Assembly (NCBI GenBank): GCA_036381035.1 | Contig: DASVDQ010000109.1 | Coordinates: 1-64,000 of the forward strand | DNA from: Trueperaceae bacterium | Lineage (GTDB): Bacteria > Deinococcota > Deinococci > Deinococcales > Trueperaceae | Length of the DNA: 64,000 bases | Direction of reading: 5' to 3' | Shown: piece by piece, positions 1 through 64,000 of the stretch | Layout of the letters: every line of letters begins with the position of its first letter | How positions within the stretch are numbered: position 1 is the stretch's first letter | Program-made: the position numbers and the translations under genes | Notes under the pieces: generated by a model | What the model was told of the DNA's origin: nothing | The model's input: only the letters and a program-made list of their open reading frames with translations | The model's database searches: none

Positions 1-999
1 CGCCGAATGACGCCCACCCTCCTCCTTCTTCAAGATGTACACAGACCCAGAAAAACCCGTATGCGGCGTGATCGAACCAGGCTTAGCCAGAACCTGACCC
101 CGCTCGATATCATCACGACCCACACCACGCAACAACACACCCACGTTGTCACCAGCCATGCCGCTGTCGAGGGTCTTGCGGTGCATCTCCACACCCGTCA
201 CGACCGACTTGGCGGTGTCCGAGAGACCGACGATCTCGACCTCATCACCCGTCTTCACCACACCACGCTCAACCCGACCCGTCGCCACCGTCCCACGACC
301 AGTGATCGTGAACACATCCTCCACCGGCATCAAGAACGGCTTATCCACATCACGCTCAGGCGTCGGGATGTACGAATCAACCGCATCAAGCAACTCCCAG
401 ATGCGATCCACCCACTCGTTGCTGCCACGCGCCACCTTCGGATCAGCCGTGAGAGCCTCCAGCGCCTTGAGGGCAGAGCCCTTCACCACCGGGATGTCAT
501 CACCAGGGAACTCATAGCTCGACAGCAGCTCCCGCACTTCCATCTCCACCAACTCCAGCAGCTCCTCATCATCAACCATGTCCACCTTGTTCATGAACAC
601 CACGATGTAAGGAACCCCCACCTGACGCGCCAACAAGATGTGCTCACGCGTCTGCGGCATGGGACCATCAGCCGCCGACACCACCAAGATCGCCCCGTCC
701 ATCTGCGCCGCACCCGTGATCATGTTCTTCACGTAATCAGCGTGACCAGGACAATCCACGTGACTGTAATGCCGCGCCTGCGTCTGATACTCCACATGCG
801 ACGTGTTGATCGTGATACCCCGCGCCTTCTCCTCCGGCGCCTTATCGATCTGGTCATACGACTGCGTCGTCGCCGTCGGATCAGCCGTCGCAGCCGTAAA
901 CGTGATCGCCGCCGTCAACGTCGTCTTGCCATGATCAACATGACCAATCGTCCCAACATTCACATGCGGCTTCGTACGCTCGAAAACACCCTTAGCCAT
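1..999 (-). CDS. tuf: Elongation factor Tu, 3' end beyond window
   Basis: EF-Tu carries aminoacyl-tRNA to the ribosome as a GTP complex. The first 333 residues are present; the C-terminus lies left of base 1. Visible landmarks are the P-loop GHVDHGKT near residue 19, the switch region [15 protein letters not shown] (G3) and NKVD (G4), then the domain 2 stretch GRGTVATGR. The start ATG (997-999) has AGGGAG nine bases upstream. It is the last gene of the rpsL-rpsG-fusA-tuf operon, 43 bases after fusA. Codon use is odd: G- and T-ending codons (TTG, GGT, CGT, GAT, CAT) dominate, whereas neighbouring genes end codons in C. A short internal patch near 180-260 returns to C-ending codons. Identity is certain; the origin of the codon bias is not. 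Confidence 0.98.
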
Positions 1000-1042
1000 C
1001 TTCAGTAACTCCCTAAACCGTTAGTCGCTCGAGCCGATGCGC

Positions 1043-3111
<2,069 letters not shown>

Positions 3112-3141
3112 GGCTTTCCCGTCGCTACTGGCGGCCGGAGG

Positions 3142-3612
3142 TCACCAGCGGTAGTGGGCGTAGGCGCGGTTCGCCTCCGCCATCCGCTCGACGTCCTCCT
3201 TCTTCTTCACGGCGCCGCCACGGCCGGCGGCGGCGTCGATGAGCTCGCCGGCCACGCGCTCGACCGCCGTCCGCTCGGGACGGGCGTCGCACGCCGCGAC
3301 GAGCCACCGCAGCGCCAGCGACTGGGCGCGGCGCGGGATGACCTCGACGGGCACCTGGTAGGTGGAGCCGCCGACGCGGCGGCTGCGCACCTCGATGCGC
3401 GGGCGGATGTTGTCGAGGGCCTGGCGCACGACCTTGAGCGGCTCCTGGCCCGTCCGCTCCTGGATCAGGCGGCAGGCGCCGTAGAAGATGCGGCTGGCGA
3501 GGTTCTTCTTGCCGTCGCGCATCAGCTTGTTGATGAGCGCGGTGACGGTCGTGTCGGAGTAGACGAGGTCGGGCTGGAGCTTGCGGACCTCGGCGCGTCT
3601 GCGGCGTCCCAC
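3142..3612 (-). CDS. rpsG: 30S ribosomal protein S7
   Basis: S7 nucleates assembly of the 3' major domain of 16S rRNA and lines the E-site. From GTG 3610-3612 the product is 156 residues, the usual bacterial length, starting with the basic GRRRRAEVR tail and containing KLMRDGKKNLA, the conserved GGSTYQVP loop and the C-terminal RAYAHYRW. The GTG start is preferred because upstream codons in this frame only shadow rpsL and because S7 proteins begin with this arginine cluster. Only two bases separate it from rpsL, so the two are probably translationally coupled. It belongs to the str operon. Confidence 0.97.
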   Translation of the reverse strand: MGRRRRAEVRKLQPDLVYSDTTVTALINKLMRDGKKNLASRIFYGACRLIQERTGQEPLKVVRQALDNIRPRIEVRSRRVGGSTYQVPVEVIPRRAQSLALRWLVAACDARPERTAVERVAGELIDAAAGRGGAVKKKEDVERMAEANRAYAHYRW

Positions 3613-3614
3613 GG

Positions 3615-4022
3615 TTACCTCGCCCCGTCCTTCGGCTTCTTGGTGCCGTACTTCGAGCGGCCCTTGTTGCGCTGCACGTAGCGGCCGATGCCGACGCCCT
3701 GGGCGTCGAGCGCGCCGCGCACGATGTGGTAGCGGACGCCGGGGAGGTCCTTCACGCGTCCGCCGCGGATGAGGACGACCGAGTGCTCCTGGAGGTTGTG
3801 CTTCTCGCCGGGGATGTAGGCGGTGACCTCCTGGCCCCCGGAGAGGCGCACGCGGGCGATCTTCCTCAGCGCCGAGTTCGGCTTCTTCGGCGTCTGGGTC
3901 TTGACGGCCGTGCACACGCCACGGCGCTGCGGCGAGCCCTTCAGCGCGGGCGTCTTGCTCTTCTTCTCGATCTTCCTGCGCCCCTTGCGCAGCAGCTGGT
4001 TAACCGTCGGCAGAACGATCAC
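3615..4022 (-). CDS. rpsL: 30S ribosomal protein S12
   Basis: S12 sits at the decoding centre and controls fidelity. The 135-residue product has [11 protein letters not shown] near the N-terminus, [11 protein letters not shown] with the lysine that streptomycin-resistance mutations usually change, the [16 protein letters not shown] stretch and [11 protein letters not shown]. The residues at the classical streptomycin sites look wild type. The start is GTG at 4020-4022, giving the same N-terminal length as the Thermus protein (three residues before LPT). It is the first gene of the str operon, and a sigma70-like promoter lies about 160 bases upstream. Confidence 0.96.
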
Positions 4023-4184
4023 TCCCTCTTTCTTCCCCACGCAGCCCGCGCGGAGCTCGTCGGCTCGAGGCCTCACGCCTCGCGATCTACGCGTTGCAAC
4101 CGCCGCTGCGGCGGCCTGATTGCACTCACGACGAACCGTCCCCCGGACCCAGCGCTGCGGGCCAGGGGGCGACCAAACCGAGCA

Positions 4185-4214
4185 AGTATAGAGGCCCGTC
4201 CCTGCTGCACGCAA
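4185..4214 (-). promoter_or_regulatory. Promoter of the str operon
   Basis: On the minus strand, TTGCGT (4214-4209) and TATACT (4190-4185) are separated by 18 bases. The position fits a transcript with a leader of roughly 155 nt before the rpsL start. The 323-base gap at 4023-4345 contains no gene. It holds this promoter and, on the other strand, the start region of the end-joining operon. Confidence 0.6.
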
Positions 4215-4280
4215 GCCCCGCGCTACAGAGGGGCGGCGGAGGTGAGGGCCGGGTGCGCCGCTGCTCTCATGCCCGCGGCC

Positions 4281-4286
4281 TAGCGT
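4281..4286 (+). promoter_or_regulatory. Candidate -10 box of the end-joining operon
   Basis: TAGCGT lies five bases before a GTG (4292) that is in frame with the polymerase gene. This is the same geometry seen at many leaderless genes in this window. If used, the polymerase gains an 18-residue Arg/Ala-rich N-terminal extension compared with the ATG at 4346. No convincing -35 box is seen. Confidence 0.35.
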
Positions 4287-4345
4287 GGTTCGTGGCCGCG
4301 GCGGCGCGCACGGAGCGCGGCGCGGCCGCGCGGAGGCGAGCGAGG

Positions 4346-5284
4346 ATGAGCGCGGAGCGAAGGGGCGAGGACAGGGAGCTGGCCGGCGTGCGGCTCACCA
4401 GCCCCGAGCGCGTCGTCTTCCCGGAGACCGGCGTGACCAAGGGGGAGGTGGCCGAGCACTACGCGTCCGTCGGCGAGGTGCTCCTCGGGCGCGCCGCCGG
4501 GCGACCCTTGGCCCTGGTGCGCTGCCCCGACGGCCTGGCCGGCGGGTGCTTCTACCAGAAGCACCCCGGCGAGTCGCTCGACCCCGACCTGCCCCGCGTG
4601 GTGATCGAGGAGAAGGAGGGGCCCGACGAGTACGTGTACGTCACGGAGGTCGCCCACCTCGTCGGGCTGGTCCAGGTCGGTGTCGTCGAGCTGCACACCT
4701 GGGGCAGCACCGTCGAGCGCCTGGAGGAGCCGGACAGGCTCGTCTTCGACCTCGACCCCTCCCCCGGCGTCCCCTTCGACGTCACCAAGGAGACGGCGCA
4801 GCGCCTGCGGCGCCTCCTCGAGCGCCTCGGCCTCACCCCGTTCCTGCGCGCGACGGGCGGCAAGGGGCTGCACGTCGTGGCGCCGCTGGAGCCCGAGTCC
4901 GGGTGGGACGACGTCAAGTCGTTCGCCGAGACCGTGGCGGCGACGCTCGCGTCCGCCGACCCGGACAGGCTCACGACCGACCTGCCGAAGGAGAGGCGCG
5001 AGGGCAAGGTGTTCGTCGACTACCTCCGCAACGGGCGCGGCGCGACGGCGATCGCCGACTACTCCGTCCGCGCGCGGCCCGGCGCGCCAGTGGCCGTGCC
5101 GCTGCGCTGGGACGAGCTGCCCGGGCTCGACGCCTCGTCCGCCTACGACGTGCGGCGCGTGAGGCGCCGGCTGGCGGCGCTGGGCGGGGACCCGTGGCAG
5201 GGCTACGAGGACGCGGCGGTGCCCCTGCCGCGGGCGGTCGCCGCCCTCGCCTCCGAGCTGGAGGCCGCGGCGGAGGAGGCGTGA
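4346..5284 (+). CDS. LigD-type NHEJ polymerase/primase, stand-alone
   Basis: An archaeo-eukaryotic-primase-type polymerase that fills gaps at Ku-bound double-strand ends, normally one domain of LigD. The 312 residues match a stand-alone POL domain: [10 protein letters not shown] and [10 protein letters not shown] at the start, catalytic FDLDPSPG (two Asp), GGKGLHVV, and the third acidic motif KVFVDYLRN. No ligase or phosphoesterase domain is attached or found nearby. The start is uncertain: ATG 4346 has GGAGG nine bases upstream, and GTG 4292 has a leaderless-type -10. The gene overlaps the first Ku gene by four bases (GTGA), so the trio is one operon. A ligase must come from elsewhere in the genome. 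Confidence 0.92.
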
Positions 5285-6066
5285 GCGCCAGGGCGCTGTG
5301 GCGCGGCGTGGTGCGCTTCGGCACCGCCGCGGTGCCGGTGCGGCTCTACGCCGCCGTCGAGGACAGGCGCCTGTCGTTCCGCCTCCTGCATCGGGAGGAC
5401 GGCGTGCCGGTGCGCAGCGCGCTGGTGAACCCCCTCACCGACGAGGTCGTCGCCTACCGCGAGGCGGGCCGCGGCTACGTGACCCCGGACGGCGCGATCG
5501 TGGCGCTCGAGGCCGCCGAGCTGGAGGCGGTCGAGCCGGAGCCCTCGCGGGACGTCGCGGTCACGCGCTTCGTGCCGGCCGGGGCCATCGAGCACCGCTG
5601 GTACCGTCGGCCCTACTTCCTCGGGCCCGACGGCGACGACGAGGCCCACGCCGCGCTGGCGGCGATGCTCGCGCGCACGGGCCGCGAGGGCGTGGCCCAC
5701 TGGGTGATGCGCGACCGGGTCCACCACGGGTCGCTGCGCCTGCACCGCGGCTACCCCATGCTCGTGACGCTCAGGTCGGCCGCTCAGGTCGCGCCCTTGG
5801 GGCGGTTCGAGCCGGGCGAGGCCGGCGACCTGGACGAGCGCCAGCTGGCCCTGGCGCGGCAGCTCATCGAGGCCCTGTCGGCCGACCTCGACCCGGACGC
5901 CTACCGCGACGAGCACCGCGAGGCCGTGCTGGACCTCGTCGCCGCCAAGCGCGAGGGCAGGGAGGTCGCGGCGCCGCGTCCACGGGAGCGCCCGGCGACC
6001 ACGGACCTCACGGCGTCGCTCGAGCGCAGCCTGGCGCGCGCGGGAGGGGCGGGCGGGCGTGCCTGA
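5281..6066 (+). CDS. Ku protein, first copy
   Basis: A Ku-core DNA end-binding protein of 261 residues. It starts with the typical ARALWRGVVRFGTAAVPVRLY and contains LVNPLTDEVV, RFVPAGAIEHRWYRRPYFLGPD and the conserved VMRDRVHHGSLRLHRGYPML region. The start GTG overlaps the polymerase stop. Compared with the next gene it lacks the CPLDG segment, and its tail (about residues 235-261) is short and basic. The two Ku genes are clearly divergent rather than a recent duplication, so a heterodimer or division of labour is possible; that is inference. Confidence 0.9.
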   Translation: MSARALWRGVVRFGTAAVPVRLYAAVEDRRLSFRLLHREDGVPVRSALVNPLTDEVVAYREAGRGYVTPDGAIVALEAAELEAVEPEPSRDVAVTRFVPAGAIEHRWYRRPYFLGPDGDDEAHAALAAMLARTGREGVAHWVMRDRVHHGSLRLHRGYPMLVTLRSAAQVAPLGRFEPGEAGDLDERQLALARQLIEALSADLDPDAYRDEHREAVLDLVAAKREGREVAAPRPRERPATTDLTASLERSLARAGGAGGRA

Positions 6067-6931
6067 GGGTCGCCGAAGACGCCCCGGAGCGGGCGCCCCG
6101 GGCGGCCAGCCGCCCGCCGACGAGCGCGCCGGCGGTCCCGTGTGGCGGGGCACCCTGGCTTTCGGGCTCGTCGCGCTGCCCGTCGGCCTCTACCCCGGCG
6201 CGCGGCGCGTCGGCGCCCCGCTGCGCCTGCTCGCCCCCGACGGCACGCCGCTGAGCCGGCGCTACTACTGCCCGCTCGACGGCCGGTTCCTCGGACCCGA
6301 GGAGGTCGTGCGCGGCTACCCCGTGGGCGGCGGCGAGTACGTGACCTTGGAGGACGAGGAGCTCGAGGCGCTCGACCCCGAGAGGTCGCGGGCCATCGAC
6401 CTTGACGTCTTCGTGCCGGTCGAGCAGGTCGATCCCGCCTACGTGGTCGCCTCGTACGTGCTGGTCCCCGAGCCGCCCGCGGTCACCGCCTACCGGCTGC
6501 TGGCGCGCGCGATGGCGGAGGCGGGCCGGGCGGGCATCGCGACCTTCGTGATGCGCGGGCGCTCGTACCTCATGGCGATCGTCTCGCGCGACGGGACCCT
6601 GAGGGGCCTCACGCTGCGCTACGCCGAGGAGCTGAGGGAGCCTGCCGAGGTCGGCCTGCCCGAGCTGGGCACCGCCGACGCGCGCACCGTCGAGCGCCTG
6701 ACGTCCGCGGCCCGGACGCTGTTCGCCGACGACCTCGACCCGGGCGAGCTGGAGGACGCGACGGCGCGCGGCGTGGCCTCGCTCGCGGAGGGCAAGCTCG
6801 TGCGCGGCGAGGACGTCCTCGCGCCCCCGCCCGCCGCCGAGCCGGACGAGCTCGACGAGGAGCTGGAGGCGGCCCTCGTGGACGTCATGGAGCTGCTGCG
6901 CGAGAGGCTGGGCCGGGCCTACGGGGCCTGA
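6059..6931 (+). CDS. Ku protein, second copy
   Basis: A second Ku-core protein, 290 residues. After a disordered Pro/Gly/Arg-rich leader of about 26 residues comes the core start VWRGTLAFGLVALPVGLYP, then the segment SRRYYCPLDGRFLGPEEVVRGY typical in position for bacterial Ku, VFVPVEQVDPAYVVASYVL, and TFVMRGRSYLMAI. The C-terminus is acidic and then helical (DVMELLRERLGRA). The GTG start overlaps the stop of the first Ku gene by eight bases. Sequence identity between the two copies is low by eye, indicating old paralogy or separate acquisition. Confidence 0.9.
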   Translation: MPEGRRRRPGAGAPGGQPPADERAGGPVWRGTLAFGLVALPVGLYPGARRVGAPLRLLAPDGTPLSRRYYCPLDGRFLGPEEVVRGYPVGGGEYVTLEDEELEALDPERSRAIDLDVFVPVEQVDPAYVVASYVLVPEPPAVTAYRLLARAMAEAGRAGIATFVMRGRSYLMAIVSRDGTLRGLTLRYAEELREPAEVGLPELGTADARTVERLTSAARTLFADDLDPGELEDATARGVASLAEGKLVRGEDVLAPPPAAEPDELDEELEAALVDVMELLRERLGRAYGA

Positions 6932-7006
6932 GCGCGAGGGCGGTCGCGGCGCCCTGAGCGCGGTCACGAGCCCGTCTCCGGGACCACGCCGGCGCGGCGG
7001 CCCGCG

Positions 7007-8176
7007 TCAGCGCCTCGCGAGCGCGGCGCGGGCCCTCAGCACCAGCGCCTCGGCCTCGTCCGGGTCGTCGGCCACCGCGGTCAGGTGGCCCATCTTCCGG
7101 CCCGGTCGCGCCTCGTCCTTGCCGTAGAGGTGCAGGGTCACGCCGGGCGTGGCGAGGGCCGCGGCGAAGGCCGGCTCGCCGCCCGACCACAGGTCGCCCA
7201 GCAGGTTCGCCATCGCCGCCGGGCGCGCCAGGCGCACCTCGCCCAGGGGCAGGCCGCACACGGCCCGCAGCTGCTGCTCGAACTGGCTCGCCGGCGCCGC
7301 CTCGATCGTCAGGTGACCCGAGTTGTGCGGGCGCGGGGCGACCTCGTTGACGAGCAGGTCGCCGGAGCGCGAGAGGAAGAACTCGACGCAGCACACGCCC
7401 ACCAGGTCGAGCCTCTCGGCCACGGTCACGGCCAGCTCGCGGGCGCGCACCGCCGACGCCTCCCCCACCCCGCGCCACTCGCGCCGGCCGCCCGCGAACG
7501 GGGCCACCGTCACGTCGAGGACGTGTCGCTCGTGGCGGTTGACGAACGGGGCGTAGGCCCTCGTCTCACCGGTGGCGCCGCGCGCCACGACCACCGACAG
7601 CTCGGCGCCGAGGTCGACGAGCTCCTCCACGACCACGGGCCCGGCGTCGGCCAGGGCGGCCGCCGCGTCTCGCGAGGCCGCGTCGGTCACGACCGCCTGG
7701 CCCTTGCCGTCGTAGCCGAGGCCGGCGGTCTTGACCACGCAGGGCGTGCCGACCTCCGCCACGGCGTCCGCGAGCTCGGCGGCGCCGGCGGCAGTCGCGT
7801 GGCGCGGGACCGGCAGCCCGGCGGCGGCGAGGAAGGCCTTCTCGCGCCCGCGGTGCTGCGTGACGTGCAGCACGGCCGGCGAGGGCCTCACCGTGCCCAC
7901 GGCGGTCGCCTCCGCCAGGGCCGCGGAGGAGACGTTCTCGAACTCGAAGGTCACCACGTCGACGCGCCTAGCGAAGTCCCTGAGGGCGGCGGGGTCGTCG
8001 AGCGGCGCCCGCACGTGGAGGTCGGCGAGAGCGGCGGCCGGCGGGCGCTCCTCGGGCGCCAGCACGGCGAAGCCGTAGCCCATGCGCCGGCAGGCGGCGC
8101 CCAGCATCAGCCCGAGCTGGCCGCCGCCGACGACCCCGACGGTGGCGCCGGGCGGGATCGCGCCGCTCCTGCCCAT
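7007..8176 (-). CDS. purK: N5-carboxyaminoimidazole ribonucleotide synthase
   Basis: PurK makes N5-CAIR from AIR, bicarbonate and ATP in purine synthesis; it is an ATP-grasp enzyme. The 389 residues show the GVVGGGQLGLML nucleotide-binding start, TFEFENVSS, VVKTAGLGYDGKGQ, a VVVEELVDLGAELSV segment and the metal and ATP motif LLVNEVAPRPHNSGH. The start ATG overlaps the stop of the upstream Sua5-PurE gene (TGATG), so PurE and PurK, which act in sequence, are translationally coupled. It converges with the Ku operon. Confidence 0.96.
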   Translation of the reverse strand: MGRSGAIPPGATVGVVGGGQLGLMLGAACRRMGYGFAVLAPEERPPAAALADLHVRAPLDDPAALRDFARRVDVVTFEFENVSSAALAEATAVGTVRPSPAVLHVTQHRGREKAFLAAAGLPVPRHATAAGAAELADAVAEVGTPCVVKTAGLGYDGKGQAVVTDAASRDAAAALADAGPVVVEELVDLGAELSVVVARGATGETRAYAPFVNRHERHVLDVTVAPFAGGRREWRGVGEASAVRARELAVTVAERLDLVGVCCVEFFLSRSGDLLVNEVAPRPHNSGHLTIEAAPASQFEQQLRAVCGLPLGEVRLARPAAMANLLGDLWSGGEPAFAAALATPGVTLHLYGKDEARPGRKMGHLTAVADDPDEAEALVLRARAALARR

Positions 8177-9777
8177 CAGGGCTCGAAGGTGGGGGTAGGC
8201 AGCACGGTGGACGCCGCCGCGTCCGTCTGCTCGCGGCGGAAGGCCACGAGCCGCTCGCGCAGCTCGGGTCGGGTCAGGGCGAGCACCGCCACGGCGAGGA
8301 GCGCGGCGTTCTCCGCGCCGGCCTCCCCTATCGCCAGCGTGCCCACCGGCACGCCGCGCGGCATCTGGACTATCGAGAGCAGCGAGTCGAGGCCAGACAG
8401 CGCCGAGCTCCGCACGGGGACGCCGAACACCGGCAGGTGGGTGTGGGCGGCGATCATCCCCGGCAGGTGCGCCGCCCCGCCGGCCCCCGCGACGATCACC
8501 TGGTAGCCGGCGTCGGCGGCGCCGCGGGCGAAGTCGGCGAGGCGCTCCGGCGTGCGGTGCGCCGACACGACCGAGCAGCTGTGGGGCACCCCGAACGAGG
8601 TCAGCACCTCGTCGGCGCGCTTCATCGTCTCCCAGTCGCTGGCGCTGCCCATCACGACGGCCACCAGCGGGCGGTCGCCGCCGCCCGCCGGCGCCTCACC
8701 GCGACCCGAGACCTCGCGCGCGACCGACGCGGGGTCCGGCGCGCGCGGGCCTGCGCCGACCTCGCCGCGCGCGCTGGCCCGTCGCAGCCTGTCGCTCACG
8801 GCCAGCCAGGCCTCCCCGGGCGGCGGGGCCTCGACGAGGACCTCCTGCAGCCGGAGGGCGTCGAGGTGCCTCACGGCGGCGAAGAGCTCGCGGGCGAAGC
8901 CGGCGGCGTCCGGCGGCAGCACCAGCCAGCGCGCGTCGGGCGGCGGCTCCTCGCCCGTCGCGGCGAACCTCGCGTAGGGGACGGGCGCGTGCGGCTCGCG
9001 CCGAGCGATGACGCCGCGCGCCCCCACCAGCTCGCGCTCGAGGTCGTCGGCGGCGACGGTCCGCAGGGGCGTCGCGGGCGCGTAGTGGCGCGCCAGCGTG
9101 CCGGGCGCCCGCGGGCCCTCCGCGGACGCCGCGGCCACGGGCAGGACCTCCCCGACGCTCTCCAGGGGCAGCGCGCCGGGGCGCAGCAGGCGCGCCTCTG
9201 GCCCGCTGAGGTCGAGGATCGTCGACTCGAGCCCGTGCTCCGTGGGCCCGCCGTCGATCACCAGGACGTCCTCGTCCTCGAGCTCGTCCAGGACGTGATC
9301 GGCGCGGGTGGGGCTGACGCGCCCGAAGCGGTTCGCCGACGGGGCCACGAGCGCCGCGCCGTAGGCCGCCAGCAGGTCGAGCGCCACGGGGTGCGACGGC
9401 ACGCGCAGCGCCACGGTGTCCTGGCCGCCGGTCACGGCGCGGTCGACCGACGGCAGCGCGTGCAGCACCAGGGTGAGCGGTCCGGGCCAGAAGCGGCGCG
9501 CCAGCTCCTCCACCAGCTCGGGCGCGACGCCGCGCTCCTCCTGCGCCGCCCGGTCGGCCCACGACCACAGGTCGTCGGCGCCGGGCAGGTGCACGATCAG
9601 CGGGTGGTCGCGCGGTCTGCCCTTGGCCGCGAACACGCGCGCCACGGCCGCGGGGTCAGCGGCGGCGGCGCCGAGCCCGTAGACGGTCTCGGTCGGGAAG
9701 GCGACGAGGCCGCCCTCGCGCAGCCGGGCGGCGGCCGCGGCGATGCCGCTCGTGTCGGCGTCTACCAGGCGTGCCAT
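8176..9777 (-). CDS. Sua5-PurE fusion: threonylcarbamoyl-AMP synthase plus N5-CAIR mutase
   Basis: One uninterrupted frame of 533 codons. Residues 1-335 form a full-length Sua5/YwlC protein: the TsaC domain with [26 protein letters not shown] and [13 protein letters not shown], then the C-terminal Sua5 domain ending [10 protein letters not shown]. It makes threonylcarbamoyl-AMP for tRNA t6A37. After a Gly/Ala/Pro linker (336-369), residues 370-530 are a complete class I PurE with [22 protein letters not shown] and [11 protein letters not shown]. No stop codon or clear ribosome site separates the parts, although an internal GTG at VAVVMGS could allow separate PurE synthesis. t6A formation and purine synthesis have no obvious pathway link. 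A one-base assembly error joining two overlapping genes cannot be excluded. Confidence 0.88.
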
Positions 9778-9801
9778 GGACGAAGCGGAGCATAGCAGCG
9801 C

Positions 9802-9807
9802 TACACT
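9802..9807 (+). promoter_or_regulatory. -10 box for a leaderless transcript
   Basis: TACACT lies six bases before the ATG at 9814, so transcription would begin at or next to the start codon. There is no Shine-Dalgarno sequence between the two. Confidence 0.5.
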
Positions 9808-9813
9808 GCTCTC

Positions 9814-10098
9814 ATGTTCGGGCTGTTCCGGCGCCAGGACCCGCGTTTCCGCGACGACGGGAACTTCCTCCTCTGCCAGGTGCGGACCGACGCCCACGGC
9901 GAGGTGATCAAGGTCCGCCTCTCGAAGACCTCGGAGATGAGCGTCACGGGCGGCGGCTACTTCGTCCGCAAGTCGCTCATCGGGCCGCAGACGCTCGACA
10001 ACGCCACGCTCGAGGTCACCATGAACCGGTCGCACAAGGTCATCTCCGCGGCGGTCGACGGCGGGGAGCTGCTGCGCGCCAGCGAGTGGGTGGACTGA
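9814..10098 (+). CDS. Conserved-looking 94-residue protein of unknown function
   Basis: A small soluble protein, not recognised. It has no signal peptide or membrane segment, one Cys, and alternating hydrophobic stretches suggesting a compact beta-rich fold ([29 protein letters not shown]). The coding sequence is C-ending at third positions like its neighbours. The ATG start is set by the -10 box six bases upstream. It is transcribed divergently from the Sua5-PurE gene, 36 bases away. Confidence 0.75.
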
Positions 10099-10249
10099 CG
10101 ACGGCGCCGGTCGTCCCGCCCGAGGGGCGCCGGACGCGCTCCCCCGCCGGCGCGCCGCGCCGCGCCGCGGACGCCGCCGGCGGCACGCGGCGGGCGCCCC
10201 CGTTGGCTCGCGCGCGAGGGACCGCACCCTCGGTCGCGCCTGAGGCTGC

Positions 10250-10255
10250 TATCAT
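10250..10255 (+). promoter_or_regulatory. -10 box for a leaderless transcript
   Basis: TATCAT lies six bases before the GTG at 10262. This spacing favours GTG 10262 over the ATG two codons later as the start of the ArsR-type regulator. The gap 10099-10261 is otherwise GC-rich and featureless. Confidence 0.5.
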
Positions 10256-10261
10256 CGGTCC

Positions 10262-11323
10262 GTGCCAATGAACGAGGAAGGCATCCTCTCGTTCTCGGCC
10301 CCGCTCGTGGGCCGGCGGAGGCTCGTCGTCACGCCCGCTCCGGTGCTGGAGCTGGCGTACGCCTACTACTTCCTCATGCGCCGCTTCGGCGAGGGGCGCG
10401 ACGACGACCTGCCGTGGGTGAGGCAGCTCAGGGAGAACCCGCCGGCCAGCATCGACATCCTGAAGCGGGCCTGGGGCGACGAGGAGCTGCGCTCCGTCGG
10501 CACCGAGCTGCTGCTCCTGGCCTGCAGCCTCGGCTACGCGCTCGATGGCACGCCGCAGCGCTTCCTCGCCGACTTCCCCGGCCTGGCCGAGCGCGCGCTG
10601 GAGGGCCTGCGTCAGCTCGTGGAGGAGAGCGAGGAGCTGGCGGACGAGGAGCGCGACGCCAAGTACGAGGAGGTCGCGGCGCGCCTCAGGCTGCTCGGCC
10701 AGCCGCGCGTCTCGGCGACGATGCAGAGCGCCCTCTCGGCGCTGTGGTCGTACCTGGAGCCCACCTACGAGCGCGAGGGACGCGCGGTCAGCGATGCCGC
10801 CGCCCGGGAGCTCGAGGCCGAGGTCGCCGCCACGGGCGACCTGCTATCGGCGCTGCCCGAACACCACTTCGTCCGCTTCGAGGGCGCCGCCGAGTCGTTC
10901 CGCAGGGCGCAGGACCAGGGCGGCAGGTTCGTCGTCGTCCCCCTCTACTTCGCCTCGCAGGGCGGCTTCCACCTCGACTTCGGCGGCGTCGACTACGTCG
11001 GCTACGGCGTGCATGCCGAGAGCCTCTTCGCCAAGCAGCAGTCGGAGCTGGCCGACCTGGCCGGGAAGCTCAAGGCGTTCAGCGACCCGACGCGCCTGCT
11101 GCTGATGGTGCTCATCGGGCGCCTCTCGCAGTTCCCGCTCACCGTCGGCGACCTCGCGAAGCAGGTCGGGGTCAGCCAGCCCACGACGAGCGGCCACCTC
11201 AGGCTGCTCAAGGAGATGGGCCTCGTCGACGTGGTGAAGAAGGGCAACCGCTCCTACTACAGCCTCGTCGAACCGGCCGTGAAGGACGTGATCGCGGCCC
11301 TGCAGCGCTCGCTCGTCGGCTGA
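10262..11323 (+). CDS. ArsR-type transcriptional regulator with large N-terminal domain
   Basis: A 353-residue regulator. The last 90 residues form an ArsR winged helix: LKAFSDPTRLLLMVLIG, then the recognition helix GVSQPTTSGHLRLLKEMGLV and the wing VVKKGNRSYYSL. No metal-binding CxC is seen in helix 3. The first 260 residues form an unrecognised, largely helical domain, acidic around 120-145 (VEESEELADEER), which could sense a ligand or dimerise. It stands alone between unrelated genes, so the target is unknown. Confidence 0.8.
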   Translation: MPMNEEGILSFSAPLVGRRRLVVTPAPVLELAYAYYFLMRRFGEGRDDDLPWVRQLRENPPASIDILKRAWGDEELRSVGTELLLLACSLGYALDGTPQRFLADFPGLAERALEGLRQLVEESEELADEERDAKYEEVAARLRLLGQPRVSATMQSALSALWSYLEPTYEREGRAVSDAAARELEAEVAATGDLLSALPEHHFVRFEGAAESFRRAQDQGGRFVVVPLYFASQGGFHLDFGGVDYVGYGVHAESLFAKQQSELADLAGKLKAFSDPTRLLLMVLIGRLSQFPLTVGDLAKQVGVSQPTTSGHLRLLKEMGLVDVVKKGNRSYYSLVEPAVKDVIAALQRSLVG

Positions 11324-11446
11324 CGGTCCCCTCCCGCGGCCAGCGCGCCGCTCGGTCCGATGGCCTTCCCGGCTCGCGGTCTGCGGCGCGTCCGAGGGCC
11401 GTCCCGCCGGCACCGGGCCCCGCCGACCTATATCGGCGTCTCCCTA

Positions 11447-11475
11447 TTGACACGAGGGGACCGTCCGCCTATAGT
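11447..11475 (+). promoter_or_regulatory. Near-consensus sigma70 promoter
   Basis: TTGACA (11447-11452) and TATAGT (11470-11475) are exactly 17 bases apart. This is the best housekeeping promoter seen in the window. Transcription would start near 11482, giving a leader of about 13 nt that holds GGAGG. Confidence 0.85.
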
Positions 11476-11479
11476 CCTC

Positions 11480-11497
11480 CATAGGAGGTGGCCTATG
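11480..11497 (+). promoter_or_regulatory. Strong ribosome site inside a possible start-codon hairpin
   Basis: GGAGG (11484-11488) sits six bases before ATG 11495. CATAGG (11480-11485) can pair with CCTATG (11492-11497), which includes the start codon, leaving AGGTGG in the loop. CCTCC at 11476-11480 is also complementary to the Shine-Dalgarno sequence, but a start site near 11482 would leave it out of the RNA. Regulation by this structure is only a possibility. Confidence 0.45.
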
Positions 11498-11614
11498 TTC
11501 TACACGGTCGCGCAGCTCAGGCAGCTGGTGAAGGACCGGATCGACAGCAACGCGCGCAGCGCCCGTCTGGCGCGGGCCTCACAGGCCGGCAGGCGCGTCG
11601 GCGACGCCCGTTGA
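11495..11614 (+). CDS. 39-residue basic peptide with a strong promoter
   Basis: A short reading frame beginning MFYTVAQLRQLVKDRID and ending in a basic Ala/Arg-rich tail. It has seven or eight arginines, no Cys, and one likely amphipathic helix. I do not recognise it. The case for it being real rests on the near-consensus promoter, the full GGAGG ribosome site at ideal spacing, and the lack of any other gene here. It could also mark a small RNA. The 240 bases after it (11615-11854) hold no gene or clear terminator that I can see. Confidence 0.65.
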   Translation: MFYTVAQLRQLVKDRIDSNARSARLARASQAGRRVGDAR

Positions 11615-11854
11615 GCTAGGTCACCCCTGCTTCCAGGAGGCGCGCTCGCACCATCCTCCAGCAGTCGGTGCGGGCGCGTTGACGTGTCAGCGCCCAGCAG
11701 CTTCATAGCCGAACGCCGAACGGATCGGTCCTCTTCGGGGCGCGAAAGCCGCCGCGCGGCCGTCGTCGGCGCGCTCGCCAGGGGGCGGGCGGCCGTGGCC
11801 GGAGGGCTCGACCGACGGCGGGCGGCGCCGGCGAGCGCCCGCTCCGCCTGACGG

Positions 11855-12241
11855 TCACTGCGCGCTGGTGAGGTCGGGGCGCAGCGAGCGGGCCTCGCGC
11901 AGGTAGACGTGCACCATCTCACGCTGCGAGCGACGCGTGTGCACCTGCATCATCACCCTGATGCAGCGCGGCAGTCGGCCCGGGACGGGGATCTCCTGGT
12001 TGCACAGCAGCGGCACCATGTCCATGCCCAGCTCGCGGGCGGCCTCGGCGGGGAACGTCGAGACGAGGTCGGGCGTGGTCGTGAAGAAGATCGCCGCGAT
12101 GCGGTCGTAGTCGGTCACGCCGTTCGCCTCGAGCATCGCCCCGAGGAGCTCGCGGGTGGCCGCGAGGATGAGGTCGGGGCGGTCCTCCGCCACGGTGATG
12201 GCGCCCCGCACCCCGCGCACCCAGTAGGGCCCGTCGTCCAT
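11855..12241 (-). CDS. aroH: Chorismate mutase, AroH type
   Basis: A monofunctional chorismate mutase (chorismate to prephenate) of the trimeric Bacillus AroH class, 128 residues. It begins VRGVRGAITVAEDRPDLI and contains FFTTTPDLVSTFPAEAARE, VPLLCNQEIPVPG and the C-terminal RCIRVMMQVHT with the catalytic arginine region. The ATG start has TAGACT (12254-12249) seven bases upstream, a leaderless arrangement. The acyl-CoA dehydrogenase gene is divergent, 66 bases away. Confidence 0.93.
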   Translation of the reverse strand: MDDGPYWVRGVRGAITVAEDRPDLILAATRELLGAMLEANGVTDYDRIAAIFFTTTPDLVSTFPAEAARELGMDMVPLLCNQEIPVPGRLPRCIRVMMQVHTRRSQREMVHVYLREARSLRPDLTSAQ

Positions 12242-12295
12242 GGCGCGGAGTCTACCAGCAGCCCCTGGGCGCCCCCGGGAGGGCTCCGCTACGTC

Positions 12296-12301
12296 GATAC
12301 T
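12296..12301 (+). promoter_or_regulatory. -10 box for a leaderless transcript
   Basis: GATACT lies six bases before ATG 12308. It fixes the start of the acyl-CoA dehydrogenase gene, whose frame is open far upstream. Confidence 0.45.
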
Positions 12302-12307
12302 GGACCC

Positions 12308-13498
12308 ATGACGCGAGACGCGGCCGCTGCGCCAGAGTGGTTCGACCTCACCGACGACCAACGCGCCCTGCTCGGCCCCCTGCGGGAGGTGCTGAAGGGA
12401 GAGGTCGCGCCCGGAGCCGCCGCGAGGGACGCCGCCGGCGAGTTCCCGCACGACCTGGTCAGGCGGCTGGGCGAGCTCGGGCTCTTCGGCCTGCAGGTCC
12501 CGGAGCGCCTAGGCGGGGCCGGGCTGGACACGGTGACGGCCGCGCTCGTCATCGAGGAGGTCGCGTCCGTAGACGGCTCGCTGGCCCTCACCGTCGCCTC
12601 CCACAACTCCCTCTGCCTCGGGCACCTCCTGCGCGCCGGCGACGAGCGGCAGCTCGAGCGCTGGGTGCCGCCACTCGCCGCGGGGGAGCGGCTGGGCGCG
12701 TGGTGCCTGACCGAGCCCGGGGCCGGCTCCGACGCCGCCGCGATCGCCACCCGCGCGCGCCCGGAGGGCGACCACTGGGTCGTCGACGGCAGCAAGGTCT
12801 TCATCACGCAGGGCACCGTCGGCTCCACGTACGTCCTCATGGCCCGCACGACCGACCCGGCCGCGGGCCGCGAGCGGTCCCACGGCATCAGCGCCTTCGT
12901 CGCCGACGGCGCGACAGCGGGCCTCGTGCGCGGCAAGCCGGAGAAGAAGCTCGGGCTCACCAGCTCCGACACCACGCCCCTCGCGTTCGAGGGCATGAGG
13001 TTGCCAGCCGACGCCCTGCTGGGACGCGAGGGCGAGGCGTTCGCCGACGTCTCGTACGTGCTCACCGGCGGGCGCATCGGCATCGGCGCCATGGCCGTCG
13101 GTCTCGGGCGCGCCGCCCTCGAGACGGCCCTCGCCTACGCGGCGGAGCGGCGCCAGTTCGGCAGGCCCATCGCCCGCCACCAGGCGATCGCCTTCAAGCT
13201 CGCCGAGATGGCCATGGAGCTGGAGGCCGCGCGCCTGCTCGTGCGCAAGGCGGCCGCCCTGCGCGACGCGGGACGAGAGCACACCGCCGCGGCGGCGATG
13301 GCCAAGCTGAAGGGCAGCACCGCCGGCGTGGCGGCCTGCGACGCCGCGATCCAGGTCCTCGGCGGCTACGGCTACACTAAGGAGTACCCGGTGGAGCGCT
13401 ACTGGCGCGACGCCCGCCTCACCCGCATCGGCGAGGGCACCGACGAGATCCAGCACCTGATCATCGCCAGGGACCTGCTGCGCTCGGTGGGAGCCTGA
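12308..13498 (+). CDS. Acyl-CoA dehydrogenase
   Basis: An FAD-dependent acyl-CoA dehydrogenase (alpha,beta-desaturation), 396 residues. Landmarks are the ACAD signatures LGAWCLTEPGAGSDAAAI and the FAD-contacting WVVDGSKVFITQG. The C-terminal helical domain has QFGRPIARHQ, QVLGGYGYTKEYPVERYWRDAR and RIGEGTDEIQ with the catalytic glutamate of the short-chain/butyryl type. Substrate chain length cannot be read from the sequence. It is a single-gene unit. Confidence 0.93.
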   Translation: MTRDAAAAPEWFDLTDDQRALLGPLREVLKGEVAPGAAARDAAGEFPHDLVRRLGELGLFGLQVPERLGGAGLDTVTAALVIEEVASVDGSLALTVASHNSLCLGHLLRAGDERQLERWVPPLAAGERLGAWCLTEPGAGSDAAAIATRARPEGDHWVVDGSKVFITQGTVGSTYVLMARTTDPAAGRERSHGISAFVADGATAGLVRGKPEKKLGLTSSDTTPLAFEGMRLPADALLGREGEAFADVSYVLTGGRIGIGAMAVGLGRAALETALAYAAERRQFGRPIARHQAIAFKLAEMAMELEAARLLVRKAAALRDAGREHTAAAAMAKLKGSTAGVAACDAAIQVLGGYGYTKEYPVERYWRDARLTRIGEGTDEIQHLIIARDLLRSVGA

Positions 13499-13624
13499 GG
13501 ACCCGCGGCGCCACCGACTGCCCCGCTCGGTAGAGGCGTGAGGGACCTCCCGGCGGGGACGCATGACGACCGGGTCACCGCCGCGGTGGACGCCCGCGAG
13601 CCGGCTGGGCGGACGCGCGGTCCC

Positions 13625-14677
13625 TCAGGCGGCCGCGCGCTCGCCCGGGGGCGCCGCGCCGAGCGGGGCGTCGAGCACCTCGTCGGGCACCGCGCGCAGG
13701 GCGTCAGTGAGCAGCTCCGGACCGGCGCCGGGGCGGTGGGCGCCCTCGCTGAGGGCGCGGCGCCACGCGCGTCCGCCCGGAGCCCCCTTGAACAGGTTCA
13801 GCATGTGCCTCGTGACGGCGTGGAGCGGCGTGCCAGCCGCGACCTCGGCGGCGGCGTGGTCGGCCATGGACGCGACGACGCCCCGCAGCGTGACGGTACG
13901 ACCGGAGCCCGTGAGGGCCGGGTCGACGTCGGCGAGCAGCGCCGGGCGCTCGTAGAACGCCCGACCGATCATCACGCCGTCGACCCACCGCAGGTGCTCC
14001 ATCGCCGCGGCGACGTGCGGCACGCCACCGTTGAGCTCGACCGGGAGCTCGGGGCGCTCGCGCTTCAGGCGGTAGACGTCCTCGTAGCGCAGCGGCGGCA
14101 CCGTCCTGTTCTCCCGCGGCGACAGGCCGCTCAGCCAGGCCTTGCGCGCGTGGACCGTGTACGCGACGGGCGCGCCGCCGGAGGACGCCTCCACGACGTC
14201 GACGAAGCGCAGGAGGTCCTCGTAGGCGTCGGCGTCGTCGATGCCGATGCGGTGCTTGACGCTGACGGGCAGCCCCGCCTCGGCCAGCGCGGCCAGGCAC
14301 TCGCCCACAAGCTCCGGCTCGGCCATCAGGCAGGCGCCGAAGCGGCCGCTCCTCACGCGGTCGGAGGGGCAGCCGACGTTGAGGTTCAGCTCGGCGTAGC
14401 CGAACTCGGCCCCCGCCGCGGCGGCGGCGCGCAGCTCGTCGGGGTCCGACCCGCCGAGCTGCAGCACGACGGCGCCCTCCTCCGGCGAACGCCCTAGGAG
14501 CCGCTCCCTGTCGCCGTGCAGCACGGCCTTGGCCGTGACCATCTCGGTGTAGAGCAGGACCTGGCGCGAGAGCAGCCTGGCCAGGCGCCTGAAGTGCCTG
14601 TCGGTGAGCGCCATCATCGGCGCGACCGAGAGGCGCGGCCGCACCCCGCGCCAGCCCGTTGCGGCGCGCCCTGTCAA
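13625..14677 (-). CDS. dusA: tRNA-dihydrouridine synthase A
   Basis: An FMN-dependent enzyme that reduces uridines 20/20a in the tRNA D-loop. It shows [26 protein letters not shown], the catalytic cysteine in [21 protein letters not shown] and VELNGGVPH. The start is chosen as TTG 14677 because it overlaps the ispH stop (TTGA) and gives about 350 residues; the frame is open further upstream inside ispH. It forms a two-gene operon with ispH. Confidence 0.93.
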
Positions 14678-15690
14678 GCGGGCGCCTCCACGCGCCTCGG
14701 CTTGCGGAACGCGATGTCCTCCCACTCCCCCTCCTCGACGACCTCGAGGGACGGGTTGCGGTCCCTGAAGAACGCCACGACCTCCTGCACGAGGTCGTCC
14801 GGCGTGCTCGCCGCCGAGGTGACGCCCACCCGGCGCACGCCGGCCAGCCAGCCCTCCTCGATGTCGGCGACCGACTCGATCCGCCGCGCGTTGCCGGTCA
14901 TGCCCTCGGCGAGCTCGACGAGCCTCATGCCGTTCGACGACGCGGCGCTCGTCACCACGAGGAACAGGTCGACGCGCGGCGCGATGCGGCGCACGGCGTC
15001 CTGCCTGTTCTTGGTGGCGAAGCAGAGGTCGTCGGAGGGCGGCACGACCAGGTTGGGGAAGCGGCTCTTGAGGACCTCGATGGTCCTCATCGTGTCGTCG
15101 ACCGAGAGCGTCGTCTGCGTCAGCACGACGACGCGGTCGGGGTCGGGCACCTCGACCGTGTGGGGGTCGGCGAGGCCGGGGTCGTGGTTGCGGTTGCCCA
15201 CCACGGCCACGACCGTCGTGTGCTCCGGCGCCTCGCCCCGCGTGCCGATGACCTCCTGGTGAGTCGTCGAGTCGCCGACGAGGAGGACGTGGTAGCCGCG
15301 CTCGGCGTAGCGCTTGGCCTCGTTGTGGACCTTCGTGACCAGCGGGCAGGTGGCGTCGACGGTCGCCAGCCTCAGCTCGGCGGCCCGCCTCCTGACCGCG
15401 GGGCTCACGCCGTGGGCGCTGAAGACGACCGTGTGGCCGACCGTCCTCCCCGCCGCGGCCGCGGCGCGCCGGGCCTCCTCGAGGTCGTCCAGGTCCTCGA
15501 CGAACGTGACCCCGTGGCGCTCCTCCAGCCGGGAGACGACGGTCTTGTTGTGCACGATGTCGTGGTAGACGGCGATGCCGCCCTCGCCGCGCGCCGCGGA
15601 CTCGGCCGCCTGCTCCTCGACGGCCCTGATCGCCATGACGACGCCGGCGCAGAACCCGCGCGGCTTGGCGAGGTAGAGGCGCTCGACCAT
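14674..15690 (-). CDS. ispH: 4-hydroxy-3-methylbut-2-enyl diphosphate reductase
   Basis: The last enzyme of the MEP pathway, making IPP and DMAPP with a [4Fe-4S] cluster. The three cluster cysteines are present: [13 protein letters not shown] and [11 protein letters not shown]. The [16 protein letters not shown] and [11 protein letters not shown] motifs also fit. At 338 residues it is normal in length. The ATG start has TATCAT (15703-15698) seven bases upstream. ispD and ispE of the same pathway are 39 kb away in this window. Confidence 0.96.
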
Positions 15691-15735
15691 CCCGGCGATG
15701 ATACCGGGGCCCGCCCGCGCCGGGCGTCCGCGCGC

Positions 15736-15765
15736 TTGTCCCAGCGAGACCGCGCGTGGTACTCT
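15736..15765 (+). promoter_or_regulatory. Promoter of tRNA-Ile
   Basis: TTGTCC and TACTCT are separated by 18 bases and end 23 bases before the mature tRNA 5' end. Confidence 0.55.
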
Positions 15766-15788
15766 CGGGGACGCTGCCTGATGGGAGC

Positions 15789-15865
15789 GGGCGATTAGCT
15801 CAGCAGGTTAGAGCGCGTCGCTGATAACGACGAGGTCGGTGGTTCGAGTCCACCATCGCCCACCA
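15789..15865 (+). tRNA. tRNA-Ile (GAU)
   Basis: A complete cloverleaf of 77 nt with CCA encoded. The acceptor pairs GGGCGAT with ATCGCCC, the D-loop is TTAGCTCAGCAGGTTAGAG, the anticodon loop CTGATAA carries GAT, and the T-arm has GGTTCGAGTCC. It is not next to rRNA genes here. Confidence 0.97.
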
Positions 15866-15872
15866 CGAGAAC

Positions 15873-15896
15873 GGCGCGCCCGGGTCCGGGCGCGCC
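15873..15896 (+). terminator. Hairpin terminator after tRNA-Ile
   Basis: A perfect GC stem of 10-11 bp (GGCGCGCCCGG / CCGGGCGCGCC) begins seven bases after the tRNA. It is followed by CTCT rather than a long T-run. It may also serve the converging protease gene. Confidence 0.7.
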
Positions 15897-15933
15897 CTCT
15901 GCTTCGGCGCCACCCTCCGGCGGCGCGCGGCGC

Positions 15934-17121
15934 CTAGTCGGCCCCGTTGCCCACGAAGACGTCGGTGCGCGCGCCCAGCGTCAGCTCGACGCGGAACGTG
16001 GCGTTCCCGCGCTGCACGGTCACGACCACCGTCTGGCCGATCTCCTTCTGCCTGATCTCGGCGACGAGGTCCTGGTAGGTGGGCGTCGGTCTGCCGTCGA
16101 TCGCCACCACGACGTCGGCCTGCGGCACGATGCGCACGCCGCTCTCGCTCACCAGGGTCTCCTCCGAGCGGCTGCGCAGCCCGGCGCGCTCGGCGGGGCT
16201 GCCGGGCATCACCTGGCGGACGATGACGCCGGGACGCGCGCCCAGGTAGTGCGCCGACCTGGCCGGGTCGTAGTCGTTCTCGACGGTGAAGCCGATCACC
16301 GGCACGTCGCGCCGGCCGCCCGCCAGGACGGTGGTGAACAGCTCGTCGCCGGCGACGAGCGGGACGGCGTAGCTGGCGTAGGCGCTGGGGAGGCGCGCGC
16401 CGCGCAGGTAGGGCGGCACCCAGTCCTGCGAGGTCATCGCCGACGGGTTGAAGCTGATGTAGCTGACGACCCCGACGACCTCGCCCTTCTCGTTGACCAC
16501 CGGACCGCCGGAGTCGCCCGGCGCCAGGGAGTTCGTCAGCTCGATCGTGCCGCTGGCGAAGTCGGCCCGGCCCGCCTGGACGCCGAGACGCGTGACACGT
16601 CCGGCGCGCGCCGCCAGGAAGTCGCCGCGGCTGTTGCCGATGGCCACCACCTGGTCGCCGACCTCAGGGCGCCTGGCGGCGGGCGTCAGGTACGGCACGG
16701 CGTGGTCGACGTCGGCGCGCAGCGCCGCCACGTCCATGTAGACGTCGAAGCCGACGAGGTCGAGCGTGTACTCGGCGCCGGCCGCCGTGACGGCCACCAG
16801 GCGCGTGGGACAGGGCTGCGTGCTGCTCTGCTCGACGACGTGGAAGGCCGTGAAGACCATGCCGTCCGCGGTGACGAAGAAGCCGGTGCCGACGCCGAGC
16901 GTCTGGCCGGCCCGCGAGCCCGTGCACCGCGCCTCGATGCGCACTGTCGCGTCCCTGGCGAGCAGGTAGGCCTCCTCGAGCTGCCCCTCGGGCTGCTCGA
17001 CGGGAGGCGGCCCCTGCACGTGCATCAGCCGCGGCTCCTCCCGCCGCAGCTCGGTGGCCAGCACCGCCGCTAGCGCCAGCGTGAAGAACAGCAGCCACGT
17101 GAAGGGCCGGGGTCCCGACAC
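15934..17121 (-). CDS. Membrane-anchored trypsin-like serine protease with PDZ domain
   Basis: A 395-residue extracytoplasmic protease of the DegP/HtrA class. Residues 6-22 form an uncleaved-looking membrane anchor, followed by a Pro/Glu-rich linker. The catalytic triad is visible: His in FTAFHVVE, Asp in VYMDVAALR, Ser in LAPGDSGGPVV. The C-terminal PDZ domain includes GVIVRQVMPGSPAERAGL and VVVAIDGRPTPTYQDL. The insertion between the protease and PDZ parts (MTSQDWVPPYLRG onward) is unusual. Start GTG 17121 is supported by TATATT six bases upstream. Substrate unknown; envelope quality control is the usual role. Confidence 0.88.
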   Translation of the reverse strand: MSGPRPFTWLLFFTLALAAVLATELRREEPRLMHVQGPPPVEQPEGQLEEAYLLARDATVRIEARCTGSRAGQTLGVGTGFFVTADGMVFTAFHVVEQSSTQPCPTRLVAVTAAGAEYTLDLVGFDVYMDVAALRADVDHAVPYLTPAARRPEVGDQVVAIGNSRGDFLAARAGRVTRLGVQAGRADFASGTIELTNSLAPGDSGGPVVNEKGEVVGVVSYISFNPSAMTSQDWVPPYLRGARLPSAYASYAVPLVAGDELFTTVLAGGRRDVPVIGFTVENDYDPARSAHYLGARPGVIVRQVMPGSPAERAGLRSRSEETLVSESGVRIVPQADVVVAIDGRPTPTYQDLVAEIRQKEIGQTVVVTVQRGNATFRVELTLGARTDVFVGNGAD

Positions 17122-17170
17122 GACGCCAATATAAGCGGCCTACGGACGGGCCACGAGTATCATTGGCCGC

Positions 17171-18187
17171 ATGCCGCCGCTCCCCGACAACGCCCCCGAC
17201 CCCGCGTACCGCGAGAAGCTCCGCGAGGCGGCGCGCGTCGCGCGCTCCTGGAGCGGCCCCGTCGTCGTCCTCACCCACGTGGACCCGGACGGCGACGCCG
17301 TCGGCAGCAGCCTGGCGCTCGGGCGCGCCCTGAGGACGCTGGGCAAGGACGTCACCGTCGCCACGACCCCTCCCAGGTACCTGCGCTTCCTCGCCGACGA
17401 GGGAGAGCTCGTCGACGAGGTGCCGAGGCTGCCGCAGGGCGCGCTGCTGTTCGTCCTCGACGTGGCCGACAGGTCGCGCGTGGCCGGCGGACCCGCCGAG
17501 GGCGCGGCGTTCACGGTGAACATCGATCACCACGGCACCAACGACCGCTTCGGCGACATCGCCGTGGTGCAGCCGAGCAAGGCCGCCACGGCGCTGCTGG
17601 TGAAGGAGCTGATCGACGAGCTCGGCGTGGCTTGGACCCCCGCGATCGCCACGCCCTGCCTCACCGGCATCATCACGGACACCGGGAACTTCCGCTTCGC
17701 CAACACGAACCGCGAGGTGCTCGAGGCGGCGGGCGAGCTGCTCGACCACGGCGTCGAGTACGTCTGGCTCACCGACAGGCTCCAGTGGCGCCACCCCGAC
17801 TACTTCAAGACCCTGGGGCGCGTCATGGAGACCGTCGAGTTCGACCTCGGCGGCAGGCTCGTCACCGCCCGCTACACGGCGGACATGAAGCCCGTCTCCG
17901 GCGCGGAGGAGGACGACTCCGACGACTTCGTCGGCATCATCCGCTACGCCGAAGGCGTCCTCGTCGCCGCCCTGCTGAAGGAGCGCGGGCCCGACGTGAA
18001 GATCAGCGTGCGCACTCGTGACGGCGTCTCGGCGCAGGCGATCTGCGTGGAGCTGGGCGGCGGCGGGCACGTGGCGGCCGCCGGCGCCACGCTGCCGGGC
18101 GTCGACCTCGACGAGGCCGAACGCCGGCTCGTGGCGGCCGCGCGGCGGGAGCTGGAGCGCCAGGGCCAGCTGCCCGTGACGGCCTAA
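17171..18187 (+). CDS. DHH/DHHA1 phosphoesterase, NrnA-like
   Basis: A DHH-family phosphoesterase, 338 residues. Members of this family cleave short oligonucleotides, pAp or cyclic dinucleotide products. Motifs: THVDPDGDAVGSS, FVLDVADRSR, the name-giving NIDHHGTND and GIITDTGNFRF. The C-terminal DHHA1 domain ends in the GGGGHVAAAGATL substrate loop. The ATG is preceded by TATCAT seven bases upstream. It is divergent from the protease gene. NrnA is the closest guess, but substrate preference cannot be read from the sequence. Confidence 0.88.
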   Translation: MPPLPDNAPDPAYREKLREAARVARSWSGPVVVLTHVDPDGDAVGSSLALGRALRTLGKDVTVATTPPRYLRFLADEGELVDEVPRLPQGALLFVLDVADRSRVAGGPAEGAAFTVNIDHHGTNDRFGDIAVVQPSKAATALLVKELIDELGVAWTPAIATPCLTGIITDTGNFRFANTNREVLEAAGELLDHGVEYVWLTDRLQWRHPDYFKTLGRVMETVEFDLGGRLVTARYTADMKPVSGAEEDDSDDFVGIIRYAEGVLVAALLKERGPDVKISVRTRDGVSAQAICVELGGGGHVAAAGATLPGVDLDEAERRLVAAARRELERQGQLPVTA

Positions 18188-18251
18188 GGACGGTCGAAGC
18201 GCCGGGCGGCTCGAGCACTCCCGCGGCTCGGCGCCAAGCCTCACGCGGACG

Positions 18252-18272
18252 GCCGCGGCCCGGCGCCGCGGC
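18252..18272. terminator. Possible bidirectional terminator hairpin
   Basis: GCCGCGG and CCGCGGC form a 7-bp stem with a 7-nt loop in the gap between two converging genes. There is no T-run. Confidence 0.4.
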
Positions 18273-18311
18273 GGACCGCCCCTCGGCGCCCGCCGCCCAC
18301 TAGCAGACCCG

Positions 18312-21005
18312 TCAGTCGACGCGTCCCACCCCGACGGACTTGCCGACCTGACCCGCGACGGTCGGCAGGAGCGCGACCGCGAGCGTGAGCGCCCAGCCCG
18401 CGGCGGGCAGCGCCTCCACCGACAGCGCCGCCCTCAGGGGCGGCAGCGAGGTCACGGACGCGACCATCAGGCTGCAGGCCGCGATCGCCGCCCAGACCCA
18501 GGGGTTGCGCGTGAGCGGGTCGGGGGCGGCGGGCGCGCCGGTCCGCCGGCGCCGGCGCACGTCCCTCATGTTCAGCACGTGGAAGACCTGCGCCAGCGCC
18601 AGGCCGAGGAAGGCCACGGTGACCGCCTGGCCGGTCGTGAGGCCCAGCGGACCGAGGGCCAGGGCGTACGCCGCCAGCACCGGCGCCGTGAGGAGCAGGG
18701 CGTAGACGGCGACCAGGCGCCAGTGGCGCGACGCGACGAGCGGCTCCCGCGGGTCGCGTGGCGGCCTGTCGAGGACTCCTGGGTCGGCCGGCGTGGTGCC
18801 GAGCGCCAGCGCCGGGAAGACGTCGGTGACGAGGTTCAGGAACAGGATCTGCAGCGGCAGGAGGGGCAGCGGGAAGCCGAGGGCAGCGGCGAGGCCGATC
18901 ACGAGGATCTCGCTGAGGTTGCACGACAGCAGGTAGGCGACGGCGGCGCGGATGTTGCGGAAGATCGCGCGACCCTCCTCCACCGCCGCGACGACCGTCG
19001 CGAAGTCGTCGTCCTTGAGGACCATCGCCGCCGCCTCGCGGGCGACGTCGGTGCCGCGCCGTCCCATGGCCACGCCGATGTCGGCGCGCCGCAGCGCCGG
19101 GGCGTCGTTCACGCCGTCGCCGATCATCGCGACCACGCTGCCGGCGGCCTGGTGGAGCTCGACGAGGCGCAGCTTCTGCTCGGGGCTGACGCGGGCCAGA
19201 ACGTCCGTCGCCACGGCGCGCGCCGGGCCCTCCCCGTCCGCGGCGGACCGCGCCAGGTCGGCGCCGGTGACGACGGCGTCCGGGTGCGCGAGGCCCACCG
19301 ACCGCGCGATCGCCCGGGCCGTGACCGGCTGGTCGCCCGTGACCATCACCACGCGGATCCCGGCCCTCCGGCACTCCCGCACCGCCGCCACGGCCGCCTC
19401 GCGCGGCGGGTCCGCGAGACCGACCAGCCCGACGAGGGTCAGGCCCTCGAGGGGCTCGCCGGGTCGCCAGGCCCCGCGCCTGTCGGCCAGCGCCAGCACG
19501 CGCAGCCCCTCGGCGGCCATGGCGCGGTTGCGCTCCAGCCAGGCCTCGCGCCCGGCCTCGTCGAGGGGCGCGGCGTCGCCGCCCGGCGTTGCGACGCTGA
19601 CGCAGGCGGGCACGACGGCGCCCGGCGCGCCCTTGACCAACAGCAGCCCGCCCTCCTCCGCCTGGTGGAACGTCGCCATCACGCGGTAGTCGGCGTCGAA
19701 CGGCAGCTGCGAGAGCTCGGGCAGCAGCTCGTGGAGCGCCCCGCGCTCCACGCCCTGGTCCCTGGCGGCGCGCAGCAGCGCGACCTCCATCGGGTCGCCC
19801 ACGTCGTCGGCGCCACCCTCGCTCAGCGAGGCGGTGCCGCACAGCACGGCCGCGCGCAGGGCCCTGTCGATCGGCTCCGCGCCCGCGGCCACCCGGCGCG
19901 GGTCGCGGCGGCCCGGACCGGCCTCGTGGCGCCCGTCGGGCAGCCACCAGCCGGCCACGGCCATCCGGTTGTGCGTCAGGGTGCCCGTCTTGTCGGTGAG
20001 GATCACGTTCGTGGCGCCCAGGGTCTCGACGGCGGAGAGGCGGTTGACGAGCGCGTTGCGGTCGGCCATGCGCTTGGCGCCCCTGGCGAGGGTAAGAGTG
20101 GCGATAACGGGCAGGCCCTCCGGCACCGTCGCTACTGCCAGCGCTATGGCCGTCTGGACCATCTCGAACCAGCCGCGGCCGGTGGCGAGGCCGTAGCCGG
20201 CCACGGCGGCGGCGGCGCCGAGCGCGACCCACAGCAGCCTGCCGCCGAGGGCGTCGAGGCGCCGCTCGAGGGGCGTCCGCTCCGGCTCGGCTGCCCGCAC
20301 GAGGCCGGCGACCCGGCCCAGCTCGGTCCGCATGCCCGTCGCCACGACGACGGCCTCCCCGCGCCCCCTGATCACGGACGTGCCGCGGTAGAGCATGGGC
20401 CGGCGGTCCGCCAGGAGCGCCGCCGGCGCCACGGGCTCCGGCGCCTTGTCCACCGGCACGGACTCCCCGGTGAGCGCCGACTCGTCGACGGCGAGACGCC
20501 ACGCGCTCACGAGCCTGGCGTCGGCCGGCACGACGTCGCCGGCCTCGACGACGAGCACGTCGCCCGGCACGAGGCTCGGCGCCGGGACCACGGCGGGACC
20601 ACCGCCGCGCCGCACCGTCGCCTGCGCCGTGCCGAGCCTGCGCAGCGCCTCGACGGACCGGACGGCCCTGACCTCGGTGAGGAAGCCGGCGGTCGCGTTG
20701 ATGGCCAGGACGACCAGCACGGCCAGGGCCTCCGACCACTGGGCGAAGGCGGCGGACAGGACCGCCGCCGCCACGAGCATCCATGTGAGCACGCCGCGGA
20801 ACTGGCCCAGTAGCACCTGCCAGCTCGTGCGCAGCGGCGCGACCTCGAGCTCGTTCGGCCCGTGGCGACGCAGGCGCGAGGCGGCCTCCGCCTCGTCCAG
20901 GCCGGCGCGAGGGTCCACGCCGAGGGCGTCGGCGACGGCGTCCGCGGTCGCCGCCCAGGGCGCCTCCAGGGGGCTCGGTCTTCCGGACGCCGCTGGCGTG
21001 TCCAT
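18312..21005 (-). CDS. P-type cation-transporting ATPase (P2 type)
   Basis: An 897-residue ion pump of the Ca2+/Na+ (SERCA/PMR-like) P2 class. In order: an N-terminal cation ATPase domain with [10 protein letters not shown], actuator motif [11 protein letters not shown]4 with [10 protein letters not shown], phosphorylation site [12 protein letters not shown], nucleotide-domain KGAP, and hinge [18 protein letters not shown]-terminal set of membrane helices includes the TM6 segment [22 protein letters not shown] and NLVTD favour Ca2+-type transport, but the ion is inferred. It is a single gene followed by a shared terminator region. Confidence 0.92.
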
Positions 21006-21036
21006 CCTCAGCCGCGCCGAGGGGCCGGCCCGCGCC

Positions 21037-21897
21037 TCAGCCGAACCGCGTCGCCAGCGCCCGCGCCTCGGCGGCGAGCTCCGCCAGCCTGCCTGGCTCC
21101 ACCTCGACGGGTCTCACGCCGCGCTCGGCCAGCCACGGCAGCACCTCCTCGGTGGGCAGGTTACCGACGAGGTCGTCGCCGGCGAAGGGACAGCCGCCCA
21201 CCCCGCCCAGCGCCCCCTCGACCCACCGCACGCCGCGGCGCAGGCCGACCTCGAGGAGCGGCCGCCAGGCGTCGGGCCGTGCGTGGAGGTGCAGGCCGAG
21301 GTCGCTGGCGTTCGAGACCGAGGAGAGCACGCGGTCGACGAGCCGCTCGTCGGCGGTGCCGACGGTGTCGGCCAGGGCGATGCGGTCCACGCCGGCGTCG
21401 CGCAGCCGCTGGATCGCCTCGGCCGTCACGTGGGGCCCCCACGTCTCGCGGTACGGGTTGCCGAACGCCATCGACACGTAGACGACGAGCCCCAGGCCGG
21501 AGCTGGCGCAGAGCTCCTGCATCGCGGCGAGGTCGCGCCACGACTCCTCGAGCCCGCGCCCCACGTTGCGCCGCTGGAACGTCTCGTTCACGCTCAGCGG
21601 GTACCCGACGGTCGTGACCCGCCCCGAGGCGAGCGCCCTCTCCACGCCCTTGACGTTGCCGACGATGCATATGAGGTCGGCTCCCTCCGGGGCCGTGAGG
21701 CCCTCGAGCACGCGCTCGGTGTCGGCCATCTGGGGGACGGCCCGCGGCGAGACCAGGGAGCCGAGGTCGAGGTGCGTGAAGCCGGCGTCGAGCAGGTCCT
21801 GCAGGTGGGCCACCTTGACGTCGGTGGGGATGGCGTGGGCCAGCCCCTGCCAGGCGTCGCGCGGGCACTCGACGTAGGTTGGCCCGCTCGCCGGCAT
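21037..21897 (-). CDS. Hydroxymethylglutaryl-CoA lyase
   Basis: Cleaves HMG-CoA to acetyl-CoA and acetoacetate, as in leucine and ketone-body breakdown. It is a 286-residue TIM barrel of the DRE-TIM family. Motifs are [15 protein letters not shown], the metal-binding [15 protein letters not shown], and the C-terminal cysteine loop [20 protein letters not shown] diagnostic of HMG-CoA lyases. The N-terminal catalytic Arg region (usually VGPRDGLQ) is altered to [14 protein letters not shown] 21897 has TATCAT (21909-21904) six bases upstream, although the frame stays open inside recN. Confidence 0.87.
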
Positions 21898-21945
21898 GCC
21901 GGGATGATAGCCCAGGGGCGCGCCGGCATCCCCCTCCACGACGTC

Positions 21946-21951
21946 TATACT
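21946..21951 (+). promoter_or_regulatory. -10 box of recN, leaderless
   Basis: TATACT lies six bases before GTG 21958. A matching TATCAT for the divergent HMG-CoA lyase lies at 21904-21909 on the other strand. Both transcripts would begin at their start codons, leaving about 60 bases between the genes. No LexA-like palindrome is evident. Confidence 0.55.
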
Positions 21952-21957
21952 CGCGGC

Positions 21958-23595
21958 GTGCTCCGCAGGATCGAGCTGCGTGACTTCGCCATCATCCGCG
22001 AGCTGGAGCTCGAGCTCTCCCCCGGCCTCAACGTCCTCACGGGCGAGACGGGGGCGGGCAAGTCGATCGTCGTCGACGCGCTCGCGCTCCTCGCCGGCGG
22101 CCGGGCCGACGTCTCCTTCGTGCGCGCCGGCGCCGACAGCGCCCTCGTCCAGGGCGAGTTCGACGGCGCCGAGGTCTCCTCCGCGGCCCGGCGCATCGCG
22201 CTCTCCGGCCGGCACTCCGCCCGGCTGGACGGCGAGCTCGTGACCGTCGGCGAGCTGGCCGAGCGGGTCGGCCCCCTCGTGGCCGTGTTCGCCCAGCACG
22301 GCGCGCTAGAGCTGCAGGGCGCCGCGGCGCAGCGCGCGCAGCTCGACAGGCTGCTGCCCGAGGACGCCAGGCAGGCGCTGCAGGAGCACAGGCGGGCGTT
22401 CCAACGGCGCGCCGAGGTCGCGCAGCGCCTCGCCGAGGTGCGGGCGGCCAAGCGCGAGCGCGCCCGGCGGCTCGACGTCCTCGCCTACCAGGTGCAGGAG
22501 ATCGACGAGGCCAAGCCGCGGCCGGGCGAGGAGGAGGAGCTCGAGGCCGAGCTGCGGACCCTCCGCCACGCCGAGCGCGTGGTGCAGGGCGCCGGCGCGG
22601 CACTCGCCGCCCTCGCCGGCGAGGAGACCGGAGCCGTCCAGCTCGCGGCCGACGCCGCGAGGGAGCTGAGCGCCGCGGCGAAGTACGCCCCGGCGCTGGA
22701 GCCGCTGGCGCGGGACCTCGACGACGCGCTCACCGGCCTGGGCGCGGTCGCCGCCGAGGTCGAGTCGTTCCTCGCCGGGTTCGAGGCCGACCCGGCCCGC
22801 CTCGACGCGGTGCAGGCGCGGCTCTCGAAGCTCGACGACCTGAAGCGCAAGTACGGCGACGACCTCGCCGCCGTGCTCGCCTACCGCGAGGCGGCGGCCC
22901 GCGAGCAGGAGGAGCTGCTGGCCCTCGACGAGGACGAGGCCGAGCTGGTCCGCGAGGAGCAGGAGCTCGCCGAGGAGCTCGCCCGCCTCGCCGACGCCCT
23001 CACTGCGGCCAGGCGCTCGGCCGCCCAGCGGCTCGAGGCGCAGGTGGCCCCGCTGCTGCGGCGCCTCGGCATGCCGAACGCCTCGTTCGCCGTCGCCGTC
23101 GAGCCGCTCGCCGAGCCGAACGCCGGCGGCGCCGACGAGGTGTCGTTCCTCTTCAGCGCGAACCTCGGCGAGCCGCCCGGTCCCGTGTCGCAGATCGCGT
23201 CGGGCGGCGAGCTGTCGCGGCTGATGCTCGCGCTCCACCTGGTCACCGGCGCCGCGCAGCCCACGTTGGCCTTCGACGAGGTGGACGCCGGCGTCGGCGG
23301 TCGCGCCGCGCGCGAGGTCGGCGCGCTTCTCGGCGAGCTGGGCCGCGGACGGCAGGTGCTCGTCGTCACCCACCTGGCCCAGGTCGCCGCGTTCGGCGAC
23401 GCCCACTTCGTCGTCACCAAGGCGGAGGAGGCCGGGCGGACGCTGACCACGGTGCGGCGCGTGACCGGCCGCGAGCGGGCGGAGGAGCTGGCGCGGATGC
23501 TGTCGGGAACGGTGACGGAGGCGTCGCTGTCGCACGCCGAGGAGCTGCTGGCCGCGGCGGCGGACGCGCGGGCACACGGACCCTCCCTCGCCTGA
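21958..23595 (+). CDS. recN: DNA repair protein RecN
   Basis: An SMC-like ATPase acting in recombinational repair of double-strand breaks. The 545 residues start LRRIELRDFAIIREL with Walker A TGETGAGKSIV near residue 35. A long coiled coil covers about 140-360. The C-terminal ATPase half has the ABC signature SQIASGGELSRLMLAL, Walker B TLAFDEVDAGVGG and the H-loop VVTHLAQVA. The GTG start is fixed by the -10 box. Its presence with the end-joining operon and UDG suits a radiation- or desiccation-tolerant lineage, but recN is widespread. Confidence 0.96.
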   Translation: MLRRIELRDFAIIRELELELSPGLNVLTGETGAGKSIVVDALALLAGGRADVSFVRAGADSALVQGEFDGAEVSSAARRIALSGRHSARLDGELVTVGELAERVGPLVAVFAQHGALELQGAAAQRAQLDRLLPEDARQALQEHRRAFQRRAEVAQRLAEVRAAKRERARRLDVLAYQVQEIDEAKPRPGEEEELEAELRTLRHAERVVQGAGAALAALAGEETGAVQLAADAARELSAAAKYAPALEPLARDLDDALTGLGAVAAEVESFLAGFEADPARLDAVQARLSKLDDLKRKYGDDLAAVLAYREAAAREQEELLALDEDEAELVREEQELAEELARLADALTAARRSAAQRLEAQVAPLLRRLGMPNASFAVAVEPLAEPNAGGADEVSFLFSANLGEPPGPVSQIASGGELSRLMLALHLVTGAAQPTLAFDEVDAGVGGRAAREVGALLGELGRGRQVLVVTHLAQVAAFGDAHFVVTKAEEAGRTLTTVRRVTGRERAEELARMLSGTVTEASLSHAEELLAAAADARAHGPSLA

Positions 23596-23630
23596 GCTAG
23601 ACTCAGGTCACCTTGCGAGGGGAGCACCAC

Positions 23631-23861
23631 TTGGACGCCGAGGGCTTCCACGAGCAGACCCCCTGCCCGAGCTGCGGCAGCCGGCGGACGATCACGTTCC
23701 ACTACCGGGAGGGTTTCGAGGAGCTCGAGTGCGAGTCCTGCGGCTACCGCTCCGACGCCGAGGAGATCGCCGCCCTCACGCGCTACGGGGGCGAGGTGCT
23801 CGAGCGTGAGGGATCCGAGGGCGACAGGGTACCCGTACCGATCAGGACTTTGAAGGCCTAG
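23631..23861 (+). CDS. Small zinc-ribbon protein
   Basis: A 76-residue protein with a four-cysteine zinc ribbon: CPSCGSR near the N-terminus and CESCGYR about 25 residues later, with HYREGFEELE between. The rest is acidic and then ends PVPIRTLKA. The preferred start is TTG 23631, six bases after GGGGAG. An alternative TTG at 23613 would add six residues and lies nine bases after TAGACT. Function unknown; it is probably cotranscribed with the next gene. Confidence 0.75.
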   Translation: MDAEGFHEQTPCPSCGSRRTITFHYREGFEELECESCGYRSDAEEIAALTRYGGEVLEREGSEGDRVPVPIRTLKA

Positions 23862-23883
23862 GTGATGGAGGTGACTGCCGCGA

Positions 23884-23907
23884 CCCTCACCGAGACGACG
23901 GTGAGGG
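23884..23907 (+). other. Perfect 9-bp hairpin between two genes
   Basis: CCCTCACCG and CGGTGAGGG flank a six-base loop. No T-run follows, so it may be a weak terminator, an mRNA-stabilising stem or a regulatory structure before the next gene. Confidence 0.5.
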
Positions 23908-23974
23908 CGTCTCGCGGTGCGCCGTCGACCTCTGGCGGCGGGGGTGCGCCGCCGCGCCCCGGGAAGGAGAGCCG

Positions 23975-24385
23975 ATGGAACTCAACGTGGTCCTGAGCTC
24001 GGAGGAGATCCTGCGGGGTCTCAAGCACTACCGGCGCATCGCCAAGCAGGACCTGCTGCTGGCGAGCGAGACGGACAACCCCGAGGTCTTCAGGCGCCAC
24101 GCCGAGGCTCGGCGCAGCGTGTACTCGTACCTCTCGGAGCTGGCCCAGACGAAGTCTCCGCCCGAGGTCGTGGAGGAGGCGCTGAGGGCGTACCGGGAGC
24201 TGCCGTTCGTGACGGGCAGCGACGACGAGGCCCTCACCGAGATCAAGGGGCGCGAGAACGCCCTGGAGAACTTCTTCCTGATGATCGGCCTCGAGCCGAA
24301 GCTGCGGCGCGAGATCCGCAGCCAGCGCAAGGCGCTGCACTCCCGCGAGACGCCGGGCCACGAGGCCGCGGCGCGCGAGCTCTGA
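23975..24385 (+). CDS. Unrecognised 136-residue helical protein
   Basis: A soluble, charged protein predicted to be almost entirely helical, with no Cys, signal peptide or membrane segment. Notable stretches are EEILRGLKHYRRIAKQD and KGRENALENFFLMIGLEPKL. AAGGAG lies seven bases before the ATG, a good ribosome site. Amino acid composition and third-base use are those of a real gene. It sits between a zinc-ribbon gene and the UDG gene (29 bases). No function assigned. Confidence 0.75.
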   Translation: MELNVVLSSEEILRGLKHYRRIAKQDLLLASETDNPEVFRRHAEARRSVYSYLSELAQTKSPPEVVEEALRAYRELPFVTGSDDEALTEIKGRENALENFFLMIGLEPKLRREIRSQRKALHSRETPGHEAAAREL

Positions 24386-24414
24386 GCCGGGGTGCCCGTG
24401 TTATCTACTGAGGC

Positions 24415-25029
24415 GTGACGCTCTCCGAGCTCGAGCGCCTCGCGGCCGAGAAGCCGCCGGCGCTGCGCGAACTCTCCGACAACCTCGTCTTCGGCGAGGG
24501 ACCAGATGACGCCGCGTTCATGCTCGTCGGCGAGGCGCCCGGCGAGGAGGAAGACCTGCAGGGCCGCCCGTTCGTCGGCCGCGCCGGCCAGCTCCTCGAC
24601 AAGATCCTCGCCTCCGTCGGCCTCGAGCGCGAGCAGGTCTACATCACGAACGTCGTCAAGTTCCGGCCGCCCGGCAACCGCAACCCCACGCCGGCCGAGG
24701 TCGCCGCCAGCGAGCGCGTGCTGCTCGAGCAGATCAGGATCGTCCGGCCGCAGGTGATAGGGACCCTGGGGAACGTCCCGACGCAGTACTTCCTCAAGAC
24801 GAACGAGGGCATCACGCGGCTGCGCGGCCGCTGGTTCGACTGGCACGGCATCAAGGTCATGCCGCTCTTCCACCCCGCCTACCTGCTGCGCAACCCCACG
24901 CGCGAGCGCGGCGGCCCGAAGTGGCTGATGTGGCAGGACATGCAGGAGGTCAAGCGGGCGCTCGACGCCCTGCCGCCGCGGCAGGGCAGCGTCGTCATCG
25001 ACACGGCCGAGCAGGTGTCGCTGTTCTGA
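24415..25029 (+). CDS. Family-4-type uracil-DNA glycosylase lacking all Fe-S cysteines
   Basis: A uracil-DNA glycosylase of the UDGa family (204 residues), removing uracil from DNA. Active-site motifs are intact: LVGEAPGEEEDLQGRPFVG, NVVKFRPPGNRNP and MPLFHPAYLLRNP. The [4Fe-4S] cysteines typical of the family are all absent; the protein contains no cysteine. Positions usually read VVKC and AAC are VVKF and AAS, and the N-terminal CxxC is replaced by PALREL. The GTG start is used. The stop is one base before dtd, so the two are coupled. Confidence 0.88.
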   Translation: MTLSELERLAAEKPPALRELSDNLVFGEGPDDAAFMLVGEAPGEEEDLQGRPFVGRAGQLLDKILASVGLEREQVYITNVVKFRPPGNRNPTPAEVAASERVLLEQIRIVRPQVIGTLGNVPTQYFLKTNEGITRLRGRWFDWHGIKVMPLFHPAYLLRNPTRERGGPKWLMWQDMQEVKRALDALPPRQGSVVIDTAEQVSLF

Positions 25030-25030
25030 C

Positions 25031-25483
25031 GTGAGGGCGCTGGTGCAGCGCGTGTCGCGCGCCGAGGTGCGCGTCGGCGGTGAGGTCGTTGGCCGCGTCG
25101 GGCGCGGCTTCCTGGTGCTCCTGGGCGTGGGGCCGGAGGACGACGAGGCCGTCGCGGAGAGGCTCGCCGACAAGGTGCGCAAGCTGCGGGTCTTCCCCGA
25201 CGAGGCGGGCCGGATGAACCGCTCGCTGGAGCAGGCGGGCGGCGGCTGCCTCGTCGTGAGCCAGTTCACGCTCTACGGCGACCTGCGCTCAGGCAACCGC
25301 CCCGGCTTCTCGCGCGCCGCGCCGCCGGAGCCGGCCGAGCGGCTCTACCTGCGCTTCGCCCGGGCGCTGGAGGCGGCCGGCCTGCCCGTGGCCACGGGCC
25401 GCTTCGGGGCCGAGATGGAGGTCGAGCTCGTCAACGACGGGCCGGTGACGCTGTGGCTCGACTCCGAGGAGCTGTTCGGCTGA
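25031..25483 (+). CDS. dtd: D-aminoacyl-tRNA deacylase
   Basis: Dtd hydrolyses D-amino acids (and glycine) from tRNA, keeping them out of protein. The 150 residues are the usual length: MRALVQRVSRAEV at the start, the SQFTLYGDLRSGNRPGF active-site motif, and the chirality-checking NDGPVTLWLDS motif near the end. The GTG start is one base after the UDG stop. Confidence 0.96.
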   Translation: MRALVQRVSRAEVRVGGEVVGRVGRGFLVLLGVGPEDDEAVAERLADKVRKLRVFPDEAGRMNRSLEQAGGGCLVVSQFTLYGDLRSGNRPGFSRAAPPEPAERLYLRFARALEAAGLPVATGRFGAEMEVELVNDGPVTLWLDSEELFG

Positions 25484-25516
25484 GGAGCGGGCGGGGCGCC
25501 GGCGCGACCGGTGGAA

Positions 25517-25555
25517 GGCCCGCCCACCTCCCCGCAGTGGGGGACCGGGCGGGGG
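25517..25555. terminator. GC-rich hairpin between converging genes
   Basis: CCCGCCC (25519-25525) pairs with GGGCGGG (25547-25553), with an inner CCCC/GGGG stem. It lies between the ends of dtd and carA and could stop transcription both ways. There is no T-run. Confidence 0.5.
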
Positions 25556-25558
25556 CGC

Positions 25559-26707
<1,149 letters not shown>

Positions 26708-26739
26708 CCGAGCGGGCACTCTACCACGCGCCGGGCGCG

Positions 26740-26782
26740 GTCGTTGCAGGCTGCATACACGTCGTTGCATCTTCATGCGCCA
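26740..26782 (+). promoter_or_regulatory. Possible operator with two palindromes and a 22-bp direct repeat
   Basis: In the 140-base gap between carA and a divergent glycosyltransferase gene, GTCGTTGCA occurs at 26740 and 26762, two helical turns apart. The first copy runs into TGCAGGCTGCA, a perfect palindrome around a central G. The second runs into GCATCTTCATGC (26768-26779), a GCAT/ATGC palindrome. The stretch is less GC-rich than its surroundings. Confidence 0.3.
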
Positions 26783-26847
26783 CGTCGGCCAGGCCCCCAA
26801 ACTCATCGCCTCGCGCGCTACGGTGCCGTCTCCGGGAGGCCAGATAG

Positions 26848-28272
26848 ATGGACAGGGAAACCATGAGGAAGGACGAGGCCGGCCTCCACATCGCGATGTT
26901 CAGCGTGCACGGGCTGATCCGCGGCTCCGACCTCGAGCTGGGGCGCGACGCGGACACCGGGGGGCAGACGAAGTACGTCGTCGAGCTGGCCCGCGCCCTG
27001 GGCAGGCACCCGCGCGTCTCGCGCGTCGACCTGGTCACGCGGCGCATCGACGACCTCGAGGTCAGCGACGACTACGCGAAGCCCGTCGAGCGCCTGGGGG
27101 AGCGCGCCGCGCTCGTGCGCGTGCCGGCCGGCGGCGACGAGTACATGCGCAAGGAGGAGCTGTGGCCGCACCTCGACGAGCTGGCGGCGAACGCCGCCCG
27201 CTACTTCGAGGAGGGGCCCGGCGTGCCGGACGTCGTGCACGGTCACTACGCCGACGCCGGCTACGTGGCGCAGCGGCTGGCGCAGCGGTGGCGCCGCCCG
27301 ATGGTGTTCACGGGGCACTCGCTCGGTCGCAACAAGCAGCGGGCGCTGCGCGGCGCTGGCATGACCCGCGAGGAGATGGAGGACCAGTACCGGATCGGCA
27401 GGCGCATCGAGGCCGAGGAGCAGGCCCTGCGCGCCGCCGACCTGGTCATCGCCAGCACCCACCAGGAGGTCGTGAAGGGCTACGAGCTCTACGACGCCGC
27501 CCCGGCCGCGCGGTTCGCCGTGATCCCGCCGGGCGTCGACGTCGAGCGCTTCTACCCCTACTACTACGACCTCGACGCGTCGTTCGAGCCAGACGAGGAG
27601 GTCGTGAAGGCGCGCGTGCGCATGAAGCGCGAGCTGACGCGCTTCCTGCGCGACCCGGACAAGCCGGTGATCCTCTCGATAAGCCGGCCGGACCGGAAGA
27701 AGAACAACCTCGGCCTGGTGGAGGCGTACGGCGAGGACAAGGAGCTGAGGCACCTCGCGAACCTGGCGATCTTCGCCGGGGTGCGCAGCGACATCGAGCA
27801 GCTCGACGACAACGAGCGCGAGGTCATGACGGGGCTGCTCTTCGCCATGGACCGCTACGACCTCTACGGGCGTCTGGCGATCCCGAAGAAGCACAGGCCC
27901 GACGTCGACATACCGGTCCTCTACCGCCTGGTCGCGGCGCGCCGCGGCGTGTTCGTCAACCCGGCGCTGGAGGAGAACTTCGGCATCACGATCATCGAGG
28001 CCAGCTCGTCGGGGCTGCCGGTCGTCTCCACGAACCACGGCGGCCCGCAGGAGATCATCTCGAAGGTCGGCTCGGGGGAGCTCATCGACGCGCGCGACAA
28101 GGGCGCGATCCAGGCCGCGATCAAGGGCATCCTCGTCGACAGGGAGAAGTGGGAGCGCTACTCCGAGAACGGGGTCGCCGGCGTGCGCGAGCACTACTCG
28201 TGGCGGGCGCACGTCGACAAGTACGTGAACGCCCTCGAACAGGTCCTCGAGGCGGTGCCCGCGGCGTCGTGA
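26848..28272 (+). CDS. GT4 glycosyltransferase, sucrose- or mannosylfructose-phosphate synthase-like
   Basis: A 474-residue GT-B enzyme like sucrose-phosphate synthase or Agrobacterium mannosylfructose-phosphate synthase. It joins a nucleotide sugar to fructose 6-phosphate. Motifs: [12 protein letters not shown], the Gly-rich [57 protein letters not shown] and the C-terminal nucleotide site [23 protein letters not shown] lies nine bases before ATG. The next gene is the matching HAD phosphatase, overlapping by four bases. The product is probably a non-reducing disaccharide compatible solute; which one is undetermined. Confidence 0.87.
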
Positions 28273-29096
28273 GAGGCGCGAGGTTCGGGCGGCGGGAGGG
28301 GCGCGGCGGCTACTGCGTCGGCCTGGGGCGGGGCAGGCGCGCGCTGGTGTCGGACGTCGACGGCACGCTGCTCGACGGCGGGCGTCCGTGCGACGACGCC
28401 GCGGCGCTGGGGTCCGCGCTCGTCGCCGCCGACGCCGCCCTCGTGCTCTGCTCGGGTCGCGGCCTCCGGCTGTCCCTCGTCGCCGCAGACGCCCTCGCCG
28501 CCGCCGGGCTGCCGTGGCCGTCGGCTCTCGTGTGCGGCGTGGGCTCCGAGGTCCACGCCTGGGACGGGACGGGCTTCGTCCGGGACGAGGCGTGGCGGGA
28601 GCGGCTCGCGGCGTCGGGCTTCAGCGCGGACGACGTGCGCGAGGCGCTCTCGGGGGTGCGCGGGCTGCGGCTCCAGCCCGCCGACGCGCAGGGCGAGCAC
28701 AAGGTCAGCTACCTCGTCGAGGACGGCGCGGCCGTAGAGGAGGCGGCGCGGGCGCTGGCGGCGCGCGGCTCGCCCGCCCGGCTCGTCCACTCGGCCGGCA
28801 GGTACCTGGACGTTCTGCCCCGCCCCGCTTCGAAGGGCGGAGCGCTCCTCTGGCTCGTGGAGCGCTACGGCCTGGAGCCGGAGGACGTCGTCGCCGCCGG
28901 GGACTCGGGCAACGACCGCGAGCTCCTGGTAGCCGCCGCGGACGCCGGCATGGTCGCCGTGCTCGTCGCCAACCACGAGCCGGAGCTCTCCGACCTGAGG
29001 TCGTACCCTGGGGTGCTGGCGGCCGCGCGGCCGTTCTGCGCCGGCGTCGCCGAGGGCCTGGCCCGCGCGGGCTGGCAGGTCCGCGCCGGGCGCTGA
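28269..29096 (+). CDS. HAD-IIB phosphatase, sucrose/mannosylfructose-phosphate phosphatase-like
   Basis: A 275-residue HAD hydrolase. Motif I is LVSDVDGTLLDG near residue 20, motif II VLCSGR, the cap region contains HKVSYLVEDG, a conserved lysine follows in PRPASKGGALLWLVERYG, and motif IV is AAGDSGNDRELL. The GTG start overlaps the synthase stop, and the pairing is that of synthase plus phosphatase in sucrose or mannosylfructose synthesis. It is expected to remove phosphate from the disaccharide phosphate made by its neighbour. Confidence 0.85.
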   Translation: MRGARFGRREGRGGYCVGLGRGRRALVSDVDGTLLDGGRPCDDAAALGSALVAADAALVLCSGRGLRLSLVAADALAAAGLPWPSALVCGVGSEVHAWDGTGFVRDEAWRERLAASGFSADDVREALSGVRGLRLQPADAQGEHKVSYLVEDGAAVEEAARALAARGSPARLVHSAGRYLDVLPRPASKGGALLWLVERYGLEPEDVVAAGDSGNDRELLVAAADAGMVAVLVANHEPELSDLRSYPGVLAAARPFCAGVAEGLARAGWQVRAGR

Positions 29097-29171
29097 GGCC
29101 CGGCCGCGCGCGCCCGAACGGTCAGGGCTCCCCCCGACGCGGTCGCTCGTCCGCCGGCGAGGCCGGCGACG

Positions 29172-30170
29172 CTACCGGGACGAGAACGTCTCCCCCGCCG
29201 CGACGGTGTGCGGCGGCACCACGGCGCCGGGCTCGACGGTGCAGTCGGTGAGCACGGCGTAGGGTCCCACGCTGGCGCCCTCGCCCACCGTCGTGGCGCC
29301 CAGCAGGTGGACGCCGGGGTGGAGCGTCACGTCGCGCGCCAGCCTCACGGCGTCGCCGAGGAACACCGTCTCCGGCGCCACCATCGTCACGCCGGCGAGG
29401 AGCCACGCGCGGCGCGCCCTGTCGCGCAGGGCCCTGTCGACGACGGCGAGCTCGGCCCTGTCGTTCGCCGCCAGGACCTCCTCGGGCGAGGCGGCCGCCA
29501 CGGCGCGGACCGGCAGGCCCTCGGCCCGGTAGATGTCGAGGAGCTCGGTGAGGTAGAGCTCGCCCTGGGCGTTGTCGCGCGAGAGCAGCCGGCAGCGCTC
29601 GAACACCCCGAGGTCGAAGGCGTAGAAGCCGCCGTTCACCTCGGCGATCGCCAGCTCGGCCGGGCCGGCGTCCTTGTGCTCGACGACGCGCTCGACGGCG
29701 CCGTCTGCCGCCCTCACGATCCGCCCCAGCCCCGCCGGGTCGGGCACCGTGGCCGTGAGGAGCGTCATGCCGGGCCCCTCGCCGTGGGCGTCCACCAGGC
29801 GCCGCAGGGTCTCGCTGGTGACGAGCGGCGCGTCGCCCACGAGCACGAGCACGGTGCCGCGCTCGCCCGGCGCGAACGCGGCCAGCACCTGCTCCTCGGC
29901 CTGCGCCAGGGCGTGGCCGGTGCCGAGGAGCTCCCGCTGCTCGGCGAACACCAGCCCGCCTCCCGCGGACCGCGCGGCGAAGCGCTCCCTCACCTGCTCG
30001 CCCAGGTGGCCGATCACGACCACCACGCGCCTGGGGGCGAGCGGGTCCACGGCGCGCAGCACGTGCTCGAGGAGAGGAGCGCCGGCGACCTCGTGCAGGA
30101 CCTTGTGGCGCGAGGAGCGCATCCGCGTCCCCGCCCCGGCGGCGAGGACGACGACGGCGAGGGGGTTCAC
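29172..30170 (-). CDS. GlmU-like nucleotidyltransferase with shortened beta-helix
   Basis: N-acetylglucosamine-1-phosphate uridylyltransferase-type protein, 332 residues. The Rossmann-like domain is complete: VVVLAAGAGTRMRSSRHKVLHEVAG, ELLGTGHALAQA, LVLVGDAPLV and EVNGGFYAFD. Only about five hexapeptide turns follow (GVTMVAPETVFLGD to GAVVPPHTVAAG), so the acetyltransferase half of full GlmU (about 455 residues), with its catalytic histidine, is missing. The next gene is only 75 bases away, so no second fragment is hidden. GTG 30170 overlaps the lgt stop. Either a separate enzyme acetylates glucosamine 1-phosphate, or this protein has another sugar nucleotide role. Confidence 0.85.
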   Translation of the reverse strand: MNPLAVVVLAAGAGTRMRSSRHKVLHEVAGAPLLEHVLRAVDPLAPRRVVVVIGHLGEQVRERFAARSAGGGLVFAEQRELLGTGHALAQAEEQVLAAFAPGERGTVLVLVGDAPLVTSETLRRLVDAHGEGPGMTLLTATVPDPAGLGRIVRAADGAVERVVEHKDAGPAELAIAEVNGGFYAFDLGVFERCRLLSRDNAQGELYLTELLDIYRAEGLPVRAVAAASPEEVLAANDRAELAVVDRALRDRARRAWLLAGVTMVAPETVFLGDAVRLARDVTLHPGVHLLGATTVGEGASVGPYAVLTDCTVEPGAVVPPHTVAAGETFSSR

Positions 30171-31066
30171 CTCGCCTCGGCAGGGCGCCTCGCCCGGTCC
30201 CGCTCCGGGGCCGTGAGCAGCATGTAGAGGGCGATGAGCACGATGGGGATGCTGGCGAGCTGCGTGTAGGTGAAGAGCCCCACGCCCGCCTGGTCGTTCA
30301 GGTAGACCTGCCACGGCAGCGGGTTGTCGCGGAACGGCTCCTCGATCACGCTGCGCAGCACCGAGTACCACAGGACGAACAGCCAGAACACGTTGCCGGC
30401 CGGCCGGTCGCGGCGCAGGGCCCAGGCGACGATGAACAGCAGGACGAACCCGACGAGGAAGCCGTAGAGCTGGGTGAAGTGCACCACGCACGGCTCGCCG
30501 GCGGGGACCGACGCGCACGCCGGCGGCGCGAACTGCCACAGGTCCCGACCGAAGACCGCGCGGCCGAAGGCGCCGAAGGTCTCGCTGCCCGCCTCCGGCC
30601 AGCGGAAGCCGATCGCCCAGTCGGTGAGCCGGCCGCCCGTGTCGGTGCCGTTCATGATGTTGCCGATGCGACCGCCCATGATGCCCAGCACGCCCACGGG
30701 GGTCATGACGTCCAGGTAGGCCCACACGTTCAGCCCGTGGCGTCGGCAGTAGAGCCAGGCCGCGAGCACCACGCCCAGCACGCCGCCGTGGATGCTGATG
30801 CCGCCCTCCCACACCTTGAAGACGTCTACCCAGTCGCCGCCGGGACCGAAGTAGGCGGCGGGGCTGGTGAGCACGTAGACGAGTCGCGCCCCCACCACGC
30901 CCGCGATCACGAGCCACAGGGCCATGTCGAGCAGCCGGTCGGTGTCCAGACCCCGGCGCTCCGCCGCCCGCAGGCCCCAGGAGGCGCCGACCAGCACGCC
31001 GAGGGCGATCAGCAGCCCGTACCACCGGACGGCCAACGGCCCTATCTGGACGAAGATCGGATCCAT
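30167..31066 (-). CDS. lgt: Prolipoprotein diacylglyceryl transferase
   Basis: The inner-membrane enzyme that attaches diacylglycerol to lipobox cysteines. The 299 residues have about seven membrane segments, beginning IGPLAVRWYGLLIALGVL. It carries GGISIHGGVLG and the Lgt signature GGRIGNIMNG; near the C-terminus is VIEEPFRDNPLP. AAGGAG lies eight bases before ATG. A substrate in this window is the RlpA lipoprotein at 37.9-38.5 kb. It overlaps glmU-like by four bases. Confidence 0.96.
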   Translation of the reverse strand: MDPIFVQIGPLAVRWYGLLIALGVLVGASWGLRAAERRGLDTDRLLDMALWLVIAGVVGARLVYVLTSPAAYFGPGGDWVDVFKVWEGGISIHGGVLGVVLAAWLYCRRHGLNVWAYLDVMTPVGVLGIMGGRIGNIMNGTDTGGRLTDWAIGFRWPEAGSETFGAFGRAVFGRDLWQFAPPACASVPAGEPCVVHFTQLYGFLVGFVLLFIVAWALRRDRPAGNVFWLFVLWYSVLRSVIEEPFRDNPLPWQVYLNDQAGVGLFTYTQLASIPIVLIALYMLLTAPERDRARRPAEAR

Positions 31067-31087
31067 ATCCGCTCCTTCTCGGCCGCG

Positions 31088-31573
31088 TCAGCCGCCGAAG
31101 AACCTCGGGAAAGCCACGAACCCAATCACTACCATGATGACGAGCTTCGCCACCGCCCCGCCCAGGGTCCCGACGAAGGCGCCGATGCCCGACCTGAACG
31201 ACTCGCTCAGCTCGCGCCCCGCGAGCAGCTCGGCGAGGACGGCGCCCGCCAGCGCCCCGACCAGGAAGCCGAACGGCGGGAACACCAACAGCCCGACGAA
31301 GGAGCCCAAGACCCCGCCCCACACCCCGGCGCGGCTGGCGCCGAAGCGCTTGGAGCCCAGCCAGGTGCCCGCGACGTCGACGAGCTGGGAGAGCACGGTC
31401 AGGAAGCTGACGTAGACGAGGGGCTGCACGCCGAAGCGCTCGTAGCCCATGATCAGCGCCGCGACGACGGCGCCGGCCAGCGCGATGGGCACCCCTGGCA
31501 GCACGGGCACGATCACGCCGACGAGGGCCACGACGTAGGCGACGAGGAAGACGGCGAAGGCGAGGACGGTCAC
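31088..31573 (-). CDS. DUF456 family membrane protein
   Basis: A 161-residue membrane protein of the DUF456 family, function unknown. It has an N-terminal membrane segment, then the conserved GVIVPVLPGVPIALAG motif, then glycine-zipper-like segments (GVWGGVLGSFVGLLVFPPFG and GALAGAVLAELL). GTG 31573 is chosen because TAGACT (31589-31584) lies ten bases upstream and the residues further back are not membrane-like. It lies just upstream of lgt. Confidence 0.8.
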   Translation of the reverse strand: MTVLAFAVFLVAYVVALVGVIVPVLPGVPIALAGAVVAALIMGYERFGVQPLVYVSFLTVLSQLVDVAGTWLGSKRFGASRAGVWGGVLGSFVGLLVFPPFGFLVGALAGAVLAELLAGRELSESFRSGIGAFVGTLGGAVAKLVIMVVIGFVAFPRFFGG

Positions 31574-31722
31574 GGCGCTGACGAGTCTAGTGCGCGCTCG
31601 CCCGCGGCGCCAGGGTCCGTGGGGACACGCCGGGACGCGCCCGCTCGCCGCGCCAGGGACCACGGGTCGCGCCGGAGCCCACCGGCGCCCGGCGGCGCCC
31701 TGGCCAAGCGGGGTGAGGCGCC

Positions 31723-32223
31723 TCAGCTATGCCAGGTCTCGGGGGCCGCCTGGGGCTCGCCCCTTATCACGTCGACCGCGTGGGGCAGGGTCTCGAGGAC
31801 GGCGGCCAGCGACTCGGCGGCCGCGCCGGGGCTGCCGGGCAGGTTGAGGATCAGGGTCTGGCGGCGCACGCCCGCCACGCCGCGCGACAGGGCGGCGACC
31901 TTGTTCCGCGCCGCGCCGATCGTGCGCATCAGCTCGGGGAGGCCGGGCACGCGCCGCTCGATGACCTCCTCGGTAGCTTCCGGCGTCCTGTCCTTCTTCG
32001 ACAGGCCGGTGCCGCCGGTCGTGAGCACGAGGTCGACGCCGTCCTGGTCGGCCCATAGGCGCAGGCGGGCGCGGATGAGCGCCTGCTCGTCCGGCACGAC
32101 CTGGTAGTCGACCTCGACGAAGGGCCCGGTCTTCAGCACCTGGCGTATCGCCTGGGCGCTGCCGTCCTCGCGCTTACCGGCCGCGACCGAGTCGGAGACG
32201 GTAAGGATCGCCGTCCTCACCAT
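31723..32223 (-). CDS. MoaB/Mog-type molybdopterin protein
   Basis: A 166-residue molybdopterin adenylyltransferase-type protein that activates molybdopterin before Mo insertion. Motifs: [18 protein letters not shown], the substrate-binding [21 protein letters not shown], and [18 protein letters not shown]. The ATG has TAGAGT (32235-32230) six bases upstream, a leaderless layout. MogA and MoaB cannot be separated with confidence from sequence alone. No other molybdenum cofactor genes are in the window. Confidence 0.9.
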
Positions 32224-32372
32224 GCCGGCACTCTACTGCCCCCGCCCCGGCGCGCGAGAGGACCTTGCCACAACGCGCTCCAGCGCGGCTCCGCGGCCGC
32301 TACCGCGCGCGGTAACCTACCGTGTCTGCTGGCCGGCTGCGTGCGCACCGGCGGTTACGGAGGTACTAGCCC

Positions 32373-33605
32373 TTGAAGATCCACGAGTACCAGGCCAAGG
32401 AGCTGCTCGCGCCGTTCGGCGTGGCGGTGCCCCGCGGTCGCCCCGCCGCGACCCCGGAGGAGGCCGCCGCGGCCGTGAGGCCGCTCGTCGAGGAGAGCGG
32501 CGACCCCGTCGTCGTCGTGAAGGCCCAGATCCACGCCGGCGGGCGCGGCAAGGGCACCTTCGTGGAGCACGCCGGCCTGCGCGGCGTCAACGTCGTCACA
32601 GACGGCGTCTCCGGCGGGATCGAGGCGGCCGAGAGGCGGGTGCGCGAGCTGGCCGAGAGGATGCTGGGCTCCACCCTCGTCACCGTCCAGACCGGCCCCG
32701 GCGGCAAGCAGGTGAACAGGCTCTACGTCGAGCAGGGCATGGACATCGCGCGCGAGCTGTACCTCTCCGTGGTGCTGGACCGCTCCGTGGGCCGCAACGT
32801 CGTCATGGTCTCCACCGAGGGCGGCATGGACATCGAGCAGGTGGCCGCCGAGACGCCCGAGAAGATCGTCAGGGTCGCCATCGACCCGCTCCTCGGCCTG
32901 GCCGACTACCAGGCCCGCGCCCTGGCGTTCGCGCTCGGGCTCTCCGGCGACGCTCACAAGCGCTGCGCGGCGCTGCTCAAGGCCGTGGCGCGCGCCGCCG
33001 TCGAGCTCGACACCGACCTCCTCGAGGTGAACCCGCTCGTCGTCACCGCTCAGGGCGAGGTCGTGGCCCTCGACGCCAAGGTCAGCTTCGACTCCAACGC
33101 GCTCTTCCGTCACCCCGAGTACGCGAGCCTGCGCGACCTCAGCGAGGAGGACCCCGCCGAGGTCGAGGCGAGCCGCTACGGCCTCTCGTTCATCAAGCTC
33201 GACGGCAACATCGGCTGCCTCGTCAACGGCGCCGGCCTGGCCATGGCGACGATGGACACGATCAAGCAGGTCGGCGGCGAGCCGGCGAACTTCCTCGACG
33301 TGGGCGGCAGCGCCACCGAGGAGAACGTGACGGCGGCGTTCAAGATCATCACGCGCGACCCCAACGTGAAGGGCATCTTCGTCAACATCTTCGGGGGGAT
33401 CATGAAGGGCGACACGATCGCGAACGGCGTCGTGGCCGCCGTCAAGCAGGTGGGCCTGAAGGTGCCGCTGGTCGTGCGGCTCGAGGGCACCAACGCCGAG
33501 CTGGGCAAGAGGATCATCGACGAGTCGGGCCTCAACGTCGTCAGCGCCACCGACATGAAGGACGGCGCGCGCAAGGTCGTCGAGCTGGCCGGGGGCGCGG
33601 CGTGA
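32373..33605 (+). CDS. sucC: Succinate-CoA ligase, beta subunit
   Basis: The ATP-grasp subunit of succinyl-CoA synthetase in the TCA cycle. The 410 residues begin [16 protein letters not shown] and show [26 protein letters not shown], the nucleotide-binding [22 protein letters not shown] split by the central domain, GGSATEENV and [12 protein letters not shown]. It starts at TTG 32373, eight bases after GGAGGT. A TAACCT at 32313 may be the -10 box. It overlaps sucD by four bases. Confidence 0.96.
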
Positions 33606-34534
33606 GCCCGCTGATCGGCCGCGAGACGCGCCTGCTCGTCCAGGGCATGGGCGGCGCCGGCACGTTCCACACCGACAGGTCGATCGCCTACGGCACGAAC
33701 GTCGTGGCCGCGGTCCGCCCGGGCAAGGGCGGCCAGGGCGTGCGCTTCACGGGAGAGACCGACCACTCCGGCGTGCCGGGCCGGCCGGACAGCTACGACG
33801 TCGAGGTGCCGAGCTTCGACACGGTCGCGCAGGCCGTGGCCGCCACCGGCGCCAACGCCAGCGTCGTCTTCGTCCCGCCGCCGTTCGCCGCCGACGCGAT
33901 CATGGAGGCCGCCGACGCCGGCCTGGAGCTGGTCGTGGCGATCACCGAGGGCATCCCGATCGCGGACATGGTGCGCGTCAAGCGCTTCCTCGAGGGCAAG
34001 CGCACCCGCCTCATCGGCCCGAACTGCCCCGGCCTCACCAAGCCTCGCGAGTGCAAGATCGGCATCATGCCCGGCTACATCCACGCGCCCGGCAAGGTGG
34101 GGGTCGTCAGCCGCTCCGGCACCCTCACGTACGAGGCCGTCAAGCAGCTCACCGACAACGGCCTCGGCCAGACCCTCGCCGTGGGCATCGGCGGGGACCC
34201 CGTGAACGGCACCAGCTTCATCGACATGCTGCGGGTGTTCGAGGACGACCCGGAGACCGAGGCCGTGCTGATGATCGGCGAGATCGGCGGCTCCGCCGAG
34301 GAGGAGGCCGCGGCCTGGATCAGGGAGCACGTCAGCAAGCCCGTGGCGGCGTTCATCGCCGGCACCACGGCGCCGCCCGGCAAGCGCATGGGCCACGCCG
34401 GCGCGATCATCTCCGGAGGGTCGGGCACCGCCGCCGAGAAGATCGCCGCCCTGGAGGCGGCGGGCGTGGTCGTGGCGCGCACGCCCTCCGAGATGGGCGA
34501 CGCCGTGCTCGAGGCGATCGGGCGGCGCGGCTGA
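33602..34534 (+). CDS. sucD: Succinate-CoA ligase, alpha subunit
   Basis: Partner of sucC. The 310 residues show the CoA-binding [11 protein letters not shown] (in place of the common QGFTGxQGTFH), [33 protein letters not shown], the [11 protein letters not shown] motif and the phosphohistidine loop [18 protein letters not shown]. The GTG start overlaps the sucC stop. The KIGIMPG segment and overall length are typical. Confidence 0.96.
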
Positions 34535-34552
34535 GGTCGTCCCGCGCGCGCC

Positions 34553-35563
34553 GTGGCTAGCTACCGCGGGCGCTTCGCTCCCTCGCCGAGCGGCTGGCTG
34601 CACCTCGGCAACGCGCGCACGGCCCTGTTCGCCTGGGCCCGCGCCCGCGCCGCCGGCGGCGCGTTCGTCGTGCGCGTCGAGGACCTCGACGCCCCGCGCA
34701 CGCGTCCGGAGGCGGTCCTGGGGAACCTCGAGGAGCTGGCGTGGCTGGGCCTCGACTGGGACGAGGGGCCCGACCGCGGCGGACCGCACGCCCCCTACCT
34801 CCAGTCCCGACGCGGCCCCCTCTACGAGGCGGCGCTGGCGCGGCTGCTCGCGGCCGGCCACCTCTACGAGTGCTTCCTCACCCGCCGCGAGGTGGCCGAG
34901 CTGTCGAGCGGACCGCCCGGCGTCGACGACGCCGGCGAGGGCCGGCAGGACGCGCCCTCGCGCGTCTACGGCCCAGCACATCGCGAGCTGAACGACTCCG
35001 TGGCGCCCCGCCGTCGCGCCGAGGGCCGGAGACCCAGCCTGCGCTTCCGCGTCCCCGCGGGGACCGTCGAGTTCGACGACGCCGTCCAGGGACGCGTGAG
35101 CGTCGACCTCGCGTCCGCGGTGGGCGACTTCGTCGTCAGGCGCTCCGACGGGCAGGTCGCCTACCAGCTCGCCGTCGTCGTCGACGACCACGCGATGGGC
35201 GTCACCGAGGTCGCGCGCGGCGCCGACCTGCTGCAGAGCACGGCGGCGCAGCTCGTCCTCTACCGGGCGCTGGGGCTGACGCCGCCGGCCTTCGCCCACG
35301 TCGGCCTGCTCCTCGGCGAGGACGGCGAGAAGCTCTCGAAGCGCGGCGGCGCCCTCTCCCTCCACGAGCTGCGCCGCGCCGGCGCCGAGCCCGCCGCGGT
35401 CCTCGGGCTGCTGGCGCACACGCTCGGCTGGACCGAGGGACCCGAGCCGACGACCACGCGCGAGCTGCTCGCGTCGCTCGGTCCCGGCCCGGTGAAGGCG
35501 CCCGCCGGGCCCGTGCGCCTGGCCACGGCGGACCTCGCGCGTCTGAGCGGCGTAGACTCCTGA
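34553..35563 (+). CDS. gluQ: Glutamyl-Q-tRNA(Asp) synthetase
   Basis: A 336-residue truncated glutamyl-tRNA synthetase that charges queuosine 34 of tRNA-Asp instead of a tRNA 3' end. It has the class I HIGH-like motif APSPSGWLHLGNARTALFAW, RVEDLDAPRTRP, and the KMSKS-like EKLSKRGGALSLHEL, and stops before an anticodon-binding domain. The zinc motif seen in many GluQ proteins is reduced to one cysteine (LYECFL). The start GTG is 18 bases after sucD. It touches trpB (3 bases). Length and missing C-terminal domain argue against ordinary GltX. Confidence 0.9.
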   Translation: MASYRGRFAPSPSGWLHLGNARTALFAWARARAAGGAFVVRVEDLDAPRTRPEAVLGNLEELAWLGLDWDEGPDRGGPHAPYLQSRRGPLYEAALARLLAAGHLYECFLTRREVAELSSGPPGVDDAGEGRQDAPSRVYGPAHRELNDSVAPRRRAEGRRPSLRFRVPAGTVEFDDAVQGRVSVDLASAVGDFVVRRSDGQVAYQLAVVVDDHAMGVTEVARGADLLQSTAAQLVLYRALGLTPPAFAHVGLLLGEDGEKLSKRGGALSLHELRRAGAEPAAVLGLLAHTLGWTEGPEPTTTRELLASLGPGPVKAPAGPVRLATADLARLSGVDS

Positions 35564-35566
35564 CCC

Positions 35567-36840
<1,274 letters not shown>

Positions 36841-36844
<4 letters not shown>

Positions 36845-37725
36845 GCGGCGGCGCCGACGGCGGGAGCGGGCCCGCGGGCGCGCGCGGCGGGACGGGCCCG
36901 GTGGAGCGGGGCACGACCGACGGGGGGACGAGCGCAGGCGGCGGCGTCGCCCGCATCGAGGCGGCGTTCGACGCGGCCGGGCGCGAGGGACGAGCGGCGT
37001 TCGTCCCCTACCTCACCGCCGGCTTCCCCGACCGCGAGGGCTTCCTGGGCCACGCCGAGGCCCTGCTGGAGCACGGCGACCTCCTCGAGGTCGGGCTGCC
37101 GTTCTCAGACCCCCTGGGCGACGGGCCGACGGTCCAGCGCGCCTCGGAGCGGGCGCTGGCGGCCGGGGTCGGCGCGCCGGAGACCCTCGAGCTCGTCGCC
37201 GCCCTGCGCCGGCGGACCGACAAGCCGCTCGTCGTGATGTCGTACTACAACCCCATCTACTGCTACCCCGGCGGCGAGGCCGGCTTCGTGGACGACCTGA
37301 GGGCTGCTGGCGGCGACGGCATGATCCTCCCCGACCTGCCGCCCGACGAGGGCGAGTCGCTGATCGCCGCCGCCAGGAGGGCCGACCTCGGCACCGTGTT
37401 CCTCGCCGCCCCCACGTCAACCGACGAGCGCCTGGCGCTGGTGGCGGGGGCCTGCCGCGGCTTCGTCTACGCCGTCAGCGTCACGGGCGTCACGGGCGTG
37501 CGCGACAGCCTCCCGCCCGAGCTCGAGGAGCTCGTCGCCAGGACGCGGTCCGCGGGCGGCCGGAACGTGGCCGTGGGGTTCGGGGTGGCCAGCGCCGCGA
37601 CGGCGCGCCGCGTCGCCCGCGTGGCCGACGGCGTCGTCGTGGGCTCGGCGATCGTCAGGGCCGTCGAGGAGGGCAGGGACCTCAGTGAGCTGGCGCGCGA
37701 GCTGCGCGCGGGCTGCGAGCGCTGA
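36841..37725 (+). CDS. trpA: Tryptophan synthase alpha subunit
   Basis: Cleaves indole-3-glycerol phosphate to indole. The 294 residues start with a 35-residue Gly/Ser/Thr-rich leader not usual for TrpA, then the TIM barrel: [14 protein letters not shown], the catalytic Glu in [19 protein letters not shown], catalytic Asp in [23 protein letters not shown] and [10 protein letters not shown]. The ATG overlaps the trpB stop. A later start near 36949 (GTC GCC CGC) lacks a start codon, so the leader is probably translated. Confidence 0.96.
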
Positions 37726-37868
37726 CGCGGGCGAGCCGGTTCGCGGGCCGGCGGGACGCCGGTCGGGACGAGCCGCACGCGACCGCCGACCCCGAGCGTC
37801 CGGCGCGGTGTCCGCGCCCTCCGGTCACCGGCGCCGGCGGACCCGCCGGTCCTCCGGCGCAGCGGCCC

Positions 37869-38540
37869 TCAGTCGCCCAGAACCGTGACCTCGGAGCCGA
37901 CTACGGCGAACAGGTCGTAGGCGAGCAGGAGGTCCGCCGGCATGCCCGTCGGCACGTCCTGGCTCACGACGCGCACGACGATCGGCGGGCGCCCGGCGGG
38001 CGGCTCCAGCACCAGCAGCGTGCCGACGGGGTGGTAGCGGGACATCGCCTCGTAGCCCCTGAGCTTGCCGAAGGCCGCGACGCGCACCATCCCGGCCGGC
38101 AGGCTCATGACCTCGAGCCTCACGTCGGCCGTGCCCGCGCCCGTCATGCCGATCGCCTCGGCCGCCGCGCGCGAGAGGTCGATGACGCGGCCGGCCTTGA
38201 ACGGTCCCCTGTCGTTGATGCGCACGACGACGCTGCGGCCGTTGTCGAGGTTGAGGACGCGCACCAGCGTGCCGAACGGCAGCTCGCGATGAGCGGCCGT
38301 CAGCTGGCTCGGGTCGAAGACCTCGCCGCTGGCCGTGAGCCGCCCGGCGAAGCCCGGCCCGTACCACGAGGCCTTGCCCTCCTGAACCCGGAAGGGCGGC
38401 GCCTGGGTCTCGACGACGAAGGCGGTCGGCGTGGCGTCGGAGCGGGCCACCGCGGGCGCGCAGGCGGCGAACAGGAGCGTGCAGCCGAGCAGCGTCAGGG
38501 GGGCGAGGCGTCGTGACGAAGAGACCCGGCGCGCGTGCAC
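37869..38540 (-). CDS. RlpA-like lipoprotein
   Basis: A double-psi beta-barrel protein of the RlpA family, which cleave or bind naked glycan strands of peptidoglycan. The 223 residues start with a basic signal peptide ending in the lipobox FAAC (Cys27). The barrel follows: [51 protein letters not shown] and AAEAIGM. There is no SPOR domain; the C-terminus (about 150-223) is an unassigned beta-rich region. GTG 38540 is supported by TAACAT five bases upstream. Confidence 0.88.
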
Positions 38541-38591
38541 GACCGATGTTACTGGCACGCGCGCCGGGTCGGGTGTGAACGTCTTCCGGGC

Positions 38592-38762
38592 TCAGGCCCA
38601 GGTGCGCCGAGCGAGCTCCTTCTGGCACAGCACGAACGCCTCGTAGTCCTCGATCTCGGCGGTGCCGTCGGTGATGGCGGTCTCGCACTTGGAGATGATC
38701 TCGGACAGCTCCTCGTTGCTGTAGTACCGGATGGCTTCGGCCATCGGACGACTCTGTACCAT
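38592..38762 (-). CDS. Unrecognised 56-residue protein
   Basis: A small acidic protein, probably helical, containing YYSNEELSEIISKCE and VLCQKELARRTW, with two Cys. ATG 38762 has GAGGAG four bases upstream. An alternative ATG at 38744 would shorten it by six residues. It lies between rlpA and the divergent tatD. No family recognised. Confidence 0.65.
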   Translation of the reverse strand: MVQSRPMAEAIRYYSNEELSEIISKCETAITDGTAEIEDYEAFVLCQKELARRTWA

Positions 38763-38906
38763 CCTGCTCCTCGTTCCTGGTCGGCGATCGACCATCGCTC
38801 TCTGCGGCGCAAGGTAGCAGCGGCCTTCTTACAGAACTCTCACCCAACGGTCATCCGGGCCCGCCGTCCACCGCGGCTCGCGCAGCGGCGGCTATCGTGA
38901 GGCGCT

Positions 38907-39716
38907 ATGACCGATTCCCACTGCCACCTCACGCGGCTGGCCGACCCCGACGCCGCCGTGGACGGCGCGGGCCTGGCCTGGATCGTCACGGTGGGCACCT
39001 CGCTCGAGGACTCGCGCGCGGCCCTGGAGCTGGCGCGGCGCCTGCGCCGCGTGCGCGTGGCCGTCGGCGTGCACCCGAACGAGGCCTCGTACGCCCGCGA
39101 CCCCCGCGTGCGGCGCGGCCTCGCGGAGCTGGCCGCGGACCCGCTCGTGGTGGCCATCGGCGAAACGGGCTTCGACACGCACTGGCGGGAGGAGACGCTG
39201 GAGACGCAGCGCGCGGCCTTCGACTGGCACGCGGAGCTGGCCGAGAGGACGGGCAAGCCGCTGGTCCTCCACGTCAGGGACCGGCAGGGCGCCGAAGACG
39301 CCAGCCGCGCCGCGGCCGCCGCGATCAGGGAGGCCGGCGTGAGGCGCGGGGTGCTGCACTGCTTCAACGGCCACCTGGGCCTCATGGAGGCCGGCCTGGA
39401 GCTCGGCTGGCACGTCTCCTTCGCCGGCAACCTCACCTACAGGTCGTCCGCGGCGCTCCGCGAGGCGGCCCGCGCCGCGCCCGAGGACAGGCTGCTGGTC
39501 GAGACCGACAGCCCGTTCCTCTCCCCCGTCCCGCACCGCGGCGAGCCGAACACGCCGGCGCACGTGAGGCTCACGGCCGCCGCGCTCGCCGAGGCTCGCG
39601 GCGCCGACCCGGCCGCGCTGGAGGACGCGCTCGACGCGAACGCCGCCGCGCTGTTCGGCTGGGGCGCCGGCGTCGCGGGCGCCGGCGCCGCGGAGGGCGA
39701 CGGGGTGCCGCGGTGA
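38907..39716 (+). CDS. TatD-family metal-dependent hydrolase
   Basis: A TIM-barrel DNase-type hydrolase of 269 residues. Metal ligands appear in TDSHCHL, the AIGETGFD glutamate, LVLHVRD, RGVLHCFNGH and LLVETDSPFLSP. TatD proteins act as 3'-5' exonucleases on DNA or RNA or as D-tyrosyl-tRNA deacylases; the substrate is not evident. A Gly/Ala-rich tail follows residue 250. TATCGT lies eight bases before ATG. Its stop overlaps the next gene by four bases. Confidence 0.92.
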   Translation: MTDSHCHLTRLADPDAAVDGAGLAWIVTVGTSLEDSRAALELARRLRRVRVAVGVHPNEASYARDPRVRRGLAELAADPLVVAIGETGFDTHWREETLETQRAAFDWHAELAERTGKPLVLHVRDRQGAEDASRAAAAAIREAGVRRGVLHCFNGHLGLMEAGLELGWHVSFAGNLTYRSSAALREAARAAPEDRLLVETDSPFLSPVPHRGEPNTPAHVRLTAAALAEARGADPAALEDALDANAAALFGWGAGVAGAGAAEGDGVPR

Positions 39717-40627
39717 TCCCGGGGCGCGACGGCGAGCGCCAGGGCTTCCGCGACGAGGCCCTGCGCGTCGACGTGGCGCTCGACGCCAGCGGCGCCGCGG
39801 CCTACCGGGGCGCGCGCCCGGCGAGCCTCTACGTCGAGCGCGTCGGTCCCGTGGGCGCCCCCACCGTCTACTACCTGCACGGCGGGCCGGGCTACAACGC
39901 CGCCTCGTTCCGCGAGATCGCCGGCGGCGACCTGGAGGACCTCGACGTCGTCTACGCCGACCAGCGCGGCGCGGGGCGCAGCACGGGCGAGGGCGGCAGC
40001 GACGTCGGCCTGCTGGCGGCGGACGTCTTCGCCGTCATGGACGCCCTGGGCGTCGCGCGGGCCGCACTGCTCGCGCACGGCTTCGGCGCCCTCGTCGCGC
40101 TGCGGGCGGCGCGCACCGCCCCGGAACGGGTCACCAGGCTCGTGCTCGTCAACCCCTGGGTCTCGATGCCGCAGCTCGCCCGCGACCTGCACGCCGAGGC
40201 TACTGGCACCCGGAGCGGACCCGCCGAGGAGCCCGCCGACCCCCGCGCGCTCGTCGACGAGGCCTTCGGGCTCGTGAACCCCAAGGTGCTGTTCGACGCC
40301 ATGCAGTTCCCCTCGGCGAAGTCGCGGCTGTTCCTCGAGCACGTCGACGCCGTGGCGCTCTCGGGCGAGACGCCGGAGGACGTCGACGACGCCGTGTGGC
40401 TGGCCGAGGGCCTGCACGACCTGCGCGCCGCGGCGGCGAGCGGCGTCACCGTCGTCCTCCTCGCGGGGCGGCTCGACAGGACCAGCTACCCCGGCCAGGC
40501 CGAGCTGGTGCTCGAGGCCGCGCCGGGCGCCACCTTCGCGCTGCTAGACGCCGGCCACTACCCCTGGATCGACGACGAGGGGTTCGCCGCCACGCTGCGC
40601 GAGGCCCTCACGGGGGGGCTCGGCTGA
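39713..40627 (+). CDS. Alpha/beta hydrolase fold protein lacking the nucleophile serine
   Basis: A proline-iminopeptidase-like alpha/beta hydrolase, 304 residues. The oxyanion motif LHGGPGYNAASF and YADQRGAGRST are conserved. An acid (AGRLDRTSYP) and the catalytic His (DAGHYPWID) are also present. The nucleophile elbow, normally GxSxG, reads LLAHGFGALVAL, so glycine replaces serine (GGC where AGC would be expected). It is therefore probably inactive as a classical hydrolase, or the site carries a sequencing change. GTG start overlaps tatD. Confidence 0.85.
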   Translation: MIPGRDGERQGFRDEALRVDVALDASGAAAYRGARPASLYVERVGPVGAPTVYYLHGGPGYNAASFREIAGGDLEDLDVVYADQRGAGRSTGEGGSDVGLLAADVFAVMDALGVARAALLAHGFGALVALRAARTAPERVTRLVLVNPWVSMPQLARDLHAEATGTRSGPAEEPADPRALVDEAFGLVNPKVLFDAMQFPSAKSRLFLEHVDAVALSGETPEDVDDAVWLAEGLHDLRAAAASGVTVVLLAGRLDRTSYPGQAELVLEAAPGATFALLDAGHYPWIDDEGFAATLREALTGGLG

Positions 40628-40718
40628 CGGCGGGAGCGGCCGGGCTCGGGACGGCGTCGGCCGGGCCGACGGCACGCTCGAGGCCTGGCCGCCGGCCCGC
40701 CACACCAGGCGTCGGCCG

Positions 40719-40762
40719 GCCGCCCCACGGCCCCCGCCCGGCCGCCCCACGGCCCCCGCCCG
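40719..40762. repeat. 22-bp tandem repeat, two exact copies
   Basis: Units 40719-40740 and 40741-40762 are identical and consist of C-rich GC sequence. They lie in the 177-base gap between the hydrolase and the YqeG-type phosphatase genes. No coding or known regulatory role is evident. Confidence 0.85.
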
Positions 40763-40792
40763 GCCGGTAAGAGACCGGTCAGAGCGGGGTGA

Positions 40793-40798
40793 TACACT
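40793..40798 (+). promoter_or_regulatory. -10 box for a leaderless transcript
   Basis: TACACT lies six bases before ATG 40805. It would drive the yqeG-like gene and, through a coupled junction, the pilB/pilF gene. Confidence 0.55.
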
Positions 40799-40804
40799 CC
40801 CCCG

Positions 40805-41284
40805 ATGCTCCGCCCGGACGTACGCGTCGACAGCCTGGCGCAGGTCACGCCCGACCTGCTGCGCCGGCTGGGCGTGAGCCACGCGCTCCTCGACCTCGAC
40901 GACACGCTGGTCGCCTCCGACCGCGACGAGCACGTCGCGGAGGCCCCGCTGCTCGTGAGCCGGCTCATAGACGCCGGCTTCGGCGTGGCGATCCTCTCCA
41001 ACGGCAAGCCGGAGCGCGTCGCGCGCGTGTCGCGGCTCCTCGGCGTGCCCGGCGTCGCCCTGGCGGGCAAGCCGTTCGGCTGGGCGTTCCGCAGGGCACT
41101 CGGCCTGCTGCCCGGCGCCTCGCCGGCCACGACGGCGATGGTCGGGGACCAGCTCTTCACCGACGTGCTGGGCGCCAAGCGCGCCGGGCTCGTCACCGTC
41201 CTCGTCAGGCCGCTGACCCAGGGTAAGCTTCCTCATACCAGGCTCGCCCGCCGGCTTGAGAGAATGATCCTCGAGGAGCGTTGA
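40805..41284 (+). CDS. YqeG-family HAD phosphatase
   Basis: A small HAD-IIIA phosphatase of 159 residues. Motif I is LLDLDDTLVAS, motif II ILSNGK, the lysine is in GKPFGWAFRRAL, and the last motif is AMVGDQLFTDVLGAKRAGL. YqeG relatives dephosphorylate phosphatidylglycerophosphate in some lineages, but the substrate is not established here. It directly precedes the pilus ATPase gene with overlapping or touching ends. Confidence 0.88.
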   Translation: MLRPDVRVDSLAQVTPDLLRRLGVSHALLDLDDTLVASDRDEHVAEAPLLVSRLIDAGFGVAILSNGKPERVARVSRLLGVPGVALAGKPFGWAFRRALGLLPGASPATTAMVGDQLFTDVLGAKRAGLVTVLVRPLTQGKLPHTRLARRLERMILEER

Positions 41285-41286
41285 CC

Positions 41287-43950
41287 TTGGCAGTCCTCTC
41301 GATCGGCGACAAGAGGCTTGGCGCCGTCCTACTCGAGCGTGGCTACGTCACCGACGACGCGCTGCAGCAGGCGATCGCGCGCCACGCCGAGGTCGGCGGC
41401 AGGCTCGCCGACATACTGATGCAGCTCGGCGTGATCTCCGAGCAGCGCATCGCCCGCGCCGTCGAGGAGTCGATAGGCATCCCCCTCGTGAACCTCCCCC
41501 GCGTCGACGTCATGGCCGACGCGCTGGCGAAGGTGCCCGCGACGCTCGCGGCCGAGCTGCTGGCCATGCCGTTCGCGATCGACGGCGACCGCCTCAGGGT
41601 CGCCTTCGTCGACCCGCTCGACGCGCTGCTGATAGAAGAGGTGGAGGACGCCTCCGGCTGCCTCGTGGAGCCCTACCAGGCCCTCCACAAGGAGATCATG
41701 TGGGCGCTCGCGACCTACTACCCGGAGCTGGGGCTCGAGCCGCCCGTCGACGTCGAGGTCGACATCAGCCAGCGGCTGGGCAACCTGGCGGTCTCGCGCG
41801 GCCTCGTCACGCCCGAGCAGCTCGAGGCCGCGATCGCCGAGCAGCAGCGCACCGGCGGACTGCTGGGACGCATCCTCGTGCAGTCCGGCGCCCTCGACGA
41901 GGAGCAGCTGGCCCAGCTCCTGGCCGAGCAGATGGGCATCGCCTACCTGCCCGACCTCGACGACGAGCCGGTCTCCGACAAGCTGGGCAGCCAGCTCCTC
42001 AGGCTCGACGCCGTGCAGTTCTCGGCGGTCCCCTACAAGATGGACGGCGACGTCCTCGTCGTGGCGATCGCCGACCCGCGGCGCATGGCCGACATCGAGG
42101 CGATCGTCAACAGGCCGGTCCGCTTCGTCGCCGCGCCGGAGGGCGCCGTCCAGAAGCGCATCGACAGGCTCTACGCCGACGACAAGGGCCGCCTCGGCGA
42201 GACCCTGCTGCAGAGCCGGCGGCTGAAGCGCGAGCAGCTCAGGCGCGCGCTCGAGGAACAGACCAAGCTGGGCAGCGTCAAGCCGCTCGGCGAGATCCTC
42301 GTCGACCTGGGCTACGTCACGCAGGCCGACGTCGACGAGGCGCTGAACAAGCAGCGGGCCGGCGGCGGCAGGCTCGAGGACACGCTCGTCCAGTCCGGGA
42401 AGATCAGCCCCGACATGCTCGCCCGCAGCCTGGCGATGCAGCTCGGCTTCCCGTTCATCGAGGAGAACGTCCAGGTCGACCCCTACGCGGTGAGCCTGGT
42501 GCCCGAGGCGACGGCGCGTCGCTACACGGCCATGCCCGTGCGCCTGGAGGGCAACACCCTCGTGGTGGCGATGAAGGACCCGCGCCACGTGTTCGCCCTC
42601 GACGACATCCAGCTCATCACCGGCCGCGAGATCCAGCCGGCGGTCGCGACCGAGGAGACGCTCACGCGCCTCCTCAACCGCTACTACCGCGACGGCGCCG
42701 ACATGGACGAGCTGGCGCGCGCCGTGGTCGAGGAGGTCGCCAGCGGGCGCGCACAGGAGGAGGCCGAGGAGGACAGCTCGGCCATCGACGACAACGCGCT
42801 CGTGCGCGTCGTCAACAACATCATCCGCGACGCCATCATCAACGACATCTCCGACATACACATCGAGCCGCGGCCCGAGCGCGTCGTCGTGCGCGTGCGC
42901 AAGGACGGCTCCTTGCGCGAGTACATGACGATGCCGAAGGTGACGGCCCCGGCGCTGTCCTCGCGCATCAAGATCATGGGCGGCCTCAACATCGCCGAGC
43001 GCAGGCTGCCGCAGGACGGCCGCGTGCGCTTCAGGGACAAGAACCTCGAGGTCGACCTCCGCCTCTCGACGCTGCCCACCGTCTACGGCGAGAAGTCGGT
43101 GATGCGCATCCTGAAGAAGGCGACAGACATCCCCGAGATCGAGGACCTCGGCTTCGCCGACTACAACTTCCAGAGCTTCGAGGACCTGATCAAGAAGCCG
43201 TACGGCATGTTCCTGATCACCGGCCCCACCGGCTCGGGCAAGTCGTTCACGACGTTCTCGATCCTCAAGCGCATCGCCACGCCAGACGTGAACGTCACGA
43301 CGATCGAGGACCCCGTCGAGTACGAGATCCCCGGCATCAACCAGACGCAGGTGAACATCAAGGCCGGGCTCGACTTCGCCAGGGCGCTGAGGGCGTTCCT
43401 GCGGCAGGACCCGGACATCATCATGGTCGGTGAGATCCGCGACCACGAGACCGCCAAGATCTCCATGGAGGCCGCCCTCACCGGCCACCTGCTCATCGCG
43501 ACGCTGCACACGAACGACGCCGCCGGCGCCGTCACGCGCCTCACCGAGATGGGCATCGAGCCGTTCAACGTCTCGGCGTCCCTGCTGGGCGTCCTCGCCC
43601 AGCGCCTCGTCCGCAAGGTGTGCCAGGACTGCAAGGTCGCCTCGACCCCTGAGCCGGACGTCCTCAGGCGCCTCGGCCTCTCCGACGAGGAGATCAAGGG
43701 CAAGGTCCTCTACCGCGGCGTCGGCTGCGAGAAGTGCGGCGGCAGCGGCTACAACGGGCGCCACGCGATCCACGAGCTCCTCGTCGTCGACGACGAGATC
43801 AGGACCGCGATCGTCAAGGAGGCGTCGGCGTTCGAGATCAGGGAGCTCGCGATCTCGCGCGGCATGCGGACCCTGCGCGACGACGGCATCCACAAGGCCC
43901 TGCAGGGCATCACGACGCTCGAGGAGGTCCTCGCGCGCACCGCCGAGTGA
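41287..43950 (+). CDS. Type IV pilus extension ATPase with three MshEN modules (PilF/PilB)
   Basis: The hexameric ATPase powering pilus extension and, in Thermus PilF, DNA uptake. Three MshEN/GspE N-terminal modules lie at about 5-150, 155-295 and 302-455, each starting like RLGAVLLERGYVT; such modules bind c-di-GMP in Thermus PilF. Then come the N2 domain, Walker A GPTGSGKS near 646, the Asp box IEDPVEYE, Walker B, and a tetracysteine zinc site (CQDC at 779, CEKC at 814). TTG 41287, with GAGGAG eight bases upstream, is preferred; TTG 41281 overlaps the previous stop. About 887 residues matches Thermus PilF. Confidence 0.94.
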   Translation: MAVLSIGDKRLGAVLLERGYVTDDALQQAIARHAEVGGRLADILMQLGVISEQRIARAVEESIGIPLVNLPRVDVMADALAKVPATLAAELLAMPFAIDGDRLRVAFVDPLDALLIEEVEDASGCLVEPYQALHKEIMWALATYYPELGLEPPVDVEVDISQRLGNLAVSRGLVTPEQLEAAIAEQQRTGGLLGRILVQSGALDEEQLAQLLAEQMGIAYLPDLDDEPVSDKLGSQLLRLDAVQFSAVPYKMDGDVLVVAIADPRRMADIEAIVNRPVRFVAAPEGAVQKRIDRLYADDKGRLGETLLQSRRLKREQLRRALEEQTKLGSVKPLGEILVDLGYVTQADVDEALNKQRAGGGRLEDTLVQSGKISPDMLARSLAMQLGFPFIEENVQVDPYAVSLVPEATARRYTAMPVRLEGNTLVVAMKDPRHVFALDDIQLITGREIQPAVATEETLTRLLNRYYRDGADMDELARAVVEEVASGRAQEEAEEDSSAIDDNALVRVVNNIIRDAIINDISDIHIEPRPERVVVRVRKDGSLREYMTMPKVTAPALSSRIKIMGGLNIAERRLPQDGRVRFRDKNLEVDLRLSTLPTVYGEKSVMRILKKATDIPEIEDLGFADYNFQSFEDLIKKPYGMFLITGPTGSGKSFTTFSILKRIATPDVNVTTIEDPVEYEIPGINQTQVNIKAGLDFARALRAFLRQDPDIIMVGEIRDHETAKISMEAALTGHLLIATLHTNDAAGAVTRLTEMGIEPFNVSASLLGVLAQRLVRKVCQDCKVASTPEPDVLRRLGLSDEEIKGKVLYRGVGCEKCGGSGYNGRHAIHELLVVDDEIRTAIVKEASAFEIRELAISRGMRTLRDDGIHKALQGITTLEEVLARTAE

Positions 43951-44036
43951 GCCCCTGGCAGGTGTGCGATTCGTCAGAGCACCGTGACAGCGCCGCCCCT
44001 ATGGTGATGCCCTAGTGAGAGGACCGGAGCGGCGAC

Positions 44037-44246
44037 ATGGCTGACCAGACCAGGTCCACGCAGATCCAGATGACCGCTGACGTCGTCGGCGTCGAGGCGA
44101 ACCACCATGGCTGACCAGATCAGGTCCACACAGATCTTCATGACCGGCGACATCGTCGGTTTCGAGGCGAACCACCATGGCTGACCAGATCAGGTCCACC
44201 CAGATCTTCATGACCGGCGACATCGTCGGTTTCGAGGCGAACCACC
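44037..44246 (+). repeat. Three 70-bp tandem copies of the pilT initiation region
   Basis: Units begin at 44037, 44107 and 44177; pilT itself begins at 44247, again 70 bases on. Each unit starts ATGGCTGACCAG, carries a GAGGCG ribosome site near its end for the next ATG, and encodes a 25-residue peptide (starting MADQIRSTQI) that ends at a TGA inside the first codons of the next unit. Because 70 is not a multiple of three, the frames rotate. Units 2 and 3 differ at one base; unit 1 is more diverged (MADQTRSTQIQ). The effect is a relay of three tiny open frames leading into pilT. Confidence 0.95.
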
Positions 44247-45443
44247 ATGGCTGACCAGATCAGGTCCACGCAGATACAGGCCGACATCGTCGACCTCCTG
44301 AAGATCGCCATAGAGCGCAGGGCCTCCGACCTCCTGCTCACCGTGGGGCTGCCGCCCATGCTGCGGATCCACGGCGAGTGGCGGCCCACCGAGCACGAGG
44401 TGCTGACCCCCACGATGACGCGGCGGCTGATGTACGCGCTGATGGACGAGAAGAAGCAGCGCAACTTCGAGGAGCGCAAGGACCTCGACTTCTCGTTCTC
44501 GCTGTCGGGCCACGGGCGCTTCCGCGTCAACGTGTTCGTGCAGCGCGGCTCCGTCGGCGGCGTGATGCGCACGATCTCCGAGGAGGTCATGACGTTCGCG
44601 CAGCTCGGCCTGCCCGAGGAGGTCGCGAACGTCGCCCGCCTGCCGCGCGGGCTCGTGCTGGTGACGGGGCCCACCGGCTCGGGCAAGTCGACGACGCTGG
44701 CGACGATGATCGACCTCATCAACACCGAGTACGCCAAGCACATCGTCACGGTCGAGGACCCGATCGAGTTCTTCCACCGCCACAAGCAGTCGATCATCAA
44801 CCAGCGCGAGGTGGGCGAGGACACGCAGAGCTTCAACAACGCGCTGCGCAGCGTCCTCCGGCAGGCGCCCGACGTGATCCTCGTGGGCGAGATGCGCGAC
44901 TACGAGACGATCGGCGCCGCCGTGACAGCGGCCGAGACGGGCCACCTCGTCATGGGCACGCTGCACACGAACACCGCCGCCGAGGCCATCGACCGCATCA
45001 TCGACGTCTTCCCCGAGGCGCAGCAGGAGCAGGTGCGCGTGCAGCTCGCGAACAACCTGCAGGCGATCCTCACGCAGCAGCTCGTGCCGCGGATGAACGG
45101 CGAGGGACGCGTGCTGGCGTACGAGTTCCTCATCGCCACCCCGGCCATCAGGAACCAGATCCGCGAGGGCAAGACGCACCAGATCCCCGGCTCCATCCAG
45201 ACGAGCGGCCAGCTCGGCATGATCACGATGGACGCCTGCCTGGCCGAGCTCCACCTGAAGAAGATGATCTCCTTCGAGACCGGCCTGGCGCGCGCCGTCG
45301 ACGCCAAGGAGTTCGAGCGTCTCGTCTCGACGGGAGGCATCGCCGGCCAGAACGGCGGCGTGACCCCGACACCGCGCGTCGGCGGCGACCTCGGGCGCGT
45401 GAGCGGGCCGCCCCCGATCGGTCGCGCCGGACGCACCGGCTGA
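44247..45443 (+). CDS. pilT: Type IV pilus retraction ATPase PilT
   Basis: A hexameric ATPase that disassembles pili for twitching motility and DNA uptake. The 398 residues show the N-terminal PAS-like domain with RRASDLLLTVGLPPMLRIHGEW and Walker A GPTGSGKSTTLA near 141. The Asp box VTVEDPIEF, Walker B DVILVGEMRD, the His box GHLVMGTLHTNTAAEAIDR and the AIRNQIREGKTHQIP motif follow. It has no MshEN module or zinc site, unlike the extension ATPase upstream. The 34-residue C-terminal tail is Gly/Pro-rich. Its first ten codons are those repeated upstream. Confidence 0.97.
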   Translation: MADQIRSTQIQADIVDLLKIAIERRASDLLLTVGLPPMLRIHGEWRPTEHEVLTPTMTRRLMYALMDEKKQRNFEERKDLDFSFSLSGHGRFRVNVFVQRGSVGGVMRTISEEVMTFAQLGLPEEVANVARLPRGLVLVTGPTGSGKSTTLATMIDLINTEYAKHIVTVEDPIEFFHRHKQSIINQREVGEDTQSFNNALRSVLRQAPDVILVGEMRDYETIGAAVTAAETGHLVMGTLHTNTAAEAIDRIIDVFPEAQQEQVRVQLANNLQAILTQQLVPRMNGEGRVLAYEFLIATPAIRNQIREGKTHQIPGSIQTSGQLGMITMDACLAELHLKKMISFETGLARAVDAKEFERLVSTGGIAGQNGGVTPTPRVGGDLGRVSGPPPIGRAGRTG

Positions 45444-45479
45444 GGCCAGCCCGAGCCAACTGACAGGGGGTGCCCCACC

Positions 45480-46592
45480 ATGAGGGCGCTCCGCCTGCTC
45501 AAGGACGCGGCCAAGGCCTACCTCGACCGCTCCGGCCTGCCCTACGGGCAGCGCTTCCGCATGACGCGGCTCGGGTTCGCGCCCGAGTCGTACGTCATCT
45601 ACGAGTTCGACCGCAACGACCCGGCCGACTACCTGCCGAGCAGCCTCTGGGCCCCCCTCCACCGGCTGAACGGGCCCGTGGTCACCGAGATGCTCTCGAA
45701 CAAGCTGCTCTTCTGGTACGCGTTCGCCGGCGACGTGCCGATGCCCGCCGTGCTGGCCGCCGTCGTGAGCGGGCACGTGCGGCCCGTCGCCGACACCGCG
45801 CTGCGCAGCGCCGGCGCCGTCCTGGAGCTCGCCGCCCAGCGCCCCCTGATCCTCAAGCCGATGGGCGGCCAGAAGGGGAAGCGCGTCCACAGGCTCGAGT
45901 CGGAGGGCGGCCGGTACCTCCTCGACCACGCGCCGGTCGGCCGCGCCGAGGCGGAGGCGGCGCTCCTCGAGGGCGCCGCGACCCTCGTCGTCGAGCTGGC
46001 CCAGCAGGCGCCGTACGCCGCCGCCTTCAACCCGGGCAGCGTGAACACGATGCGGGTCGTGACCTTCGGGGGCGAGGGCACGGGCTACGCGCCGTTCGTC
46101 GCGGCCATCGCGCACCGCTTCGGGCGCGAGGGCACGGGACCCGTCGACAACGTCTCCTCGGGCGGCCTGATCGCCCGGGTCGACCTGGAGACCTACGAGA
46201 TCGGCCCCGCGGCCGGCTACCCCTTCGGCGCGAGGAGGCTCGTCTGGTACGACGAGCACCCCGACACCGGAGCGCGGATCGCCGGCGCCGTCGTGCCCGG
46301 GGCGGCGGCGGTCGTCGAACGCCTCCTGCGCCTCATGGAGGCGCACCCGTACCTCGTCTACGTCGGCTGGGACGTCGTGCTCACCGACGAGCGCGGGGGC
46401 TTCAGCGTGATCGAGGCGAACTACGGCGCAGGCCTGCAGATCCAGATGGTCGGCTTCCGCTACCTGCGCGACGAGCGCGTCGTCGCGTTCCTCGGGCACC
46501 ACGGCCTGCTGGACCAGGTCCCCGTCCTGCGCCGCCCGCCCGCGGCGGCGGGCCGGTCCGCCGGCGGACCGCCGGGCCGTCCAGCGGGTTGA
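45480..46592 (+). CDS. Sugar-transfer-associated ATP-grasp family protein
   Basis: A 370-residue protein resembling the ATP-grasp enzymes found beside glycosyltransferase and capsule genes. Landmarks: RLNGPVVTEMLSNKLLF, a phosphate-binding LILKPMGGQKGKRV, AAFNPGSVNTMRVVT, DNVSSGGLIARVD and metal-binding YVGWDVVLTDERGGFSVIEAN. No membrane segment; the tail is Pro/Gly/Ala-rich. The acceptor is unknown. It is 36 bases after pilT and may be cotranscribed. Its stop codon overlaps the -35 box of the leucine operon promoter. Confidence 0.8.
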   Translation: MRALRLLKDAAKAYLDRSGLPYGQRFRMTRLGFAPESYVIYEFDRNDPADYLPSSLWAPLHRLNGPVVTEMLSNKLLFWYAFAGDVPMPAVLAAVVSGHVRPVADTALRSAGAVLELAAQRPLILKPMGGQKGKRVHRLESEGGRYLLDHAPVGRAEAEAALLEGAATLVVELAQQAPYAAAFNPGSVNTMRVVTFGGEGTGYAPFVAAIAHRFGREGTGPVDNVSSGGLIARVDLETYEIGPAAGYPFGARRLVWYDEHPDTGARIAGAVVPGAAAVVERLLRLMEAHPYLVYVGWDVVLTDERGGFSVIEANYGAGLQIQMVGFRYLRDERVVAFLGHHGLLDQVPVLRRPPAAAGRSAGGPPGRPAG

Positions 46593-46619
46593 CCGGCCTC
46601 GCGACGGCCGCGATATACT
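46589..46619 (+). promoter_or_regulatory. Promoter of the leucine operon
   Basis: TTGACC (46589-46594) and TATACT (46614-46619), spacer 19; GATATA two bases earlier would give 17. The -10 box is seven bases before the leader-peptide ATG, so the transcript begins at or within a base or two of that codon. Confidence 0.75.
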
Positions 46620-46626
46620 CCGCGCC

Positions 46627-46704
46627 ATGCCCCTGGACAGCGTCAGCGCCCTGCTAGGCGTGGCGCGCCGCCTGAAGCTAGGCGGCGCGGGGTCGCAGGG
46701 TTAG
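46627..46704 (+). CDS. Leucine leader peptide (leuL-like)
   Basis: A 25-codon frame, MPLDSVSALLGVARRLKLGG followed by AGSQG and TAG. Five of 25 codons are leucine, two of them CTA, a codon otherwise rare in this genome (codons 10 and 18, beside CTG at 9 and 16). It lies between a strong promoter and an intrinsic-terminator-like hairpin ahead of leuC. Its RNA can fold into competing stems. This is the layout of ribosome-mediated transcription attenuation. No ribosome site is present, in keeping with a leaderless start. Confidence 0.78.
   Translation: MPLDSVSALLGVARRLKLGGAGSQG
46664..46689 (+). promoter_or_regulatory. Attenuator stem 1:2 within the leader frame
   Basis: CGCGCCGCCT and AGGCGGCGCG pair perfectly over 10 bp around GAAGCT, enclosing leucine codons 16 and 18. 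A ribosome held on those codons would open this stem. The following GGGGTCG (46689-46695) can pair with CGACCCC (46740-46746), the 5' arm of the terminator, as an antiterminator. A ribosome at the TAG stop (46702-46704) would cover GGGGTCG. Confidence 0.6.
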
Positions 46705-46740
46705 GACGCGCGCGCCCGGCGCGCCGGTTCGCACCGCCAC

Positions 46741-46770
46741 GACCCCCGGCCCCACCCGCGGCCGGGGGTC
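46741..46770 (+). terminator. Attenuator terminator hairpin before leuC
   Basis: GACCCCCGGCC and GGCCGGGGGTC form a perfect 11-bp stem with an 8-nt loop, followed by TTCCACTT. It lies 30 bases before leuC. The T-run is poor, but the stem is very strong and its 5' arm is shared with the proposed antiterminator. Confidence 0.75.
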
Positions 46771-46800
46771 TTCCACTTACTGCGGGCACGAGAGGTGACG

Positions 46801-48234
46801 ATGCCACAGCGGCCGAAGAGCCTGCTCGACAAGGTGTGGGACGCCCATGCGGTCCGCACCCTGCGGAGCGGTCAGACACAGCTCTTCATCGACACGCACC
46901 TGGTCCACGAGGTCACGAGCCCGCAGGCGTTCGCGATGCTGCGCGACCTGGGGCTTGAGGTGCTGATGCCCGAGCGCACGTTCGCGACGGTCGACCACAT
47001 CGTGCCGACGCACACGCGCGTCGAGCCGTTCGAGGACCCCATGGCCGCCGCGATGATCGCCCACCTCAGGCGGAACGTGGCCGAGCACGGCATCGCGTTC
47101 TTCGACGTCGGCACCGGGAGGCAGGGCATCGTGCACATGGTCGGCCCCGAGCTGGGCCTCACGCAGCCCGGCACGACGATCGCCTGCGGCGACAGCCACA
47201 CCAGCACGCACGGGGCTTTCGGGGCCATCGCGTTCGGCATCGGCACCACGCAGGTGCGCGACGTCCTCGCCACGCAGACGCTGGCGCTGTCGAAGCCGAA
47301 GCTGAGGCGCATCGAGGTGAACGGGCGCCTGGGCCCCGGCGTCTACGCCAAGGACGTGATCCTCCACATCATCAGGACGCTCGGCGTGAAGGGCGGGGTC
47401 GGCTACGCCTACGAGTACGCCGGCGACGTCTTCGACGCGATGAGCATGGAGGAGCGCATGACCGTCTGCAACATGTCCATCGAGGGCGGCGCGCGCTTCG
47501 GCTACGTGCAGCCCGACGAGACGACGGTCGCGTACCTGCGCGGACGCGAGTACGCCCCGCGGGGCGACGCCTGGGACGCGGCGGTCGAGCGCTGGCTCTC
47601 GTTCCGGTCCGACCCGGGGTGCGAGTACGACGACGTCGTCGAGATCCGGGCCGAGGACGTGCCGCCCACGGTCACCTGGGGCATCAACCCCGGACAGTCG
47701 GTCGCGATCGACGAGCCGGTGCCGCGGCCCGAGGACGTGCCAGAGGGCGAGCGGGCGTCGGTGGCCGAGGCGCTGGCGCACATGAAGCTCGAGGGCGGCC
47801 GGCCCCTGGTGGGCACGCCGGTGGACGTGGCCTTCCTGGGCTCCTGCACGAACGCGCGGCTCTCCGACTTCGTCGAGGTGGCCAAGGTGCTCGCCGGCCG
47901 CCGCGTGCACCCGCGCGTGAAGGCGATCGCCGTGCCCGGCTCCGAGCACGTCAAGAGCGAGTGCGAGCGGATCGGCATCGACCGGGTCTTCAAGGCCGCC
48001 GGCTTCGAGTGGCGCGACGCGGGCTGCTCGATGTGCCTGGCGATGAACCCCGACAAGCTCGTAGGCGACCAGCTCTGCGCCTCGTCTTCCAACCGCAACT
48101 TCAAGGGCAGGCAGGGCTCCCCCACCGGACGCACCGTGCTGATGAGCCCCGTGATGGTCGCCGCCGCGGCCGTCACCGGCGTGGTCTCCGACGCCCGCGA
48201 GGTGTTCGGCGTGGGCCGCGAGGTCGTGGCGTGA
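46801..48234 (+). CDS. leuC: 3-isopropylmalate dehydratase large subunit
   Basis: Isomerises 2- and 3-isopropylmalate in leucine synthesis with a [4Fe-4S] cluster. The 477 residues have [34 protein letters not shown], the GSCTNAR cysteine and the paired cysteines in [11 protein letters not shown], and [21 protein letters not shown] 46801 has AGAGGT four to five bases upstream; GTG 46795 is in frame but would sit inside that site. It overlaps leuD by four bases. Confidence 0.97.
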
Positions 48235-48835
48235 GCGCGTTCCAGCCCGTCGTCCGCGTCGTCGGCAGGGCCGTGGCGGTGCCGGGGAACGACATCGACA
48301 CCGACCGCATCATCCCCGCCCGGTACCTCAAGAGCGTCACCTTCGACGACCTCGGCGCGGCGCTGTTCGTCGACGAGCGCTTCGCGCCGGACGGCACGCC
48401 GAAGGGCCATCCGCTCGACGACCCGGCGCGCGCCGGCGCCACCGTTCTCGTCAGCGGCGCGAACTTCGGCTGCGGCTCGAGCCGCGAGCACGCCCCGCAG
48501 GCCATCTACCGCGCCGGCTTCAGGGCGGTGGTGGCCGGGAGCTTCGCCGAGATCTTCTTCGGCAACGCCACGGGCATCGGCCTGGCCTGCGTGCGCCTGG
48601 CGGAGGGCGACCTCTCCGACCTCACGCGCCGCGTGCAGGAGGACCCGGCGCTGGCTGTCACCGTCGACCTCGCGGCCATGCGGGTGGAGGCCGGCGGGCG
48701 AGGTTACGCTGCCGCCATGCCGGACAGCGCCAGGAACGCACTGCTGACGGGCACCTACGACCCCCTCGCCGAGCTCCTCGAGGGCCTTCCCGACGTGCGG
48801 CGGACGGCCGCCTCCCTCGGGCACGAGGTGCGCCG

Positions 48836-48839
<4 letters not shown>
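48231..48839 (+). CDS. leuD: 3-isopropylmalate dehydratase small subunit
   Basis: The swivelling-domain partner of LeuC, 202 residues. It shows [16 protein letters not shown], the catalytic serine loop [16 protein letters not shown] and [14 protein letters not shown]. The GTG start overlaps the leuC stop. The C-terminal codons GAGGTGCGCCGG-TGA are the source of the small duplications that follow. Confidence 0.97.
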
Positions 48840-51678
<2,839 letters not shown>

Positions 51679-51701
51679 CGCCCGGTGATGGGCAGGTCGC
51701 C

Positions 51702-52454
51702 TTGAGGGTCACCATCTACAACGAGTTCCTCCACGAGGTGGAGGTCGAGAGCGTCCGCCGCCTCTACCCCGACGGGATCCACGCCGCCCTCGCCGCCGCC
51801 GTGCGCGAGCACGTGCCGGCGGCCGAGGTGCGCACCGCCACCCTGCGCGAGCCGGAGCACGGCCTGTCGCAGGAGGTCGTGGACGCCACCGACGTCATGC
51901 TGTGGTGGGGCCACAAGGCCCACGGCGAGGTCTCCGACGCCGTCGCCGAGCGCGTGCAGCGGGCGGTCCTCGCCGGCATGGGCCTCGTCGTCCTGCACTC
52001 CGGTCACCTCTCGAAGCCGTTCCTCCGCCTGCTCGGCACGCACGGTTCGCTGAGGTGGCGGGAGGCCGACGAGAAGGAGCGCCTGTGGAGCCTGCAGCCC
52101 GGCCACCCGCTGCTCGCGGGCGTACCCGACCACTTCGAGATCGAGCCGGAGGAGATGTACGGGGAGCGCTTCGACGTCCCGGACCCCGACGAGCTGCTGA
52201 TGATCTCGTGGTTCCAGGGTGGCGAGGTGTTCCGCAGCCTCATGACGTGGCGGCGCGGACACGGACGCGTCGTCTACTTCCGTCCGGGGCACGAGACCTA
52301 CCCCACCTACCACCACCCCGTCGTGAGGCGCATCGTGGCGAACGCCGCCCTGTACGCCGCCGCGCGGCTCAGGCGCGACGACTCCGCCTGCCCGAACACG
52401 GCGGCCTTCGAGCCCGTCCCGAACCCCGGGAAGGAGCACGTCCTCAAGCCGTGA
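51702..52454 (+). CDS. ThuA-like protein
   Basis: A ThuA/trehalose-utilisation family protein with a class I glutamine-amidotransferase-like fold, 250 residues. It has VTIYNEFLHEVE, ATDVMLWWGHKAHGEVSD, GLVVLHSGHLSKPFLRLLG, EPEEMYGERFDVPDPDE and GRVVYFRPGHETYPTYHHP. The start TTG 51702 is weakly supported by GGCAGG. ThuA proteins often pair with Gfo/Idh/MocA oxidoreductases in sugar oxidation, and such a gene follows with a four-base overlap. Substrate unknown. Confidence 0.88.
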   Translation: MRVTIYNEFLHEVEVESVRRLYPDGIHAALAAAVREHVPAAEVRTATLREPEHGLSQEVVDATDVMLWWGHKAHGEVSDAVAERVQRAVLAGMGLVVLHSGHLSKPFLRLLGTHGSLRWREADEKERLWSLQPGHPLLAGVPDHFEIEPEEMYGERFDVPDPDELLMISWFQGGEVFRSLMTWRRGHGRVVYFRPGHETYPTYHHPVVRRIVANAALYAAARLRRDDSACPNTAAFEPVPNPGKEHVLKP

Positions 52455-53512
52455 GGCCCGTCGCCGACCCGTTGCGCGTAGCGATAATCGGCACCGGCAG
52501 CATCTCGCAGGCGCACTTCGACGGGTACCGCGCCGCTGGCGCCAACGTCGTCGCCCTCTGCGACGTCAACCCGGTCCAGCTCGCCGCCCGCGCCAGCGCC
52601 TGGGGCGTCGACAGGACCTACGCCGACTTCGAGGAGCTGTTCGCCGCCGGCGGCATCGACGCCGTGTCGATCGCCGCGCCCACGGCCGTGCACCACCCCG
52701 CCACGCTGGCCGCGGCCAGGTCCGGGGTCCACGTCCTCGTCGAGAAGCCCATCGCCCTCGACCTCGCGCTGGCCGACGAGATGATCGCCGCCTGCCGCGA
52801 CGCCGGCGTGATCCTCTTCGTCAACCACCAGCTCAGGTCCTCCGGCCCGGCGCGCAAGGCCAAGGAGCTGCTCCTCGCCGGCGCCATCGGGCGCGTGACC
52901 CACCTGCGCCTGCGGCAGGCGCACGACTGGGGCGGGCTCGGAGTGCGCCCGTCGTTCGCCACCAGGGCCAGCTCGGGCGGCGGCACGCTCCTCGACAACG
53001 GCTGCCACCTCGCCGACCTGGCGCGCTTCTTCGGCGGGCGCGTCCGCGAGGTGTTCGCCCGCACCGCCACCCTCGCCTACGACATCGAGGTCGAGGACAC
53101 GGCGAACGTCTCGCTGGAGTTCGCCGACGGCGCCATCGGCACGATCGAGACGGCGTGGACCGCCACCGGCTGGGAGGAGGGGTTCTGGATCTACGGCACG
53201 AAGGGCGCGCTGGAGAGCACGAACCGCTTCGGCCCGCCCTGGCTGCGGCACTACCACCGGTCGATGCCCGGCGGCACCTGGGACGAGACCGACCTCACGA
53301 CCTACACGTTCGGCGGCTACAAGCCGCACACGGCGCACGTCATCGCCTTCGTGCAGGCCGTCCGCGGCGAGGGGCCGGTCGTGTGCTCCGGCGAGGACGG
53401 GCGCGAGGCCGTGCGCCTGATCCTCGCCGCCTACGCCAGCGCCGCCGACCACGCGCCGGTGCGCCTCAGGGACGCGCCCGACACCTTCGAGGAGGCGGTG
53501 ACGGCGTCGTGA
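52451..53512 (+). CDS. Gfo/Idh/MocA family oxidoreductase
   Basis: An NAD(P)-dependent sugar or polyol dehydrogenase, 353 residues. It has the Rossmann start LRVAIIGTGSISQAHFDGY, VVALCDVNP, the EKPIALDLALADEM motif with the catalytic Lys, and GGGTLLDNGCHLADLARFFGG in the C-terminal domain. The GTG start overlaps the thuA-like stop, indicating joint function with that protein. Specific substrate not predictable. Confidence 0.9.
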   Translation: MRPVADPLRVAIIGTGSISQAHFDGYRAAGANVVALCDVNPVQLAARASAWGVDRTYADFEELFAAGGIDAVSIAAPTAVHHPATLAAARSGVHVLVEKPIALDLALADEMIAACRDAGVILFVNHQLRSSGPARKAKELLLAGAIGRVTHLRLRQAHDWGGLGVRPSFATRASSGGGTLLDNGCHLADLARFFGGRVREVFARTATLAYDIEVEDTANVSLEFADGAIGTIETAWTATGWEEGFWIYGTKGALESTNRFGPPWLRHYHRSMPGGTWDETDLTTYTFGGYKPHTAHVIAFVQAVRGEGPVVCSGEDGREAVRLILAAYASAADHAPVRLRDAPDTFEEAVTAS

Positions 53513-53898
53513 CCTTCGAGGAGTTCCGCCAGCTCGTCGCCGACCTCGTCGACGAGGTGCCAGAGCGGTTCATGCGCGGCCTGCAGGGCGTGCACGTCCT
53601 GCCGCAGGCCAAGCGCGAGGAGGGCTACGACGAGGACGTGTTCCGCATGGGCGAGTACCTCGACCCCGGTCCCGACCAGTTCCTCGGCGGCAGCGAGGGG
53701 CTGGGCCGCCACATCGCCCTCTACTACGGCTCCTTCAAGGCCATCGCCGACGCCGACCCCGACTTCGACTGGGAGGAGGAGGCGTGGGAGACGCTGACGC
53801 ACGAGCTCAGGCACCACGTCGAGTCGCTCGCCGGCGAGGACCTCCTGGTCCAGGAGGACGTCGAGGTCAGCCGCTCCTTCACCAGGCGCGACCGCTAG
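53509..53898 (+). CDS. Small zincin-like metallopeptidase family protein
   Basis: A 129-residue protein of the minimal metallopeptidase family with HExxH in THELRHHVESLAGED. It begins TFEEFRQLVADLVDEVPERF, and the segment GRHIALYYGSFKAIA is also family-like. The GTG start overlaps the previous stop, making it the last gene of the leuC-to-metallopeptidase chain. Role unknown. Confidence 0.85.
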   Translation: MTFEEFRQLVADLVDEVPERFMRGLQGVHVLPQAKREEGYDEDVFRMGEYLDPGPDQFLGGSEGLGRHIALYYGSFKAIADADPDFDWEEEAWETLTHELRHHVESLAGEDLLVQEDVEVSRSFTRRDR

Positions 53899-53968
53899 CG
53901 GCTTCCGGGCGAGCGTCGCCGGACGCGGCGCCGCGGCGGGCCCGGACGCGGCGCATCGCGGTGGACGC

Positions 53969-54994
53969 TCAGCCGGCGCGCGGCTCCGTGTCGGCGGGTC
54001 CCGTGCGCGCCGCCGCCACCCAGAGGTCGGGTCGGCGCGAGCGCAGCACCGCGGCCAGCTCCGCGGCCGCCTCGGGTCCCTCCGCGACCCCGAAGCAGGT
54101 GGGGCCGCTGCCGGCCATCAGCACGCCGCGCAGGCCCAGCGACCTGAGCTCGGCCAGCAGCTCGCGCACCTCCACGTGCGCCCGCATCACGCCGGCCTGC
54201 AGCCCGTTGCGCCAGGCCGGCTCGGCGCCGCGCGCGAGGGCCTCCAGCGCCGCCACGTGCCTGAGCCGGCCCGTGAAGCCGACGAGCGCGCCGTAGGCCT
54301 CGGCGGCCGAGACCGTGAGCTCGGGCTTGGCGAGCACGAGGTCGAGCCGTGGGGCCGCGACGGGCGTGAGCCGCTCGCCGCGTCCGCGACCCACGGCGGC
54401 GTCCGCGCCCGAGAGGAAGAACGGCACGTCGGAGCCGATCGCGAGGCCCAGCGCACCGAGGTCTGGCACGCCGGGAACGAGCCGTTCCAGGGCGCGCAGC
54501 GCGGCGGCGGCGTCGGACGAGCCCCCGCCGAGCCCGGCGGACACGGGCAGGCGCTTCGTGAGACGCAGCGCGACGCCGGGGGCCGGGGCGCCCACGCTCG
54601 CCGTCCAGGACGCTAGGTAGGCCGACGCCGCTCGGGCGACGAGGTTCCCCTCGCCCGGCGGCAGCTCGGCGACCGAGCGCTCGAACCACCCCGGGGCGCC
54701 GGGGTACGGCGCGGCGTCCACGACGAGGCTCACCTCGCCGGGCCGCTCCGGCGCCAGGGTCGCCTCGACCTCGTCCGCCAGGTCGAGGCGCGCGAAGAGG
54801 GTCTCGATCTCGTGGAAGCCGTCGCCGCGCCTGGCCAGCACGGCCAGGCCGAGGTTCACCTTGCCCGGCGCGCTCTCCGCGACCGTCGGGGACGCGCCCC
54901 CCGCGACGGTGCCCGGGCCCCTGGCGGTCGCGCCCGCGGTGCCGCCGTCGGCGCCGCCCGCCTCCTCGCCTCGCCGCGACCTACCGGCAGTCAT
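53969..54994 (-). CDS. ispE: 4-diphosphocytidyl-2-C-methyl-D-erythritol kinase
   Basis: A GHMP kinase of the MEP pathway. After an unusual Gly/Ala-rich leader of about 40 residues comes ESAPGKVNLGLAVL and DGFHEIETLF. The ATP loop is LPVSAGLGGGSSDAAAALRAL, followed by IGSDVPFFLSG, and the C-terminal GHMP motif is LMAGSGPTCFGV. ATG 54994 overlaps the ispD stop (ATGA), supporting the long N-terminus. Order ubiX-ispD-ispE, all overlapping. Confidence 0.95.
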   Translation of the reverse strand: MTAGRSRRGEEAGGADGGTAGATARGPGTVAGGASPTVAESAPGKVNLGLAVLARRGDGFHEIETLFARLDLADEVEATLAPERPGEVSLVVDAAPYPGAPGWFERSVAELPPGEGNLVARAASAYLASWTASVGAPAPGVALRLTKRLPVSAGLGGGSSDAAAALRALERLVPGVPDLGALGLAIGSDVPFFLSGADAAVGRGRGERLTPVAAPRLDLVLAKPELTVSAAEAYGALVGFTGRLRHVAALEALARGAEPAWRNGLQAGVMRAHVEVRELLAELRSLGLRGVLMAGSGPTCFGVAEGPEAAAELAAVLRSRRPDLWVAAARTGPADTEPRAG

Positions 54995-55659
54995 CGCCCC
55001 CGCGTCGCGCCGACGGCGAGCCTCGCCGCCAGCGCCTCGGCGACCAGCAGGTCCTCCGGCCGCGTCACCTTCATCAGGAGCGGACTGCCCTCGACCAGCG
55101 CCACCTGCCGCCCCAGGCGTCGGACGAGCGCGGCGTCGTCGGTGGCCGCGACGCCCGCGGCGGCCGCCGCCTCGTGGGCCGCGAGCAGCAGCGCGCGCTC
55201 GAAGCCCTGCGGCGTCTGCACGGCGCGCAGCAGCGTCCGGTCGAGCTCCTCGCCCGCCTCGGTCACGACGGTGTCGGCGACCGGCAGCGCCGCCGTGGAC
55301 GCACCGTGTCGGCGCGCCGCCGCGAGCACGCGGGCGATCACGTCGCCGGTCAGGAACGGCCGGGCGACGTCGTGCACGAGCACGTGGCGCGCCGTGGACG
55401 CCCTGACGAGCGCGCGCACCGACTCCTGGCGCGTCTCGCCGCCCTCCACGTAGACGGCGCCGGGGCGGCGGGGCCAAGCGGCCAGCGCGCCCGGCGGCAC
55501 GGCCACGACGACCTCGTCGACGTGCGGGGCCAGCGCGTCGAGGGCCAGGTCGAGGAGCGTACTGCCGGCGACCTCGACGAGCGCCTTGGGCCCGCGGCCG
55601 AGGCGCGTGCCCCGCCCGGCGGCGGCCAGGAGGGCGGCGACCCTCGCGCCCACGCTCAC
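54991..55659 (-). CDS. ispD: 2-C-methyl-D-erythritol 4-phosphate cytidylyltransferase
   Basis: Transfers CMP to MEP. The 222 residues show AALLAAAGRGTRLGRGPKALVEVAG (nucleotide loop), the GGETRQESVRALV motif, HDVARPFL, AVQTPQGFERALL, TDDAALV and the C-terminal KVTRPEDLLVAEAL. GTG start overlaps the ubiX stop (GTGA). Confidence 0.96.
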   Translation of the reverse strand: MSVGARVAALLAAAGRGTRLGRGPKALVEVAGSTLLDLALDALAPHVDEVVVAVPPGALAAWPRRPGAVYVEGGETRQESVRALVRASTARHVLVHDVARPFLTGDVIARVLAAARRHGASTAALPVADTVVTEAGEELDRTLLRAVQTPQGFERALLLAAHEAAAAAGVAATDDAALVRRLGRQVALVEGSPLLMKVTRPEDLLVAEALAARLAVGATRGR

Positions 55660-56237
55660 TCACCCCACCGCGGGACCCGCGCGTGCTCGACGCCCAGGTG
55701 GTCGAGCACGCGGGCCGTCACGCTGCCGACGAGGTCGTCCACCGACGCGGGCCGGTGGTAGAAGCCCGGCGAGGCGGGCATGACGACGGCGCCGGCCGCG
55801 TCGGCGGCCAGCATGTTCTCGAGCATCGGGCGGGAGTAGGGGGCCTCCCGCACGACGAGTACGAGCTTGCGGCGCTCCTTCAGCGCCACGTGGGCGGCGC
55901 GCGAGGTGAGGTTGTCGGTGAGGCCGTGCGCCACCTTCGCCAGCGTGCCGGCGCTGCAAGGCACGACGACCATGGCCTCGAACCTGTGGCTGCCCGAGGC
56001 GATCGGGGCGCCGCTGTCGCTGTCCTTGTGCACCTCGGAGGCCAGCGAGGTGAGGGCCTCCAGGCCGCCGTCGAGCTCCGTCGGCAGGACGCGCTTGGCG
56101 CCGGCGGTGACGACCAGGTGGATGTGGACGGCCGCGTCGCGGAGGCACCGGAGGAGGTCGACGGCGTAGGCCATGCCGCTCGCGCCGGTGACGGCCACCA
56201 CCACCTCCCTGCGCGCCGGGTCTACCCTCGCTGTCAC
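55656..56237 (-). CDS. ubiX: UbiX-type flavin prenyltransferase
   Basis: Joins dimethylallyl phosphate to FMN, making the prenyl-FMN cofactor of UbiD decarboxylases. The 193 residues show VVVAVTGASGMAYAVDLLR, ALASEVHKDSD-like cap, VVVPCSAGTLAKVAHGLTDNL, the REAPYSRPMLENMLAADAAGAVVMPASPGFYHRP core with its prenyl-site residues, and VLDHLGV. Leaderless start: TAACCT (56249-56244) six bases before GTG 56237. It heads an operon with ispDE. No ubiD lies in the window. Confidence 0.92.
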   Translation of the reverse strand: MTARVDPARREVVVAVTGASGMAYAVDLLRCLRDAAVHIHLVVTAGAKRVLPTELDGGLEALTSLASEVHKDSDSGAPIASGSHRFEAMVVVPCSAGTLAKVAHGLTDNLTSRAAHVALKERRKLVLVVREAPYSRPMLENMLAADAAGAVVMPASPGFYHRPASVDDLVGSVTARVLDHLGVEHARVPRWGE

Positions 56238-56267
56238 CAGGCCAGGTTACCGCGAGCGTGCCGGACT

Positions 56268-56273
56268 TATACT
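56268..56273 (+). promoter_or_regulatory. -10 box of the PspC-domain gene
   Basis: TATACT lies nine bases before GTG 56283. GGTTAC at 56245-56250 could be a weak -35 with a 17-base spacer. It is part of a divergent promoter pair with ubiX. Confidence 0.45.
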
Positions 56274-56282
56274 CGCCGCGCC

Positions 56283-56552
56283 GTGCAGGGCAGCGACGCA
56301 CCACGAGACGCCAACGCTCTGGACCCGCGCCGCGGGAGCCTCGAGCTGCGGCTCGCGCCGGGACACCCGCGCCTCGCGCGCGCCCGCCACGGACGTGTAC
56401 TGACCGGTCTATGCGCCGGGATCGGGGAGTTCCTCGGCTACCCCGCCGCCGCGGTGCGCGCCGTCTTCGTGGCGGCCGCGCTGCTCACGCTCGGCACCGC
56501 GGCGCTGGCCTACCTGGCCCTGAGCCTGCTGGTCCCCGCGTCGACCGACTAG
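56283..56552 (+). CDS. PspC-domain membrane protein
   Basis: An 89-residue protein with a PspC domain: RHGRVLTGLCAGIGEFLGYPAAAVRAVFVAAALL, the usual amphipathic helix plus a membrane segment, then a second hydrophobic stretch to the C-terminus. The first 35 residues are polar. PspC proteins are linked to envelope stress, but no other psp genes are seen here. Confidence 0.85.
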   Translation: MQGSDAPRDANALDPRRGSLELRLAPGHPRLARARHGRVLTGLCAGIGEFLGYPAAAVRAVFVAAALLTLGTAALAYLALSLLVPASTD

Positions 56553-56653
56553 CTCGCGAGAGCGGCGCGCCGGCGCGCGCGCCGCGCGCCTCCGGGCACG
56601 CCGACCGGTCGACCCACCCGCCTCGCCACGGGGCGAGGGCGGACGGGCCTACC

Positions 56654-58345
56654 TCACATCACCAGCCTGACGGGCGAGTCGAGGAGCTCGGCGACGCGCG
56701 CGAGCAGCCGCGCGCCCGTCTCGGCCGGCAGGTCGCCGGCCAGGGTCAGGGTGCTCCTGTAGCCGCCGCGCTGGTTGTCGTAGAGGATCCTGCCCAGGCT
56801 CAGCACGGGGAGGTCGAGGTCGAGGACGACCTCGTCGACGTCGAGGCCGCTGAGGTCGGCGACGACGAGGCCAGCCTCGTCCTCCTCGACGCCCGGTCCG
56901 GCCAGCTCGGAGACGATCTCGGCGAACGGGCGGTCGGCCGCACCGTCGACGCGCCGCAGCGACACGCCGTCGCCGAACGCGGCCAGGGCCACCTGGCCGA
57001 ACCCGCCGCCCAGCTCGGCGGCCGCCTTGGCCACGGCCCGCAGCACGAACGGCGCCGCGCCCAGCGGCTCCTCGTGGCCGAGCTCCTGCGAGACGGCGAG
57101 CTGGGCGCCGGCCAGCGCGCTGACGTCGACGTGTCGCCTGAGCGCCAGGCGCAGACGCGCCAGCGGCAGGCCCTCGAAGCCCGCCTGGGTCACGCCCGCC
57201 AGCTCGTCCGGCGTCTCGACCGCGGCGACGACCTCGCCGGGCCCGCTCTCCAGGTCCGCCGCGGCGTCCGCGGGCGCATCCGCGGCGTCCACCGGCGCGG
57301 CCTCCTCACCGACCACCGCGCCGGCGTCTCCCGCTCCCTCGGCGGCCGCGCGGTCGCCCGCGGCCCCGACGTCCTCCAGGGCATGACCATCGTCAGCCGC
57401 CCCCACCTGGCCGGCGTCCCCGCCGACCTGCGGCATGCCGCCGTCGTCCGCGTCGCCCGTCCGGCCCCCGCCCTCCGCGGGGCCCTCGCCGGTCCCCGCC
57501 GGCTCCCACGAGGGACCGGCGGACCAGGCGTCGTAAGGCGAGTCGCCGCGCTCCGCGGGCGCCTCGGCCCACGTCTCGTCGGCGGACGCCGCGGCCCCGG
57601 CCGGCGCGCCCGGCTCTTCCGGCGCGGCCCACAGGTCGGCATCGCTGCCCGCGTCCCCTCCGGAGGCGCCCTCCTCCGCCTCGCTCGAGACGGCGAAGAG
57701 GTCGACGTCGTCGCTCGTCCGGCCGACGGGCTCGCCCCAGATGTCGGAAGGGGGCGTCTCCTCCCGCGGGCTTGGCTCGCCGAGGTGGATGCCCTCGCCC
57801 CAGGCCTCCTCGGCGCCCTGTGCCGGCGCCGCGGCGGCGCCAGGCGCCGGCGCGGGCCCGAGCGCGTCGTCCCGCCCGGCGCCGTCGTCGACGGGCAGGG
57901 GCTCGTCGCCGGAGACGAGCAGGTCGTCGAGGTCGTCGGCCGCCGTGGGCGCCGCGCCCTCCCGGGGCGCGGGAGCGGGGGCGGGAGCCGGCGTCTCGGC
58001 CGCCTCCGGCTCGTCGTCGAAGAGGAAGACGTCCTCGTCGACGGCGGCCGGCTCCTCGCGCACCGCGCTGCCGATCTCGTGCCTGAGCTCGCCGAGCGTG
58101 GCGGCCTCACCGACGCCCTGCCTCACGGTGGCGATGTCCTGCTCCGGCCAGGCGTCCATGCCTTCGGGGAGCGGCTCCGGCGTGGGGTCCACGGCCTCCT
58201 CGCCCGCCATCACGCGCGCGAGGTAGTCGAGGACGTCGCGCTCCACGATCCGGCCGCCGTCACCCGAGCCCTGCAGCCGGCGCCAGTCGACGTTGTTCTG
58301 CTCCGCCAGCCGCCGCGCAAGCGGGGTGATGTCGGGCTCGCTCAC
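56654..58345 (-). CDS. E2-like protein: E3-binding domain, long acidic linker, degenerate acyltransferase domain
   Basis: A 563-residue protein. Residues 4-41 form a peripheral-subunit-binding (E3-binding) domain: ITPLARRLAEQNNVDWRRL then GDGGRIVERDVLDYL. About 45-390 is a disordered Asp/Glu/Ala/Pro/Gly linker of unusual length. Residues 393-563 resemble the 2-oxoacid dehydrogenase acyltransferase domain. At the place of the catalytic DHRxxDG the sequence is LTLAGDLPAET, so His and Asp are both gone. There is no lipoyl domain. It is therefore not a working E2; a scaffold or E3-anchoring role is inferred. GTG 58345 follows GGAGGAG, with TATACT (58409-58404) upstream. No E1 or E3 genes adjoin. 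Confidence 0.82.
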   Translation of the reverse strand: MSEPDITPLARRLAEQNNVDWRRLQGSGDGGRIVERDVLDYLARVMAGEEAVDPTPEPLPEGMDAWPEQDIATVRQGVGEAATLGELRHEIGSAVREEPAAVDEDVFLFDDEPEAAETPAPAPAPAPREGAAPTAADDLDDLLVSGDEPLPVDDGAGRDDALGPAPAPGAAAAPAQGAEEAWGEGIHLGEPSPREETPPSDIWGEPVGRTSDDVDLFAVSSEAEEGASGGDAGSDADLWAAPEEPGAPAGAAASADETWAEAPAERGDSPYDAWSAGPSWEPAGTGEGPAEGGGRTGDADDGGMPQVGGDAGQVGAADDGHALEDVGAAGDRAAAEGAGDAGAVVGEEAAPVDAADAPADAAADLESGPGEVVAAVETPDELAGVTQAGFEGLPLARLRLALRRHVDVSALAGAQLAVSQELGHEEPLGAAPFVLRAVAKAAAELGGGFGQVALAAFGDGVSLRRVDGAADRPFAEIVSELAGPGVEEDEAGLVVADLSGLDVDEVVLDLDLPVLSLGRILYDNQRGGYRSTLTLAGDLPAETGARLLARVAELLDSPVRLVM

Positions 58346-58520
58346 AGGTCTCCTCCTACGCGCGGCGGCCGTGCCCCCGCTGGTCTCATGCCTCTGTCAT
58401 GCGAGTATACCGAACCCGTCCTGCGCCCCTGACGGAGCCGGAGGCGGCGACCCGTCGCGCTCCCCCGCGCCGCACCGCGTCGCGTTCAGGACCCCGTGCC
58501 CCACCCCGACCGCGCCGCCC

Positions 58521-59828
58521 TCAGGGACGCCAGGCCTGGAAGAAGACGCCGTCGATGTACGTCTGCAGGAGCGCGTCGCCGCCGTAGACGGTCACCGTGG
58601 TCGTGGCCACCTCTCCCGGCTGCATCTGCCTGTCGAAGACGCTCCTGGTGCCGCGGTCGTCGCTGACGACCAGCTCGAGCCGGTACGGCTGCTCGAGGAG
58701 GCGGCGCACGCCCATGAACGTGGGGTCGAACGTGAAGGGGATGCTGCGGCTGCCGTCGCCCGCCTGCACCGACGGCCCGCCCCCAGCGGGGCCCTCGCCG
58801 CCGCCGGCGCCGGGACGCTGGCCGCCCGGGCCGCCCAGGACGTCGTCGCGCTGGCCGGGCAGGCCGAGGTCGGGCAGCAGCGGCGAGTCGGCGGGGCGTC
58901 CGTTCACGGTGAGCAGCACCGGGGTGCCCGGCAGGGTGTAGCCGGTGGGCTGGACCTCGACCACGCCCTCAGGCCTGGCGGGGTCGTCGACGTACGTCAC
59001 CTGCCCGACGAGGAGCTGCGCGGCGCGCAGCGCGAGCTGCGCCCGCCACTGCGGCAGGCCGACGACGTCCGGCACCTCGACGACGTTGCGCGACGAGAGC
59101 GCGTAGTTCACGGTGACGGGCGTGCTGGTCACGACCTCCGCGCCGGCGGGCGGCCACGTCGAGACGACGTCGCCCGCGCCGGTGAAGCTCACGCTGGTCG
59201 CGACCCTCTCGATCCTGTGGAAGCCGAGCTCCTCGAGCCGCTTCACGGCCTCGTCCGCGGGCAAGCCCTTGAGGTCCGGCACGACCACGCGCGGGAGGTC
59301 GCGCCCGCGGCTGACGACGAGCGACAGCTCCTCGCCGGACGCGAGCTGGGCGCCGCCCTCGGGCGCCTGGCCGATGACGGTGCCCACGGGTCGGTCGCTG
59401 GCCTCGTAGACCGTCGTCCCCAGGGGGAGGTTCAGCTCGCTCACCCGGCGCCTGGCGTCGGCCTCCAGCATGCCGGTGAGGTCGGGCACGCGCGCCGCGG
59501 CCCCCACGGCGTTCACGCCCAGGTGCACGGTGCGCCCGCGCCTGACCGTGGCCCCGGGCGCGGGGGACTGCGAGGTGACGGTGTCGGGCGCGGCGCCCGC
59601 CACCTGCTCGATGAAGGTCACGGGCTCGAGGCCCATCCGCCTGAGCACCTGCGCGGCCTCGTCGTGGCGCATGCCGACGACCTCCGGCAGGCGCACCTCG
59701 GGCACGTCGAAGTAGCCGCGGAGGTTGAGTGCCGTGACGACGAGGGCCCCCACGAGGAGCGCTCCGGCCACGGTGAGCCACGTCCAGCCCGTCCGGCGCG
59801 TGCCGATGGCGTCGGCGGCGGCAGTCAC
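58521..59828 (-). CDS. Membrane-anchored protein with four PASTA domains
   Basis: A 435-residue extracytoplasmic protein. Residues 14-36 are a membrane anchor with a short cytoplasmic N-terminus. Four PASTA repeats follow, opening at LPEVVGM, VPDLTGM, VPDLKGL and VPDVVGL (about 45-320). A Gly/Pro-rich linker and a final beta-rich domain (about 365-435, FTFDPTFMGVRRLLEQPYR onward) end the chain. No kinase domain is attached. PASTA repeats bind peptidoglycan fragments or muropeptides. Leaderless start: TAGAGT (59840-59835) six bases before GTG. Confidence 0.88.
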   Translation of the reverse strand: MTAAADAIGTRRTGWTWLTVAGALLVGALVVTALNLRGYFDVPEVRLPEVVGMRHDEAAQVLRRMGLEPVTFIEQVAGAAPDTVTSQSPAPGATVRRGRTVHLGVNAVGAAARVPDLTGMLEADARRRVSELNLPLGTTVYEASDRPVGTVIGQAPEGGAQLASGEELSLVVSRGRDLPRVVVPDLKGLPADEAVKRLEELGFHRIERVATSVSFTGAGDVVSTWPPAGAEVVTSTPVTVNYALSSRNVVEVPDVVGLPQWRAQLALRAAQLLVGQVTYVDDPARPEGVVEVQPTGYTLPGTPVLLTVNGRPADSPLLPDLGLPGQRDDVLGGPGGQRPGAGGGEGPAGGGPSVQAGDGSRSIPFTFDPTFMGVRRLLEQPYRLELVVSDDRGTRSVFDRQMQPGEVATTTVTVYGGDALLQTYIDGVFFQAWRP

Positions 59829-59863
59829 GCGCCGACTCTACCGCGACCCGCCGAAGCCGCGGG

Positions 59864-59869
59864 TAGAGT
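59864..59869 (+). promoter_or_regulatory. -10 box for a leaderless transcript
   Basis: TAGAGT lies six bases before GTG 59876. It is a near mirror of the TAGAGT serving the divergent PASTA gene, 24 bases away. Confidence 0.5.
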
Positions 59870-59875
59870 CTGGTC

Positions 59876-60484
59876 GTGAACCGCGCCCTCGCGTTCCCCG
59901 CCGGCACGGTGGCGCACCTCCCGACCGCCACGGGCGGCGAGCTGGCGGACCTGCTGGCCCTGGAGAGGGCCGGGGCGCGCCTCGCCCTGGTGGCGCTGCC
60001 GGCCGCGGTCGAGGACAGCCTCTACCGCTACAACAACCTGCCGGAGCGCCTCGCGCGCCTCTACGCCGGCGTGGACCCCCTCGACCCGGACGAGGACCTC
60101 GTCGAGGAGGCCGAGGGTCCCGCGCTGGCGCTCGTGTCGGGGGCCCACCTGCTCGACGACGTCATCGACGCCGTCTACGAGGCCCTCGCGGGCCTGCCGG
60201 AGGAGCTCGTCGTCCGCCGGCCCGGCGAGGAGGTCGGCGAGCCCGCCGCCGGCAGGCGCGGCGCGCTGCTGGCGTTCAAGGCGCTCATCGGGCGCGACTG
60301 GCGCGCCGACGCCGTGATCGCGCGGCTGCGGCGCCACGGCAGCGTGGCCGTCGACGCCCGGCCGGTGATCGCCCACGCCCGCGCGGCGGCGCCCGACGCC
60401 GAGCTCTCGCTGGTGGCGGCGGAGACGCTCGGTCGACTGGCCACCGTCCACGCCCACGAGGGCGGCGTCACCGGCGTGGCCTGA
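59876..60484 (+). CDS. Unrecognised 202-residue protein
   Basis: A soluble acidic protein, alternating helix and strand, no Cys and no signal peptide. It contains DSLYRYNNLPERLARLYAG and, from about 125, LLAFKALIGRDWRADAVIARLRR. Real coding is indicated by codon use, the -10/start layout and the tight 3' overlap (17 bases) with the converging ROK kinase gene. I do not recognise a family. Confidence 0.72.
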   Translation: MNRALAFPAGTVAHLPTATGGELADLLALERAGARLALVALPAAVEDSLYRYNNLPERLARLYAGVDPLDPDEDLVEEAEGPALALVSGAHLLDDVIDAVYEALAGLPEELVVRRPGEEVGEPAAGRRGALLAFKALIGRDWRADAVIARLRRHGSVAVDARPVIAHARAAAPDAELSLVAAETLGRLATVHAHEGGVTGVA

Positions 60485-61363
60485 AGGCGCGCTCGGCCAC
60501 GGACGCGGCGCCGATCGCGCCGGCGTCTCCCCCGAGCACCGCCAGGCGGAACTCCGGCTCGCAGAAGCCCTCCAGGTACCTCCTGGCCGCCTCCTTGACG
60601 CGGCCCAGGTAGAACTCCCCCGCCGCCGTCAGGCCCCCGCCCAGCACGAACGCCTCCGGGTCGAACACCTTCTGGAGGTTCGCCAGACCGATCCCCGCGA
60701 AGGTGGCGGCGTTGTCGACGATGCCGAGGGCCATGCGCTCGCCGGCGCGGGCCCTCTCGAACACCTCGACCGCGGTCATGGGCCGGCCGTAGGCGAAGGT
60801 GGCGTCGCGGGCGATCGCCCGCCCGCCGGCGATGGCCTCGAGGCTGCCCGTGTGGCCGTCGCCCCCCATGGGCCCGCCGGGCAGCATCGTGACGTGCCCG
60901 ATCTCGCCGCCCAGGCCGTGCGCGCCGCGCACCAGCGTCTCGCCGACGAACAGCCCGCCGCCGATGCCGGTCGAGAGCGTGACGTAGACGCTCGACTCGA
61001 GGTCGCGGGCCGCGCCGTAGAGGTGCTCGGCGAAGCCCGCGGCGTTGGCGTCGTTCTCCAGCTCCACGGGCAGGCCGAGGGCCTCCCCGAGCGCCTCGAC
61101 GACCGGCGCGTCGACCATGCCGGCGATGTTCGGGGCGAACACGACGCGTCCGCGGGCGTGGTCCAGCGGACCGGGCGAGCCGACGCCGACGGCCACGACC
61201 TCGTGGCCGCGGGAGAGCAGCTCGCGCGCGGCGCCGGCCATCGCCGCCACCACGTCGTCGAAGCCCGTCTGCGGCGTGGCGACGCGCACGCGGTCGAGGA
61301 CGCGCCCGTCGTCGACGACCGCCGCCAGGATCTTCGTGCCGCCCAGGTCTATCCCCAAGGTGC

Positions 61364-61367
<4 letters not shown>
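60468..61367 (-). CDS. ROK-family sugar kinase (glucokinase-like)
   Basis: Phosphorylates a hexose, probably glucose, 299 residues. It has LGIDLGGTKILAAVVD (phosphate loop 1), GVGSPGPLDHARG, VELENDANAAGFAEHLYGAARD, the STGIGGGLFV motif and GGEIGHVTM. The ROK zinc motif, normally with three cysteines, reads GGDGHTGSLEAIAGG, so zinc is unlikely to be bound. The start is TTG 61367, overlapping the ackA stop (TTGA), with GAGGT eight bases upstream. Confidence 0.9.
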
Positions 61368-62503
<1,136 letters not shown>

Positions 62504-62515
62504 GTCCACGCGACT

Positions 62516-63208
62516 CTACCCGCCCAGGTCGGCGATCAGCCGGGGACGGAAGCCCAGGGCGTCGGCGGCGACGAAGTGCACGGCCACGCCGTCGAGGCTC
62601 GTCAGCACCGGCTCCTCGCCGTGGACGTGCCCGAACACGAGCGCGTCGGGCGCGTACTCCGCGATCAGCCGCGTGAAGCCGCTCGGCTCGAGCCGCGTGT
62701 TCGTGGGCGGGAAGTGCAGCATCACGACCCGGTAGCGCCCCTCGAGCCGCCGCGCCGCCTGCAGCGAGAGGCTCAGCCTCTCGACCTCCCGCCTGTAGAC
62801 CTTCTCGTCCTCGGCGGTGAAGCCGCGGCTGCCGGGGCAGACCCAGCCGCGGGTGCCGGCGACGACCACCCCGTCCACCGCGAGCGCGTCGTTCTGGACG
62901 GCGTACATGCCCTCGGGCAGCACGCGCCTGAGCTTGCTTATCGAGGGCCACCAGTAGTCGTGGTTGCCGCGCAGCAGGACCTTGCGGCCGGGCAGGGCCG
63001 CGATGTCCGCGAGGTCGAGCAGCGCCTCCTCGAGCCGCATCGCCCAGGAGACGTCGCCGGGCACGAGCACGAGGTCGCCCTCCCCCACCGTCTCGCGCCA
63101 GCGGTCGAAGAACGCCTGCGGGTGACCCTCCCAGTTGCCGCCGAAGACGTCCATCGGCTTGGGCTGCGCCCGCGAGAGGTGGGGGTCGGCGATGGCGAAC
63201 AGGCGCAT
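62516..63208 (-). CDS. Calcineurin-like metallophosphoesterase
   Basis: A 230-residue two-metal phosphoesterase. Motifs in order: FAIADPHLS, VPGDVSWAM, LRGNHDYWWPS, MLHFPPTN and FGHVHGEEP. The PMDVFGGNWEGHPQAFF segment is typical of the predicted phosphohydrolases with this layout. Substrate unknown. TAGTAT lies nine bases before ATG. Confidence 0.88.
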   Translation of the reverse strand: MRLFAIADPHLSRAQPKPMDVFGGNWEGHPQAFFDRWRETVGEGDLVLVPGDVSWAMRLEEALLDLADIAALPGRKVLLRGNHDYWWPSISKLRRVLPEGMYAVQNDALAVDGVVVAGTRGWVCPGSRGFTAEDEKVYRREVERLSLSLQAARRLEGRYRVVMLHFPPTNTRLEPSGFTRLIAEYAPDALVFGHVHGEEPVLTSLDGVAVHFVAADALGFRPRLIADLGG

Positions 63209-63234
63209 CGGAGGGCGATACTACCCGGCGCGCC

Positions 63235-63777
63235 TCACCACGGCAGGTCGGTGCGCTCGACGCCGGAGGCGTCGAGGCGCGCCAGCATCTCCTCGGCCGT
63301 CTCCCCGGTGACCGGGTGACGCCACCGCGGGTCGACCTCGCGCAGCGGCACGAGCACGAAGGCCCTGTGGTGGAGGCGGGGGTGCGGGACCGTGGCGACG
63401 GGGTCGTCGACGTTCGCGTCGCCGTGGGCGAGCAGGTCGAGGTCGATCACGCGCGGACCCCAGCGCTCCCGCCTCACCCGCCCGAGGCGCTCCTCGATGT
63501 CGAGCAGCGCCCTGAGCAGCGCGTGCGTCGAGAGCGCCGTGCGCAGCGCCACGACCGCGTTGAGGTAGTCGGGCTGGCCGGGCGGGCCGCCCACCGGCGC
63601 CGTGCGGTAGAGCGAGGAGCGGGCGACGACCTCGCCGAGGCCCCGCAGCTCGTCGAGCGCCCGGCGCAGCGCGGCGTGGCTGTCGCCGACGTTGCCGCCT
63701 AGCGCCACCCAGGCCAACGCCTCGTCGCCTCGCGGCGCGGCCCCCTCGTCCCCGCGCGGCGGGGCTCCCTCAGGCAC
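63235..63777 (-). CDS. folK: 6-hydroxymethyl-7,8-dihydropterin pyrophosphokinase
   Basis: Adds pyrophosphate to hydroxymethyldihydropterin in folate synthesis. The 180 residues begin with an acidic/Pro leader, then WVALGGNVGDSHAALRRAL, SSLYRTAPVGGPPGQPDYLNAVV, ERWGPRVIDLDLL and PHPRLHHRAFVLVPL. GTG 63777 overlaps folB by eight bases, consistent with a folate operon continuing to the right. Confidence 0.95.
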   Translation of the reverse strand: MPEGAPPRGDEGAAPRGDEALAWVALGGNVGDSHAALRRALDELRGLGEVVARSSLYRTAPVGGPPGQPDYLNAVVALRTALSTHALLRALLDIEERLGRVRRERWGPRVIDLDLLAHGDANVDDPVATVPHPRLHHRAFVLVPLREVDPRWRHPVTGETAEEMLARLDASGVERTDLPW

Positions 63778-64000
63778 GACGCCTCTCGAGCTCGCAATGG
63801 ACGTCGCGCACGACGCCCGGCAGCGGCGCGTGGGGCTTGTGCACCCTCACCCTCACGGCCACGACGCGCGGCTCCGCGTCGAGCACGGCGTCCGCCACGG
63901 CGGCGGCCACCGACTCGATCAGCTTGAAGCGCTTGCCGGTGACGACGGCGGCCACGAGGCGGTAGACGCGGGCGTAGTCGGCGGCCTCCGCCAGCGCGTC
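63770..64000 (-). CDS. folB: Dihydroneopterin aldolase, 5' end beyond window
   Basis: The C-terminal 76 residues of FolB, which converts dihydroneopterin to the FolK substrate. Visible motifs are EAADYARVYRLVAAVV, the catalytic-site FKLIESVAAAVADAV and VRVHKPHAPLPG. The start lies right of base 64000. It overlaps folK. Confidence 0.92.
   Translation of the reverse strand, partial: DALAEAADYARVYRLVAAVVTGKRFKLIESVAAAVADAVLDAEPRVVAVRVRVHKPHAPLPGVVRDVHCELERRRA

Follow-up and report, generated by a model that had tools for sequence, protein, structure and literature searches.

A predicted leucine attenuator with a leaderless leader reading frame upstream of leuCDB-ilvD in Trueperaceae

The leuC locus and its leader

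The window analysed here is a stretch of 64,000 nucleotides from a Trueperaceae genome (Deinococcota; hereafter the source genome), in which leuC, leuD, leuB and ilvD follow an ATP-grasp-like ORF (Table 1). The source genome has one close leuC, and the nearest named relatives of its product are Trueperaceae MAGs, with Meiothermus and Thermaceae also present, among Verrucomicrobia. An earlier note on this DNA, made from the letters alone, had described a promoter TTGACC/TATACT upstream of leuC, a frame of 25 codons that includes five for Leu (two of them CTA), an 11-bp and a 10-bp stem, and a complementarity between GGGGTCG and CGACCCC. We found the promoter and the frame exactly as described, base for base, and the coordinates of the paired segments are all correct.

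Table 1. Features in and around the leader of the leuC operon (positions in the window)
Feature	Position	Strand	Basis or remark
ATP-grasp-like ORF	45480..46592	+	only weak match to alpha-L-glutamate ligase-like family
-35 box of leuC operon, TTGACC	46589..46594	+	TTGACN in nearly all relatives' leaders
-10 box of leuC operon, TATACT	46614..46619	+	7 nt 5' of leader ATG
Leader ORF MPLDSVSALLGVARRLKLGGAGSQG	46627..46704	+	25 codons, ATG 46627-46629, stop TAG 46702-46704
CTA codon 10, regulatory (predicted)	46654..46656	+	CTA conservation in leaders
CTA codon 18, regulatory (predicted)	46678..46680	+	7 codons 5' of stop, likewise in nearest relative (G089)
Stem, perfect 10 bp (strands 1:2)	46664-46673/46680-46689	+	encloses Leu codons 16 and 18; would be opened by stalling of the ribosome at CTA18
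Antiterminator strand GGGGTCG (predicted)	46689..46695	+	complements CGACCCC 46740-46746; 13 to 7 nt 5' of stop codon
Terminator hairpin (predicted)	46741-46751/46760-46770	+	perfect 11 bp, loop of 8 nt; 30 bp between its end and leuC ATG
leuC Shine-Dalgarno region, AGAGGTG	46790..46800	+	sequence
leuC, 3-isopropylmalate dehydratase large subunit	46801..48234	+	NCBIfam; ATG 46801
leuD	48231..48839	+	GTG start inferred from frame, overlaps leuC stop; best NCBIfam matches are LeuD families, below cut-off (part scanned)
leuB	48912..50003	+	NCBIfam
ilvD	49996..51678	+	NCBIfam

The -35 box shares bases with the TGA stop of the ATP-grasp-like ORF, and the spacer between the two promoter boxes is long, 19 bp, compared with 17 in close relatives. 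Judged by the position of the -10 box, the transcript would start at about 46626-46627. The Leu codons of the leader are CTG at codons 3, 9 and 16 and CTA at codons 10 and 18. The terminator hairpin is the most conserved block among the six closest leaders, and the T-tract that follows it in the window, TTCCACTT (46771-46778), is weak; T-tracts are good in most Thermaceae leuC terminators. Folding, one of the checks suggested for this leader, gave a predicted whole-leader fold that is stable in the absence of a ribosome and only modestly better than that of shuffled sequences (z = -2.05). The terminator loop also holds a CCCGC (46755-46759) complementary to GCGGG (46782-46786) just 5' of the leuC ribosome site; each of the six closest leaders could form this pairing, one of them via G-U, and it is a possible pseudoknot.

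The -10 box stands directly before the start codon of the leader ORF, with no Shine-Dalgarno sequence. In Deinococcota, such -10-adjacent leaderless ORFs amount to about 30% of ORFs (PMC12340547), the -10 motif lying a few bases 5' of the start codon (PMC12340547, PMC3160421). The source genome follows this habit: the pattern TAKACT-N7-ATG occurs at 20 sites and its reversed control at none, and TTGAC...TAnnnT...ATG occurs at 15 sites versus 2 for the control. Five related genomes show an excess of promoter-adjacent ATG codons over control in the same direction, and in the relatives' leaders the distance from the -10 box to the ATG is mostly 6-8 nt, and 9-10 nt in a few. Leaderless initiation is thus real in this genome and normal for the phylum, and the earlier suggestion that the sensor frame itself is leaderless is supported by the 7-nt distance, by the control and by its recurrence in relatives. 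An ordinary leaderless gene elsewhere in the window, chorismate mutase-like, has TAGACT 7 nt 5' of its ATG (12239-12254, minus strand).

Conservation of the leader and choice of its codons

From a set of 111 genomes we compared 81 leuC upstream regions, those of 80 related genomes and of the window, with family names assigned by inference from named LeuC matches. No Deinococcaceae were identified among the 111 genomes searched, and the conservation described here covers the families reached. An automatic search for a -35 box, a -10 box and a short ORF returned 67 leaders including that of the window, 66 of which carry CTA; the sole exception (L174) looks degenerate. Five further leaders were found by eye, four of them in one genus with the ATG 10 nt after the -10 box. 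Altogether a leaderless or near-leaderless ORF with CTA, its ATG 6-10 nt after the -10 box, precedes leuC in at least 71 of the 81 regions, a count of non-independent events, as the leaders come from related genera. Of the other nine regions, three are truncated at the end of a contig, three come from a group whose LeuC is distant, and three show no clear leader. The last CTA lies mostly 5-8 codons before the leader stop and is followed by the terminator hairpin, and the order of promoter, start, CTA codons, stop and terminator is the same across Trueperaceae, Thermaceae and relatives. One leuC leader (L132, genome G100) keeps the promoter and the CRLRFIQRGGFLFL peptide pattern and reads ACG at the start and CTG at the CTA position; it is either a decayed leader or a sequence error.

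What is conserved is the CTA codon. The total number of Leu codons per leader varies, and in the Meiothermus group there are leaders in which Leu is encoded only once, nearly always by CTA. Of the Leu codons noted earlier, the CTA codons are the important ones; many Leu codons as a requirement for the sensor were dropped in view of the single-Leu leaders. CTA is a rare codon in this genome, 18 of 1,698 Leu codons (1.06%) in 42 genes of the window, so that two or more CTA among five Leu codons have a chance probability of 0.0011, and it makes up 52% of Leu codons in the leaders versus 1.1% in the window's genes. On sequence comparison, conservation argues against chance far more strongly than either CTA frequency or the fold. 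Rare CUA control codons are classical, and replacing CUA with CUG in the Salmonella leu attenuator lowers its sensitivity (PMC1183508).

A second conserved element was found in the leader peptides of Trueperaceae. The motif RRRL stands exactly 14 to 11 residues before the invariant CTA in 25 of 30 leuC leaders of this family (the 25 lying within L114-L120, L123-L130 and L133-L148), rows chosen by requiring R at -12 and L at -11 with -14 and -13 left free; at these unselected positions R occurs in 25 of 25 (-14) and in 24 with K in one (-13). The spacing is fixed to the CTA and not to the ATG, the motif starting anywhere from codon 4 to codon 14. The four RRRL codons use all six Arg codons and have pS = 0.67, close to saturation, and pN = 0.07 (ratio 0.11), with pN/pS ratios near 1 in the sequence that flanks the CTA. 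An origin of the motif at the RNA level was rejected, since third codon positions are free. Where RRRL is present, the leader usually has just one CTA near the control site (23 of 25), and where it is absent two or more are the rule (27 of 38); Fisher's test gives P = 5e-7 overall and 0.02 within Trueperaceae, values that are optimistic for related leaders. The window's leader lacks the spacing (it reads ARRL-K-CTA) and has two CTAs, so that conservation of the kind expected of an arrest peptide is found in the 25 relatives and not in the window; a deletion would fit the way it aligns with its nearest relatives.

The predicted switch and its alternatives

The leader has the codons of the amino acid made by its operon, five Leu including two CTA among 25, as leu-type attenuators do. 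We consider that it is very probably a leucine-responsive, ribosome-mediated transcription attenuator of leuCDB-ilvD, with a sensor ORF on a leaderless mRNA that would sense charged Leu-tRNA. This was the reading originally proposed, and it gains support from the ordered recurrence in relatives and from the same design before cognate genes in the source genome, described below. RNA polymerase would start at about 46626/46627 and a ribosome would load on the 5'-terminal AUG without a Shine-Dalgarno sequence. With ample Leu-tRNA, it would read CTA10 and CTA18, reach the TAG at 46702 and cover 46689-46695, upon which the terminator (46741-46770) would form and transcription would stop before leuC. 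If the Leu-tRNA reading CTA were scarce, the ribosome would wait at CTA10 or CTA18, and 46689-46695 would stay free to pair with 46740-46746, allowing transcription of the operon. Sequence and comparison establish the parts with their order and conservation, the bias towards rare codons and the leaderless layout; from them we infer the transcript start, the response to leucine and termination in vivo.

The pairing step varies among families. In a stalled-ribosome model, the terminator 5' arm pairs with RNA upstream of it at 0.60 when the ribosome waits at the last CTA and at 0.21 when it has reached the stop (mean of 66 leaders). In Thermaceae, complementarity to that arm peaks over a stretch that begins 12 nt before the leader stop and ends 4 nt after it, about 6.3 kcal/mol better than in shuffles of the same composition (t = -9.7, n = 31), and by position this optimum coincides with the footprint of a terminating ribosome at the stop. 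In Trueperaceae, the window included, the pooled signal is weak (best t = -2.4), with its peak 21-12 nt before the stop. The window's own helix has only 7 bp, and with CTA18 occupying the A site two bases of the antiterminator strand would already lie under the ribosome. In modelled pre-terminator folds the GGGGTCG:CGACCCC helix is formed with the ribosome at CTA10, reduced to 5 bp at CTA18 and gone at the TAG; the modelled equilibrium pairing of the terminator 5' arm, 0.47 stalled versus 0.67 at the stop, gives no separation and counts as negative evidence for the window. The five closest relatives have GGGxGGCGTGA in place of this strand, facing TCACGACCCCCG, so that the pairing is retained by different bases. 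An antiterminator switch in the window itself is plausible, not proven.

Other explanations of the same parts deserve consideration. The ATP-grasp-like ORF ends at 46592 and no other terminator was recognised before 46741, so the hairpin might be its plain terminator and the 25-codon frame a product of chance, a view with which the weak T-tract also agrees; the hairpin, however, sits 3' of the leuC promoter, with 30 bp left to leuC, and this view is highly improbable, being contradicted by the phylum-wide recurrence of the promoter, the CTA frame and the hairpin in this order. Hardly more credible, and if anything less so, is a leader that is never translated, with a protein or another RNA ligand controlling the terminator: the fold is indeed stable without a ribosome, but CTA is kept at the level of the codon, an in-frame stop is present, and the segment 46560-46860 matches no Rfam leader family (Leu_leader, for example) at the gathering threshold or at E up to 1, nor does the source genome hold a T-box (RF00230), a model that gave its control matches in B. 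subtilis and others. Control of translation, in which the leader ribosome would re-initiate on, or expose, the leuC ribosome site, has a precedent in the proposal that leader genes near a structural gene raise its translation via re-initiation (PMC4833913), and the loop pairing near the Shine-Dalgarno sequence noted above would suit it. We nonetheless regard it as unlikely, as re-initiation would have to bridge the 96 nt between the leader stop and the leuC ATG, which is too far, the Shine-Dalgarno sequence is outside the hairpin, and Thermaceae terminators have proper T-tracts.

An extension of the attenuator, which we entertain as a serious possibility while leaning somewhat against it, is that the nascent peptide assists the pause, RRRL in the exit tunnel strengthening or gating it when the ribosome is at CTA, so that in most Trueperaceae the sensor would be peptide plus codon. 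The fixed spacing of the motif, its low pN/pS ratio and the sufficiency of one CTA in most leaders that carry it all point this way; against it stand the window's own leader, the Thermaceae leaders, which are too short for the motif, the effect of kinship on the Fisher values and the preselection of two of the four motif positions.

Similar leaders, known systems and significance

Attenuation at leuC, as preferred here, would belong to a wider set. In the source genome, leaderless leaders with hairpins also precede genes that we named from their translated sequences and not by family search: ilvB (L201; CTG CTA CTA), leuS (L207; CTA GAC CTA), pheS (L200; TTT), an AspRS gene (L202; the Asn/Asp codons AAT and GAC GAC GAT) and a DAHP synthase gene (L199; Tyr/Phe codons, with TAT). 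Counterparts exist in three further genomes, before ilvB, pheS and the DAHP synthase and AspRS genes in G083, before ilvB, pheS, leuS and the AspRS gene in G092, and before leuS and the AspRS gene in G108. Before trpB, a genome of the Meiothermus group (G031) carries a leaderless leader rich in Trp, MRPRTPRSYKWHHQRWWRRPA, together with a hairpin (L243). DAHP-synthase leaders of two genera (L199 and L222) have the peptide EDGYGY in common. The genes of the window avoid TTT (0 of 374 Phe codons), AAT (0 of 216 Asn) and TAT (3 of 275 Tyr), and the leaders of the source genome place these avoided codons at control sites. Somewhat short of an even chance, in our estimate, is the full generalization that Deinococcota hold a regulon of leaderless attenuators keyed to genome-avoided codons, before amino-acid and aminoacyl-tRNA-synthetase genes, in which the Trueperaceae leuC sensor consists of a single invariant CTA plus RRRL 11-14 residues upstream and the window's leader is a derived form that has lost the spacing and has two CTAs.

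In E. coli the leu operon begins with leuA. The enterobacterial leu attenuator (leuL of Salmonella and E. coli) resembles the present one in its Leu-codon leader ORF, its CTA control codons and, as predicted here, a terminator/antiterminator switch near the stop codon, and differs in that the Deinococcota leader is leaderless, has usually one to three CTA and no long adjacent Leu run, stands before leuC as first gene and does not match the Rfam leader models. The leaderless arrangement, which the earlier note did not know from the classical cases, has a precedent in mycobacteria, where short leaderless uORFs with the codons of the operon's amino acid control downstream cysteine operons (Canestrari 2020, as cited in PMC9031893 and PMC9094748; also PMC4633059). 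The leu leader of Deinococcota is consequently a variant and not a novel kind, because leaderless attenuator ORFs were already published for those cysteine genes. PMC9031893 and PMC13236596 describe the cysteine ORFs as acting on downstream translation, whereas in the window a terminator lies between; here, moreover, the amino acid is Leu and the control codons are rare synonyms. The uORF attenuator of M. tuberculosis ilvB1NC also has branched-chain amino acid codons and, as predicted for the window, an intrinsic terminator and an antiterminator masked by a ribosome at the stop; its unusually long 166-nt leader is not described as leaderless in the part of the source available (PMC13236596).

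A Thermus leu leader is said to have been reported long ago; our literature search for a Thermus leu attenuator gave nothing relevant. The literature searched contained no leaderless attenuators in Deinococcota, no such set of synthetase and biosynthesis genes and no RRRL-CTA rule, and a text search of PMC12340547 for leader peptides, attenuation or short ORFs gave nothing; the link of leaderless expression in Deinococcota to attenuation is, as far as we found, new.

If this is true, much of a phylum senses charged tRNA by leaderless translation, in a development separate from that of the mycobacterial cysteine genes. The proposal would predict that leaders are translated only on transcripts from their own promoter, that control sites use the synonyms which the genome avoids, and that aminoacyl-tRNA synthetases are under leader-ORF control where the T-box is not found. 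With the RRRL-11-CTA rule, furthermore, one could ask in a clean setting whether the pauses of ribosomes at hungry codons are tuned by nascent chains.
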